Shown: positions 1 through 44,293 of the stretch, one piece after another
Layout of the letters: every line of letters begins with the position of its first letter
How positions within the stretch are numbered: the stretch's first letter is position 1
NCBI GenBank assembly: GCA_012729815.1
Contig: JAAYCJ010000348.1
Location: forward strand, 1 to 44,293
Direction: 5' to 3'
Length of the DNA stretch: 44,293 bases
Source: Phycisphaerae bacterium
GTDB taxonomy: Bacteria; Planctomycetota; Phycisphaerae; JAAYCJ01
Translations under genes and position numbers: made by a program
The notes under the pieces: generated by a model
What the model was told of the DNA's origin: nothing
The model's input: only the letters and a program-made list of their open reading frames with translations
Database searches by the model: none

Positions 1-117
1 TGAAAAATGAAAATACCAAATAGCAAAGTGCAAAACCCGGGTGGGAGCGGCCACAGCGGCGGCAGTTCCCAGAGCTGAGAGCCCAAAGCCTTTCTTTCCG
101 CATGGTCCGTGCCGGTT
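1..117. repeat. Left-edge non-coding stretch with a GTGCAAA-type tract
   Basis: No gene is supported here. Positions 7-36 form an A-rich tract ending in the core AAAGTGCAAAA. The same core recurs at about 6993-7010 and 13078-13096, so this looks like one member of a dispersed intergenic repeat rather than coding sequence. It lies just beyond the 3' end of the minus-strand tyrA gene. Confidence 0.45.
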
Positions 118-1011
118 TCAGGGTTCGAAGCGGTGGGTTTGGAGTTTGAATTGGACGAGGCGGTCGCGTTTTTGCTTGGCGGCGTCGAGGAACTGGCGGA
201 TCTGGGCGGATCGGCCGGAGCGGACGGCGGCATCGAGCCGATCGAGCTGCTTTCGGAGGGCGGCGGTGGCGGCCAGGAGGTGGTCGGCGTTGGAGTCGAT
301 GATGTCGTGCCAGAGGTTGACATCGCCGGAGGCGACGCGGGTGGTATCGAGTAATCCGGGGCCGGAGACTTCGAGTTCGCTGTCGGTGCAGAGGTTGACC
401 AGGGCGGAGGCCAGGACGTGGGGCAGGTGGGAGATTTTGGCCAGGATCCGGTCGTGGCGGTCGGGCGTCAGGTGCACCAGGCGCATGCCGAGGGCGGACC
501 AGACCGATTCGACGAGGGCGAGGGCGTCGCGGCTGGTGGATCGGGTGGGGGTCAGGATGCAGGTGGCGTTGTGGCACAGGTCGGCGCGGGCGAATTCGAC
601 GCCTCGTTTTTCGGAGCCGGCCATGGGGTGGGAGCCGACGAATAAGTTCTTGTTGGGCAGGTACTTAGCGGCAAGCTGGCAGACGCGGCGTTTGGTGGAT
701 CCGACGTCGGTGACGACGGCTGAGGGTCCGATAATATTGGCGAGGCGTTGCAGGGTCGGTTGGAAAAGGCCGATGGGGGTGGCGATGAGGATCAGTTGGG
801 CATCGGCCGTTGCGGCCAGGTCGAGGGAGCCGGCGTCGATGGCCCCGATGCGGAGGGCGGTGTCGATGGAGGCCTGGCGGTGGCCGATTCCGGTGATTCG
901 GGCGGTCAGGCCGGCGGACTTGAGGCCCAGGGCGATGGAGCCGCCCAGGAGGCCGGGGCCGACGATCGCGATATGCTGTAAGTCGTTTATTTTGGGGATA
1001 TTATCAGCCAT
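118..1011 (-). CDS. tyrA: Prephenate/arogenate dehydrogenase
   Basis: Predicted cytoplasmic NAD(P)-dependent dehydrogenase of tyrosine biosynthesis, converting prephenate to 4-hydroxyphenylpyruvate or arogenate to tyrosine. The 297-residue length is normal for a stand-alone TyrA without a chorismate mutase domain. A Rossmann nucleotide-binding loop, GPGLLGGS, is visible at residues 18-25. The family motif GSHPMAGSEKRG, with its conserved active-site-region histidine, lies around residue 130. A conserved helical C-terminal half follows, including the LTPDRHD segment. The gene is transcribed away from accA, so the two probably use divergent promoters in the 1012-1277 gap. No strong Shine-Dalgarno is visible at the chosen ATG, but the N-terminus aligns well with the family. 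The sequence does not show whether prephenate or arogenate is the real substrate. Confidence 0.93.
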   Translation of the reverse strand: MADNIPKINDLQHIAIVGPGLLGGSIALGLKSAGLTARITGIGHRQASIDTALRIGAIDAGSLDLAATADAQLILIATPIGLFQPTLQRLANIIGPSAVVTDVGSTKRRVCQLAAKYLPNKNLFVGSHPMAGSEKRGVEFARADLCHNATCILTPTRSTSRDALALVESVWSALGMRLVHLTPDRHDRILAKISHLPHVLASALVNLCTDSELEVSGPGLLDTTRVASGDVNLWHDIIDSNADHLLAATAALRKQLDRLDAAVRSGRSAQIRQFLDAAKQKRDRLVQFKLQTHRFEP

Positions 1012-1277
1012 AACGGGTGCTACGATTGTGGTGGACAGGATACCTGGGGCGGGGTGGCAAGTCCACTTTTTTCTTGAGTTGGGCGGCGGTTGTGGTTATG
1101 GTATGGTGAAAATTCGAAGTGTTCGCCGATGAGGTGACCTAGGGCTAGTTTTGGAGTGGGACTTTAGGCTAGCCCTTCATTTTTGGTTTTTGCGGTACGT
1201 GTCGCCGCGTGCGGAGCGGGTCGGGCGCCGGCTTGGGTTTGGGTCGGCGGTCCGCAGGGATTTTTGAGGACGAGACG
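1012..1277. promoter_or_regulatory. Divergent tyrA/accA intergenic region with candidate accA promoter and leader hairpin
   Basis: On the plus strand TTGAGT (1074-1079) is followed after 17 bp by TATGGT (1097-1102), a moderate sigma70-like promoter for accA. The predicted leader contains an 8-bp inverted repeat, AGGGCTAG (1141-1148) and CTAGCCCT (1169-1176), with a 20-nt loop. Nothing comparable is evident for tyrA on the other strand. The promoter is a match by eye only. Confidence 0.35.
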
Positions 1278-2360
1278 ATGACATCATCTGGTGGCAAGCG
1301 CCAGTTCAACGGCAACGGCGTGTTGGAATTCGAGCGGCCGATGGCCCAGATCGAGCAGCAGATCCAGGAGCTGGAGGCCCAGACGGACCGGGACTGCAGC
1401 GAGGAGATTCGCGAGCTTCGCTCGACGCTGGTGAAGCTGATGAAGAACACGTATTCGAGTCTCAAGCCGTGGCAGAAGGTTCAGGTGGCGCGGCATCAGA
1501 ACCGGCCGCAGGTGACGGATTACATCCGGATGATCGTTCGGGATTTCTGCGAGCTGCACGGGGACCGTCAGTTTCGGGACGACCGTGCGATCGTGACGGG
1601 GTTCGGCCGGGTGGCGGGCCAGAAGGCGTTGATCATCGGTCATCGCAAGGGGAAGGACATCAAGGAGAAGGTGGAGTGCTACTTCGGCTGCGCGCATCCG
1701 GAGGGGTATCGCAAGGCGCTGCGGAAGATGCAGCTGGCGGCGAAGTTCGGGCTGCCGGTGGTGTGTCTGATCGACACGCCGGGCGCGTATCCGGGGATCG
1801 GGGCGGAGGAGCGCGGGATCGCGGAGGCGATCGCGGTGAATTTGATGGAGATGTCGCGGCTGCAGACGCCGGTGGTGTGCGTGGTGATCGCGGAGGGCGG
1901 CTCGGGCGGGGCGTTGGGGATCGGCGTGGGCGACCGGGTGGCGGTGATGGAGCACGCGTACTATTCGGTGATCAGTCCGGAGGGATGCGCAGCGATATTG
2001 TGGAAGAGTTCGGAGTACGCGCCGCAGGCGGCTGAGTGTTTGAAGATGACGCCGACGGAGTTGAAGAAGCTGGGGTTGATCGACGACATCATCAAGGAGC
2101 CGCTGGGCGGGGCGCATCGCGACCCGATGGCGGCGGCTGCGGCGCTGGAGCATTATCTGGGCGAGACGCTGTCGCAGTTGCGTCGTCTGCCGGTCGAGAC
2201 GCTGGTGGCCCAGCGGTACGAGCGGATTCGGCATTTGGGGGAGTTTTTCACGACGGCGTCGAACGGGCGCGCGAAAAAAAAGATCGCGAGTAAGGCGAGC
2301 AGTAGCGGGTTGGTGACGCCGTCGGCGGCGCCGGCGCGGGCGGCCGGTAGCAGGGCCTAA
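1278..2360 (+). CDS. accA: Acetyl-CoA carboxylase carboxyltransferase subunit alpha
   Basis: Alpha subunit of the carboxyltransferase that moves the carboxyl group from carboxybiotin to acetyl-CoA, giving malonyl-CoA for fatty-acid synthesis. It works with AccD, which is not in this window. The protein has the family's N-terminal helical region, the GHRKGKD motif, the PGAYPGIGAEERG loop and the EGGSGGALGIG segment. The ATG at 1278 is preferred over the upstream in-frame start at 1209, because a GAGGA Shine-Dalgarno precedes it and the arginine-rich upstream residues are unlike AccA. The product is 360 residues, roughly 40 longer than usual. The excess is a basic, Ala/Ser-rich C-terminal tail after the conserved domain, probably disordered. 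Confidence 0.96.
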   Translation: MTSSGGKRQFNGNGVLEFERPMAQIEQQIQELEAQTDRDCSEEIRELRSTLVKLMKNTYSSLKPWQKVQVARHQNRPQVTDYIRMIVRDFCELHGDRQFRDDRAIVTGFGRVAGQKALIIGHRKGKDIKEKVECYFGCAHPEGYRKALRKMQLAAKFGLPVVCLIDTPGAYPGIGAEERGIAEAIAVNLMEMSRLQTPVVCVVIAEGGSGGALGIGVGDRVAVMEHAYYSVISPEGCAAILWKSSEYAPQAAECLKMTPTELKKLGLIDDIIKEPLGGAHRDPMAAAAALEHYLGETLSQLRRLPVETLVAQRYERIRHLGEFFTTASNGRAKKKIASKASSSGLVTPSAAPARAAGSRA

Positions 2361-2972
2361 GCTGCAGGCTTTAGGCTTTGGGGGTCCCTTCGGAGGTCCG
2401 GATGGTGAGACGGCTGCGATTCCACAGGAACGTACGGATGGCCTTTGGTGCGTTCCGCCAGACTTTCTTTGGTGATCAACGATCAGGAATATTTCAGATA
2501 GTCCTTGACATCCCATGATAGTACTGCTATATTATGGTCGTGGAGCCGTGAGGAACATGGGCGTGGGAGGCTCTAGCGGGAATGGGAGTTGGTAGTGGCG
2601 CGAAGATGGCTTGAGATTATTGGCTCCAAGCAAGCGTGTCAGTGCATATGGAAATCGTATCCGCGCTTTACCTGCCTCGGGATATCGTACTCGCAGGCGT
2701 AATCGGCTGAGATGCGTTGACTCCCTGATGGAGGAGGCCGATGGCGGTGCGCAGTGAACAAGGCGGATATCCGTTGTCCAAGGCAGCGTCCCGTTCTGCG
2801 GCCGGAGTCGCGACTGCGGGGCGAGCGGGTATGGGAGTTGCGGCACAAGCTCCTCCTCGCCGACAGCCGTCAGATTCGCTGGGCCGTCGTGTGGCAGAGG
2901 GCAGGGCCGCGATGTGCGCCAGAATGGGTGAGTTGACTTTGATAGGAAGCTGCAATCAAACAGGAGACAGCC
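2361..2972 (+). other. 612-bp gap between accA and the cysteine-rich cassette
   Basis: No gene is firmly supported. Just after accA there are two units of the GGCTTTA-like heptamer that also forms an array at 12977-13032. A strong promoter sits at 2505-2533. Two short overlapping reading frames (2741-2986 and 2754-2936) follow a good Shine-Dalgarno (GGAGG near 2731), but neither product resembles a family I know and the first runs into the next gene. The stretch downstream of the promoter could be a long leader, a small unrecognised gene or gene debris. Confidence 0.4.
2505..2533 (+). promoter_or_regulatory. Consensus-like sigma70 promoter
   Basis: A perfect -35 hexamer TTGACA (2505-2510) is separated by exactly 17 bp from TATATT (2528-2533), a five-of-six match to the -10 consensus. 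It is the best promoter match I found in the window and points toward the 2973-5631 cassette. If it drives that cassette, the untranslated leader would be about 430 nt long. Confidence 0.7.
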
Positions 2973-3332
2973 ATGCGAAGGTATGACGTGTTTTTCGGTT
3001 CGGTCGTGTTCGTAGCGGTTCTATCCGTGTCGGTTGTGCTTAGCGGGGTGGTAGCATATGGAGGTATGCGGAAAGGCGAATGCGCAGACGGTCCACGTCT
3101 TTGCCCCAGTACGGAGTGTGAAGACTACCCAGGCGGGAACTACGCCAGCGGGAAGTGCACGGGCGTGTTTTTGGTCATGTATTGCGACAACTCAAGTGAC
3201 AAGGATTGCCCGACTGCCTTCTCGCGGTGCTCAGAAGCCCGGTGCTATAGTGACCCCAACTGCACTGGGATACGGATGTTCCCCTGTGATTTGCCTTGCG
3301 GTGTCTGCAACGTATGTGCCGACGTTGCGTAG
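2973..3332 (+). CDS. Small secreted cysteine-rich protein
   Basis: A 119-residue protein with a hydrophobic N-terminal signal sequence (about residues 5-29). The mature part contains 13 cysteines, at residues 37, 44, 49, 62, 71, 79, 86, 91, 97, 105, 109, 112 and 115. There is no recognisable enzyme motif. The spacing resembles small disulfide-rich or metal-binding exported proteins, and the C-terminal CxxxCxxCxxC cluster is especially dense. The odd number leaves one thiol free, or used for a ligand or cross-link. An AGGAG Shine-Dalgarno precedes the ATG at a good distance. It is followed after 71 bp by a LolA-like gene and a DUF1573 gene, suggesting one transcript. Function is unknown. Confidence 0.75.
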   Translation: MRRYDVFFGSVVFVAVLSVSVVLSGVVAYGGMRKGECADGPRLCPSTECEDYPGGNYASGKCTGVFLVMYCDNSSDKDCPTAFSRCSEARCYSDPNCTGIRMFPCDLPCGVCNVCADVA

Positions 3333-3403
3333 GTGTTTGCCGCGGATGGCCCTGTGATGGGATGGGACGTCACTGTTTTCAAACGCATTTGGGGAGGAGC
3401 AAG

Positions 3404-4627
3404 ATGCTGTTGCGGTTGTGTGGCTATGGGCTGCTGCTGACCATGGTCCTAGCGGGATCGACCGCCCTTGGCCAGGACGCTTGGGGCGAACGAGCCGGGA
3501 AAGGTCAGGAGGAGATTGGGGACATACTCTCGAGGGTCCAGGCACACGATGAGACCTGCCGGACGCTGGATGTCACATATATGATAGGGCACCGTTTCGC
3601 TCTCGATGTGGCGGCACGGGCCGCCTACTGGAGGCGCCAGGGGCGGGAAACCAGCAGTGTCGAGACGTGGGGTCCGAAGGACAGGGACATGAAGGGTCGA
3701 TTCCTGATTGACGGTGTTCGGCTCCGCAAGAACGTCACGGCGATCACTCTGGACGAGGATGGTCAGGAGACGGGAAGAGAGACCATGTACGCCTTGTACA
3801 CGGGAGACTCGGTCAAGCGTCTTGAAGTGGAGAGGAAGCGCGGGTTGGTGGGGCCGCCGGAGGAGCGCAACCCGATCATTCTCCAGGAGCTCCAGCCTCT
3901 TCATTGGGGTTCTTCGTACGGCGCACAGCCGCTTGGCGAGTTTCTGGGGGAAGGGACCATCGAGAAGGTAACGCATGACCGTCTCGACGACACTCGGGTG
4001 ATCATATTGGACTTCGTTTCCAAGTACGATCAGAGGTTCAGATTCTGGCTTGCTCCCGACTGTGGCTACAGGTTCATCCGGTTGGAGCGCTACCGCGAAT
4101 CGAGGCTGTTCATGCGTTTTGAGGTCGAGTTGGCTGAGCACAACGGCAACTGGTTTCCGAAGCATGGAACTTGGACGGCGTACAATCTGACCGACGACGG
4201 AGGGCCCGAGATCGATCAGACCGCGGAACTCACGGTTGAGTCAGTCACCATGAACGAGCCGATCTCCGAGGAGGATATGACCTTCGAGTTTCCCATCGGA
4301 ACATTGGTGTCCGACATGTTCCTCGGGATCGGGTACCGGACTTCAGACTCCGGGGCGGAGCTTCAGGGGAGTGGATTGGCGGCTGGTTTGCGGGCGCCGG
4401 AAGACGGACCGGTCGAGGAGCCCAATGCTTCGCTGTCCGAGGAGACGGTGACGGACGATGCAAACGGCGCGAATGGAGAGCCTGCCCAGGCGGCCCCCGG
4501 AAGCAGCTCTCCGGAATCGGCGGGCACCACGAGGTCCCGATCGTGGATTTGCGGAGCGTTGGTTGCCGTTGCCGTAGGAGGCGTAGTCGCGGCGGTCCTC
4601 CGGCGGAAGGGAAAGCGGGTGGGTTGA
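3404..4627 (+). CDS. Exported LolA-like protein with C-terminal membrane anchor
   Basis: A 407-residue protein with an N-terminal signal peptide (about residues 1-20, ending ALGQ). A central beta-rich region of about 280 residues resembles outer-membrane lipoprotein sorting/LolA-like folds common in planctomycetes. A low-complexity Ala/Glu/Pro/Ser linker follows. The end is a hydrophobic helix, WICGALVAVAVGGVVAAVL, with a basic tail, which would anchor the domain to the membrane from outside. The ATG at 3404 follows GGGGAGGAG, whereas the longer in-frame start at 3296 would add a cysteine/arginine-rich segment and overlap the previous gene. Its stop overlaps the next start by one base (TGATG), indicating translational coupling. 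The LolA-like assignment comes from overall pattern and is moderate. Substrate unknown. Confidence 0.7.
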   Translation: MLLRLCGYGLLLTMVLAGSTALGQDAWGERAGKGQEEIGDILSRVQAHDETCRTLDVTYMIGHRFALDVAARAAYWRRQGRETSSVETWGPKDRDMKGRFLIDGVRLRKNVTAITLDEDGQETGRETMYALYTGDSVKRLEVERKRGLVGPPEERNPIILQELQPLHWGSSYGAQPLGEFLGEGTIEKVTHDRLDDTRVIILDFVSKYDQRFRFWLAPDCGYRFIRLERYRESRLFMRFEVELAEHNGNWFPKHGTWTAYNLTDDGGPEIDQTAELTVESVTMNEPISEEDMTFEFPIGTLVSDMFLGIGYRTSDSGAELQGSGLAAGLRAPEDGPVEEPNASLSEETVTDDANGANGEPAQAAPGSSSPESAGTTRSRSWICGALVAVAVGGVVAAVLRRKGKRVG

Positions 4628-5631
4628 TGGCTTGGCTATCGGCGGCACGGAAGGTGGTTCTGACACACTGGGCTCTTCCGGCGGTTCTGGCTGTGGCGGC
4701 GGGCGTACCGCTGGGTATGTGGTTTGTCCGCCACGTTGCATTTGCGCGCGAGCCCCTGGTGATTGACGGGCAGACCTGGGCGCAGAAGGATGTGCAACCT
4801 GGCGCGAGCCTTTCGCGCCGATTCACGATAACCAACCGGTCGGCATCGCCCGTGCGCATCGAGTCGATCGAGAGGAGTTGCAGATGCACGACGGCTACGC
4901 TGGCCCCGAATCCCATTTTGCCAGGCGAAAGCAGCGTGCTCGATTGTACTCTGCATGTTCCTCCCGGCGGTGACGGCGCCAAGGCAACGATCGTCCTGAA
5001 GACGGATAACTCGCATCAGCCGACGGTCTCGGTGCATATGGAGGCGCAGACGCGCGATACCCTCACGATCGAGCCGCTTTCGCTGTACTGGCGACAAGAG
5101 ACGGCTTCGGGTCCGTTTGTTCGTCGAGTGATTCTCAGACGGTTGGATGAGAGAGGTCTCAGCACACCGAAGGTTCATCTCCCGGCGGGCATGACGTGCG
5201 AGATTCGGCGGCTATCCGATGAGGCGTGCGAAGCCGTTCTTACGGTGGCGGAGTGGCCGGAGCGGGAGGACGCGGTGGTGGAGTTTCTGACCGATGTTCG
5301 CGGTTTCGAGCGGGTATCGCTCCCGGTCTGTTTTGAGGGATTGCCTCCTGTCGTGATCTTGCCCGAGACGATTTTGATATTCGGGCCTGACGGAAGGGGC
5401 TCGGTCTGCCTCTATGGGCAGAACGGATTGGCGGTTACGTCGGCGGAAGTCATCAGGCGACCGGAGTTCCTTGCCGTGACGTTTGCGCGCGACGATGGCG
5501 CGATGAAGGTCGAGGCCAGCATGAGCGCGAATACCGGGACTCTGAGCAATTCCGATCATATCGTCATCCGCGCAACGACGGATCAAGGCTCGCACGACCT
5601 GACCATACCGGTCAGAGTCTATTTGGATTGA
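4627..5631 (+). CDS. DUF1573 domain protein, membrane-anchored
   Basis: A 334-residue protein with one N-terminal hydrophobic segment (about residues 14-38) and an exported body. Near residues 55-110 it has the DUF1573 pattern: a beta-sandwich stretch with FTITNRS, then an SCRCTTA motif, then PGESSVLDCTL. DUF1573 proteins are widespread in planctomycetes and Bacteroidetes, and their biochemical role is not established. The conserved CxC pair suggests a disulfide or metal site. A second beta-rich half follows. The ATG shares a base with the stop of the LolA-like gene, so the two are co-translated. With the cysteine-rich small protein they appear to form one exported, redox-flavoured cassette. 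Confidence 0.75.
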   Translation: MAWLSAARKVVLTHWALPAVLAVAAGVPLGMWFVRHVAFAREPLVIDGQTWAQKDVQPGASLSRRFTITNRSASPVRIESIERSCRCTTATLAPNPILPGESSVLDCTLHVPPGGDGAKATIVLKTDNSHQPTVSVHMEAQTRDTLTIEPLSLYWRQETASGPFVRRVILRRLDERGLSTPKVHLPAGMTCEIRRLSDEACEAVLTVAEWPEREDAVVEFLTDVRGFERVSLPVCFEGLPPVVILPETILIFGPDGRGSVCLYGQNGLAVTSAEVIRRPEFLAVTFARDDGAMKVEASMSANTGTLSNSDHIVIRATTDQGSHDLTIPVRVYLD

Positions 5632-5859
5632 GGGAAAAGAGCCTGTTGTTATCTCTGGCGGGTTGGGAAGTTCCGCTCCTTCATCCGCCGAAGGCGGACG
5701 GTTCTTTCGGGGGAATCCACGGCGGTTTGCGGGACGGGCGGCTTTCCGAGGCGTCTTGTGCCGGGAGGTGCCAGCCCCGACTATCGGGTTGCGGGGGGTG
5801 CGCGGGGTAGAAGAGTCGTTGTGGCGGGTGAACCTCGCCTTCGGCGAAAACCTCCCGCC
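5632..5859. other. Convergent gap carrying a hairpin repeat
   Basis: Lies between the convergent DUF1573 gene and the H-X9-DG gene. It holds a short inverted repeat, CCGCC/GGCGG, around 5687-5699 and most of repeat copy 1 (5815-5863). No gene is seen. Confidence 0.5.
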
Positions 5860-5863
5860 CTAC
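5815..5863. repeat. 49-bp hairpin repeat, copy 1
   Basis: Matches 10295-10343 at 48 of 49 positions; the single difference is A versus G near the middle. The outer GGCGGG and CCCGCC arms and inner TCGCC/GGCGA arms can fold around a small loop, the layout of REP-type palindromic elements. The stop codon of the minus-strand H-X9-DG gene lies in its terminal CTAC. Confidence 0.75.
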
Positions 5864-6720
5864 GGGGAGCGGGTCCAGTTGGCGAGGTTGGATTCTTTGT
5901 TGGGGATGAGGACGGTGTCTTTGAGGTTGGCTGGGCGGACGGAGAGGATGCCTGGGGTTGAACCGGCGTGGCCGGAGTAGTTTTCGGGTTGGGCGGTGTA
6001 GATGCTGTCGTTGTCGAGGCCGGTGTAGGGGGTGGTGGACCATTGGACGTGGCTGTCGGCGAAGAGGACGTTTTGGCCGTCGCCGCCGTGGTTGCGGCTG
6101 TTGACGTGTTGCTTGAGGTCGTCCGTGTTGGGCGGCGTGCCGTTGGCTGCGTAGTTGGGTTTTGGGCCGTCGTTGGCGTCGGCGGCGATGGGCGTGTTGG
6201 GATCGAAGCTATCGGTCCAGAGTTCGGCGGAGGTGCGGCCGTCGGGGAACCGGGTCCAGGGCTGGATGAAGGAGTAGGCGATGACGGCGTCGGGGCTTTT
6301 CCAGGGGAAGTCGAGGAGCGAGCGAAGGGCGTTCCATTGGGTGTGGTCGATTTCCTGGTCGGCCTGGTCGGAGGCGGGGCAGAGGAACGCAGATGGGACG
6401 AGCAGTCTGGTCCGGCAGAGGGGCCAGAGGTTTTCGGAGACGCTGTGATGGTGGTTGCGGGGAGACAGGTCGCTGGTGAAGGCGTTTTCGGCGGCGATCG
6501 TGGCTTGGCCAAATGCGACGATGGGGAACGAGCCGCGGTTGGATGACGCGTAGGCACTGAGAGCGGCGCCGATCTGGCGGAGATTGCCGGCGCAGACGGT
6601 TCTTGGCGCGACGCCGGTTGGGCGGCTGAGGAGGTCGTGGATCGGCCCCAGGAGCACGATGATCAGCAGGAGGGCGGGCAAGAGGAAGGCTATGTCGATC
6701 AGGGCAAGGCGTCGGGCCAT
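5860..6720 (-). CDS. H-X9-DG domain protein (prepilin-type processing associated)
   Basis: A 286-residue protein with a hydrophobic N-terminal helix (about residues 7-26) and an extracytoplasmic body. It has the segment CAGNLRQIGAALSAYA, typical of planctomycete pseudopilin-like proteins, and near residue 210 the H..GGDGQNVLFADSHV signature that defines the H-X9-DG C-terminal domain. Members are numerous in planctomycetes and are thought to be secreted or surface pseudopilin-like proteins; individual roles are unknown. No classical prepilin peptidase site (GFTLIE) is seen, so it may be a variant with an uncleaved anchor. It is monocistronic by position. Its last codon and stop fall at the boundary of the hairpin repeat. 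Confidence 0.8.
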   Translation of the reverse strand: MARRLALIDIAFLLPALLLIIVLLGPIHDLLSRPTGVAPRTVCAGNLRQIGAALSAYASSNRGSFPIVAFGQATIAAENAFTSDLSPRNHHHSVSENLWPLCRTRLLVPSAFLCPASDQADQEIDHTQWNALRSLLDFPWKSPDAVIAYSFIQPWTRFPDGRTSAELWTDSFDPNTPIAADANDGPKPNYAANGTPPNTDDLKQHVNSRNHGGDGQNVLFADSHVQWSTTPYTGLDNDSIYTAQPENYSGHAGSTPGILSVRPANLKDTVLIPNKESNLANWTRSP

Positions 6721-7085
6721 GGGTTGGGCTCCGTGTAGAAACTATTGGTGTAGGATACCACATGGGATTGGGATGGGGAAGAGGCGGGTGAAGCGGCGTT
6801 GGCTGGGGGATTTGGGTTGGTTTGGGTTATGATGGGTGTTGGTGTGTTGAGGGGGAGGGCAGGCACAAGGGTTGGCCGTACGGGGGAGAGGGCGGGCATG
6901 AGGCTTGCACGTACGGGAGATGGGGGAGGTATGAGGGCTGGCCGCACGGTTGATCAGGAAGGAAAGGAAATGAGAATTGAAAACAGCAAATGCCAAGGTG
7001 CAAAATGGGAGGGATTAACCGGGGTGGGGGGGGGTATAAAGATCGATAGGCTTGGGTTTTGGCGAGTTTTTGGAAGGAGTTGGCG
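6721..7085. other. 365-bp divergent gap with tandem and A-rich repeats
   Basis: Separates the minus-strand H-X9-DG gene from the plus-strand esterase. It contains a 3 x 33-bp degenerate tandem repeat, an A-rich tract with the AAGGTGCAAAATGGG core (about 6968-7010) and a TATAAA box (7035-7040) after a run of nine G. No convincing -35 accompanies that box. No gene is supported. Confidence 0.45.
6857..6955. repeat. Three degenerate 33-bp tandem repeats
   Basis: Units at 6857-6889, 6890-6922 and 6923-6955 each begin GGGCRGGCA or a close variant, and carry a central GTACGG or GCACGG block. The copies differ by several bases. The 33-bp period keeps an 11-residue proline-rich repeat open on the minus strand, but that frame has no other sign of coding. 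Confidence 0.6.
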
Positions 7086-9074
7086 ATGCGCGGTTTGGGA
7101 TGGCTGATGACGGGCGTGGCGGCGTTGGCGTGGGCTGGGTCGGCGTGCGGCGAGGTGAGCGTGCACGGGATGTTCGGCGATCATGCGGTGCTTCAGCGGG
7201 GGATCGCGGTTCCGGTGTGGGGCAAGGCGGCGGCGGGCGAGAAGGTGGTGGTGACGATCGGCGGCCAGACGGCGACGACGACGGCGGGCGCGGACGGGTC
7301 GTGGCGGGTGAATCTCGAGCCGATGGCGGCGGGCGGGCCGCTGGAGATGACGGTGGCGGGGACCAACACGATTGTATTGAAGGACGTGGTGGTCGGCGAG
7401 GTGTGGATCGGTTCGGGGCAGTCGAACATGCAGATGACGGTGGGAGGAAGCCGGGACGCCGGTCAGGAGATGGCGGAGGCGACGTATCCGATGATCCGGC
7501 AGTGTTCGGTGGCGCATCGGCCGATGGCGGAGCCAACGCCGGAGGTTTCGACGTCGTGGACGGTGTGTTCGCCGGAGACGGTGGGCGGATTTACGGCGGT
7601 GGGGTATTTTTTCGCGCGGGATCTGCACAAGGCGTTGGGCGTGCCGGTGGGGATCATCAACAGCAGTTGGGGCGGGACGCCGGCTGAGGCGTGGACGCCG
7701 CGCGATGTGATGAAGGCGGAGGGGATCAACGCGGGGATGGTGGAGTATTACGAGCAGTGCGTGGCGAACCAGGACGAGATGATGAAGAAATACCAGGAGG
7801 ACCTGGCGGCGTACGAGAAGCTCAAGGCGGGAGGGAAGATCCGCGACCGTCAGGAGGACCCGGGCGACAAGGGGTTCGAGCAGGGCTGGGCGAAGGTCGA
7901 TTTCGACGATTCGGGTTGGGAGCGTATCGAGCTTCCGCGGACGTGGCCGGAGTCGATGGACGGGGCGATCTGGTATCGGCGCGAGGTGACGCTGCCGGAG
8001 GATTGGGCGGGTCGCGACGTGCAGATCAGCCTGGGTTCGATCGACGACTACGACGTGACATATTTCAACGGCGAGCGGGTCGGTTCGACGGGCAATGAGA
8101 CGGCGAACTGGTGGGTACACTGGCGTCAGTACACGATTCCCGGGCGGCTGGTGAAGGCGGGGCGGAACGTGGTGGCGGTGCGGGTGTTTGACGACCTGTC
8201 GGGCGGCGGGTTTACGGGGATGCCGGAGGACATGTATGTGAAGGCGGCGGGCGGCGCGGAGCGGATTTCGCTGGCGGGGCCGTGGCGGCAGCAAATGGAG
8301 TTGAGTTTGCCCGCGATCCAGGTGAGCCGTCCGCCGAGCGTTCCGTTCGGGCCGAAGAATCCGAACGCGCCGGGCACGCTGTACAACGGGATGATTTATC
8401 CGCTGGCGCCGTACGCGGTTCGCGGGGCGATCTGGTATCAGGGCGAGTCGAACGTGGGCCGGCCGGGCGAGTACGCGCGGCTGCTATCGACGATGATTCG
8501 CGAGTGGCGGCGGCTTTGGGGTCAGGAGGAGTTTGCGTTCGGGATCGTGCAGTTGGCGAATTTCCTGGCGGTGCAGCGGGACGCGAACGTATCGAGCGGA
8601 TGGGCGGCGCTGCGGGATGCGCAGCTTCGCGTGTCGCAGATGGACGAGAACGTGGGTCTGGCGGTGATTATCGACATCGGGGAGGCGGCGGACATTCATC
8701 CGAAGAACAAGCAGGACGTGGGCAAGCGGTTGGGGCTCTGGGCGCTGGCGACGGTGTACGGGCGGGACGTGGAGTACTGCGGGCCGATCTATAGGTCGAT
8801 GAAGGTTGAGGACGGGAAGGTGCGGCTGAGCTTCGACCACGTCGGCGGCGGGTTGACTGCCAGGGGCGACGGACCGCTGAAGGGGTTTGCGATCTGCGGC
8901 GAGGATGGCCAGTTCGTCTGGGCGGAGGCGAAGATCGAGGGCGAGACGGTGGTGGTCTGGTCGGAGCAGGTGGCCAAGCCGACGGCGGTGCGGTACGCGT
9001 GGGCGGATAATCCGGTGTGCAATCTGTACAACGAGGCGGGTTTGCCGGCGAGTCCGTTTTGGGCGCGGGAGTGA
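7086..9074 (+). CDS. Sialate O-acetylesterase (SGNH-type) with inserted jelly-roll domain
   Basis: A 662-residue exported esterase predicted to remove O-acetyl groups from sialic acids or related acetylated glycans. A signal peptide (about residues 1-21) is followed by a beta-domain starting VSVHGMFGDHAVLQRG. The SGNH nucleophile block GQSNM has its serine at residue 113, then come NSSWGGTPAEAW and GAIWYQGESN, and the catalytic DxH (Asp536, His538) lies in DIHPKNK. Between the first and later catalytic blocks there is a galactose-binding-like jelly-roll insertion of about 130 residues containing WYRREVTLP, a layout known in bacterial sialate esterases. The ATG at 7086 follows GGAAGGA and starts exactly at the signal peptide. 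Likely role: glycan scavenging. Confidence 0.9.
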   Translation: MRGLGWLMTGVAALAWAGSACGEVSVHGMFGDHAVLQRGIAVPVWGKAAAGEKVVVTIGGQTATTTAGADGSWRVNLEPMAAGGPLEMTVAGTNTIVLKDVVVGEVWIGSGQSNMQMTVGGSRDAGQEMAEATYPMIRQCSVAHRPMAEPTPEVSTSWTVCSPETVGGFTAVGYFFARDLHKALGVPVGIINSSWGGTPAEAWTPRDVMKAEGINAGMVEYYEQCVANQDEMMKKYQEDLAAYEKLKAGGKIRDRQEDPGDKGFEQGWAKVDFDDSGWERIELPRTWPESMDGAIWYRREVTLPEDWAGRDVQISLGSIDDYDVTYFNGERVGSTGNETANWWVHWRQYTIPGRLVKAGRNVVAVRVFDDLSGGGFTGMPEDMYVKAAGGAERISLAGPWRQQMELSLPAIQVSRPPSVPFGPKNPNAPGTLYNGMIYPLAPYAVRGAIWYQGESNVGRPGEYARLLSTMIREWRRLWGQEEFAFGIVQLANFLAVQRDANVSSGWAALRDAQLRVSQMDENVGLAVIIDIGEAADIHPKNKQDVGKRLGLWALATVYGRDVEYCGPIYRSMKVEDGKVRLSFDHVGGGLTARGDGPLKGFAICGEDGQFVWAEAKIEGETVVVWSEQVAKPTAVRYAWADNPVCNLYNEAGLPASPFWARE

Positions 9075-9239
9075 CGGCGACAAGAGTGGTCCGATGAGTA
9101 TAATGAAAGCTTATTAGTAATTAGTATAATGATACTTGACATTTTTTACCATTATCGGTACCTTAGGGAGAAGGAGAGAGAGTTGGCGTTGCCTATCTGA
9201 GTTTTTGAGCGCTACTCTTGGGGTAGAAGGAGGAAGGAA
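9075..9239 (+). promoter_or_regulatory. AT-rich upstream region of the PEP-CTERM gene
   Basis: Two TATAAT boxes (9099-9104 and 9125-9130), each within a repeated AGTATAATGA, precede a perfect TTGACA (9136-9141). The TTGACA has only a weak -10 candidate, TACCTT at 9159-9164, 17 bp downstream. Neither TATAAT has a clear -35. The AT richness contrasts sharply with the surroundings and fits a promoter region, but I cannot fix the start point. A strong AAGGAGGAAGG Shine-Dalgarno ends just before 9240. Confidence 0.4.
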
Positions 9240-9986
9240 ATGTGGCGAGGGCTGGTTGTGGTGGCGGCGGTGGCGGTATTTGTCGGGTCGGCGGTGGCGA
9301 CTCCCATCAACTACGGTGATTTTACCGGGGTTACGATGCGCTACCAGCAGATCTCGGAGGACTCGGGAACGGATCCACTTCCGCTGTATAATTCGCCGAC
9401 GTTGGTCGGGGATACGCTGCAGTTTAACAACCTGAGTTTCTACTCCTCCTCGAGCGGCAACGCGGCCGACACGACGGATGGGAACCTGATGGGGTGGATC
9501 GAGGCGAAGGTGGGTTCGGTGATCCAGTCGATCGCGTTTGATGAGTACGGGGACGTTTCGCTGAACGGTAGTCCGCTGAAATGGGGCTATGCGAGCGTGA
9601 CGAACACCATTTTTGTGCAAGTCCACGAGATCGACCGGGTGGCGGTGGCGCCGTTCACGTTTACGATCGACATGGTGATGACCCCGTCGGACGGGGACTG
9701 GACGCTGATGGACGACGGCTACGGCAGTTGGGACTGGGAGGGGCATCTGCTGGCCGACGTGACGCAGGCGCTGCGAGACAAAGGCTATGCGACGGGGTAC
9801 GCGACGAAGCTCTACTTCGAGATGGACAACACGCTGAACACGTCAAGCGAAACGGGCACATCGGCGTACATTGCCAAGAAGCTGACGGATGGGCTGAAGG
9901 TGACGGCGTCGGTGGAGGTGCCGGAGCCGATAACGGTGCTGCTGATGGGTCTGGGGCTTGGGCTGCTGCGGGTTCGTCGGGGATAG
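9240..9986 (+). CDS. PEP-CTERM sorting domain protein
   Basis: A 248-residue exported protein with a signal peptide (about residues 1-20, ending SAVA) and a beta-rich, Ser/Thr/Asn-rich body. The canonical PEP-CTERM tail is VPEP, then a hydrophobic helix (about residues 228-243), then RVRRG. By family knowledge such tails are recognised and cleaved by an exosortase, and the mature protein is exported to the surface, often glycosylated and linked to exopolysaccharide. The body has no recognised domain. It has a strong Shine-Dalgarno and its own terminator, so it is monocistronic. No exosortase lies in the window, but the polysaccharide cluster at 24-44 kb carries exosortase-associated families, giving a plausible partner system. 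Confidence 0.88.
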   Translation: MWRGLVVVAAVAVFVGSAVATPINYGDFTGVTMRYQQISEDSGTDPLPLYNSPTLVGDTLQFNNLSFYSSSSGNAADTTDGNLMGWIEAKVGSVIQSIAFDEYGDVSLNGSPLKWGYASVTNTIFVQVHEIDRVAVAPFTFTIDMVMTPSDGDWTLMDDGYGSWDWEGHLLADVTQALRDKGYATGYATKLYFEMDNTLNTSSETGTSAYIAKKLTDGLKVTASVEVPEPITVLLMGLGLGLLRVRRG

Positions 9987-10014
9987 GCTTGAGGTTTTTG
10001 GGTTTTTGAATTTC

Positions 10015-10049
10015 AGGGTCCGCTTTCGGGCGGACCCTTTTTCTTTTTA
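10015..10049 (+). terminator. Rho-independent terminator after the PEP-CTERM gene
   Basis: A perfect 9-bp stem, AGGGTCCGC (10015-10023) and GCGGACCCT (10030-10038), with a 6-nt loop is followed by TTTTCTTTTT. It begins 28 bp after the stop codon. Confidence 0.88.
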
Positions 10050-10476
10050 CGCTTTGCGCGTTTGTGTTCGGTTTGCCTGTTGACCGTCCGGGGTTGTGAG
10101 CGTTTGGTCGGTGTTGGCCGAGCCAGTGTTTTGATTCAGCGGGGATCAACAGCTTACGGCGTTCGGTTCCAGTCGGCGAGGCGTCACGAGAACTTCGACG
10201 AGGTTGAGGCTGCGTCGCGGCATGGGTCGGCTCCTTGCAAAAGGTGGCAGGGAAAGAATAGCATGTTTGATGGCGATAGTCGAGGGTGATGGCGGTCGTT
10301 GTGGCGGGTGAACCTCGCCTTCGGCGAGAACCTCCCGCCCTACCGGTTGTCGGTGCGCGGTGTCGGCTTTCGTGGTGTTCCGCGTGGTCCGTGCCGGCGG
10401 GTTTTGGGGCTTGCTGAAATGGGCGGTTGGGTTGAGAATGGTGCTGAGTTTAGCGGTTTGGAAGGAGATGTGTGGC
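10050..10476. other. 427-bp gap before the phosphotriesterase-family gene
   Basis: No gene is supported; short frames here lack family resemblance. The stretch contains copy 2 of the 49-bp hairpin repeat (10295-10343) and, just before the next gene, an AAGGAG Shine-Dalgarno (10462-10467). No promoter stands out. Confidence 0.45.
10295..10343. repeat. 49-bp hairpin repeat, copy 2
   Basis: Second copy of the 5815-5863 element in the same orientation, differing at one base. It shows the same nested inverted arms (GGCGGG/CCCGCC and TCGCC/GGCGA) and ends in CCCTAC. Confidence 0.75.
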
Positions 10477-11403
10477 GTGAGCGCGATGACGGTTCTTGGA
10501 GCGGTGCCGGTGGATGAGCTGGGCGTGACGCAGATGCACGAGCACGTGCTGGCGAACAGCGACTATGACGGGAACGACTATAACCTGGTGATGGACGACG
10601 TGGAGGTGGCGACGCGGGAGGTCGAGTATTTCAAGGCGGCGGGAGGAAACACCATTGTCGATCTGTCGTGCGTGGGTCTGGGACGCGACGCAGCGGGCCT
10701 CAGGCGGATCGCGGAGCGGACGGGCGTGCACGTGATCGCGTGCACGGGTTTTTATCGCGAGTGCAGCTATCCGGCGTATGCGCGGGAGGAGACGGCGGAC
10801 CAGTTGGCGCGGCGGATGATCCGGGAGCATCGGGAGGGGATCGACGATACGGGCGTCCGGCCGGGCATTCTGGCGGAGATCGCCACGGAGTACGGGGTGG
10901 GGAAGATGAGCGTGGGGGAGGAGAAGGTTTTTACGGCGGTGGCGTACGCGCAGGTGGAGACGGGCATGCCGGTTTCGACGCACTGCTGGGCGGGCGAGCT
11001 GGCGCACGAGCAGATCGCGGTGCTGACGCGGAACGGGGTGTCGCCGGGCAAGATCGTGATCGGGCATCTGGCGGTGGATGGGACGGCGGAGGCGCGGATT
11101 CCGAAGATCGCGGAGAAGGGGGTGTTTCTGGGGATCGACTGCATCGGGTACGCGTACGAGCGGGTGGTGGTGATGAAGGACGCGGAGCGGGCGCGGCTGG
11201 TGCGACGGCTGATTGACGCGGGTTTTTTGAACCAGATCACGATGTCGCAGGACGTGGCCCGCAAGCTGCTGTTGAAGCACTATCACGGGATCGGGTACGA
11301 GTATCTGCTGCGCCGCTTCGTTCCGATGCTGAGGGACAATGGGGTGACGCAGGAGCAGATTCATACGATTCTGGTGGAGAATCCCAAGCGGGCGTTCGCC
11401 TGA
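10477..11403 (+). CDS. Phosphotriesterase-family (PHP-like) metal hydrolase
   Basis: A 308-residue amidohydrolase-superfamily protein resembling E. coli YhfV (phosphotriesterase homology protein). Metal ligands are visible in order: His21 and His23 (HEH), Glu134 in GILAEIATEYG, His169 (STHCW), His197 (VIGHLA) and Asp259 (SQDVAR). Glu134 sits where true phosphotriesterases carry a carboxylated lysine; PHP proteins also have Glu there. So organophosphate hydrolysis should not be assumed, and the natural substrate is unknown (lactones or phosphorylated sugars are possible). Start: GTG at 10477 lies 9 nt after AAGGAG. ATG at 10468 abuts the Shine-Dalgarno directly, and ATG at 10486 is also possible. 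No operon partner is evident. Confidence 0.82.
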   Translation: MSAMTVLGAVPVDELGVTQMHEHVLANSDYDGNDYNLVMDDVEVATREVEYFKAAGGNTIVDLSCVGLGRDAAGLRRIAERTGVHVIACTGFYRECSYPAYAREETADQLARRMIREHREGIDDTGVRPGILAEIATEYGVGKMSVGEEKVFTAVAYAQVETGMPVSTHCWAGELAHEQIAVLTRNGVSPGKIVIGHLAVDGTAEARIPKIAEKGVFLGIDCIGYAYERVVVMKDAERARLVRRLIDAGFLNQITMSQDVARKLLLKHYHGIGYEYLLRRFVPMLRDNGVTQEQIHTILVENPKRAFA

Positions 11404-11699
11404 GAGGGGCGCGCTAAGAAGGTTTTTCGGGGATTCCTTTCTTAGTGGCGGTCGCTAAGAAAGGTCGCCTTCGCTGGGCAGGCGGCCGCTATCATCGGCA
11501 CTACTGTGTGTTCAGTTATAGTTTAGGCTGTGAAATGCTGGGTGGGCGTTGGGTGGTGCGTCGGAACGACTCACCCTACCGGGAGAGCGGGCGTCTTTGG
11601 CGAGCGGAGGGCTGGCCGGAGGGTGGCGTTGCGGAGGCGGGCGCATAGAATATGGATTTGCGGCTTGGTGTGCGTTGGCGGAGACTGGAGCGGACGGCG
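11404..11699. promoter_or_regulatory. Gap before panC with mutually exclusive hairpin arms
   Basis: A perfect 10-bp inverted repeat, CCTTTCTTAG (11436-11445) and CTAAGAAAGG (11455-11464), has a 9-nt loop. A third segment, CTAAGAAGG near 11414-11422, can pair imperfectly with the same middle arm, so two alternative hairpins compete. A further GGGTG/CACCC hairpin ends in CACCCTACC near 11578. There is no T-run typical of a terminator. It could be a leader element for panC-panD or a dispersed repeat. Confidence 0.4.
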
Positions 11700-12581
11700 A
11701 TGTTGACGGCGGAGACGATAGCGGAGGCGAGGCGGGCGGTTCGGACGGCTCGCGGGCAGGGCCGTCGGGTGGGTCTGGTTCCGACGATGGGGGCGCTGCA
11801 CGAGGGGCACTTGTCGCTGATGGCGGCGGCGAGGGCGGAATGCGAGTTTGTGGCGGTCAGCATTTTCGTGAATCCGATCCAGTTCGGGCCGAATGAGGAC
11901 TATCAGCGGTATCCGCGGCCGATCGAGCGGGATCTGGCGGCGTGTCGCGAGGCGGGCGTGGACCTGGTGTTTGCCCCGTCGGCTGGGGAGATGTACCGGC
12001 AGGAGCGGCTGACGTCGGTGGTGGTGCGCGGGATGACCGAGGGGCTGTGCGGTCGGCAGCGGCCGGGGCATTTTGAGGGGGTGACCACGGTGGTGGCCAA
12101 GCTGTTCAATATCCTGGATCCGGATGCGGCGTATTTCGGCGAGAAGGACGCCCAGCAGGCGCTGGTGTTGCGTAAGATGGTGGTGGACCTGGACTTCCCG
12201 ATCGCGATGCGTTTTTGCCCGACGGTCCGTGAGGCGGACGGGCTGGCCCTCAGTTCGCGGAACGCGTACCTGTCGGCGGACGAGCGGGAGCGGGCGCTGT
12301 GCCTGAGCCGGGGGCTGGAGGCGGGCCGCCGGATGATCGCGGAGGGGCGGACCGAGGCGGCGGCGATCGCGGCGGCGATGCGGCGGATCATCGAGGCGGC
12401 TGAGCCTGAGAAGATCGACTACATCGAGATCGTCGATCCGCATACGCTTGGGCCGGTGGCACGGGTGGCGGGGCCGGTGCTGATGGCGACGGCGGTGCGG
12501 ATCGGGCGCACGCGGCTGATCGACAATATTCTCGTGGACAGCCAAGGGAATAAGATTAGAATGAACGATTTGTTCCTCTAG
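11700..12581 (+). CDS. panC: Pantothenate synthetase
   Basis: Cytoplasmic ATP-dependent ligase joining pantoate and beta-alanine, the last step of pantothenate (vitamin B5) synthesis. The 293 residues include the nucleotidylyltransferase HIGH-like motif PTMGALHEGHLSL near residue 30, VSIFVNPIQFGPNEDYQRYPR near residue 60, YFGEKDAQQ near residue 150 and ALSSRNAYLS near residue 185, which together identify PanC. The ATG at 11700 is preferred over an in-frame ATG at 11652, because TMLTAETIAEARR matches the usual N-terminus. panD follows 22 bp later and supplies beta-alanine, so the pair is a functional operon. panB is not in this window. Confidence 0.96.
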   Translation: MLTAETIAEARRAVRTARGQGRRVGLVPTMGALHEGHLSLMAAARAECEFVAVSIFVNPIQFGPNEDYQRYPRPIERDLAACREAGVDLVFAPSAGEMYRQERLTSVVVRGMTEGLCGRQRPGHFEGVTTVVAKLFNILDPDAAYFGEKDAQQALVLRKMVVDLDFPIAMRFCPTVREADGLALSSRNAYLSADERERALCLSRGLEAGRRMIAEGRTEAAAIAAAMRRIIEAAEPEKIDYIEIVDPHTLGPVARVAGPVLMATAVRIGRTRLIDNILVDSQGNKIRMNDLFL

Positions 12582-12603
12582 AAGTGGTTGCGGAGATTTC
12601 GTA

Positions 12604-12966
12604 ATGTTGCTGAAGTTCCTGCGGTCGAAGATTCATGGGGCGAAGGTGACCGAGGCGAATATCAACTACATCGGATCCATCGCCATCGACACGCAGTTGA
12701 TGGAGGCGGCGGGCCTGAGGACCAGCGAGATCGTGATGGTGGCGGACGTGGAGAACGGGAACCGGCTGATGACGTACGTGATTCCGGCGCCGGCGGGTTC
12801 GAAGACGATCTGTTTGAACGGGGCGGCGGCGCGGCTGGTGAGCGTGGGGGATACGGTGCTGGTGTTTTCGTTCGCGTATTTGACGGAAGAGGAGGCGGCG
12901 CGGCATCGGGCGAGGATCGTGCTGATGGGGGAGGATAATGAGGTCAAAGAGATTTTCGATCAGTGA
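12604..12966 (+). CDS. panD: Aspartate 1-decarboxylase
   Basis: Pyruvoyl-dependent enzyme making beta-alanine from aspartate for pantothenate synthesis. The 120-residue proenzyme has the self-cleavage site Gly24-Ser25 in NYIGSIAID, exactly where the family cleaves to expose the pyruvoyl group. Other PanD features are the basic N-terminal segment LRSKIHGAKVT, the NGAAARLV segment and the C-terminal VLVFSFAYL strand. Normal length. It lies 22 bp after panC. The tail after residue 100 (HRARIVLMGEDNEV) matches typical PanD endings. Confidence 0.96.
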   Translation: MLLKFLRSKIHGAKVTEANINYIGSIAIDTQLMEAAGLRTSEIVMVADVENGNRLMTYVIPAPAGSKTICLNGAAARLVSVGDTVLVFSFAYLTEEEAARHRARIVLMGEDNEVKEIFDQ

Positions 12967-12976
12967 GGGGGGAGAA

Positions 12977-13032
12977 GGCTCTAGGCTCTAGGCTCTAGGC
13001 TCTAGGCTCTAGGCTCTAGGCTTTAGGCTTTA
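12977..13032. repeat. (GGCTYTA)8 tandem heptamer array
   Basis: Six perfect GGCTCTA units (12977-13018) are followed by two GGCTTTA units (13019-13032). It starts 10 bp after the panD stop. Two degenerate units of the same heptamer also follow accA (near 2367-2380). Confidence 0.9.
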
Positions 13033-13096
13033 GGGTCCGCCTTCGGCGGACGAAGTGCAGAATGCAAAGTGCGAAGTGCAAAGTGCAAAATGGGGA
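13033..13096. repeat. Hairpin plus GTGCAAA-type tract
   Basis: A 7-bp perfect stem, GTCCGCC (13035-13041) and GGCGGAC (13045-13051), with a TTC loop is directly followed by several degenerate GAAGTGCAAA units ending in AAAGTGCAAAATGGGGA. The hairpin lacks a T-run, so it is at best a weak terminator for panCD. Confidence 0.6.
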
Positions 13097-13158
13097 GGAG
13101 GGGCGGTTGGTCAGGGAGCTTGAGATGGAAATGACAAAATACGGGAGGAGTTGGTAGC

Positions 13159-14238
13159 TTGCATCCGACACTATTTCACCTGGGTCCGATCCCGATCCGG
13201 TCGTACGGTTTCATGATCATGATCGGGTTTCTGGTGGCTGTGCATCTGGCGGGGCGTCGGGCGAGGAAGGTGGGGGCGGATGAGGAGTTCGTGCTGAATC
13301 TGGGATTGCTGGCGCTGGTGGTGGGGATCATCGGGGCGCGGGCGTTTTTCGTGATCCACCGGTTGCCGCAGTTTCTGGCCCAGCCGAATCCGGTGTTGGC
13401 GATGCTGAACATCATCGGCGGCGGGTTGGAGTTTTACGGCGGGTTCCTCAGCGCGGTGGTCGCGGTGATCATTTACCTGCGGCTGAAGAAGAAGTCGATC
13501 CGGTGGTATTTGGACATTCTGGCCCCTTCGATCATGCTGGGACTGGCGTTCGGGCGGATCGGGTGTTTGCTGAACGGCTGTTGCTGGGGCGGCGTGACGA
13601 GTCTGCCGATGGCGATCCGGTTTCCGTATTTCAGCCTGCCGTTCCAGCACCAGGTGTTCGAGACGCAGCAGTTGGCGGTGCCGGGCGAGTTTCTGGTGGC
13701 CAGTCCGGATCGCAGCCCGGACCTGTTCCACGGCGAGATTCTGGAGATGACGGACGAGGAGTTCCAGGCGGAGCTGGAGACGGCCAAGCCGGACACGCCG
13801 CTTGGCGCGATTTACGGCCGGCATCACGGGCACCTGGAGCGGTACGGGGTGACGCTGGCGGATCTGCGCGAATTGATAGAGCGGATGGATTTGCGGTCGC
13901 TGCCGGTGCATCCGACGCAGCTCTACTCGTCGCTTAACGCGGTGTTCATTTCGGTGATTTTGGGGATGTATTTCTGGCGGCGGAAGCGTCACGGGATGGT
14001 GGTGGCGTGGATGTTCGTGATCTACCCGATCAGCCGGTTTTTGCTGGAGATGGTGCGGACGGACAACGCGCAGGACACGTTCGGGCTGACGGTTTCGCAG
14101 GGGGTGAGCGTGGCGGTGATTCCGCTGGCGCTGCTGCTGATGTGGGTGCTGCACCGTCTGCCGGAGGTCTCGCCGCGGGCGAAGGCCGAGATGGAGGCGC
14201 ATGCGGCGAAGCAGGCCCGGCCGGTTGAGGGGAAGTGA
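13159..14238 (+). CDS. lgt: Prolipoprotein diacylglyceryl transferase
   Basis: Inner-membrane enzyme that moves diacylglycerol from phosphatidylglycerol to the lipobox cysteine of prolipoproteins. The 359-residue protein has multiple membrane helices and the N-terminal PIPIRSYGFMI segment. GGLEFYGGF lies near residue 95, the core GRIGCLLNGCCWG near residue 135, and VHPTQLYSS before the last helices. Between the core and VHPTQLYSS is a hydrophilic insertion of about 90 residues not found in typical Lgt of about 260-290 residues. The start is TTG at 13159, 8 nt after GGGAGGAG; no suitable ATG exists upstream. It converges with the 14410-15192 gene. Confidence 0.93.
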   Translation: MHPTLFHLGPIPIRSYGFMIMIGFLVAVHLAGRRARKVGADEEFVLNLGLLALVVGIIGARAFFVIHRLPQFLAQPNPVLAMLNIIGGGLEFYGGFLSAVVAVIIYLRLKKKSIRWYLDILAPSIMLGLAFGRIGCLLNGCCWGGVTSLPMAIRFPYFSLPFQHQVFETQQLAVPGEFLVASPDRSPDLFHGEILEMTDEEFQAELETAKPDTPLGAIYGRHHGHLERYGVTLADLRELIERMDLRSLPVHPTQLYSSLNAVFISVILGMYFWRRKRHGMVVAWMFVIYPISRFLLEMVRTDNAQDTFGLTVSQGVSVAVIPLALLLMWVLHRLPEVSPRAKAEMEAHAAKQARPVEGK

Positions 14239-14296
14239 GGCCTGTGGAAGACGTGGCGGGCGAGCAGCGACGATCGCCGCGGGATCGCGCAGCGGT

Positions 14297-14342
14297 CCAG
14301 GGGCTCGCGCCCCTGGCTACACCCCTTCGCCCCGTTGGGGCG
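14297..14342. repeat. Tandem palindromes between convergent genes
   Basis: CCAGGGGC (14297-14304) and GCCCCTGG (14309-14316) form an 8-bp stem with a TCGC loop. It is followed by CGCCCC (14328-14333) and GGGGCG (14337-14342) with a GTT loop. This two-hairpin layout looks like an REP-type intergenic element. No T-run is present. Confidence 0.6.
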
Positions 14343-14409
14343 ACCGCTTTGGCGCGTAGCCATAGTGTGGGACGCCACAGGTCAATCGGAAGGCGGGTCT
14401 TGGGTCGGC

Positions 14410-15192
14410 TTATTGGAGTTTTGGGGAGACCTCGAGGGCGGATGGTGAGTAGAGGTCGAGGCCGCCGTCGGCGAGGTGGCGGGCGATGGCGATGGTTTTT
14501 TGGATCGATTCGCGGGTGTAGTCGCCGAGGATGGGGGTGCCGAGGGGTTGGCCGAGGGCTCCCTGGCACTGGTCGCATCCGAGGAGGCCTTGTCCGCCGC
14601 AAATTTGGCAGGTGACCACGCCGACGCCCTGGCAGGTGGGGCAGGTTTTTTCGCGGTTTGAGGGCAGGTAGCGGGTTTTTCGTTTGCCCTGGACGGCGAT
14701 GCGCTGGCGGATTTCGCCGCGGCCTTTGCATTCGGGGCACCGCTGCTGGCCGCTGGCGGAGCAGGCGTGGCAGTCGGCTGATCCGGTTCCGCCGCAGCGG
14801 TCGCAGACGTCGGGGCGGGCTTGGCCTTCGCATTGGGCGGCGAGGTCGGCCAGCGCGACGAGCGAGACGTGGTCGGCCAGTTCGACGGTTTGCGGCGAGC
14901 GCATAGCGGCGCGGAGGTGTTCAGCGGCTTGGTCGTAACGGCCGGCGAGGTAGGCATCGAGTCCCTCGGCCAGCGCGGCGAGCGATCGGAGGCGTTGTTG
15001 GTCGTGGGCCTCGCGGAGTTCGGCGAGGGCGGCGACCTGGTCGGCGTCGTAGGGGTCGGCGAGCACGGCTGCGCGCAGCGACGTGACTTGGTCGATCGGA
15101 TCACCGCGGCCGTTCTGGCCGGAGCAGATCGAGAGCGGCAGGGCCAGGGCCAACGTCCACAGCGTGATGATGCGTACCGTTCTATCCCGCAT
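14410..15192 (-). CDS. Secreted protein with DnaJ-type CxxCxGxG zinc-finger repeats
   Basis: A 260-residue protein with a signal peptide (about residues 1-25, ending CSGQ) and a short helical, TPR-like region around residues 60-120. A cysteine-rich block follows at about residues 128-215. It contains CDRCGGTG, CHACSASG, CPECKGRG, CPTCQGVG, CQICGGQG and CDQCQGALG, that is, DnaJ-type CxxCxGxG repeats or close variants. In DnaJ these bind two zinc ions and help hold unfolded substrates, but here there is no J-domain in the same chain and the protein is exported. GGGAGG is well placed before the start. Its start overlaps the stop of the upstream J-like gene by 11 bp, so the two are coupled. Exact role unknown. 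Confidence 0.8.
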   Translation of the reverse strand: MRDRTVRIITLWTLALALPLSICSGQNGRGDPIDQVTSLRAAVLADPYDADQVAALAELREAHDQQRLRSLAALAEGLDAYLAGRYDQAAEHLRAAMRSPQTVELADHVSLVALADLAAQCEGQARPDVCDRCGGTGSADCHACSASGQQRCPECKGRGEIRQRIAVQGKRKTRYLPSNREKTCPTCQGVGVVTCQICGGQGLLGCDQCQGALGQPLGTPILGDYTRESIQKTIAIARHLADGGLDLYSPSALEVSPKLQ

Positions 15193-17542
15193 GGCGCACC
15201 CTCCCGTCGTCTGGCCGCTGGGCGACCCGCGATTCGGCGGCTTTTTGTCTGGCGAGCACGTCGCAGAGGTGGAGGTTGTGGCAGGCGGCGGCGCGGATTT
15301 CCTGGAGCACGTCGTCGGCTTCGCGTTGGGCCTGGCGGCGGTCGTCGGCGAGCTGCGCGAGCGGTTCGGCGAGGCGACCGGTCCGGTCGCGGGCCTGGGC
15401 CAGGAGTTCGAGCAATTCGCCGGCGGCGTCCATGTTGACGGCGATCCGCTGGAGGACGGTCCGGCAGGCGGCGAGTCGGGCGTGGCGTTCGGCGCGTCGC
15501 AGGTCGAGGGCGGCGGCCTGCGGCGAGGCCGGCGCTTCGGTTCGGATCAGGAGTTCCAGTTCGGTGCAGACCTCGTCGAGCGAGGATGCGAAATCGGTTC
15601 CGACGTTGCGGCTGCGGAAGATCACGCCGGTCGGCAGGCCGGAGGGTTCGCCCGTTGCTTCGACGTTTCGCAGCAGTTCAGCCATCGCAGCGGAGAGATG
15701 GGCGTTGAGGCCCAGGAGCTTGAGCGGCGTCTGGTCCGGTTCCCACGCAGCGGGAGTTGAGTCCAAATTCGGTTCGCCCGGAGCCGGTCCGAGGTTGGTG
15801 ACGATGGCTTGGAGTCCGAGGGCGGCGCCGGGCGTGCGGGTCTGTCGGCCCCACTGGGCGGCGCGTCCGCCGCTGAGCTGGCTTGTCCACCAGCGTTGGC
15901 TGACGAGTCGATCGTGCGCGTTATTGGCGAGGGCGAGGAGGCCTTCGGACCCGGCTGCGAGTCGGACGCCCGAGCCGGCGGCGAGGGTCTGGACGATCTG
16001 ATGGGCGGCGAAGGGGCGGCTTCGCGCGATCAGTTGCGCCAGGTCGCGCGGGATTCGCGGGTCTTCGATGGTCAGCAGGGCGCGGAGGATGCGGCTGGTC
16101 ATGCCGCGGCCTCGGGTGCTCAGGTCGGTGCATCGTTGTTCGAGAGCGGACAGGAGCAGGTCGGTCGCTTCGGGCATGGCGGCCTGTCGGAGTTTTTCGA
16201 CGGCCTGGTAGCAGACGGCGTCGGATGAGGCGAGGTCGTGGGCGGTCTGTTCGAGGTCGATGGCGATTGTCGCTTGGTTCAGGTCGGCGGCTTGGACGGG
16301 TCGGAAGCTGATGCGTTCGGCCAGGTCGGTCACGCGGTCGGCCGCGCCGAGCGCAGCGGCCAGATCGTTGGGCCAGCGTTGCGGCGAGTCGTTCATCGAG
16401 GCGAGTCGTTCGCAGGCGGCGAGGAGGGCGATGGCGGTGTCGGCCAGGAGTTGATCGGCGGAGTCGGCGGGGCCGAAGGCGGCGCGGATCTGCTCGGTGA
16501 AGTCGCTTTGCGGGTCGATCGTCAGTTCGTTATCCGTGGCGATCTCGTCAGCCGCGGCCTCTTGCTCGATCGGGCTGGGCGGCGCAGCCGGCGTGTAGAT
16601 CGGCGTGGAGGACGGTTGAGGAATTGCCGGCGGGACATCGGTGGGCGTCTCGATGGGCGGCGGAACCGCGGAGCGGGCCTCCGGCGTTCGTTCGTCACCG
16701 AACGCGTAGAGGATCGCCAGAAACGCGGCGATGCCGACCAGCGGGATTCCCACCGCGGCCAGCCGGTTGTTCGCGGTGCGGCGCTTTCGGGCCCGCGAGC
16801 GGGCCAGGTCGGCGGGCAGGATCGGCAGGCTGTCCGGATCGGATTTCTCCGGCACGTCGATCCGCAGGGCCGGCAGGCGGGGCAGTCGCGGTTCCCCGAG
16901 GCACTCTTCGAGAACCTGGCGGGCGGTCTGTTCCTCCAGGCCATCCACCTTGCCCAAGGCGATGAGGCGGTCCCAGTGGCTGTCGCCAGCGTAGCCTTCG
17001 GGGAACATCGCCTGGACCTGTTTTTTGAATGCGGCCCGGCGTTTCTGGGCGGTCGTATGACTTTGGTCGTTCGGCTGGGGTATCCGGGCCAACAGGGTCG
17101 GCACGTCGCAACGGGGAATGCCCAGGGCCAGGAGGCGTCGGGCCAGGTCGTCGCGTTTCTCAGCCGCCAGCGCACCCCGCTTGTCGACCGCGGCCAGGAT
17201 GGCGGCGCGGGCTTCGACGACCAGCCGGCGGACCCGCTGGGCGTCATCCTCGGGTTGGGGTGCTTCGATGTCTGGTTTGGCATCGTATTCGCGTCGGCGG
17301 GCCGAGTCGCGGAGCACCGCCGCCGCCGGTTCCAACTGCTGCTTTTCAAACTGAAGCAGCAGTGGCAGCATCTGAGGCGAGCGGACCTGCTTTCGCAACA
17401 GTTGCCGTCGGCTTTCGAGGGCGGCGTCGACGATCTCAGCCGAGCAATCGCCCCGCTCCAACCCCAGCAGTTGGTAGGGGCTGGGCTGTTCGAGGGTCTC
17501 GTCGATACCAAGCTGGCTGTAAAATCCCCGCCACGGGTTCAT
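15182..17542 (-). CDS. Membrane protein with degenerate J-like N-terminal domain
   Basis: A 786-residue protein. Residues about 15-95 look like a J-domain relative: YQLLGLERGD at the start, a helix rich in QLLRKQV, and LRDSARRREYDAK at the end, as in DnaJ. The diagnostic HPD tripeptide is absent, so Hsp70 stimulation is unlikely. One transmembrane helix (about residues 263-285, RLAAVGIPLVGIAAFLAILYAFG) separates a cytoplasmic N-terminal part from a large Ala/Leu-rich helical extracytoplasmic part with a Pro-rich linker. It overlaps the zinc-finger gene that follows. A -10-like TATAAT lies about 31 bp upstream. Such J-like membrane proteins occur in planctomycetes; function is unknown. Confidence 0.75.
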   Translation of the reverse strand: MNPWRGFYSQLGIDETLEQPSPYQLLGLERGDCSAEIVDAALESRRQLLRKQVRSPQMLPLLLQFEKQQLEPAAAVLRDSARRREYDAKPDIEAPQPEDDAQRVRRLVVEARAAILAAVDKRGALAAEKRDDLARRLLALGIPRCDVPTLLARIPQPNDQSHTTAQKRRAAFKKQVQAMFPEGYAGDSHWDRLIALGKVDGLEEQTARQVLEECLGEPRLPRLPALRIDVPEKSDPDSLPILPADLARSRARKRRTANNRLAAVGIPLVGIAAFLAILYAFGDERTPEARSAVPPPIETPTDVPPAIPQPSSTPIYTPAAPPSPIEQEAAADEIATDNELTIDPQSDFTEQIRAAFGPADSADQLLADTAIALLAACERLASMNDSPQRWPNDLAAALGAADRVTDLAERISFRPVQAADLNQATIAIDLEQTAHDLASSDAVCYQAVEKLRQAAMPEATDLLLSALEQRCTDLSTRGRGMTSRILRALLTIEDPRIPRDLAQLIARSRPFAAHQIVQTLAAGSGVRLAAGSEGLLALANNAHDRLVSQRWWTSQLSGGRAAQWGRQTRTPGAALGLQAIVTNLGPAPGEPNLDSTPAAWEPDQTPLKLLGLNAHLSAAMAELLRNVEATGEPSGLPTGVIFRSRNVGTDFASSLDEVCTELELLIRTEAPASPQAAALDLRRAERHARLAACRTVLQRIAVNMDAAGELLELLAQARDRTGRLAEPLAQLADDRRQAQREADDVLQEIRAAACHNLHLCDVLARQKAAESRVAQRPDDGRVRHAG

Positions 17543-17572
17543 GGTCGCCTCACTTCGCGGTGGCTATACGTA

Positions 17573-17578
17573 ATTATA
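17573..17578 (-). promoter_or_regulatory. Candidate -10 box upstream of the J-like gene
   Basis: A perfect TATAAT on the minus strand, about 31 bp before the start codon at 17542, in a locally AT-rich 100-bp gap. The -35 position at 17 bp (TAGCCG) is a poor match, so this may be an activator-dependent promoter or a chance match. Confidence 0.35.
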
Positions 17579-17643
17579 TCGTATGGATGCGAAGGCGGCT
17601 AAAAGTGCAGCTTTACTTATTAAAGTTTGGTTTGTCGAGCGGT

Positions 17644-20055
17644 TCAGGGCAGGCCAAGGGTTTTGGCGAGCTCGTCGAACCGGCTTTGCCATTGGGCCGG
17701 TTCGATCCGCGGGTTTTGTAATCGAAAGTATGCCAGCAACTTACGGGCATGTTCCATCTTACCATCACGGCGGTGGCAGTCAATGAGGTGATACTGGGCT
17801 TCGTACCAGCCGTCGGTTTTGGCCTGGAGTCCGGCGGCGAGTTGGGCCCAGGGCTCGGTCGCCTGACCGTAGCGTTTGGCCCGCTCGCAGGCGAGGGCCA
17901 GACCTCGCAGGGCCTCGCCCGATTTTTGGCGCGGCAGGTGGGTGACCAGCCACTGGTACTGCTCGATCGCCTCGTTCGGCTGATCGAGGTCGTCCAGGAC
18001 GGCGGCGAGGCGGCGTCGGACGGCAATGGTCTGGGCCGTCGGGCCGGCCTGCTGCGTGGTTGTGGCGGCGGTCAGCATCTGTCTGTAGATGTTGACGAGG
18101 CCCAGGCCCAGTTGTTTCGCCTCGGCGGGTCGGTCGGTCAGGAGTTGGCGGAAGCGCTGCTCGATCGGATCGACCAGGGCGGCGAGGGCGTTCGGGTCGG
18201 TGTGGTTGTGGTTGGCGGCCTGGTTGATCCACTGGATGGCCTGCTCGTCGTTGCCGGAGGCGATTTCGAGGCGGATGCGCAGGGCGATGCTTTGGTCGGT
18301 CGGGGCCAAGCGATCGATCGCGTCGAGGAGTTGGCGGACCCGGTCGATCGGCGGGTCGGGCAGATCCATCAGTTTCTGGCCGGTCGCGGCGGCCACGTCG
18401 GCGATGGCGTCGGTCAGTTGCGATTTGTCCGGGCTATCGGATCGGCTGGCGGTTTCGGCGAATTGCGCGACGGCCTGGGCGGATTGCACGAGGCGTTGGC
18501 GGTCGGGCGGTGCGTTCGGCTGGGTGGTTGTGGCCGTTTCAGCCAGGCGGTAGGCGGCCAGGGCGATGCCGTATTGGGCTTCGAGGTGGATCGGCGATTC
18601 GGCGGTTAGCGCGGTGAGTTGGTCGAGGGCTTGGGACCATCGGCCGTCCTGGAGCATGAGGTTGGCCCGGTACCACGGGGCGCGGCGGACTTCGTGCTGC
18701 TGCGGGAATTGTTGTTCGGCGAAGGTCAGGAAGTCGAGAAATTGCGTTCGGTCGATTGGGGTTTCGCCGGTCAGGGCTGAGAGGCCGGCGCGAACGGCGC
18801 GGCTGCACATCGATGGGGCTCGGCGGTCGGCGGGATGGCGGCGGGTGAAGGCTTCGGCGGCGGCGAAGGCTTCGTTCCAGCGGGAAAGGCTCCACAGGGC
18901 GGCGGCTCGCGTGAAGCGCAGGTCGGCGGCGACGGTGTCGGGCGTTTCGTTGGATGCGGCGTCGATGCCCTTTTGGGCCTCAGCGGCGGCTTGGTCGAGG
19001 CGTCCTCCGGCGAAGGCGTCGCGGGCCTGGACGAGGTGGCGGATGGGGCCGGAACCGCCGTGTCGGCCGAGGATCTGGGCGAGCTGTGAACTCCACGGTT
19101 CGCCGTAGCCGTAGAGGCGCTTGGCAATCTCGTCGGTGCGCTGGGTGAACTGGTCTTTGGTTTTGGATGATGCGCCCGCTTCGGCCAATGCGACGAGGGC
19201 GGCGGCGCGGGCAAGGGCCATGGTTCGTTCGAGGGCGTCCCACTCACGGTTGGGCGGCACGCGGTCGAAGTAGCTCTTGGCCGTCCGTTCCAGTTCGAGC
19301 GGCGAGGTGAGTTGCTGGTGGGTTTTGAGGCGCAGGAGCGTAATCTTTTTGAACGTTTCGGGCGGGGTGTTTTTGTAGGTGAGCGGGGCGAGAAATTCGA
19401 TGACCTGCGGGTAGCGTTCCAGTTCGTAGAGGCACAGGGCCTGGCCCAGGAAGCATTCGGCGAGGATCGGGTGTTCCTGATAGCCCGAAGCGGTGAAGCC
19501 GGTGAACTGCTCGATGGCCGCTTCGAGGTGGCGCCGGCGTTCGGTTGGGTCGGGCGTGACGGAGGCCAGGCTGTACTCGGTCCAGGCGCGGGCGTAGTTG
19601 GCCCGCGAGAGCATGGTGGTGGCGTCGCGCCAGTCGGGGCTGTTGGTCGGGTCGGCGGCGGTCAGGCGCTGGTCGAGGACGTCGAGTTCGTGCTCGCACT
19701 GGCGGATGAGGAGTCCGTAGGCGTCGAGGGCGAGCAGCAGACTGCGTTTGGCCTGGTCGCGCAGGTCCGAGTCGGCTGGGCGGCGCTGGAATTCGGCGGC
19801 GAGGGCTCGGCCTCGCAGGCGGAGGATCTCGGCGCGCAGGAAGGGTTGGGTTCGCTGGTCGATTCCGCCACCGGGTTTGGCGAGCAAGGTTTCGGCCTCC
19901 TGAAGTCTGGCTTCGGCGGAGGGCAGGTCGCTGGCGGCTGCGGCGTCGGCCAGCAGGCGGTTGATTTGCGTCTCAGCCAGCGAGCCGAGGGTTGATGAAC
20001 CGGTGATGATCGTCAGCGCCGCCAGCCATAGCATTGAGTTCAGCCGATGTCTCAT
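17644..20055 (-). CDS. Large secreted helical-repeat (TPR-like) protein
   Basis: An 803-residue protein with a signal peptide (about residues 1-28, ending LGSLAETQ) and an almost entirely alpha-helical body. Repeated motifs such as EAETLL, AECFLGQALCLYELERY, DQLTALTAESPIHLEAQYGIALAAYRLAE and EAIEQYQWLV are characteristic of degenerate TPR units. By context it is a periplasmic scaffold of the TolQ/ExbD locus, analogous in position to YbgF-like TPR proteins of Tol systems, though no YbgF domain is recognised. The reading frame is open upstream to 20526. The ATG at 20055 is chosen because it overlaps the stop of the preceding exbD (ATGA) and begins a signal peptide. Confidence 0.75.
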   Translation of the reverse strand: MRHRLNSMLWLAALTIITGSSTLGSLAETQINRLLADAAAASDLPSAEARLQEAETLLAKPGGGIDQRTQPFLRAEILRLRGRALAAEFQRRPADSDLRDQAKRSLLLALDAYGLLIRQCEHELDVLDQRLTAADPTNSPDWRDATTMLSRANYARAWTEYSLASVTPDPTERRRHLEAAIEQFTGFTASGYQEHPILAECFLGQALCLYELERYPQVIEFLAPLTYKNTPPETFKKITLLRLKTHQQLTSPLELERTAKSYFDRVPPNREWDALERTMALARAAALVALAEAGASSKTKDQFTQRTDEIAKRLYGYGEPWSSQLAQILGRHGGSGPIRHLVQARDAFAGGRLDQAAAEAQKGIDAASNETPDTVAADLRFTRAAALWSLSRWNEAFAAAEAFTRRHPADRRAPSMCSRAVRAGLSALTGETPIDRTQFLDFLTFAEQQFPQQHEVRRAPWYRANLMLQDGRWSQALDQLTALTAESPIHLEAQYGIALAAYRLAETATTTQPNAPPDRQRLVQSAQAVAQFAETASRSDSPDKSQLTDAIADVAAATGQKLMDLPDPPIDRVRQLLDAIDRLAPTDQSIALRIRLEIASGNDEQAIQWINQAANHNHTDPNALAALVDPIEQRFRQLLTDRPAEAKQLGLGLVNIYRQMLTAATTTQQAGPTAQTIAVRRRLAAVLDDLDQPNEAIEQYQWLVTHLPRQKSGEALRGLALACERAKRYGQATEPWAQLAAGLQAKTDGWYEAQYHLIDCHRRDGKMEHARKLLAYFRLQNPRIEPAQWQSRFDELAKTLGLP

Positions 20056-20483
20056 GGTCGTTCTCCTATCGGCGCGTAGGCGACGCGGTGCAGGTCGGCG
20101 GCGTAGCAGGCGTCGAGGGCGGCGACCATGTGGCGGAAGGCGACGTCGGCTTGGCCGTCGATGATGACGGCGACGTCGGCGATGGCGCGTCGGGCCCGGA
20201 GCTTGTCGCGCAGCTCGTCGAAGGTGGCGCACGGCTGGCCGTCGCAGCGGACGAGCACGCCGGCCTCGGATTCTTCCAGATGCACCCGCACCGGCGGAAA
20301 CTCCTCGCGCGGGCGATCGGCGCCGGCGCCGGTTCGCGGCAACTGGGTCGGCAGCATGGCCTCCGGCGGTCGGAACGACGAGGTGCACATGAAGAAGATC
20401 AGCAGCAGAAACACCACGTCGATCATGGCCGCCAGATTCAATTCCGGCCGCCCGACCCGACGACTTCGCCGTTTCAACCGCAT
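20052..20483 (-). CDS. exbD: ExbD/TolR-family protein, second copy
   Basis: A 143-residue proton-channel partner with one N-terminal membrane helix. Its core LNLAAMIDVVFLLLIFFM carries the conserved Asp (about residue 21) needed for proton-driven work in ExbD/TolR. The periplasmic part ends with the family's DGQADVAFRHMVAALDACYAADLHRVAYA segment. The ATG at 20483 lies 9 nt after GGAGG and gives MRLKRRSRR, matching the N-terminus of the other ExbD (MRLRKTRR). The ATG at 20492 abuts the Shine-Dalgarno. The transposase unit ends only 15 bp upstream, so this gene has lost direct contact with the first exbD. Its stop overlaps the TPR gene start. Confidence 0.88.
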   Translation of the reverse strand: MRLKRRSRRVGRPELNLAAMIDVVFLLLIFFMCTSSFRPPEAMLPTQLPRTGAGADRPREEFPPVRVHLEESEAGVLVRCDGQPCATFDELRDKLRARRAIADVAVIIDGQADVAFRHMVAALDACYAADLHRVAYAPIGERP

Positions 20484-20497
20484 TGTGCTCATCCTCC

Positions 20498-20553
20498 AAA
20501 ATTAAACTTTCAAGACCTGACCCCATGGGGTCAGGTCTTGAAAGTTTAATTTT
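20498..20553. repeat. Perfect 56-bp palindrome at the 3' side of the transposase gene
   Basis: Two perfectly complementary 28-bp arms are centred between 20525 and 20526 on CCATGG. Each arm carries the block TTTCAAGACCTGACCCC. It is identical to the core of 21556-21611. The TAA stop of the transposase gene is inside the right arm (20546-20548). Confidence 0.95.
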
Positions 20554-21517
20554 CGTTCAGTTGTTTCTCCAGCTCGCAGAGGCGGGAGGCCAATCTTCTG
20601 TCCTTGGTTCGCCGGTCGGCGACGGCGTGGACGATGTGAGACACTGCTGCGGAGCGGATGCCGCCGAAGTGTTGCCCGATCTGCGCTACCGGCGTGGTGG
20701 TCAGCATGCGGGCCAGGTAGATGGCGGTCGATCGGGCCTCGTTGTTTTGACGGCCCCGCCGCATCAGGATCTCCGGATCACTTCCGAGAAGTTGGCAGAC
20801 TTCTCGGCTGATTTCCTGCAGAGAGGGTTGGCGGCGGAGGCGTTTGGCCTGGGGGATTTCCGGGTCGGCGGGCCGGCCGGTCAGCAGCGTCTGCATCCGC
20901 TCGATGAAGGCCGGCGAGCCGAGCAGGGCTGAGCCGACGGTCGCGGACAGCGGGCAGGTCGGCGGATGAAAGACGCCCTCGTTGAGGAAGGCCAGGTAGG
21001 CCCGCCGGGCCGAGTTGATCCCGCGGCCGTGAGACGTCAATACTTCCTGCCAAATCAGCCATTCGGGGGCGATTCGCGGATTCAGGTAGGCGGAGCAACT
21101 GCTCCAGGGGTAGACCTCGGGCCGCCCGGCCAGGCCCGCACGCACGGGGTTCAGGTGGATGTATCGCGTCAGTTCCCAGTCGTGCGACTCCTGCTCGACG
21201 AGGACGGCTTTGAATCGTCCCTGAAGCAGCGGTCCGCAGCGGCTGTGGCGGCGGTTGAACAGTGTCGCGTAGCCGGCGTTCAGGTCGTGCATGCCGGCGG
21301 AGAGGTCCGGCTGCGGAGTTCGCAGGTAGAGGTGGAAGTGGTTGTCCATCAGCACCCAGGCCAGAACCTGCCAGCCTCGGCGGCGGACGACTTGATCGAG
21401 AAGCTTGAGCCAGCGTTTGCGGTCGGCGTCATCGCGCACGATCGCCCGCCGCTCCAGTCCGCGGCTGGTCACGTGGTACAATCCATCCGCCACTTCGATT
21501 CTCAACGGTCGCGCCAT
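20546..21517 (-). CDS. REP-associated tyrosine transposase (RAYT, Y1/HUH) with DnaA-IV-like C-terminus
   Basis: A 323-residue member of the IS200-like REP-associated transposase family, which nicks and joins single-stranded palindromic DNA. It starts MARPLRIEVADGLYHVTSRG, the family signature. The HUH metal motif is His60-Phe-His62 in MDNHFHLYL, and the nucleophile is Tyr119 in LTRYIHLNPVRAGL. Residues about 230-310 form an added helical domain. Its pattern TAIYLARMLTTTPVAQIGQHFGG...AAVSHIV strongly resembles DnaA domain IV, a helix-turn-helix DNA binder. The stop codon is provided by the flanking palindrome. Although complete and apparently intact, it serves no obvious role for the host operon. 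Confidence 0.92.
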   Translation of the reverse strand: MARPLRIEVADGLYHVTSRGLERRAIVRDDADRKRWLKLLDQVVRRRGWQVLAWVLMDNHFHLYLRTPQPDLSAGMHDLNAGYATLFNRRHSRCGPLLQGRFKAVLVEQESHDWELTRYIHLNPVRAGLAGRPEVYPWSSCSAYLNPRIAPEWLIWQEVLTSHGRGINSARRAYLAFLNEGVFHPPTCPLSATVGSALLGSPAFIERMQTLLTGRPADPEIPQAKRLRRQPSLQEISREVCQLLGSDPEILMRRGRQNNEARSTAIYLARMLTTTPVAQIGQHFGGIRSAAVSHIVHAVADRRTKDRRLASRLCELEKQLNEN

Positions 21518-21553
21518 GTTTCACCATCCCTTCGCATGCCTCAGCCAACTGCC

Positions 21554-21613
21554 CGAAAATTAAACTTTCAAGACCTGACCCCATGGGGTCAGGTCTTGAA
21601 AGTTTAATTTTCG
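21554..21613. repeat. Palindrome at the 5' side of the transposase gene
   Basis: Same 56-bp palindrome (21556-21611) as 20498-20553, extended here by a complementary CG/CG pair to 60 bp. The centre is between 21583 and 21584. The TAA stop of the first exbD (21604-21606) is inside its right arm. Confidence 0.95.
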
Positions 21614-22038
21614 ATGCGAGTGTCGGGGGAGTCGACGACGGAGACGCGGACTTTTTGGATGTTTTCGGCGGCGCAGAGGCGCATGACGGTGGAGACGGAC
21701 CGCCAGAGGGCGTCGCGGTCGCCGCGGATCAGGACGGCCGGTCCGTCGGGTCCGGCGGCGGATTTTTCGCGGACGAGGAGGGCTTGGAGCTGCTCGTCGG
21801 AGCAGGTTCGTCCGGCGACGACGATTCGTCCGTCGGCGTGGAGGTTGACGATCATGCGGCCCATCGCGGAGTCGTCCTGTCGGCCCTGCTGGGCTTCGGG
21901 CAACGCGAGCGGTTCGGCTTCGACGCGGGTGAATTGCGAGACGGTCATGAAGAAGATGATGAGCAGAAACACCACGTCGATGAGGGCGGCGATGTTGATT
22001 TCCGTGCCGTAGGTTCGGCGGGTTTTGCGAAGGCGCAT
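21604..22038 (-). CDS. exbD: ExbD/TolR-family protein, first copy
   Basis: A 144-residue inner-membrane protein with one N-terminal helix. The core INIAALIDVVFLLIIFFM includes the proton-coupling Asp at about residue 22. A periplasmic domain follows, with the family ending GDRDALWRSVSTVMRLCAAENIQKVRVSVV. Start is MRLRKTRRTYGTEIN, 12 bp after the TolQ-like gene. The last residues (TRIEN) and the stop are encoded at the border of, and inside, the palindrome. The original C-terminus was therefore probably replaced by a few residues when the transposase unit inserted. The folded domain appears complete, so it is likely functional. Confidence 0.9.
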   Translation of the reverse strand: MRLRKTRRTYGTEINIAALIDVVFLLIIFFMTVSQFTRVEAEPLALPEAQQGRQDDSAMGRMIVNLHADGRIVVAGRTCSDEQLQALLVREKSAAGPDGPAVLIRGDRDALWRSVSTVMRLCAAENIQKVRVSVVDSPDTRIEN

Positions 22039-22050
22039 GGCCGTCGTCTC

Positions 22051-22803
22051 CTACTGGGTCGGGTTCTGGCGGAATCGAGCCATGAGCCGTTCGAGCACGC
22101 CCTCAGCCTCCGCCACGTACTCATCGATCCGGTTGCGGAACAGCGAGACGAAGAACATGGTGGGAATGGCGACGACCAGGCCCATGCAGGTGGTGACGAG
22201 GGCCTCGGAGATTCCGCCGGCCAGTTGCGAGGGTTTGGCGGCGCCTTCGGTCACCGCGATCTGATTGAACGAGCGGATCATGCCGGTGACGGTGCCAAGC
22301 AGACCGAGCATCGGCGCGGCGGCGGCGATGAACGAGAGGTAGTCGAGCTTGCGGTACATGCGGGCGATTTCACGTTCGCCGGTCTCCTGCATCGCGTTCT
22401 GCATGTCGAAGAATCCGAACATGCCGCCGACCTGTTTGAGTCCGGAGGCGGCGACGCGGCCGAGGAATGATTCGTGTTCGTCGGCCAACCGCTGGGCCTC
22501 GTCGTAGCGTTGGGCGGCCAGGTGCTGTTCGAGGGCCCGTTCGAGATCTTCGGGCAGGAACCGCATGCGCCGGATGGTCAGGAAGTGCTCGACGATCAGG
22601 GCCACCGAGACGAGGGACATCAGGATAATCAGATAGCCGATCAGGCCGCCGGCGCGGATGGTGCTCCAGAGGGTGATGGTCTGCGGCTGGGCGGCGCCGT
22701 CGGGCGTTTGTCCAGCCGTGGCGGCGGCGAGCATCGGGATCAGCAGGACCAACATCAGGGCGATCCAGGTCCATCGCGTCGAGTCAGCGGTTTTGACCAT
22801 CAT
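22051..22803 (-). CDS. MotA/TolQ/ExbB proton-channel family protein
   Basis: A 250-residue inner-membrane protein of the proton-channel family that pairs with ExbD/TolR to convert proton-motive force into periplasmic work. An N-terminal signal-like helix (about residues 12-30) precedes three family helices: LIGYLIILMSLVSVALIVEHFL, YLSFIAAAAPMLGLLGTVTGMI and ALVTTCMGLVVAIPTMFFVSLF. The GLLGTVTGMI and GISEALVTT motifs are the ExbB/TolQ signature. The extra N-terminal exported segment is typical of the ExbB-like subgroup. It lies between the vWA gene and exbD on one transcript. ExbB and TolQ cannot be told apart from sequence alone. Confidence 0.92.
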   Translation of the reverse strand: MMVKTADSTRWTWIALMLVLLIPMLAAATAGQTPDGAAQPQTITLWSTIRAGGLIGYLIILMSLVSVALIVEHFLTIRRMRFLPEDLERALEQHLAAQRYDEAQRLADEHESFLGRVAASGLKQVGGMFGFFDMQNAMQETGEREIARMYRKLDYLSFIAAAAPMLGLLGTVTGMIRSFNQIAVTEGAAKPSQLAGGISEALVTTCMGLVVAIPTMFFVSLFRNRIDEYVAEAEGVLERLMARFRQNPTQ

Positions 22804-22833
22804 CGTTCCTCACATGCTTGTGTTGTCGCGTCG

Positions 22834-23829
22834 TTACGGTCCACCGCCCGGCCACGGGAGTCCGCCGGGCGGAACGAATCGGTATTGTCCGCGGTTTTCC
22901 TCGGCGATCCGCTGAAGGATCGATTCGCCGCTGTTGCTGTGAAAGGCGATGGTGTTGATCTGCACCCTGGCGCCGGGATTGGCGGCGCGGATTTCATCGG
23001 CGGCGGCTTCGGCGAACTCGCCGTCGGAGAGCAGGTAGATGGCGTCGGGCCGGAGGGCGAGGGCCTCTTTCATCGCCTCGCGCGGGTCGGTGCCTCCGCC
23101 TCCGGCGGCTTGGGCGACCCAGGCGAAATACTTGCGCTTGTTGGCGGATGAGGCGCGGACCAGTCCGCGGTTCGGCATGCGGATGTACTTGTCATCGTAG
23201 AAGAAGATGTAGAACCGCGAGGTCCGGCCCAGCGCGCTGATCGAGCGGATCAGTTCGGCTTTGGCGGCGGCCACGCGGTCGCCGTTCATGCTTCCGGAGT
23301 AGTCCACGACGTAGACGAAGCTCTCGCCCTTGGCTTGGAGTCCGAAGAAGCTGGCCCCGCCGCGTCCGCCGGGGCCGCCTCCGGCGGTGACGAGAGAGGA
23401 CCAGTCGCCGCCGACGGCTGATCCGCCGGCGGCGGAGAGCTGGACCGACTCGATGGGATCGGCGCCGGTGGCGCCGGCGGCGCCTCCCAGGTCGGTGATC
23501 GGTTCGATCGCGTCGCCGGTTTGGATGGCGGGGGCGGTCAGGTCGGCCGCCGCCGGTTCGATCGGTTCGGCTGGAGTTGAGAGCTCGATGGCGGGTCCGG
23601 AGTCGTCCAGGACCAGGCCCACTTCGAGTCCCTCCTGTCCCTGGTCGAGGCCGGAGAACCAGGTGACGCCGGTAAAGCCAATCAGCAACAGCAGATGGAG
23701 GAAGACGGAGGCGGACCAGCCGATGGCCGCCGCCCGCTGGCGTCGTGCGGGTTCGGTGCCCGGATCGGTCAAAGCGTTTGGAGCTTTGGGGGTCACCGTC
23801 TGGTGCTGTGGGTGCTCATGCGGGTTCAT
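22834..23829 (-). CDS. vWA-domain protein with TonB-like N-terminal anchor
   Basis: A 331-residue protein. Residues 34-58 form one membrane helix after a short cytoplasmic, Pro/His-rich tail, the same layout as TonB/TolA N-termini. An Ala/Pro/Gly-rich periplasmic linker (about 59-155) follows, then a von Willebrand A domain with the MIDAS motif Asp176-Tyr-Ser-Gly-Ser180 (VDYSGSM), a TDPREAMKEAL threonine site and LLSDGEFAE. MIDAS sites bind a divalent metal and mediate protein contacts. It is followed by the TolQ-like and ExbD genes, so the vWA may replace the TonB/TolA C-terminal domain as the moving part. The ATG at 23829 is preferred over one at 23892, which sits on the predicted transcription start. 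Confidence 0.82.
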   Translation of the reverse strand: MNPHEHPQHQTVTPKAPNALTDPGTEPARRQRAAAIGWSASVFLHLLLLIGFTGVTWFSGLDQGQEGLEVGLVLDDSGPAIELSTPAEPIEPAAADLTAPAIQTGDAIEPITDLGGAAGATGADPIESVQLSAAGGSAVGGDWSSLVTAGGGPGGRGGASFFGLQAKGESFVYVVDYSGSMNGDRVAAAKAELIRSISALGRTSRFYIFFYDDKYIRMPNRGLVRASSANKRKYFAWVAQAAGGGGTDPREAMKEALALRPDAIYLLSDGEFAEAAADEIRAANPGARVQINTIAFHSNSGESILQRIAEENRGQYRFVPPGGLPWPGGGP

Positions 23830-23899
23830 GGTCTGGCCTGTCCTTGGCCGCGGCCTGTGGGGGCGGGGCAGGCCCCGGCCGTGGTTGTTCATTAATCCA

Positions 23900-23929
23900 A
23901 ATATCGCAAGATGTTAGCTAAATCGTCAA
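23900..23929 (-). promoter_or_regulatory. Candidate promoter of the vWA-TolQ-ExbD operon
   Basis: On the minus strand TTGACG (23924-23929) is followed after 18 bp by GATATT (23900-23905), matching five and four of six consensus positions. It would start transcription near 23893, about 65 nt before the vWA start codon. The region is AT-rich compared with its surroundings. Confidence 0.5.
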
Positions 23930-24102
23930 GTGTTTTTCCGATGTTTGCCGAGGGCGGGGAATCGGCGCGGCGGCGATTGCGGCTGATGAACGGCTGGCGG
24001 GACGGGGCCGGCATAGAAAAAACGAAGTCATGTAGGAATTTTGCCGATAATCAGTCTACTGACGGCTGCGCTGTCGCAGCCAGAACATCGAAAGGCACCG
24101 GC

Positions 24103-24759
24103 ATGTCGAACTGCCCTTCGGTCACTGCGGGCGAGTACCGGTTTTCGGGTACCGTCGCGAACATCGGTCGGGGTCGATTCGCAGTGAGCAAGCGGATTGT
24201 GGATATTGTACTGGGGACGATCGCCCTGATCCTATCCCTTCCCGTGATGGGTCTGTGCTGTCTGATCATCAAGCTCTCGGACCGTGGTCCGACGATTTAC
24301 AGCCAGATTCGGGTGGGCAAAGACGGCCGGCTGTTCCGGATGTACAAGCTGCGCACGATGGTTCACGACGCGGAGACCGAGTCGGGGCCGGTGTGGGCCC
24401 GGGACGACGATCCGCGGGTGCTTGGGGCGTGCCGGTGGATGCGGCGGAGCCACATCGACGAGCTGCCACAGTTGCTCAACGTGATCAAGGGTGAGATGTC
24501 GCTGATCGGTCCGCGTCCGGAGCGGCCGGAGATTCTGGCGGACCTGGAGAAGACGTACCCGGAGATCGGGCGTCGTCTGGCGGTGCTGCCGGGGATCACG
24601 GGGTTGGCGCAGATTCGCAACGGTTACGATCAGACGCTGGAGAGCGTGCGGTTCAAGCTGGAGGCGGATCTGGAGTACATCGCGACCCGCCGCTGGTCGC
24701 GGGAGCTGGTGATTCTGGCGGCGACGCTGCCGAAGTTTTACGACCGCACGGCCCACTGA
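24103..24759 (+). CDS. Undecaprenyl-phosphate sugar phosphotransferase (initiating transferase)
   Basis: A 218-residue bacterial sugar transferase predicted to start exopolysaccharide repeat-unit assembly by moving a sugar-1-phosphate from a nucleotide sugar to undecaprenyl phosphate. It has one N-terminal re-entrant or membrane helix (about residues 34-56, IVDIVLGTIALILSLPVMGLCCLIIKL), then GPTIYSQIRVGKDGRLFRMYKLRTM, the catalytic region SHIDELPQLLNVIKGEMSLIGPRPERPE and PGITGLAQI. This is the short monotopic form without the WbaP-type extra membrane domain. The ATG at 24103 is preferred over an upstream in-frame start at 23911, which overlaps the divergent promoter. It heads the polysaccharide operon; the sugar is not predictable. 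Confidence 0.92.
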   Translation: MSNCPSVTAGEYRFSGTVANIGRGRFAVSKRIVDIVLGTIALILSLPVMGLCCLIIKLSDRGPTIYSQIRVGKDGRLFRMYKLRTMVHDAETESGPVWARDDDPRVLGACRWMRRSHIDELPQLLNVIKGEMSLIGPRPERPEILADLEKTYPEIGRRLAVLPGITGLAQIRNGYDQTLESVRFKLEADLEYIATRRWSRELVILAATLPKFYDRTAH

Positions 24760-25050
24760 AGATCGATCCTGCCACAGATTTTTTCCGATGCCACCGAACG
24801 TCGCGATACGTTTTGCGCGGGCGAGGTGGTCCGATAAAAAGTCGTGCGGCGTGATGGGGGCGGGGTTTTCGGGCGGCGGCGGCCGGGTGTCGGTCGGAGG
24901 CGGGGGCGGGGGCGGCGGGAGCGGCCGGCAGAGAGGCTTTAAGAATAAGGTCCTTTTTGCCGATGAACGAGTTGAAAAAGTTATCGCACCAACCGGTGCA
25001 ACGGATTGCATCGGGTTAACAACGTGTCTAGTGGGACTCCTGGGGACAAG
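24760..25050 (+). other. 291-bp gap with G-rich tract
   Basis: Contains a strongly G-rich stretch (about 24857-24930) with several runs of three to five G separated by single C, able in principle to form a G-quadruplex. A GCACC/GGTGC hairpin lies around 24987-25000. A short frame through the G tract encodes polyglycine and is not believable. No clear promoter or terminator is seen before the export gene. Confidence 0.4.
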
Positions 25051-25845
25051 ATGACCAGGGAAGCAAGTCTTGTCCATATCGGACTGGTGGCTGCGCTGTG
25101 TCTGGCGATGGCCGGATGCGAGAGCAGTGCGCGGAAAGCGGAGCGGCTCGGGGCCTTTCTTCAGGAGAAGCGTTCTCCGGTGACGGGCATCGAGTACCGC
25201 GTCCTGCCGCCGGACGTGTTGAGTTTCTCCTCCCGTTACGTTCGCGAGATCGATCAGGTCAGGCAGAAGGTTCGCCCGGACGGCAAGATCAGCCTGCCGT
25301 TGGTGGGCGAGGTGTTCGTGGCGGGCCGGACGCTGCAGGAGATCGGGCACGAGGTGGCGTGGGCCGCGAAGCGTTATTACCAGCGAGTGGACGTAACGGT
25401 TTACGTGGAGCAGTACAACTCGCAGCGGATTTACGTGTTCGGCCAAGTGTCGCGGGCGGGCCCGTTGCCGTGGACGGGGGCGGACACGCTGCTGGACGTT
25501 CTGGCGCAGGCCCAGCCGAACAACCTGGCCTGGCCGGAGAAGATCAAGGTGGTTCGGGGGGCGCCGCCGAAGCGTGGCGGTTACCTGCCGGGCGGGCAGG
25601 ACGACTCGGGCGAGTTGGCCGGCGAGCTGATCATCAACCTCAAGGACATGATCGAGAAGGGGGACATGTCGCACAATATTCTGCTGTGGCCGGACGACGT
25701 GGTGTACGTGCCGCCGTCGCCGACCGCCGCGGTGGGCCTGACCCTCCAGCAGGTTCTGTTCCCGCTCTATCCGGTGATCCAAGCGACCCAGTTGCCCATC
25801 GCCGTCGATCAGGCCGCCGACATCGGCAAGGGAGACGACAAATGA
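25051..25845 (+). CDS. Wza-like polysaccharide export lipoprotein
   Basis: A 264-residue outer-membrane auxiliary-type protein for polysaccharide export. The signal peptide ends in the lipobox LAMAGC, giving lipidated Cys23. Residues about 45-120 form the Poly_export domain (YRVLPPDVLSF, VRPDGKISLPLVGEVFVAGRTLQEI), followed by an SLBB-type segment (RIYVFGQVSRAGPLPWTGADTLLDVLAQA). It is shorter than E. coli Wza and has one clear SLBB. The ATG at 25051 follows GGGGAC and begins the signal. Its stop overlaps the Wzz-like start (ATGA). Lipidation would depend on enzymes such as the Lgt encoded at 13.2 kb. Confidence 0.92.
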   Translation: MTREASLVHIGLVAALCLAMAGCESSARKAERLGAFLQEKRSPVTGIEYRVLPPDVLSFSSRYVREIDQVRQKVRPDGKISLPLVGEVFVAGRTLQEIGHEVAWAAKRYYQRVDVTVYVEQYNSQRIYVFGQVSRAGPLPWTGADTLLDVLAQAQPNNLAWPEKIKVVRGAPPKRGGYLPGGQDDSGELAGELIINLKDMIEKGDMSHNILLWPDDVVYVPPSPTAAVGLTLQQVLFPLYPVIQATQLPIAVDQAADIGKGDDK

Positions 25846-27485
25846 CTGAGACGCAGGGGAATCAGCCGCTGAGCGAGATTTTCCGCATGGTCATTCAGCA
25901 CCGCCGGGTGTTCGCGCTGGGGGCGGCGGTGTTTGCCCTGGTGGTGTTGTGCGGTTCGCACTACCTGCCGCTGAAGTATTCGGCGTCGGCGATGTTCGAG
26001 CGTCGCAGCGACGGGGCGGTGGAGAGCGGCAATCCGAAGAAGACGGAGTCGTTCCAGACCGCCAAGCTCACGCTCAAGCATGAGCTGGCGGGGCAGGCGG
26101 CGATGGAGCAGGCGATCGAGGACGTGGGGTTGACGCGGGAGATGGAGCGGGACGCGGAGGGGAAGCTGACGGCCCGCGGCCTGCGTCAGCGGGAGCTGAT
26201 GGCCAAGGGCCTGATGGAGGACGTGCTGATCCGCTGGACGGTCAGCAGCGATCAGGTGGATTTGGTGGAGGTGGTGTTCACGCATTCGGACCGGTCGGTG
26301 GCCGAGCAGATGCCCAACGTGTTGATTCGCAACTACATCACCCGGGTGGGCGATCAGATTCTGCACCGGTTGGAGGAGAGCCGCGACTTTCTTCAGAAGC
26401 GTTCGGAGGATTCGGACCGGCAGCTCTGCGAGTTGAAGCGCAAGGAGATCGAGTTCACCACGCGGCAGGCGGGCATGCTGCCGGAGAATCCGCAGGATCT
26501 CCAGCGCCAGTGCGAGGAGGCCCGCAGCGAATTGAACACCCTTCGCCGGCAGCGCGCGGCGGCGATGGAGCGGGCGGCGACGCTCAAGCGGCTGATCGTA
26601 TCCGAGCGGGTTCGGGCGCTCCAGGAGGAGCTGGCGGAGTACGAGGCGAAGCTCAACGAGGCGATGACCGACGGTCACATGACGGAGCGGCATCCGCGGG
26701 TCCAGGCGATCCGCAAGAACATCGAGCGGATGGAAAGCGAGATCGCCCAGGCTCAGTCACGGACCGATCAGCAGACCCTGGACGACGAGCAGGGCGTGTT
26801 GAGCAACCTGTCGGTCGATCTGATCGGAGCGCAGTCGGAGGTGGAGGCCCTGGCCAGGGAGATCGAGCGGCTCGAGCAGCGGTTGGTGGACCACGAGCAG
26901 CTGGTGACGAACGCGGCGCCGGTACTCTACGAATACTCGCAGATCAAGAGCCAGGCCCGCAAGGCCAAAGAGGAGGCCGAGCGGTGGGCCGGCCAGCTCG
27001 CGGACGTGCAGGTGGCGCTGGAGGCGGAGCGGGCGAATCGTCGGACGCAGCTCAGCGCGGTCCAGGCGGCCCAGAAGCCGAGTCGGCCGCTGTTCCCGCG
27101 GATCTGGACGATCATGGGCCTGGCCATTGCGGGCGGGTTGGGGTTTGGGTACATTTCCGCGTTCTGCGTCCACACGGGCAATCCTTCGCTGGCCAGTCCT
27201 CAGGAGGCGGCGCAGTTTTTCCAGGTGCCGATCTGCGGGGTGATCGACGAGATTCCCACGTCGCGTTATCCGACGGTGCATCGGATTCGGCAGGGGACGT
27301 TGCGGCTGATCGCGGCGCTGGTGCTGGCTGGACTGCTGCTGGCGGCGGCGGGCAGCGTGATGCTGAGGCTCAGGCACCCCGAGAAATTCGAACGACTCGT
27401 TTCCTCCGTATCGCGGACCACCGTCAGCCACGCCGGACTGAACGGCCTGATGTCCCTGGAGGAGACGCCGGAATCCGGCGATTAG
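25842..27485 (+). CDS. Wzz/GNVR-type chain-length or polysaccharide co-polymerase protein
   Basis: A 547-residue inner-membrane protein with a Wzz N-terminal domain: a helix around residues 22-44 (FALGAAVFALVVLCGSHYL) and LKYSASAMFERR. A long periplasmic coiled-coil (about residues 160-400, rich in Glu/Gln/Arg) follows, then the GNVR-type end with AQKPSRPLFP before a membrane helix at about 425-445. An extra C-terminal helix (about 490-510) ends in a short cytoplasmic tail. It controls chain length and bridges the export lipoprotein and the P-loop ATPase encoded next. The kinase domain is separate here, as in CapA/CapB systems. The start is ATG 25842; longer frames upstream are shadows of the export gene. 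Confidence 0.88.
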   Translation: MTETQGNQPLSEIFRMVIQHRRVFALGAAVFALVVLCGSHYLPLKYSASAMFERRSDGAVESGNPKKTESFQTAKLTLKHELAGQAAMEQAIEDVGLTREMERDAEGKLTARGLRQRELMAKGLMEDVLIRWTVSSDQVDLVEVVFTHSDRSVAEQMPNVLIRNYITRVGDQILHRLEESRDFLQKRSEDSDRQLCELKRKEIEFTTRQAGMLPENPQDLQRQCEEARSELNTLRRQRAAAMERAATLKRLIVSERVRALQEELAEYEAKLNEAMTDGHMTERHPRVQAIRKNIERMESEIAQAQSRTDQQTLDDEQGVLSNLSVDLIGAQSEVEALAREIERLEQRLVDHEQLVTNAAPVLYEYSQIKSQARKAKEEAERWAGQLADVQVALEAERANRRTQLSAVQAAQKPSRPLFPRIWTIMGLAIAGGLGFGYISAFCVHTGNPSLASPQEAAQFFQVPICGVIDEIPTSRYPTVHRIRQGTLRLIAALVLAGLLLAAAGSVMLRLRHPEKFERLVSSVSRTTVSHAGLNGLMSLEETPESGD

Positions 27486-27501
27486 CGCATCGGAGCCGAT
27501 T

Positions 27502-29076
27502 ATGGCGATGAAACAGAAAGATCAGAACAAGGTCCGACGGCGGCCGTCGGGCGGCGGCGCGGCGGTGATGGCCGCTGAGGCGTCCGCGACCGAGGCGACG
27601 GCCAACGGCGCCGAGGCGCTGCTGGACCAGATGATCCGCGAGGTCGAGGGTCTGGAAGGCCTGGTCGATTCGCCGGCTGACGAACAGCCGGTCGATGAAC
27701 AGGCCGTCGAGGCCGAAGGCGCGACGATGGGCGCGGCCGGCGCGGACGCCGAGATCGAAAACGGTTCGGCCTCCGACCAGGCCGTCGCCGAGGATCCCAG
27801 CGATCAGGTCCAGGACATTATCGATCAGCCGGAGGCGGCGAGCGAAGCTCAACTTGAAGACGCGACAGCCGCGGTCGAGCCGACCGAAGCGACGGAAGCC
27901 GATGCGGCGGATGCGGCTCCGACCTCGTCGGACGACCAGACGGAACTCGATCAGTTCATCGAGGAGAAGCTTGCGGACGCAGCGCCGGACGTGGGCGAGA
28001 CGCCCGATGAGAATGAAGTCGATCAGTTGATCGATCAGGAACTGGCGTCGGCGGAAGAGGAAGCCACTGAGTTTTCCGCGACGGAGGAACCGGCAAGCGA
28101 TGAGCCGAGTGCTGCGGTCGCCGAGGTGGAAGTCCCAGCCGAGTCCGAAGCGGCGGTCGATACGAGCGAGAGTGAACCGGCTGAGACTCCGGCGGATACG
28201 AGCACCGAGCTTCGTGAACCGCCCGCCGTCGAGCCCGCCGAGGAATCGTCGTGGACGGATGAGCCGGTTGAGGAGTCCCGGACGGTTGTCGATCGGACGC
28301 CGCTGGAGCGCGAGGAGCCCGAGGCGCCCCCGTTGGACGTCAGACCGGCGGCCGAGGAGGCGGAAGAGGCGTTTGAGCTGCCCGAGCCGCGGCAGGCGTC
28401 TGGGAAATCGGAATGCTTGCGACCCCTGGTGGTCTGCCATCAGCCGTCGAGCCGGATCAGCGAGGAGTATCGCTCGCTGCGGACCACGTTGCTGGCCCAA
28501 TGCCGCGACGAGCGGCTGTGCATGGTGATCACCTCGGCCGAGGCGGGCGAAGGCAAGACGGTCACGGCGGTGAACCTCGCTTTGGCCCTGGCCGAGCGCA
28601 ACGACAAGAAGACGATCGTGGTCGACGCCGACCTGCGCAAGGGGCGGATCGCCGCCATGCTCGGGCTTGCGGAGTCTCCGGGCCTGGCGGAGGTGCTCAG
28701 CGGGCAGGTCGAACTGGATCAGGCGATCCAATCGGCGCCGCAGGCGAATCTGGCGGTGCTGTCGGCCGGGGACGTTTCGCGCGGCCGCGCGGGAGAATTG
28801 CTGGCCCGTTCCGGTCTGCCGGCGGTGGTCGAGCGTCTGAGGCGGGACTACGATCACGTGCTGTTCGACACCCCTTCGGTCAACGGGTACGCCGACGCCG
28901 GGATGATCGGCCGGGCGGCCGGCGAGGTGCTGCTGGTGGTCAAGATGAACGCCACCCATCGACGGGTCATCGAGCAGGCGATGGCTTTGCTGCGGACCAT
29001 TCACGTGAAGCTGGCCGGAGTCGTTCTGACCCATCGGCAGCAGGACATGCCCCGGCTGCTGAAGCGATTCTTCTGA
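27502..29076 (+). CDS. CapB/Wzc-like P-loop ATPase with long acidic N-terminal region
   Basis: A 524-residue cytoplasmic protein. Residues about 310-524 form a MinD/BY-kinase-type ATPase: Walker A SAEAGEGKT (about 344-352), Walker A' IVVDADLRKG, Walker B HVLFDTPS and SSRISEEYRSLRT before it. This is the exosortase/EPS-type tyrosine-protein kinase family, partner of the Wzz-like protein. Two features are unusual. Residues about 20-300 are a low-complexity Glu/Asp/Ala/Pro-rich stretch with no folded domain. The C-terminus (LLKRFF) lacks the tyrosine cluster that BY-kinases autophosphorylate. It may act as an ATPase switch rather than a kinase. It lies 16 bp after the Wzz-like gene with GGAG before its ATG. 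Confidence 0.85.
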   Translation: MAMKQKDQNKVRRRPSGGGAAVMAAEASATEATANGAEALLDQMIREVEGLEGLVDSPADEQPVDEQAVEAEGATMGAAGADAEIENGSASDQAVAEDPSDQVQDIIDQPEAASEAQLEDATAAVEPTEATEADAADAAPTSSDDQTELDQFIEEKLADAAPDVGETPDENEVDQLIDQELASAEEEATEFSATEEPASDEPSAAVAEVEVPAESEAAVDTSESEPAETPADTSTELREPPAVEPAEESSWTDEPVEESRTVVDRTPLEREEPEAPPLDVRPAAEEAEEAFELPEPRQASGKSECLRPLVVCHQPSSRISEEYRSLRTTLLAQCRDERLCMVITSAEAGEGKTVTAVNLALALAERNDKKTIVVDADLRKGRIAAMLGLAESPGLAEVLSGQVELDQAIQSAPQANLAVLSAGDVSRGRAGELLARSGLPAVVERLRRDYDHVLFDTPSVNGYADAGMIGRAAGEVLLVVKMNATHRRVIEQAMALLRTIHVKLAGVVLTHRQQDMPRLLKRFF

Positions 29077-29083
29077 GACGAAC

Positions 29084-30298
29084 GTGCGAGTGCTCTTGAT
29101 CACACATCGACCGCCCTTTCCGCCGGACAAGGGGGACCGGATCCGCGGCTGGCAATGGTTGATCGCCGTGGCGGGGCGGTGCGAGGTGGACCTGCTGACG
29201 GTCAGCGACGGACCGCTTCCTTCCGAAACCCGGCTGGCGCTGGAGGATTTGGCCGCCAACGTTCACGTCCACCGGGCGGCTTGGCCGCGCATGGTTGCCG
29301 GGCTTGCGGGCGGGACGAGTCTGACCGAGGCGCGGTTCGACGCGGCGGGTCTGCGTCGGCGCGTCGAGGGCCTGTGCCGTCGTCGCGGATACGATGCGTG
29401 CATCGCGGTCTGCAGCAGCGCCGCCGCCGGGCTGCTCGATTTGCCGTGCCGGCCTCGAACAGTGGTTGACCTGGTGGATATCGACAGCGTCAAGTGGGCG
29501 CGATTCGCCGCGTTTCGGCGCGGTCCGCTCCGATGGCTTTACGCCCGCGAGAGCCGGTTGATCGGCGGTCTGGAGCGGCGCGTGGCGCGGTGCGCGGACG
29601 TCCTGGTGACGATCAGCGAGCCGGAGCGAGAGCTTCTGGCGCGACTGACCGGTCGGCGGAGCGTGGCGATTCCCAACGGCTTTGCCGTCGCGGACGAGCC
29701 GCCGGCCGACCGCGAGGCGGTCGAGCCGCGGCTGGTGTTTGTCGGGCAGATGGACTACCTGCCGAACGTCGACGCGGTGGAGTGGTTCGCCCGGCGGGTG
29801 TGGCCCTCGCTGCAGGGCCGGCGGCCCGCATTGCGGTGGGCGATCGTGGGGCGTCAACCGGTTCGCCGGGTCCGCCGCCTGGCGCGTCTGCCGAACGTGA
29901 CGGTGACCGGGCAGGTGGCCGACGTCAAGCCGTACCTGGCCTCCGGGATCGCGATCGCGCCGATCCGCCTGGCGTGCGGCCTGCAGAACAAGATTCTCGA
30001 AGCCGTCGCGGCGGGCCGTCCGACGGTGGTCTCGCGGGAGTCCGCGCGGGCGCTGGCGCTGGAACCGCAGCGCGACCTGCTGGTGGCGGATCGTCCGGAG
30101 GAGTGGCTGGCGGCGATCGGCCTGCTGCTGGACGACCCGCGCCTGGCCCGGCGCATCGGCGAGAGCGGCCGCGAGACGGTTTGCCGCCGTTACGACCCGG
30201 CCCGCACCCTCGAAGCGATGCTCGGCTGCGTTGACCGCGACGACGACTTCGCCGCGTTTGCGCGGTTCGAATCGATGACTTGCCCCGGCTCGACGTGA
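29084..30298 (+). CDS. Glycosyltransferase, exosortase/PEP-CTERM associated (TIGR03087-like)
   Basis: A 404-residue cytoplasmic GT-B glycosyltransferase of family 1/4 type. The opening VRVLLITHRPPFPPDKGDRIRGWQ and the mid-protein DLVDIDSVKWARFA match the sugar-transferase family found next to exosortase loci (TIGR03087). The nucleotide-sugar-binding C-terminal half has LVFVGQMDYLPNVDAVEWF, IAPIRLACGLQNKILEAVAAGRPTVVS and a terminal helix. It starts with GTG at 29084, 7 bp after the ATPase stop; no better ATG exists. The donor sugar is not predictable. It is one of the strongest pointers to an exosortase system in this genome. Confidence 0.86.
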   Translation: MRVLLITHRPPFPPDKGDRIRGWQWLIAVAGRCEVDLLTVSDGPLPSETRLALEDLAANVHVHRAAWPRMVAGLAGGTSLTEARFDAAGLRRRVEGLCRRRGYDACIAVCSSAAAGLLDLPCRPRTVVDLVDIDSVKWARFAAFRRGPLRWLYARESRLIGGLERRVARCADVLVTISEPERELLARLTGRRSVAIPNGFAVADEPPADREAVEPRLVFVGQMDYLPNVDAVEWFARRVWPSLQGRRPALRWAIVGRQPVRRVRRLARLPNVTVTGQVADVKPYLASGIAIAPIRLACGLQNKILEAVAAGRPTVVSRESARALALEPQRDLLVADRPEEWLAAIGLLLDDPRLARRIGESGRETVCRRYDPARTLEAMLGCVDRDDDFAAFARFESMTCPGST

Positions 30299-30321
30299 GC
30301 CGCCGGGCGACCGCCGGAGTC

Positions 30322-31728
30322 ATGAAAGAAGTTCAACGGACAGTGCGGTCGGACCGGTCGGCCGCGGGGACGTGGCTGATCGCCCTCCTCGCCGCCTCGT
30401 TCGCTCTGCGCCTGGCGTTTGTGGCCACGGCGCCCTCGGCGCTGGCGGGCGACGCGGGCCATTACGACCTGCTGGCCAGGGCGATCCTCGATCGCGGCGA
30501 GTTTCCCAGCGCGTACCGCAGCCCGGGCTATCCGGCCTTTGTGGCGGCGGTGTACGCGGCGGCTGGACGTTCGCCTTCCGCGGTGTACCTGTTGCAGGCG
30601 GTGATTTCAACGGCGGGCGTTTACTTCGTCTATCGTCTGGGTCTGGAACTTCTGGGCCGCGGGCGTTGGCGGGCTGCGCTCGTTGCCGCGGCGTGCATCG
30701 GAGCAAACCCGGAGATTGCCGCGTACTGCGCGATGCTGCTTCGCGAGTCGCTGACGATCAGCCTGACCGCGCTGGCCGCGTGGCTGGCGGTGCGGACGTG
30801 GTTCGGCGCTTCGCGGGCGGCGTGGCCGCTGGGTGTGGCGCTGGCGGCATTGGTCTACGTGCGGGCCGAGGCGTGTCTGCTCGTGCTGCCGCTTCTGGCC
30901 GTCCACGTGCTTCGCCGGCCCCGTGTGAACCTCCGCGCCGGGCTGATCGCGATCGCTTTGCCGTTGATCCTGGCCGGGCCGTGGATGGCCTGCTGCGCGG
31001 CGTTCCGCGGCTATGGCGGCATGCAGACGGCCTTCGATTCGTGCCTGTTCAGCCGGGTCTGGTACCTCTCGCCGCAGGGCCGGGTCGCGCCGGAGCTTCG
31101 GGCGCGGATCGTCGAGGTGGTGGCGGCTTCGAAGCTGAGCGACCAGGAGGTCCGGCGCTACATGATTCCGCCGCGGCTCGTCGAGCAGCTTCCGTATGGC
31201 GACGTCCGGGCCGAGGCGGCGCTGTATCGGCAACTCGGGGCGATCGCGCGGGAGAACGTCGCCGGTCAGCCGGCGGCGTACGCGGCTGACTGCGTCAATC
31301 ACCTGCGGGCGACGCTGGGAGGATACTGGTTGTTCTGGTGGCCGGATTACTGGAACGCGCCGCCGTTCGCCCGGAACATTCGCGACGGCCAGTGGGTCTA
31401 TGTGGCGGTGAAGGTGGGCAATCGAATGGTATGGCCGGCGGTGATGATCGCATTGACCGCGATCGCAACGGCTGGGCTCTGGGTTCGTCGCGACCGGGCC
31501 GCCGGGCCGCTGGCGCTGCTGGTGCTGGGCGCGTTGGCCGCGATCGCGCTGGTGTGCCTTTGCGTCTGCGGCGATCCGCGTTTGCGGTTGGCGTACGATC
31601 CGGTGTTGTACATCGCGGCCGTGGCCGGTTGGCGGATGGCCGCCGCCGCGCGGCCCGTGCAGACGGGTTGGCGGCGCCTGCGGGAGTTGTTGAGCCATCG
31701 TCCGGCGGGAGTCGTGCAGGAGACATGA
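30322..31728 (+). CDS. GT-C family membrane glycosyltransferase (ArnT/PMT-like)
   Basis: A 468-residue polytopic inner-membrane protein with about ten hydrophobic helices. The first periplasmic loop carries the acidic GT-C signature GDAGHYDLLARAILDRGEF. Such enzymes use polyprenyl-phosphate sugars to glycosylate lipids, glycans or proteins on the outer face of the inner membrane. YRSPGYPAFVAAVYA and LLRESLTISL are typical of the PMT_2/ArnT-like family. The start is uncertain: ATG at 30322 is chosen, while TTG at 30280 or GTG at 30295 would overlap the previous gene or its stop. Its stop overlaps the next start (ATGA). Because the operon has exosortase associates, a surface protein is a possible acceptor. 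Confidence 0.82.
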   Translation: MKEVQRTVRSDRSAAGTWLIALLAASFALRLAFVATAPSALAGDAGHYDLLARAILDRGEFPSAYRSPGYPAFVAAVYAAAGRSPSAVYLLQAVISTAGVYFVYRLGLELLGRGRWRAALVAAACIGANPEIAAYCAMLLRESLTISLTALAAWLAVRTWFGASRAAWPLGVALAALVYVRAEACLLVLPLLAVHVLRRPRVNLRAGLIAIALPLILAGPWMACCAAFRGYGGMQTAFDSCLFSRVWYLSPQGRVAPELRARIVEVVAASKLSDQEVRRYMIPPRLVEQLPYGDVRAEAALYRQLGAIARENVAGQPAAYAADCVNHLRATLGGYWLFWWPDYWNAPPFARNIRDGQWVYVAVKVGNRMVWPAVMIALTAIATAGLWVRRDRAAGPLALLVLGALAAIALVCLCVCGDPRLRLAYDPVLYIAAVAGWRMAAAARPVQTGWRRLRELLSHRPAGVVQET

Positions 31729-32525
31729 TCGTCACCGAGCGTCAACATCGCGAGCGAACGCACTTCGACCGGGTCTATCGCCGGGCCGAACGGACGCAAC
31801 ACTTGCGCATCCCGCCGCATGACCTTCGACGGTACGGCCGGTGTGACGACTGGCGGACCTACGGCAAGGAGTGCGCGTTTCACTACCTCAAGCCGCTGGC
31901 CGGCCGCGAGCTGCTGGAGATCGGGTGCGGGACGGGCGTGGATTCGGTGCTGCTGGCGGCCAACGGGGCCCGCGTGTTCGCCTACGACGTGTCGCCCGAG
32001 GCGGTTGAGATCGCCCGCAAGCGGGCGGAGGTCAACGGGCTGGCCGATCGGATCACGTTTGTCGTGGCGTGCGATCTGTCGGCGGCGTTCGCGGGCCGGC
32101 GGTTCGACCGGGTGTTCGGCAACACCGTTTTGCATCACCTGGATTTGACCGGATTCAGCGAGAAGGTGCGCCGCGTCCTGCGGCCCGAGGGCGTGGCGGT
32201 GTTCCGCGAGCCGGTGGTGCTGGACCGGTGGTTGCGGCGGCTGCGGCGGTGCATTCCGTGGTATCCGTCCAATCCGTCGCCGGACGAGCGTCCGTTGGAC
32301 CGGCAGGACGTGGCGGCGCTGTGCCGCGGTTTTGCCGGCGTGGAGCTTCGCCAGTTCGAGTGCCTGTCGCGGATCTGGCCGCTGCTGCGGAGTTCCTGGC
32401 TGATCGATTGCCTTCACCGGTGGGACCGGGAACTGCTCGAGGGGGTTCCGTGGAGCCGCCGGTTCGCTTCGGTGTTGGTCATGCGACTGACCGGTCATTG
32501 CCCTTCTGCGAGAGAGACACCATGA
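31725..32525 (+). CDS. SAM-dependent methyltransferase
   Basis: A 266-residue class I methyltransferase. The SAM-binding motif LLEIGCGTGVDSVLLAANGA lies near residue 63, followed by VFAYDVSPEAVEIA, a motif IV/post region GNTVLHHLD and LRPEGVAVFREP. It resembles methyltransferases that modify sugars or lipid carriers in polysaccharide clusters, but the acceptor cannot be predicted. Its ATG overlaps the stop of the membrane glycosyltransferase, and its stop overlaps the flippase start (both ATGA), so it is translated as part of the operon. Confidence 0.86.
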   Translation: MIVTERQHRERTHFDRVYRRAERTQHLRIPPHDLRRYGRCDDWRTYGKECAFHYLKPLAGRELLEIGCGTGVDSVLLAANGARVFAYDVSPEAVEIARKRAEVNGLADRITFVVACDLSAAFAGRRFDRVFGNTVLHHLDLTGFSEKVRRVLRPEGVAVFREPVVLDRWLRRLRRCIPWYPSNPSPDERPLDRQDVAALCRGFAGVELRQFECLSRIWPLLRSSWLIDCLHRWDRELLEGVPWSRRFASVLVMRLTGHCPSARETP

Positions 32526-34051
32526 GTCGGCTGAACGTCTATGCGCGGAATCTCGGTGCCGTCTGGGTCGGCTACGCGGTCAACCTGGCGGTGATGTTCT
32601 TCATGTCGCCGTTCGTGGTTCACAGCCTGGGCGACGCGGCGTACGGCATCTGGACGCTGATGATTTCGATCACCGGGTATCTGGGCCTGGCGGAGTTGGG
32701 GATGGGGGCGGCGCTGGGCCGGCACATCAACTTCCACCTGGGCCGCGGCGAAGTCGGGAAGGTCAACGGCGTGATCAGCACGGCGCTGGCGTTTTTCGCG
32801 GCGTGCGGCGTTCCGCTGCTGGGGATCGGGCTGCTGTTGACGGTCTCGCTCGGGTCGGTGTTCACGAAGATTCCAGCCGAGTTGCTCGGTCCGGCGCGGT
32901 GGGCGATCCTGATTCTGGTGATCGACCTGTGGCTGTCGTTTTTTCGGGCGTCGTTCGTGCAGGTGCTGACCGCGCACGAGCGGTTCGACATCTCCAACGC
33001 CATTCAGATCGGGTTTATTCTCGCGCGGGCGGTTTTGACGCTGGCGGCTTTGTCCCTTGGCCGCGGGCTGCTGGAGCTGGCGTTGATCGAGGTGGCCTGC
33101 GGCACGGTCGTTCTGGCGGCTACGGCGCTGGCGGCGCGGCGGGTGTTTCCCGCGTTGCGGGTGGGCCGGGCGTGGATTGGCCGCGACCGGTTCCGCGAGC
33201 TGTTCCATTTCGGGTTCTGGTCGTTCGTGGGCAACGTGGCGGGGCGGCTGTTGTACTGGACCGACAGCATCGTCATCGCGCTGCTGCTGGGCCCGGCGGA
33301 CGTGACGGCGTTCGCGATCGCGGCGATGCTGATTTTCTACGCACGGACGATCGTGCACCAGTCGACGGCGGTGCTGGGGCCTCAGGTGATTCAGCACTGC
33401 GCGGCGTCGGACTGGCCGGCCCTCCAGCGGCTGTTCTCGTGGGGGACGACGTTCGCGATGACCCTGGCGATTCCGATTCTGGTGGGCATGATCGCGTTCG
33501 GGCGGCCGTTCCTGGTGTTGTGGATGGGTCCGGCGTACGAGGGCAGCTATCCGGTGCTGGCGATTCTGGCCTGTTCGCAGATCGTGGCGCTGGCCGGGTC
33601 GGTGATCGGGACGTGGGTGTTTTCGGGTTTGAACCGGGTTCGTCTCGGCGCTTCGGTGACGCTGGTGCAGGGGTTGTGCAACCTGGCGTGCTCGGTGGCG
33701 CTGGTGCTGGCGGGTTTGGGCGTGGTGGGAGTCGCGCTGGGGAGTTTGGCCCCGCGGGTGATCTTCTCGCTGCTGTGCATGGGCATGGCGATGCGCTGGA
33801 TCGGATTGGGCATTCCTGAGTTCGTGCGTCGGTTCGCCTCGCGGTGGGTGCTGCTGGCAGGCGGTTTCGCCGTGATCTGCGCGGCGGTCAATCAGCTCCC
33901 GCTGCCGTTCGGGTGGGCGGCGCTGGTTCTGAAGGTCGCATTGTCGGTGCTGATCTACCTGCCGGCGGCGTGGCTGGTGGTTCCCGAGCCGGATCGTCGG
34001 CGGATCTGGCGGACGACGTTTCTGTCGAAGATTCGGAGGGCCGCGGCGTGA
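32522..34051 (+). CDS. Wzx-type polysaccharide flippase
   Basis: A 509-residue polytopic membrane protein with about 12-14 hydrophobic helices, of the polysaccharide biosynthesis/MATE-like (MOP) superfamily. It would flip undecaprenyl-linked repeat units to the periplasm. Characteristic segments are the N-terminal MSRLNVYARNLGAVWVGYAVNLAVMFFMSPFVV, SLGDAAYGIWTLMISITGYLGLAELGMG, a central LLYWTDSIVIALLLGPADVTAFAIA and the closing VLKVALSVLIYL helix. Normal length. The start overlaps the upstream methyltransferase and the stop overlaps the next glycosyltransferase (GTGA). With the export lipoprotein and the Wzz-like protein this points to a Wzy-dependent route, although the polymerase itself is not identified with certainty. 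Confidence 0.92.
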   Translation: MSRLNVYARNLGAVWVGYAVNLAVMFFMSPFVVHSLGDAAYGIWTLMISITGYLGLAELGMGAALGRHINFHLGRGEVGKVNGVISTALAFFAACGVPLLGIGLLLTVSLGSVFTKIPAELLGPARWAILILVIDLWLSFFRASFVQVLTAHERFDISNAIQIGFILARAVLTLAALSLGRGLLELALIEVACGTVVLAATALAARRVFPALRVGRAWIGRDRFRELFHFGFWSFVGNVAGRLLYWTDSIVIALLLGPADVTAFAIAAMLIFYARTIVHQSTAVLGPQVIQHCAASDWPALQRLFSWGTTFAMTLAIPILVGMIAFGRPFLVLWMGPAYEGSYPVLAILACSQIVALAGSVIGTWVFSGLNRVRLGASVTLVQGLCNLACSVALVLAGLGVVGVALGSLAPRVIFSLLCMGMAMRWIGLGIPEFVRRFASRWVLLAGGFAVICAAVNQLPLPFGWAALVLKVALSVLIYLPAAWLVVPEPDRRRIWRTTFLSKIRRAAA

Positions 34052-35265
34052 TCCGCTGCGCCGAACCGCGTGAGGTGGCGATCCAGTGGCAGTCGCGGCG
34101 GTTCTACCCGGACCTTTACGGCGGCTTGGAGGTCCAGGGTTGGGAACTGGCGCGGGTCTGGCGGCAGCTCGGCCGCCACGTGTCGGTCATCACGGAGAAC
34201 TACCCGGACGGTCCGTTCCGGATGGACACGCTGCCGGACGGCATTCCGTGTCTGCGGATCAGCCCGGTGCGTCGGGCGTGGCCGTGGTCGAGTCTGCCGT
34301 GGCTTCGGACCCTGCACTGGGCCCGTTTCCAGCGGCGGTTGGCCCAACCGCACCAGGTGGTGATCGCCTCGTATCCGGAGTGCGTGATCGCCAGCCGGCT
34401 GGCCTGTCCGCGTCGGCCGGTGATCTACAACTGCGTGGCGGTCTCGGCGGCGTTGGCCGCGGCGGGCGTGGTGCCCAGACCGGGCGGACCGCAGCAGGCC
34501 CTCGAACGGCTTGCTCCGGTTCTGGCCGACCGCGTGACCGTGACGAGCCGGATGGTGAAGCGACAGCTTCTGGACCTGGTCAACCTCCCGCCGGGCAAAA
34601 TCCACGTGCTTCCGAACGGAGTCGACTTCGATCGTTCCAGCCGGGCGAGGCCGGACGGCGATCTGCTCGAACTGAGGTCGCGCGGGTTCTTTGTGCCCAT
34701 CTACATCGGCCGGTTGTCCGTCGAGAAAGGGGTGGACCTGGCCCTTCGCGCCGTTGCCCGGATGGCCCACCGCGCCAGAACCCGGTTCATCATCGTCGGC
34801 GAGGGCCCGCACGAGCCCGCACTGCGGCGGCTGGCCCGGCAACTGGATCTGACGCGGAACGTGGTGTTTCTGGGCAAGCTCGACCATCCCGAGGGCCGCC
34901 TTGCCGCCGCGGACGCGCTGGTGCTGCCCTCGCGGTACGAATCCTTCGGCATCGTCTTGCTGGAGGCGATGGCGGCGGGCGTTCCCACCCTCACCTGGCG
35001 GACCGACTATCCACGGGCGCCGGTGGCGTGCTCGGAGATTATCGTTGAAGGCCGCACCGGCCTGTGTGCCGATGCTTTCGATATCGACGACCTGGCCCGG
35101 AAGCTCGATTTCCTGGCCGAGCGGCCCGACCTGCGGCGGCGGTTCGGGCAGGCGGGCCGGGCGCATTGCCGCAACAACTACTCATGGGTGGCCAGGGCCA
35201 CCGGTTTTCTGAATCTCATTCAGACGGGCGAACCGATCAGCCAGACATGTCCGGTCTCTCGCTGA
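34048..35265 (+). CDS. Glycosyltransferase family 4-like protein
   Basis: A 405-residue GT-B glycosyltransferase. The N-terminal acceptor half has RFYPDLYGGLEVQGWELARVWRQLGRHVSVIT. The C-terminal donor half has VLPNGVDFDR, PIYIGRLSVEKGVDLALRA, FIIVGEGPHEPALRRLA and the diagnostic LPSRYESFGIVLLEAMAAGVPTL with its conserved Glu pair. The start is GTG at 34048, overlapping the flippase stop and 9 nt after GGAGGG. Its end overlaps the next methyltransferase by 19 bp. The sugar specificity is unknown. Confidence 0.9.
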   Translation: MIRCAEPREVAIQWQSRRFYPDLYGGLEVQGWELARVWRQLGRHVSVITENYPDGPFRMDTLPDGIPCLRISPVRRAWPWSSLPWLRTLHWARFQRRLAQPHQVVIASYPECVIASRLACPRRPVIYNCVAVSAALAAAGVVPRPGGPQQALERLAPVLADRVTVTSRMVKRQLLDLVNLPPGKIHVLPNGVDFDRSSRARPDGDLLELRSRGFFVPIYIGRLSVEKGVDLALRAVARMAHRARTRFIIVGEGPHEPALRRLARQLDLTRNVVFLGKLDHPEGRLAAADALVLPSRYESFGIVLLEAMAAGVPTLTWRTDYPRAPVACSEIIVEGRTGLCADAFDIDDLARKLDFLAERPDLRRRFGQAGRAHCRNNYSWVARATGFLNLIQTGEPISQTCPVSR

Positions 35266-35963
35266 GACAATTCGTGGTGGATCAGCACTGTGTCCCGTGG
35301 AAGCTGCGCCTCGCGGTCCGGCGGATGGTGCCGTGGCAGTACCGGCGGCGTCTGCTCCACGGCCGGGTGAACCTCAACACGCCGGCGGCGATGGATCAGC
35401 GATATCGCAGCCAGGGGACGGATTTCCGTTCGATGGAGAACCTCTACGGCCGGCTGTTGCCTCTGCTGCCGTCGCAAGGCCGGCTGCTTGACGCCGGCTG
35501 CGGCATCGCGGTGCTGCTGCGAACGATCCGCCAGCGGTATCCGCAACTGGAGCTTCACGGGGTCGATTTCTCGCCGGTGGCGGTCGAACGGACGCGCGAA
35601 TACGGTTTTGCCGCCCAGGTCGCCGTCCTTCCGGACCTCCCGTACGACGACGGGTGCTTCGACGCGGTGACCTGCACCGAAGTCCTTGAGCACCTTGACG
35701 ATCCAGCCGCCGCGGTGCGGTCGTTCGCCCGGGTGCTTCGCGCGGGCGGGTGGCTGATCGTCTCGGCGCCGCAGGACCTGGATCCCGATCATTGCCTGGA
35801 GCACGTCCAGGATTTCGATGAACCGGCATTGCGCGGCTGTCTTTCCCAAACCGGGTTGGACCTGGTCCACCTCGAGTCGGTCGAGCGCGAACCGCACCGC
35901 AAGCCCGGGGTCTCGTGGCTGGCCGTGGCGGTGAAGGTGGGGTCCGATGCGGATCGCCGTTGA
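35247..35963 (+). CDS. SAM-dependent methyltransferase (Methyltransf_11 type)
   Basis: A 238-residue class I methyltransferase with LLDAGCGIAVLLRTI near residue 77, then LHGVDFSPVAVE, LPYDDGCFDAVTCTEVLEHLDD and FARVLRAGGWLIVSAP. The latter two are the UbiE-like motifs IV and V. It is preceded by a basic, Trp-rich N-terminal segment (WKLRLAVRRMVPWQYRRRLL) that could sit at the membrane. It overlaps both neighbours (19 and 17 bp). The likely target is a sugar of the polysaccharide or its carrier lipid; not resolvable from sequence. Confidence 0.85.
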   Translation: MSGLSLRQFVVDQHCVPWKLRLAVRRMVPWQYRRRLLHGRVNLNTPAAMDQRYRSQGTDFRSMENLYGRLLPLLPSQGRLLDAGCGIAVLLRTIRQRYPQLELHGVDFSPVAVERTREYGFAAQVAVLPDLPYDDGCFDAVTCTEVLEHLDDPAAAVRSFARVLRAGGWLIVSAPQDLDPDHCLEHVQDFDEPALRGCLSQTGLDLVHLESVEREPHRKPGVSWLAVAVKVGSDADRR

Positions 35964-37077
35964 CGCCCGAACCGTTTTTACCGCCCATCGGCGCGGGACG
36001 GGCAAGAATCTCGTCGATCTGTACCGTCACATGGCCGTTCTGCGGCCGGCGTGGCGGATTCTGATGTTCCATCAGTACGAGGCGGGCGGGAATCCCTTTG
36101 CGGACCTGCCCAACGTGGAAACCCGCCGGATCGATATCCGGGGCGACCGGCTGAACCTCTGGCAGCAGGTTCGGCTGCCGCTGGCTGCGTGGCGGGCCGG
36201 CGCATCGGTGCTGCACTGCCCAGCCAACACCGCCCCGCGGTTTCCCCTGGTCCCGATGGTGCTGACCCTTCACGATCTGCTGCCGTTCGACCCGGAACTG
36301 GCCACAAAGCAGGACGCCAGGTGGTCCGGCAACATCGCAGCGGCGGCGCGGCGGGCCGCCCGGATCATCGTTCCCAGCCGGTTCACATGCGGCCAAATCG
36401 TCAAGAAGCTGGGCGTTTCGACCGATAATATCACTGTAAACCCGTGGGCGGCCGACAGCGGCTGCCGCCGGGTGACCGATCCGGGCGAGCTTGGGCGGGT
36501 CCGCGCCAAATACGGGCTGGCCGACGAGCGCCGGTACGTCCTGGCCCTCGGATCGTCCGATAAACGGAAGAATACGGTCGGCATCCTCGAGGCCTGGGCC
36601 GTCGTGCCCGACCGTCTCCGCAGCCAAATCTCGCTGCTGGCGGTGGGCATCCCGGACCCGGCTCTCGACGGGTTTGCCCGTCGGGCCCGAGAGCTGGACG
36701 TGGCGTCGAGCGTGGTTCTCGGCGGATTCGCCGACGAGACCGACCTGTCGGCCCTCATCAGCGGCGCCGAGGTGCTCTGCTACCCGTCGCTGGGCGAAGG
36801 GTTCGGACTGCCGGTCCTCGACGGGTTCGCCTGCGAAACGGCGGTGCTGACGAGCAGCGTCAGTTCGCTGCCGGAGGTCGCGGGCGACGCGGCGTGGCTG
36901 GTCGATCCAGCCGACCGGCGGGCGATCGCCGCCGGCTTGGTCCGCCTGTTGGACGACCAGCGGCTGCGAAACGAACTGGTCCAACGGGGACGGGTGCGGG
37001 CGAGCGAATTTACCTGGCGGGCCTGCGCCGAGACGGCCTGCAGGGTCTTTGAACAAGCGGCGAGAGAACGGACCTGA
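35947..37077 (+). CDS. Glycosyltransferase family 4 protein
   Basis: A 376-residue GT-B enzyme with the opening RIAVDARTVFTAHRRGTGKNLVDLYRHM, which matches mannosyltransferase-like GT4 proteins. A central HDLLPFDPEL precedes the donor half: YVLALGSSDKRKN, VVLGGFADETDLSALISGAEVLCYPSLGEGFGLPVLDGFAC with the E-x7-E-like pair, then SSLPEVAGDAAWLVDP. It overlaps the upstream methyltransferase by 17 bp and is followed by the GT9 gene after one base. Sugar unknown, though mannose or a related hexose would be typical for this subgroup. Confidence 0.9.
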   Translation: MRIAVDARTVFTAHRRGTGKNLVDLYRHMAVLRPAWRILMFHQYEAGGNPFADLPNVETRRIDIRGDRLNLWQQVRLPLAAWRAGASVLHCPANTAPRFPLVPMVLTLHDLLPFDPELATKQDARWSGNIAAAARRAARIIVPSRFTCGQIVKKLGVSTDNITVNPWAADSGCRRVTDPGELGRVRAKYGLADERRYVLALGSSDKRKNTVGILEAWAVVPDRLRSQISLLAVGIPDPALDGFARRARELDVASSVVLGGFADETDLSALISGAEVLCYPSLGEGFGLPVLDGFACETAVLTSSVSSLPEVAGDAAWLVDPADRRAIAAGLVRLLDDQRLRNELVQRGRVRASEFTWRACAETACRVFEQAARERT

Positions 37078-37078
37078 G

Positions 37079-38242
37079 ATGACGCTGAACATTGCCCCCG
37101 ATTGCCGGCACTACCTGGGCGACCGGCCCTGCCCGGTCGGCAACTCGTGCCGGTGCCGGCATTATGCCCCGATGGGCTTCCGCGTCCTGATCATCAAGAT
37201 CGGAGCGTTGGGCGACGTGGTGCGGACCGCCGCCCTGCTGCCGACGCTCAAACGGACCTGGCCCGTGTCACACGTGACGTGGCTGACCAGCGAGGCGGGC
37301 GTCCGCATCCTGGCCCGCCACCCGCAAATCGACCGCCTGCTGCCGTTCGACGCGTCCGGGACCGCAGCCGTGCTCGCCCAGTCGTTCGACCTGGTGATCT
37401 CGCTGGACAAGGACGCCGGTCCGGCCGGCCTGTGCCGGCTCGTCCGATCGGCCGACAAGCGCGGCATTACTCTCTCCGAGTGGGGTACGGTCGTTCCCGC
37501 CAATCGCGAGTGCGAGGGCTACTTCGCCCTCGGTCTCGATAACCACGCCAAGTTCGTCCAGAACACCAGGAGCTATCCCCAGTTGATCCACGAGGCGCTG
37601 GGGCTCGAATATCGCGGCGAACCGTACCGCTTGCAGGTCGACCCGTCCTGGGCCGAGCGGGCGGAGCGGATCTTCCAGCGGCGGCCCGGCGCCGACGGTC
37701 CGGTGATCGGACTGAACACCGGGGCCGGACCCAATTTCGCCCGAAAGACGCTCAGCCCGGCCCGGTGGGTCGAGCTGGCCCGCGCGCTGACCGCCCGCGG
37801 GTACGCCCCGGCCCTGCTGGGCGGGCCCGGCGAGATCGAAACCAACGCGTGGATCCTGGAGCAGTTGGGGCCGGAGGTCCTGGACACCGGATGCCGCAAC
37901 CGCGAGGACCTCTTCGCCGCCCTGATCGACCGCTGCGATCTGGTGATCACCGGCGATTCGCTGGGTCTGCACGTGGCCGTCGCCCGCGGCGTGCCGACGG
38001 CGGCGCTGTTCGGGCCGACCTGCCCGCAGGAGATCGAGCTCTACGGCCTGGGCCGCAAGCTCGTCTCGCCGTGCGCGTGCGGGCCGTGCTATCGGCGGGA
38101 GTGCGCCCGCGAGCCCCACTGCATGGACGCGATCCCCCTGGAGACGATACTCGAAGCGGTCGAAACAATCTGCCCGACCGAACGGACGGCGGCCATCCCA
38201 ACCCAACCGGCGCGGCGCGTGACGCCGACCGGCACGTCGTAG
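37079..38242 (+). CDS. GT9 (heptosyltransferase-like) protein with cysteine clusters
   Basis: A 387-residue GT-B transferase of the ADP-heptose:LPS heptosyltransferase family. Core features are VLIIKIGALGDVVRTAALLPTLK near residue 35, IGLNTGAGPNFARKTLSPARWVELA, LLGGPGE and CDLVITGDSLGLHVAVARGVPTAALFGPTCPQEIELYG. There is an extra N-terminal segment with Cys9, Cys18, Cys24 and Cys26, and a C-terminal CACGPCYRRECAREPHC cluster. These spacings suggest a metal-binding site, a variation also seen in some GT9 proteins. The acceptor is unknown; a heptose or other sugar of the surface glycan is likely. ATG at 37079 lies one base after the previous stop; an alternative at 37049 is possible. Confidence 0.88.
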   Translation: MTLNIAPDCRHYLGDRPCPVGNSCRCRHYAPMGFRVLIIKIGALGDVVRTAALLPTLKRTWPVSHVTWLTSEAGVRILARHPQIDRLLPFDASGTAAVLAQSFDLVISLDKDAGPAGLCRLVRSADKRGITLSEWGTVVPANRECEGYFALGLDNHAKFVQNTRSYPQLIHEALGLEYRGEPYRLQVDPSWAERAERIFQRRPGADGPVIGLNTGAGPNFARKTLSPARWVELARALTARGYAPALLGGPGEIETNAWILEQLGPEVLDTGCRNREDLFAALIDRCDLVITGDSLGLHVAVARGVPTAALFGPTCPQEIELYGLGRKLVSPCACGPCYRRECAREPHCMDAIPLETILEAVETICPTERTAAIPTQPARRVTPTGTS

Positions 38243-38287
38243 ACGGGCACGCCGTCGGACCGTCGGCGGAAAGGCAGCAACAGACCG

Positions 38288-39496
38288 ATGAAATGGTTGT
38301 TCGTGACAAGCCGATTTCCCTGGCCCCTGGTGCACGGGCGGTCCGTCACGCTCTACCACACCATCCGCACCCTCGCCCGCGCCGGCGACCGGACCGCCCT
38401 GCTGTGCTATCAGGGCGAGCCCGAAGCCGTCGAGGCCTACCGGCGGTGCGGCGTCGAGGTGCTCGAGGGACCGATCGGCGTTCCGCCGACCAAAGGGCCC
38501 TCGCACCCGCGGCTGGCTCCGTTCGTTCACGACGCGGAACTGGCGGTTCGCGTGGCGGCCCGCGCCGGCGGGTTCGACACCCTCGTGCTGATGGGCGCCG
38601 AAGGCCTGCAGTACGCCCCGCAGGCCCGTCCGGCCGCCTGTGTGGTCGCCTTCCTGGTCGATGATCCGATGCTCGAGGTGGGCCGGCGACTGACCCGCCA
38701 GGGCCATCCGCTCGCCTGGCTTCGCGACGCAAAGTTCCTCGTCGGCCAGCGGATCTACGAAAACGCCTTCGTCCGCCAGATCGATCTGGCGGCGTTCGTC
38801 AGCCGCCAGGACGTCCAGAGCTTCGCCCGCCGCCATCCGCAAACGGCGGTGGCGTTCGTGCCCAACGGGGTCGATCTCGACCATTTCGCCCCTCCGGTGT
38901 CGCGGCCGGCGGCCGGCGGGCCGACCGTCGTGTTCATGGGCAACCTGGAGCATCCGCCCAACGACGACGCCGCGAGGTTCCTGATCCGGCGGATCGCCCC
39001 GCGAATCTGGGCCCGACGGCCCCAGACCCTGGTGGCGATCGTCGGCTGCGCCCCTTCCCCCAAACTGCGGCGGTTGGCCGGGCCGCGGATCGACATCACC
39101 GGTTTTCTGGACGACCCGCGCCCGCGGCTTTGGGACGCCGCCGTGGCGATGGCGCCGATGCGGATCGGCACGGGCATCAAAAATAAACTGCTGGAGGCGT
39201 GGGCGGCCCGGACGGCGGTGGTGGCCACGCCGCTGGCCTGCCAGGGCATTCCCGCCCGTCCGGAGGCGAACCTGCTGGTGGGATGCACCGCCGATCAACT
39301 GGCCGGCCAGGCCCTGCGGCTTCTGGATGACGCCGCCCTGCAGGGGCGGATCGCGGAAGCCGGCCGGCGGACCGTCGAGCAGGAGATGGCCTGGCCGCAA
39401 ACGGTGGCCCTGCTCCGCCGGGCCGTGCTCGACGTCCGATCCGCACCGTCCATGGGCCCAGACGTTCAATGGCTGTGCCCGGAGGGTCCGCGATGA
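38288..39496 (+). CDS. Glycosyltransferase, exosortase-associated type (family 1/4)
   Basis: A 402-residue GT-B protein similar in plan to the 29084 gene. The N-terminus KWLFVTSRFPWPLVHGRSVTLYHTIRTLAR is followed by a donor half with VAFVPNGVDLDHF, VVFMGNLEHPPNDDAARFLI and MAPMRIGTGIKNKLLEAWAARTAVVATPLACQGI. The latter is the hallmark of TIGR03087-like and related EPS glycosyltransferases. A 45-bp gap with an AAAGG Shine-Dalgarno separates it from the GT9 gene, one of the few gaps in the operon. Its stop overlaps the ligase start (ATGA). The sugar is unknown. Confidence 0.87.
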   Translation: MKWLFVTSRFPWPLVHGRSVTLYHTIRTLARAGDRTALLCYQGEPEAVEAYRRCGVEVLEGPIGVPPTKGPSHPRLAPFVHDAELAVRVAARAGGFDTLVLMGAEGLQYAPQARPAACVVAFLVDDPMLEVGRRLTRQGHPLAWLRDAKFLVGQRIYENAFVRQIDLAAFVSRQDVQSFARRHPQTAVAFVPNGVDLDHFAPPVSRPAAGGPTVVFMGNLEHPPNDDAARFLIRRIAPRIWARRPQTLVAIVGCAPSPKLRRLAGPRIDITGFLDDPRPRLWDAAVAMAPMRIGTGIKNKLLEAWAARTAVVATPLACQGIPARPEANLLVGCTADQLAGQALRLLDDAALQGRIAEAGRRTVEQEMAWPQTVALLRRAVLDVRSAPSMGPDVQWLCPEGPR

Positions 39497-40812
39497 AACA
39501 GACCCTCTTTCTGTTGTTGATGATGTTCTACTTCACCTGCCGCTCGTTCGTCGAACCGTTCTGGGCGGTGTTCCTCTACTACGGCCTGTCCGTGCTTCGC
39601 CCCCAGGCGTTGTGGGAGTGGGCGTTGCCCGAAGGCATTCGATGGTCGCTCTACGCGGCGGTGCTGGCCGTGGTGGTCGCGATCCTGCATGGCCGCCCGG
39701 TCCAACGCCGGGCCACCCGTCCCCTCTTCCTGCCGATGCTCGCCGTCTTCGCGTTCTGTCTGCTGTGCAGCTACCACCACGCGTTGGACCGCACGCTGGC
39801 GTCGGCGACCGGCTGGGAATACGCCAAGCTGCTGACGATGCTGGTCGTGGGGGCGTGGGTCCTGACGGAGCGCCGCCACCTGCGGTACCTGGCGTGGATG
39901 ATCTTCGCGTGCCTCGGCTACGTGGTCTACGAGATGAACTCGCTGTACTTCTTCAAGGGGATGCTCTACATCTACCATCACGGTTTCGGCGGCTACGACA
40001 ACAACGGGGCGGCGCTGGCGTTGGCGATGGTGATTCCGTTCGGCTACTTCTTCTGGCTGGCCGAGCGGCGCTGGTGGCGATGGGGGTACCTGGCGGTCAC
40101 GCTCCCGGCGATGCACGTGGTGATGCTCAGTCTCTCGCGGGGAGCGATGCTCAGCACGCTGGTGGTCATGGTGGGCATGCTGGCGGCGACGGCCCGTCGC
40201 CACGCGGGACGGACGCTGCTGGCGGCGATCCTGCTGACGGCGGCGATCGCCGTCCTGGCCGGCCCGGAGGTCCGCGACCGCTTCGCCACGATCGGCGACA
40301 AGCTCCAGGACCCCTCCGCCGAGTCGCGGTACCTCAGTTGGCGGGCGGGCTACCGGATCGCCAAGGCCTACCCGCTGTTCGGCGTGGGGCTTCGGAATTC
40401 GAATCTGCTGACCTGGGACTACGGGGCGGACCGCGCGGGCCGGACAATCCACAACAACTACCTCCAGATTGCCGCCGACGCCGGCCTGCCCGCGCTGACG
40501 GTGTTCGTGAGCCTTCTGGTCGCGTCATTCGGTTGGTTCCATCTGGGGGCTCAGCGGGCGGCGGCGGACATGGACGATCCGGAAATGCGATGGCACCACT
40601 ACATCTGCCGGGCCGGCGGATGGAGCCTGGCCACCTTCGCGGTCGGATCGGTGTTCCTGTCATTTGAAACGTTCGAGTTGCCCTATCTTCTGATGCTCAT
40701 GGCGGCGGCCGCTCCGGATCTGGCCGGCGAGCCGCGTCTCGCAATCGCGGACTCGCAGCCGCGCCGGCTGCCTCGCGTCGCCGCCCTTTCGCCCGCGGAG
40801 ACCCCTGCATGA
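39493..40812 (+). CDS. O-glycosylation ligase/polymerase, exosortase A-associated (TIGR03097-like)
   Basis: A 439-residue polytopic membrane protein with about ten helices, of the O-antigen ligase (Wzy_C/WaaL) superfamily. It shows FGGYDNNGAALALAMVIPFGYFFWLAERRWWRWG, SLSRGAMLSTLVVM and YLSWRAGYRIAKAYPLFGVGLRNSN, which mark the putative O-glycosylation ligase found with exosortase A. The conserved HNNYLQIAADAGLPAL carries the catalytic-region histidine. Such proteins are proposed to transfer glycan to exported PEP-CTERM-type proteins or to polymerise EPS; this is not proven biochemically. GGAGGG precedes the ATG. It overlaps both neighbours by 4 bp. Confidence 0.9.
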   Translation: MKQTLFLLLMMFYFTCRSFVEPFWAVFLYYGLSVLRPQALWEWALPEGIRWSLYAAVLAVVVAILHGRPVQRRATRPLFLPMLAVFAFCLLCSYHHALDRTLASATGWEYAKLLTMLVVGAWVLTERRHLRYLAWMIFACLGYVVYEMNSLYFFKGMLYIYHHGFGGYDNNGAALALAMVIPFGYFFWLAERRWWRWGYLAVTLPAMHVVMLSLSRGAMLSTLVVMVGMLAATARRHAGRTLLAAILLTAAIAVLAGPEVRDRFATIGDKLQDPSAESRYLSWRAGYRIAKAYPLFGVGLRNSNLLTWDYGADRAGRTIHNNYLQIAADAGLPALTVFVSLLVASFGWFHLGAQRAAADMDDPEMRWHHYICRAGGWSLATFAVGSVFLSFETFELPYLLMLMAAAAPDLAGEPRLAIADSQPRRLPRVAALSPAETPA

Positions 40813-42011
40813 ATTGGCGGCTGACCGATCACCTGGACCGCATCGTTCGCACGTTGAATCGCTGGGCCGAGACCCGGCGCCCCGGATGGCGCCGCCGACT
40901 CGCGCTGGGACTGAACCTGCCGCTGCGGGTCGTCTGGCATCTGTGGCGGAACCGTCGCTACCTGACCGCGGGCAAGCTGCTCAACATCGCCGTCGTCAAC
41001 GTCGAGTACCTGCTTCGGCGAGAGCGGCTCCTGGGATTGCCGTACGACATCAAGATCGAGCCGACCAACCGCTGCGGCGGCGGGTGCCGGTTGTGCCCGA
41101 CCGGCCAGGGCCTCCAGGGACGGGCCAAGGGCGTCATGCCGTTCGAGCGGTTCGAACGCCTCGTCGAGCAGATCCGCGACCACGCGTACGTCCTGGACCT
41201 CTCGAACTGGGGCGATCCGCTGGCCTCGCCCGAAATCTACCGCATGATCCGCTGCGCCCACGACGCGCGAATCTGGACCTACCTCTCGAGCACCCTGGCC
41301 CTCTTCGATCCCGCCCGCGACGCCGAAACGCTCATCCGATCCGGCCTGGATATGCTCAACGTCTCGCTGCACGCGGCGACCCCGGAGACGTGCCGCCACT
41401 ATCAGCCGGGCCGGTGGCTCCAAGCCGACCTGGACAAGCTGCGGGCCTTGCTCGAGACCCGGCGACGCCTCGGTTCGCGAACCCCCATCGTCCGCCTGTT
41501 CTTCGTGGTCACCCGGCACAACGAACACGAGATCGAGCCATTCCGGCAGTTGGCCCGCGAGTTGGATTGCCAAGCCGTCTTCGCTCCCGCCTCGCTGAAC
41601 CTGCGATTCCTGGGCCGGGATCGGAACCTGGCCGACCGGAAGTGGCCGCCCGAGCGAAAACGCCAGGTCGCCCGCGAACTCGCCGAGACATGGCTGCCAC
41701 GCGATCCGCAGTGGATCGCCCCGTGGTACCGCCGGAGTGTGGAGGAGTTGATCGACTTTCAGCCGACGGGCGCGGGCAAACCTTACCGCTGCGACTGGCC
41801 GTGGCGGCGGACGGTGATCAACTGGGACGGCGGCGTGGCCGCCTGCTGCGGAGTCTTCGACCCGCGACACGACCTGGGCAACGTCGGCGAGCGCCCGCTC
41901 CGCGAGATCTGGAACGGGCCCGCGTATCGCGCCGCCCGTCGAAGCTTTCGTCGCCCCGTCCGCACCCCCGTCGGCGAATCCTGCGAGCATTGCATGGGAG
42001 TGCTGCCCTGA
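40809..42011 (+). CDS. Radical SAM/SPASM-domain protein
   Basis: A 400-residue iron-sulfur enzyme. The radical SAM CxxxCxxC is Cys89, Cys93 and Cys96 (NRCGGGCRLC), in the normal position after a basic 80-residue N-terminal segment with possible membrane association (NLPLRVVWHLWRNRRYL). A SPASM-type C-terminus has CDWPWRRTVINWDGGVAACCGVFD and ends in CEHCMGVLP, able to bind auxiliary FeS clusters. Family members modify peptides or sugars and some occur in polysaccharide loci with unknown function. Its ATG overlaps the ligase stop by 4 bp, making it an integral part of the operon. The substrate here is unknown and may be a sugar or a carrier-linked intermediate. Confidence 0.87.
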   Translation: MNWRLTDHLDRIVRTLNRWAETRRPGWRRRLALGLNLPLRVVWHLWRNRRYLTAGKLLNIAVVNVEYLLRRERLLGLPYDIKIEPTNRCGGGCRLCPTGQGLQGRAKGVMPFERFERLVEQIRDHAYVLDLSNWGDPLASPEIYRMIRCAHDARIWTYLSSTLALFDPARDAETLIRSGLDMLNVSLHAATPETCRHYQPGRWLQADLDKLRALLETRRRLGSRTPIVRLFFVVTRHNEHEIEPFRQLARELDCQAVFAPASLNLRFLGRDRNLADRKWPPERKRQVARELAETWLPRDPQWIAPWYRRSVEELIDFQPTGAGKPYRCDWPWRRTVINWDGGVAACCGVFDPRHDLGNVGERPLREIWNGPAYRAARRSFRRPVRTPVGESCEHCMGVLP

Positions 42012-42020
42012 CGTCCGACG

Positions 42021-43169
42021 ATGATCCGATCTATCGCCCACAATCCGCCGCGGTTGCGAGTGCTGCACGTGCTGCACAGCCTCGACTGCGCCGGGACCGA
42101 GCGACTCGCCTGCGACTTGATGCTCGCGCTGGGCGAGCAGGTGGAGTCCGCCGCGGTCTGTCTCGATCGCCAGGGGCCGCTGGCCGCCCGCCTTCGCGAG
42201 GCGGGGCTGGAGGTCCGCTGCACCCAGCGGCGACCCGGCGTCGACCTTCGCCAGATCCCGCGGATCGCCGCGATCATCCGCCGCTTCCGCCCGCACGTCC
42301 TGCACTGCCATCAATACACGCCCTTCTTCTACGGCGGGCTGGCCGCGCTCGGCTCGCCCGGCGTCCGCGTCCTCTTCGCCGAACACGGACGGCATTTCCC
42401 CGATCGCGTGTCCCGCAAGCGGCGGCTCTTCAATCGGCTGCTCGACGCCCGCGCCGGCAAAGTCACCGCGGTCTGTGACTTCACGCGGCGGAGCCTGGTG
42501 GCTAACGAAGGGCTGTGCGCCCGGCGCATCGAGATTATCCCCAACGGCATCGACCTCGAACCGTTCGACCGCCTGCCCGACCGCGCAGCGGCGCGGGCCC
42601 GGCTCGGACTGCCCGACCGCGCGGACGTGATCGTCCACGTCGGATCGTTCCGGCCGATCAAGGACCATCCGACCGCCCTGCGGGCGATGGCGATGGTCCT
42701 GGCCCGCCGGCCCGCCGCCGTGCTCGTCTGCGCCGGCGAAGGGCCGCAGCTTTCCGCCTGCCAAACCCTTGCCCGCCAGCTGCGCATCGAACGCGCGGTC
42801 CGGTTCCTCGGCCGCCGCGACGACGTGCCCGCGATCCTGGCCGCGGGCGACCTGGCCCTCTCCAGTTCGCTCTGCGAGGCGCACAGCCTGGCCATGCTCG
42901 AGGCGATGGCGGCGGGATGTCCGGTCGTGGCCACCCGCGTCGGCGGCGTGCCCGAGACCGTTCCCGACGGACGGACCGGCCTGCTGGTCGGCCCGCAGGA
43001 CCCGCACGCCATGGCCCAGGCTCTCATCACGTTGCTCGAAGACGACGGCCGCCGCGCCGCAATGTCGCGCGCCGCAGCGGAACACGTCCGAACGCATTTT
43101 TCGAATCGCACCATGCACCAGCGATACCTCGACATCTATCGCCGCCTGAGCGCGGGAGCGGCCCGGTGA
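42021..43169 (+). CDS. Glycosyltransferase family 4 protein
   Basis: A 382-residue GT-B enzyme: RVLHVLHSLDCAGTERLACDLMLALG at the start, FAEHGRHFPDRVSRKRRLFNRLL in the middle, and a donor half with IEIIPNGIDLEPF, VIVHVGSFRPIKDHPTALRAMAM, VLVCAGEGPQL and SSSLCEAHSLAMLEAMAAGCPVVATRVGGVPET. All typical GT4 blocks are intact. It begins 9 bp after the radical SAM gene and its stop overlaps the next start (GTGA). Confidence 0.92.
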   Translation: MIRSIAHNPPRLRVLHVLHSLDCAGTERLACDLMLALGEQVESAAVCLDRQGPLAARLREAGLEVRCTQRRPGVDLRQIPRIAAIIRRFRPHVLHCHQYTPFFYGGLAALGSPGVRVLFAEHGRHFPDRVSRKRRLFNRLLDARAGKVTAVCDFTRRSLVANEGLCARRIEIIPNGIDLEPFDRLPDRAAARARLGLPDRADVIVHVGSFRPIKDHPTALRAMAMVLARRPAAVLVCAGEGPQLSACQTLARQLRIERAVRFLGRRDDVPAILAAGDLALSSSLCEAHSLAMLEAMAAGCPVVATRVGGVPETVPDGRTGLLVGPQDPHAMAQALITLLEDDGRRAAMSRAAAEHVRTHFSNRTMHQRYLDIYRRLSAGAAR

Positions 43170-44278
43170 ACCCCGATACCGCCTTGAGCATCCTGCACGT
43201 GCGAACCGTCCGCGGAAGCGGTGGCGGGCCCGACAAGGGAATCCTGGCCTCCTGCCAACGCCTGCGCCAACTCGGCTGCCGGGCCGACGCGTTCTACGTC
43301 CTCGACCGCCGCAGTGACTATCAGCCGTTGCTCGACGCGGCCAGGGCCAAAGGCGTGGACGTGCACACCGCTTTCGAGGACCGACCGGTCTGCCTCGATA
43401 CGCTTCGGCGCTTCCACCGCTGCCTCGTCCGCGGCCGCTACCGAATCGTTCACGTCCACGAGTACAAGTCGGCCGCGCTGGGCCAACTCCTGCGGCTGTG
43501 CCGCAGCTACCGCGTCGTCGCCACCGCCCACGGATACAACCGCACCTCGCGACGCGAACTGCTCTACTACGGGCTGGATCGACTCCTGCTTCGTCAAGCC
43601 GACGCGGTGGTCGCTCCCAGCCGGCAGATGGCCGATGAGCTTCGACGCCGCGGCGTGCCCGCGCCGCGAATCCGGATCATCCCCAACGGCGTGGACTGCA
43701 GCGGCCCGATGGTCCAGCCGATCGGCCGCAACGGGCGGCTGCGGCTGCTCTATCTCGGCCGGCTCAGTCCCGAAAAGGACCCGCTCAATCTGATCGACGC
43801 GGCGGCGCACCTCAAATCCCGAGGCGTCGCGGTCGAAGTGACCATCGCCGGCGACGGACCGCAGCGGGACGTCCTCGCCGCGGAAACCCGACGACGCGGA
43901 CTCGACAACGCCGTGCGACTGCCGGGTTTCGTCAGCGACGTCCGCTCGCTGCTGGCCCGGACCGACGCCCTGGTCTGTCCCAGCCGCACCGAGTGCATGC
44001 CCAACGCCATCCTCGAGGCGATGGCCGCCGGCGTGCCCGTGGTCGCCACCGCCGTCGGCGGCGTGCCCGAGATGATCCGCCACGGCCGCGATGGGCTGCT
44101 GTGCCCGCCGCAAAACGCCGAGGCCCTCGCCGACGCGCTGCGGCAACTCGACCGCCAACCCGATCTGGCCCGATCGCTGGCCCGCAGCGCCCGCCGCCGC
44201 GTGATCGAGGAGTTCTCTTTCGAACGCCACATCCGCGACATGCTCGACCTCTATCGCCGCGTTCTGGAATCATCATGA
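43166..44278 (+). CDS. Glycosyltransferase family 4 protein
   Basis: A 370-residue GT-B enzyme with ILHVRTVRGSGGGPDKGILASCQRLRQLG, THGYNRTSRRELLYYGLDRLLLRQADAVVAPSRQM, IRIIPNGVDC, LLYLGRLSPEKDPLNLIDAA, VTIAGDGPQ and CPSRTECMPNAILEAMAAGVPVVATAVGGVPEMI. The start GTG at 43166 overlaps the stop of the previous gene, and its stop overlaps a further ATG at 44275. It resembles the preceding glycosyltransferase in its C-terminal half, consistent with ancient duplication. Confidence 0.92.
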   Translation: MNPDTALSILHVRTVRGSGGGPDKGILASCQRLRQLGCRADAFYVLDRRSDYQPLLDAARAKGVDVHTAFEDRPVCLDTLRRFHRCLVRGRYRIVHVHEYKSAALGQLLRLCRSYRVVATAHGYNRTSRRELLYYGLDRLLLRQADAVVAPSRQMADELRRRGVPAPRIRIIPNGVDCSGPMVQPIGRNGRLRLLYLGRLSPEKDPLNLIDAAAHLKSRGVAVEVTIAGDGPQRDVLAAETRRRGLDNAVRLPGFVSDVRSLLARTDALVCPSRTECMPNAILEAMAAGVPVVATAVGGVPEMIRHGRDGLLCPPQNAEALADALRQLDRQPDLARSLARSARRRVIEEFSFERHIRDMLDLYRRVLESS

Positions 44279-44293
44279 AGACGTTCGCCAAAA
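44275..44293 (+). CDS. Start of the next operon gene (partial)
   Basis: An ATG at 44275 overlaps the stop of the previous glycosyltransferase in the ATGA pattern used throughout this operon, and reads MKTFAK to the edge. Too little is present to name it. By position it is another polysaccharide or exosortase-locus gene. Confidence 0.5.

Follow-up and report, generated by a model that had tools for sequence, protein, structure and literature searches.

A single-copy Y1/HUH transposase gene bracketed by perfect palindromes within an ExbB-ExbD operon of a Phycisphaerae bacterium

Introduction

RAYT-like genes that carry terminal inverted repeats (TIRs) at their flanks were named TIRYTs and TIRtrons in PMC3733652. 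According to its text, many TIRs share the motif GGGGWSAS, some are self-complementary (mentioned for S. maltophilia ORF 1152), and the repeats are dispersed singly, as dimers and in groups. Most TIRYTs fall into subclass 2.1 of the TnpA-Y1 transposases, with a DnaA_C or other helix-turn-helix (HTH) domain (PMC6006769), and as far as the literature searched shows, the class has been described from sequence only. Two further systems invite comparison: the RAYT/REPtron units with GTAG-tagged REPs, represented by E. coli TnpA-REP (PMC2817692, PMC8266576), and the IS200/IS605 insertion sequences.

Here, we describe a Y1/HUH transposase gene bracketed by two perfect palindromes in a 44,293-nucleotide stretch of DNA from a Phycisphaerae bacterium (the window, meaning the whole stretch analysed). 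We compare the unit with the systems above, and with loci in related genomes that carry either the transposase or the operon in which it sits.

Results

A Y1/HUH transposase between two perfect palindromes

The transposase gene (20546..21517, minus strand) has an intact reading frame, open over 323 aa, and encodes a Y1/HUH transposase with a C-terminal DnaA-like HTH. Its Pfam matches are Y1_Tnp (1.1e-8) and Bac_DnaA_C (1.3e-8, residues 234-297, above the Pfam cut-off), the second being a profile result for the window protein alone. The HUH motif reads NHFH and the catalytic tyrosine lies within RYIHLNPVRA; H-x-H and tyrosine are invariant in 14/14 aligned transposase proteins. A sequence search of the PDB with the protein returned DnaA chains only, and a search against a defence-system library gave no match.

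The left palindrome (20498..20553, no strand assigned) is 56 bp long, perfect and loop-free, with two 28-bp arms and a CG directly after it at 20554-20555. The right one (21554..21613, likewise strandless) is a perfect palindrome of 60 bp, with 30-bp arms that include the CG on both sides. An identical 58-bp block is common to both (20498-20555 and 21556-21613), and the original prediction was correct in these coordinates and in seeing a Y1/HUH gene flanked by two perfect palindromes. A 17-nt palindrome core matches the window four times where 0.10 matches would be expected, a count reached by 0/100 shuffles, and single-stranded DNA folding of the two sites gives z = -11.4 and -13.4. Because a perfect palindrome is the same on either strand, both strands can present one hairpin, and only the CG foot could give it a direction. 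The stop codon of the transposase gene lies inside the left palindrome, its last codons in the coding direction being AAC GAA AAT TAA.

Comparison with described systems

The unit most closely resembles the TIRYT/TIRtron and subclass 2.1 elements. It shares with them a Y1/HUH core joined to a C-terminal DnaA_C HTH; terminal inverted arms that bear the GGGGWSAS motif, as GGGGTCAG in this unit, in place of REPs; an arm that overlaps the 3' end of the transposase gene; and arms found elsewhere in the genome as singles, dimers and groups. The subclass 2.1 features examined are present, namely the Y1/HUH core, a C-terminal HTH of Bac_DnaA_C, HTH_23 or HTH_28 type, and GGGGWSAS arms. By these features, the unit fits the TIRYT/TIRtron, TnpA-Y1 subclass 2.1 kind. 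It differs from TIRYTs as the text of PMC3733652 describes them in that each end is a complete, loop-free perfect palindrome in which two arms abut, GGGG lying at the centre and CG at the foot, and in its position inside an ExbB-ExbD operon.

The original prediction called the unit a RAYT, and this stands in part. The gene is RAYT-like in being a single-copy, hairpin-flanked Y1 gene whose flanking hairpin repeats are dispersed through the genome near gene ends, and the RAYT pattern of one transposase gene and many dispersed repeats is found here, with one gene of the window type against 15 two-armed palindrome copies. A canonical GTAG RAYT was rejected: the NCBIfam model REP_Tyr_transpos matches at 1.5e-21 with 76.8 bits, under its cut-off of 80, no GTAG (GTRG) tag was found at the feet of the listed palindrome copies, where the foot is CG, and both its DnaA_C domain and its repeats agree with the TIRYT kind. 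The unit also lacks the GTAG/GTGG tag of RAYT/REPtrons, and its protein carries the extra DnaA-like domain. Its stems of 26-32 bp contrast with the 5-8-bp stems of the perfect REPs in PMC8266576, and its roughly 15 copies with the usually high copy number of REPs. With IS200/IS605 elements it has in common a Y1 transposase and hairpins at both ends, but here the gene has not multiplied (one gene-bearing copy in the genome, as against several), the protein is longer and has an HTH, the palindromes are long and perfect where IS200/IS605 hairpins are short and subterminal, and the unit has no tnpB. A single-copy IS is conceivable but unlikely.

The unit interrupts an ExbB-ExbD-ExbD gene run

The minus-strand gene run around the unit comprises a von Willebrand-type protein, ExbB, ExbD1, the unit, ExbD2 and a large protein. 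The ExbB-ExbD-ExbD part begins with a motA/tolQ/exbB-like proton channel gene (22051..22803; Pfam MotA_ExbB, 7.8e-32), followed by the upstream exbD-like gene (exbD1, 21604..22038; Pfam ExbD, 1.2e-21), the downstream one (exbD2, 20052..20492; Pfam ExbD, 2.1e-21) and the large gene (17644..20058, same operon, no Pfam match), all on the minus strand. This agrees with the predicted placement of a complete transposase between two exbD genes of one direction.

Loci from 29 relatives were fetched, of which 25 were measurable. Because exbD1 and exbD2 are adjacent and uninterrupted in all 25, we conclude that the unit was inserted between them, as had been predicted from the window. In 24 relatives the spacing ranges from an overlap to 36 bp, and in one it is 162 bp. 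The best orthologue of the operon (genome G009; ExbB 58-60% identical, gene order matching, a homologue of the large gene at the same place) has an exbD1/exbD2 overlap of 4 bp, and the overlap is likewise 4 bp in two further genomes from the same family as the window genome. Neither an old transposase fixed at this junction (0/25 measurable relatives carry one there) nor an absence of other palindrome copies from the genome was found. The insertion is supported by gene order; the relatives are too distant to fix its ends at the DNA level.

Both exbD reading frames are unbroken despite the inserted unit. Read along its coding strand, exbD1 finishes in ...CGC ATC GAA AAT TAA; its final three codons, including the stop (GAA AAT TAA), are supplied by the right palindrome and are the same as those of the transposase gene. 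At the other side, the left palindrome directly borders, along its outer edge, the GGAGG (20493-20497) of exbD2, for which a second ATG, 9 nt inside, is the likelier start. Since the right palindrome ends exbD1 with TAA and the GGAGG borders the left one, the insertion added a stop codon and kept the ribosome-binding site of exbD2. No sigma-70 promoter was found in 19900-22200. Transcription probably continues through the unit.

A dispersed family of two-armed palindromes

A genome-wide search for the arm, with a count of solo palindromes as the original prediction had proposed, found a dispersed family. The 5.47-Mb genome (367 contigs) holds 15 two-armed copies, two of them in the window, three on contig C98, two each on C162 and C199, and one each on C143, C183, C240, C242, C278 (degenerate) and C310, besides a few single or decayed arms. 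The copies are intergenic under a simple codon-bias gene model, many lying within tens of bases of gene ends. Mismatch-free arms of at least 26 bp occur in 11 of them, and all 15 have GGGG at the centre. The identical ends of the unit had been taken as a sign of recent movement, a reading we rejected: most copies in the genome share the same arm, so identical ends are no proof of it, and solo copies elsewhere are just as alike.

With arms aligned from the centre, 400/420 cells pair across the 15 copies, and seven of the 28 arm positions (18, 19, 22, 24, 26, 27 and 28) occur with both sides changed. As the copies are related by descent, this co-variation shows that symmetry has been kept, not how; hairpin-templated repair alone could have kept the palindromes perfect. 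A CG lies just outside the 28-bp arm on at least one side in 14/15 copies, where chance at a CG frequency of 0.125 would give about 24%, and on both sides in five, so palindrome plus CG looks like the unit. The copies not being independent, the CG foot could have been inherited with the repeat rather than serve as a recognition tag.

Several loci show particular arrangements. On C98 (L059:3919-7072), three palindromes in 3.1 kb separate two successive genes and bracket each of them; on C199 (L063:3084-3856), a short gene (~122 aa) for a possible lipoprotein lies between two palindromes of different arm subtype. Palindromes on C162 (L061:2942-3001) and C240 (L068:1721) have other outer arms (CGTTAACTTAATATTC... 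and TTAACTAAATATTC..., respectively), each nearly symmetric, which suggests sub-families.

Two other explanations were weighed. The palindromes might have a regulatory role, maintained by selection on operon expression, as terminators, attenuators or mRNA stabilisers, with the transposase as a passenger; they are strong stem-loops, predicted to be terminator-like on the plus strand only, and many copies lie just beyond gene ends. The operon, however, is on the minus strand, the T-run that was scored lies within the stem, the arms match the terminal arms of the transposase family, and the palindrome is missing from 60/60 relatives searched with up to two mismatches although the operon type is common among them; we consider this explanation improbable. 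An assembly artefact that joined the transposase segment into the exbD junction through the shared 58-bp repeat is conceivable in a genome of 367 contigs, where one single-arm copy (C254) does lie at a contig end. It is nevertheless very improbable, as contigs run unbroken through 15/15 two-armed copies, the flanking exbD order is that of the relatives, and the position of the transposase stop, inside a terminal arm, is shared with relatives.

Related arms and brackets in other genomes

The exact 36-nt palindrome has no match in the named genome collection, and the literature searched holds no mention of the arm sequence. A search for the 17-nt arm across 391 other genomes of the phylum gave matches in only one, a distant genome (G154), as two single arms TTTCAAGACCTGACCCC (C91, L039; C178, L040); near the C91 arm lies a decayed inverted partner.

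Transposase relatives were compared at 18 loci in named genomes and at a further nine in genomes belonging to the same class. Most full-length relatives have terminal inverted arms that begin GGGGTCA(G) and frequently overlap the transposase stop, usually one arm per end with GGGG outermost. The closest relative (53% identity, from a Planctomycetaceae MAG) has the arm GGGGTCAGGTCTTGACATTTAACTTTT, identical to the window arm at 23/27 bases. The inner halves of the window palindromes are TGGGGTCAGG... inverted arms, oriented as in the relatives; the outer halves are additional relative to the relatives' single-armed ends.

The bracket itself recurs. Two genomes of the same class (G056 and G466) encode transposases 42-45% identical to that of the window, with inverted dimers on both flanks, and hold further solo dimers, mostly with GGGG outside, the opposite polarity to the window. 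The few GGGG-centred dimers of G056 sit at contig ends (L123 C34, L133 C147) and could reflect the assembly or dimers lying back to back. The window genome also has a second Y1 transposase gene (C71:17703-18570; L072:2204-3071), 36% identical to the window transposase over about its first 139 residues only. Inverted dimers lie on both of its flanks too, but their arm is another one, AAAAGGGGACATTCTACTTTT; this arm matches at 40 sites across the genome, most of which form inverted pairs with a spacing of about 60 bp. The recurrence in these three cases makes hairpin-gene-hairpin, one gene accompanied by many hairpins, a general pattern, and the tidy cassette of the original prediction is not singular, as G056, G466 and the C71 locus have the same bracket.

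Two further accounts concern how the palindromes arose. In a true IS200-like insertion sequence, palindrome, transposase and palindrome would move as a whole, and the solo palindromes would be excision scars, equal to the junction at which a circle joins its right and left ends. Joining two single arms of the relatives' kind, GGGG outermost, would give exactly the window palindrome, and GGGG is central in 15/15 two-armed copies, as expected of a junction. We nonetheless regard this as unlikely: the genome has one transposase copy against 15 repeats, and a junction cannot account for the brackets of G056 and G466, where most dimers are of reversed polarity. In a related account, which we find similarly unlikely, the loop-free palindrome would be the joined-ends form of a TIRtron: the enzyme would excise its element as a circle with a perfect palindrome at the junction, and this junction, not the gene, would re-insert and spread. 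This circle-junction reading is attractive for the window genome, but the opposite dimer polarity means that it leaves G056 and G466 unexplained.

Discussion

We favour, with a probability of about 0.8, a TIRtron-type unit of the RAYT/TIRYT kind, in which one Y1/HUH transposase acts in trans on a dispersed hairpin family. We propose that the single chromosomal Y1/HUH gene has a copy of its cognate repeat at either end. The repeat is an inverted pair of the family's terminal arm, TGGGGTCAGGTCTTGAAAGTTTAATTTT, abutted into a perfect palindrome. A palindrome copy that becomes single-stranded, most likely on the lagging-strand template, would fold into a hairpin with a CG foot, and by analogy with the biochemistry of TnpA-REP (PMC8266576), the transposase would cut and join such single-stranded hairpins beside the CG-tagged foot. 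The DnaA-like domain would recognise the GGGGTCAG arm, at least partly, or target the replication fork. By the same analogy, hairpins would spread in trans from the one resident single-copy gene.

The unit is, on these features, a well-preserved representative of an element class that has been described but little studied; its operon setting is of local interest only. Should the joined-ends account be true, the solo palindromes would be REPs of a new, strand-independent kind that originated as terminal repeats, and would mark a route from transposon ends to dispersed hairpins. The comparison with relatives shows that one kind of arm can make hairpins of either polarity. The finding touches on how REP-like hairpins originate and spread, and why bacteria retain one transposase gene for them. 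The window genome offers a compact system: one enzyme and some 15 candidate substrates that are nearly identical to one another and fully symmetric, with a second, unrelated Y1/hairpin family alongside.
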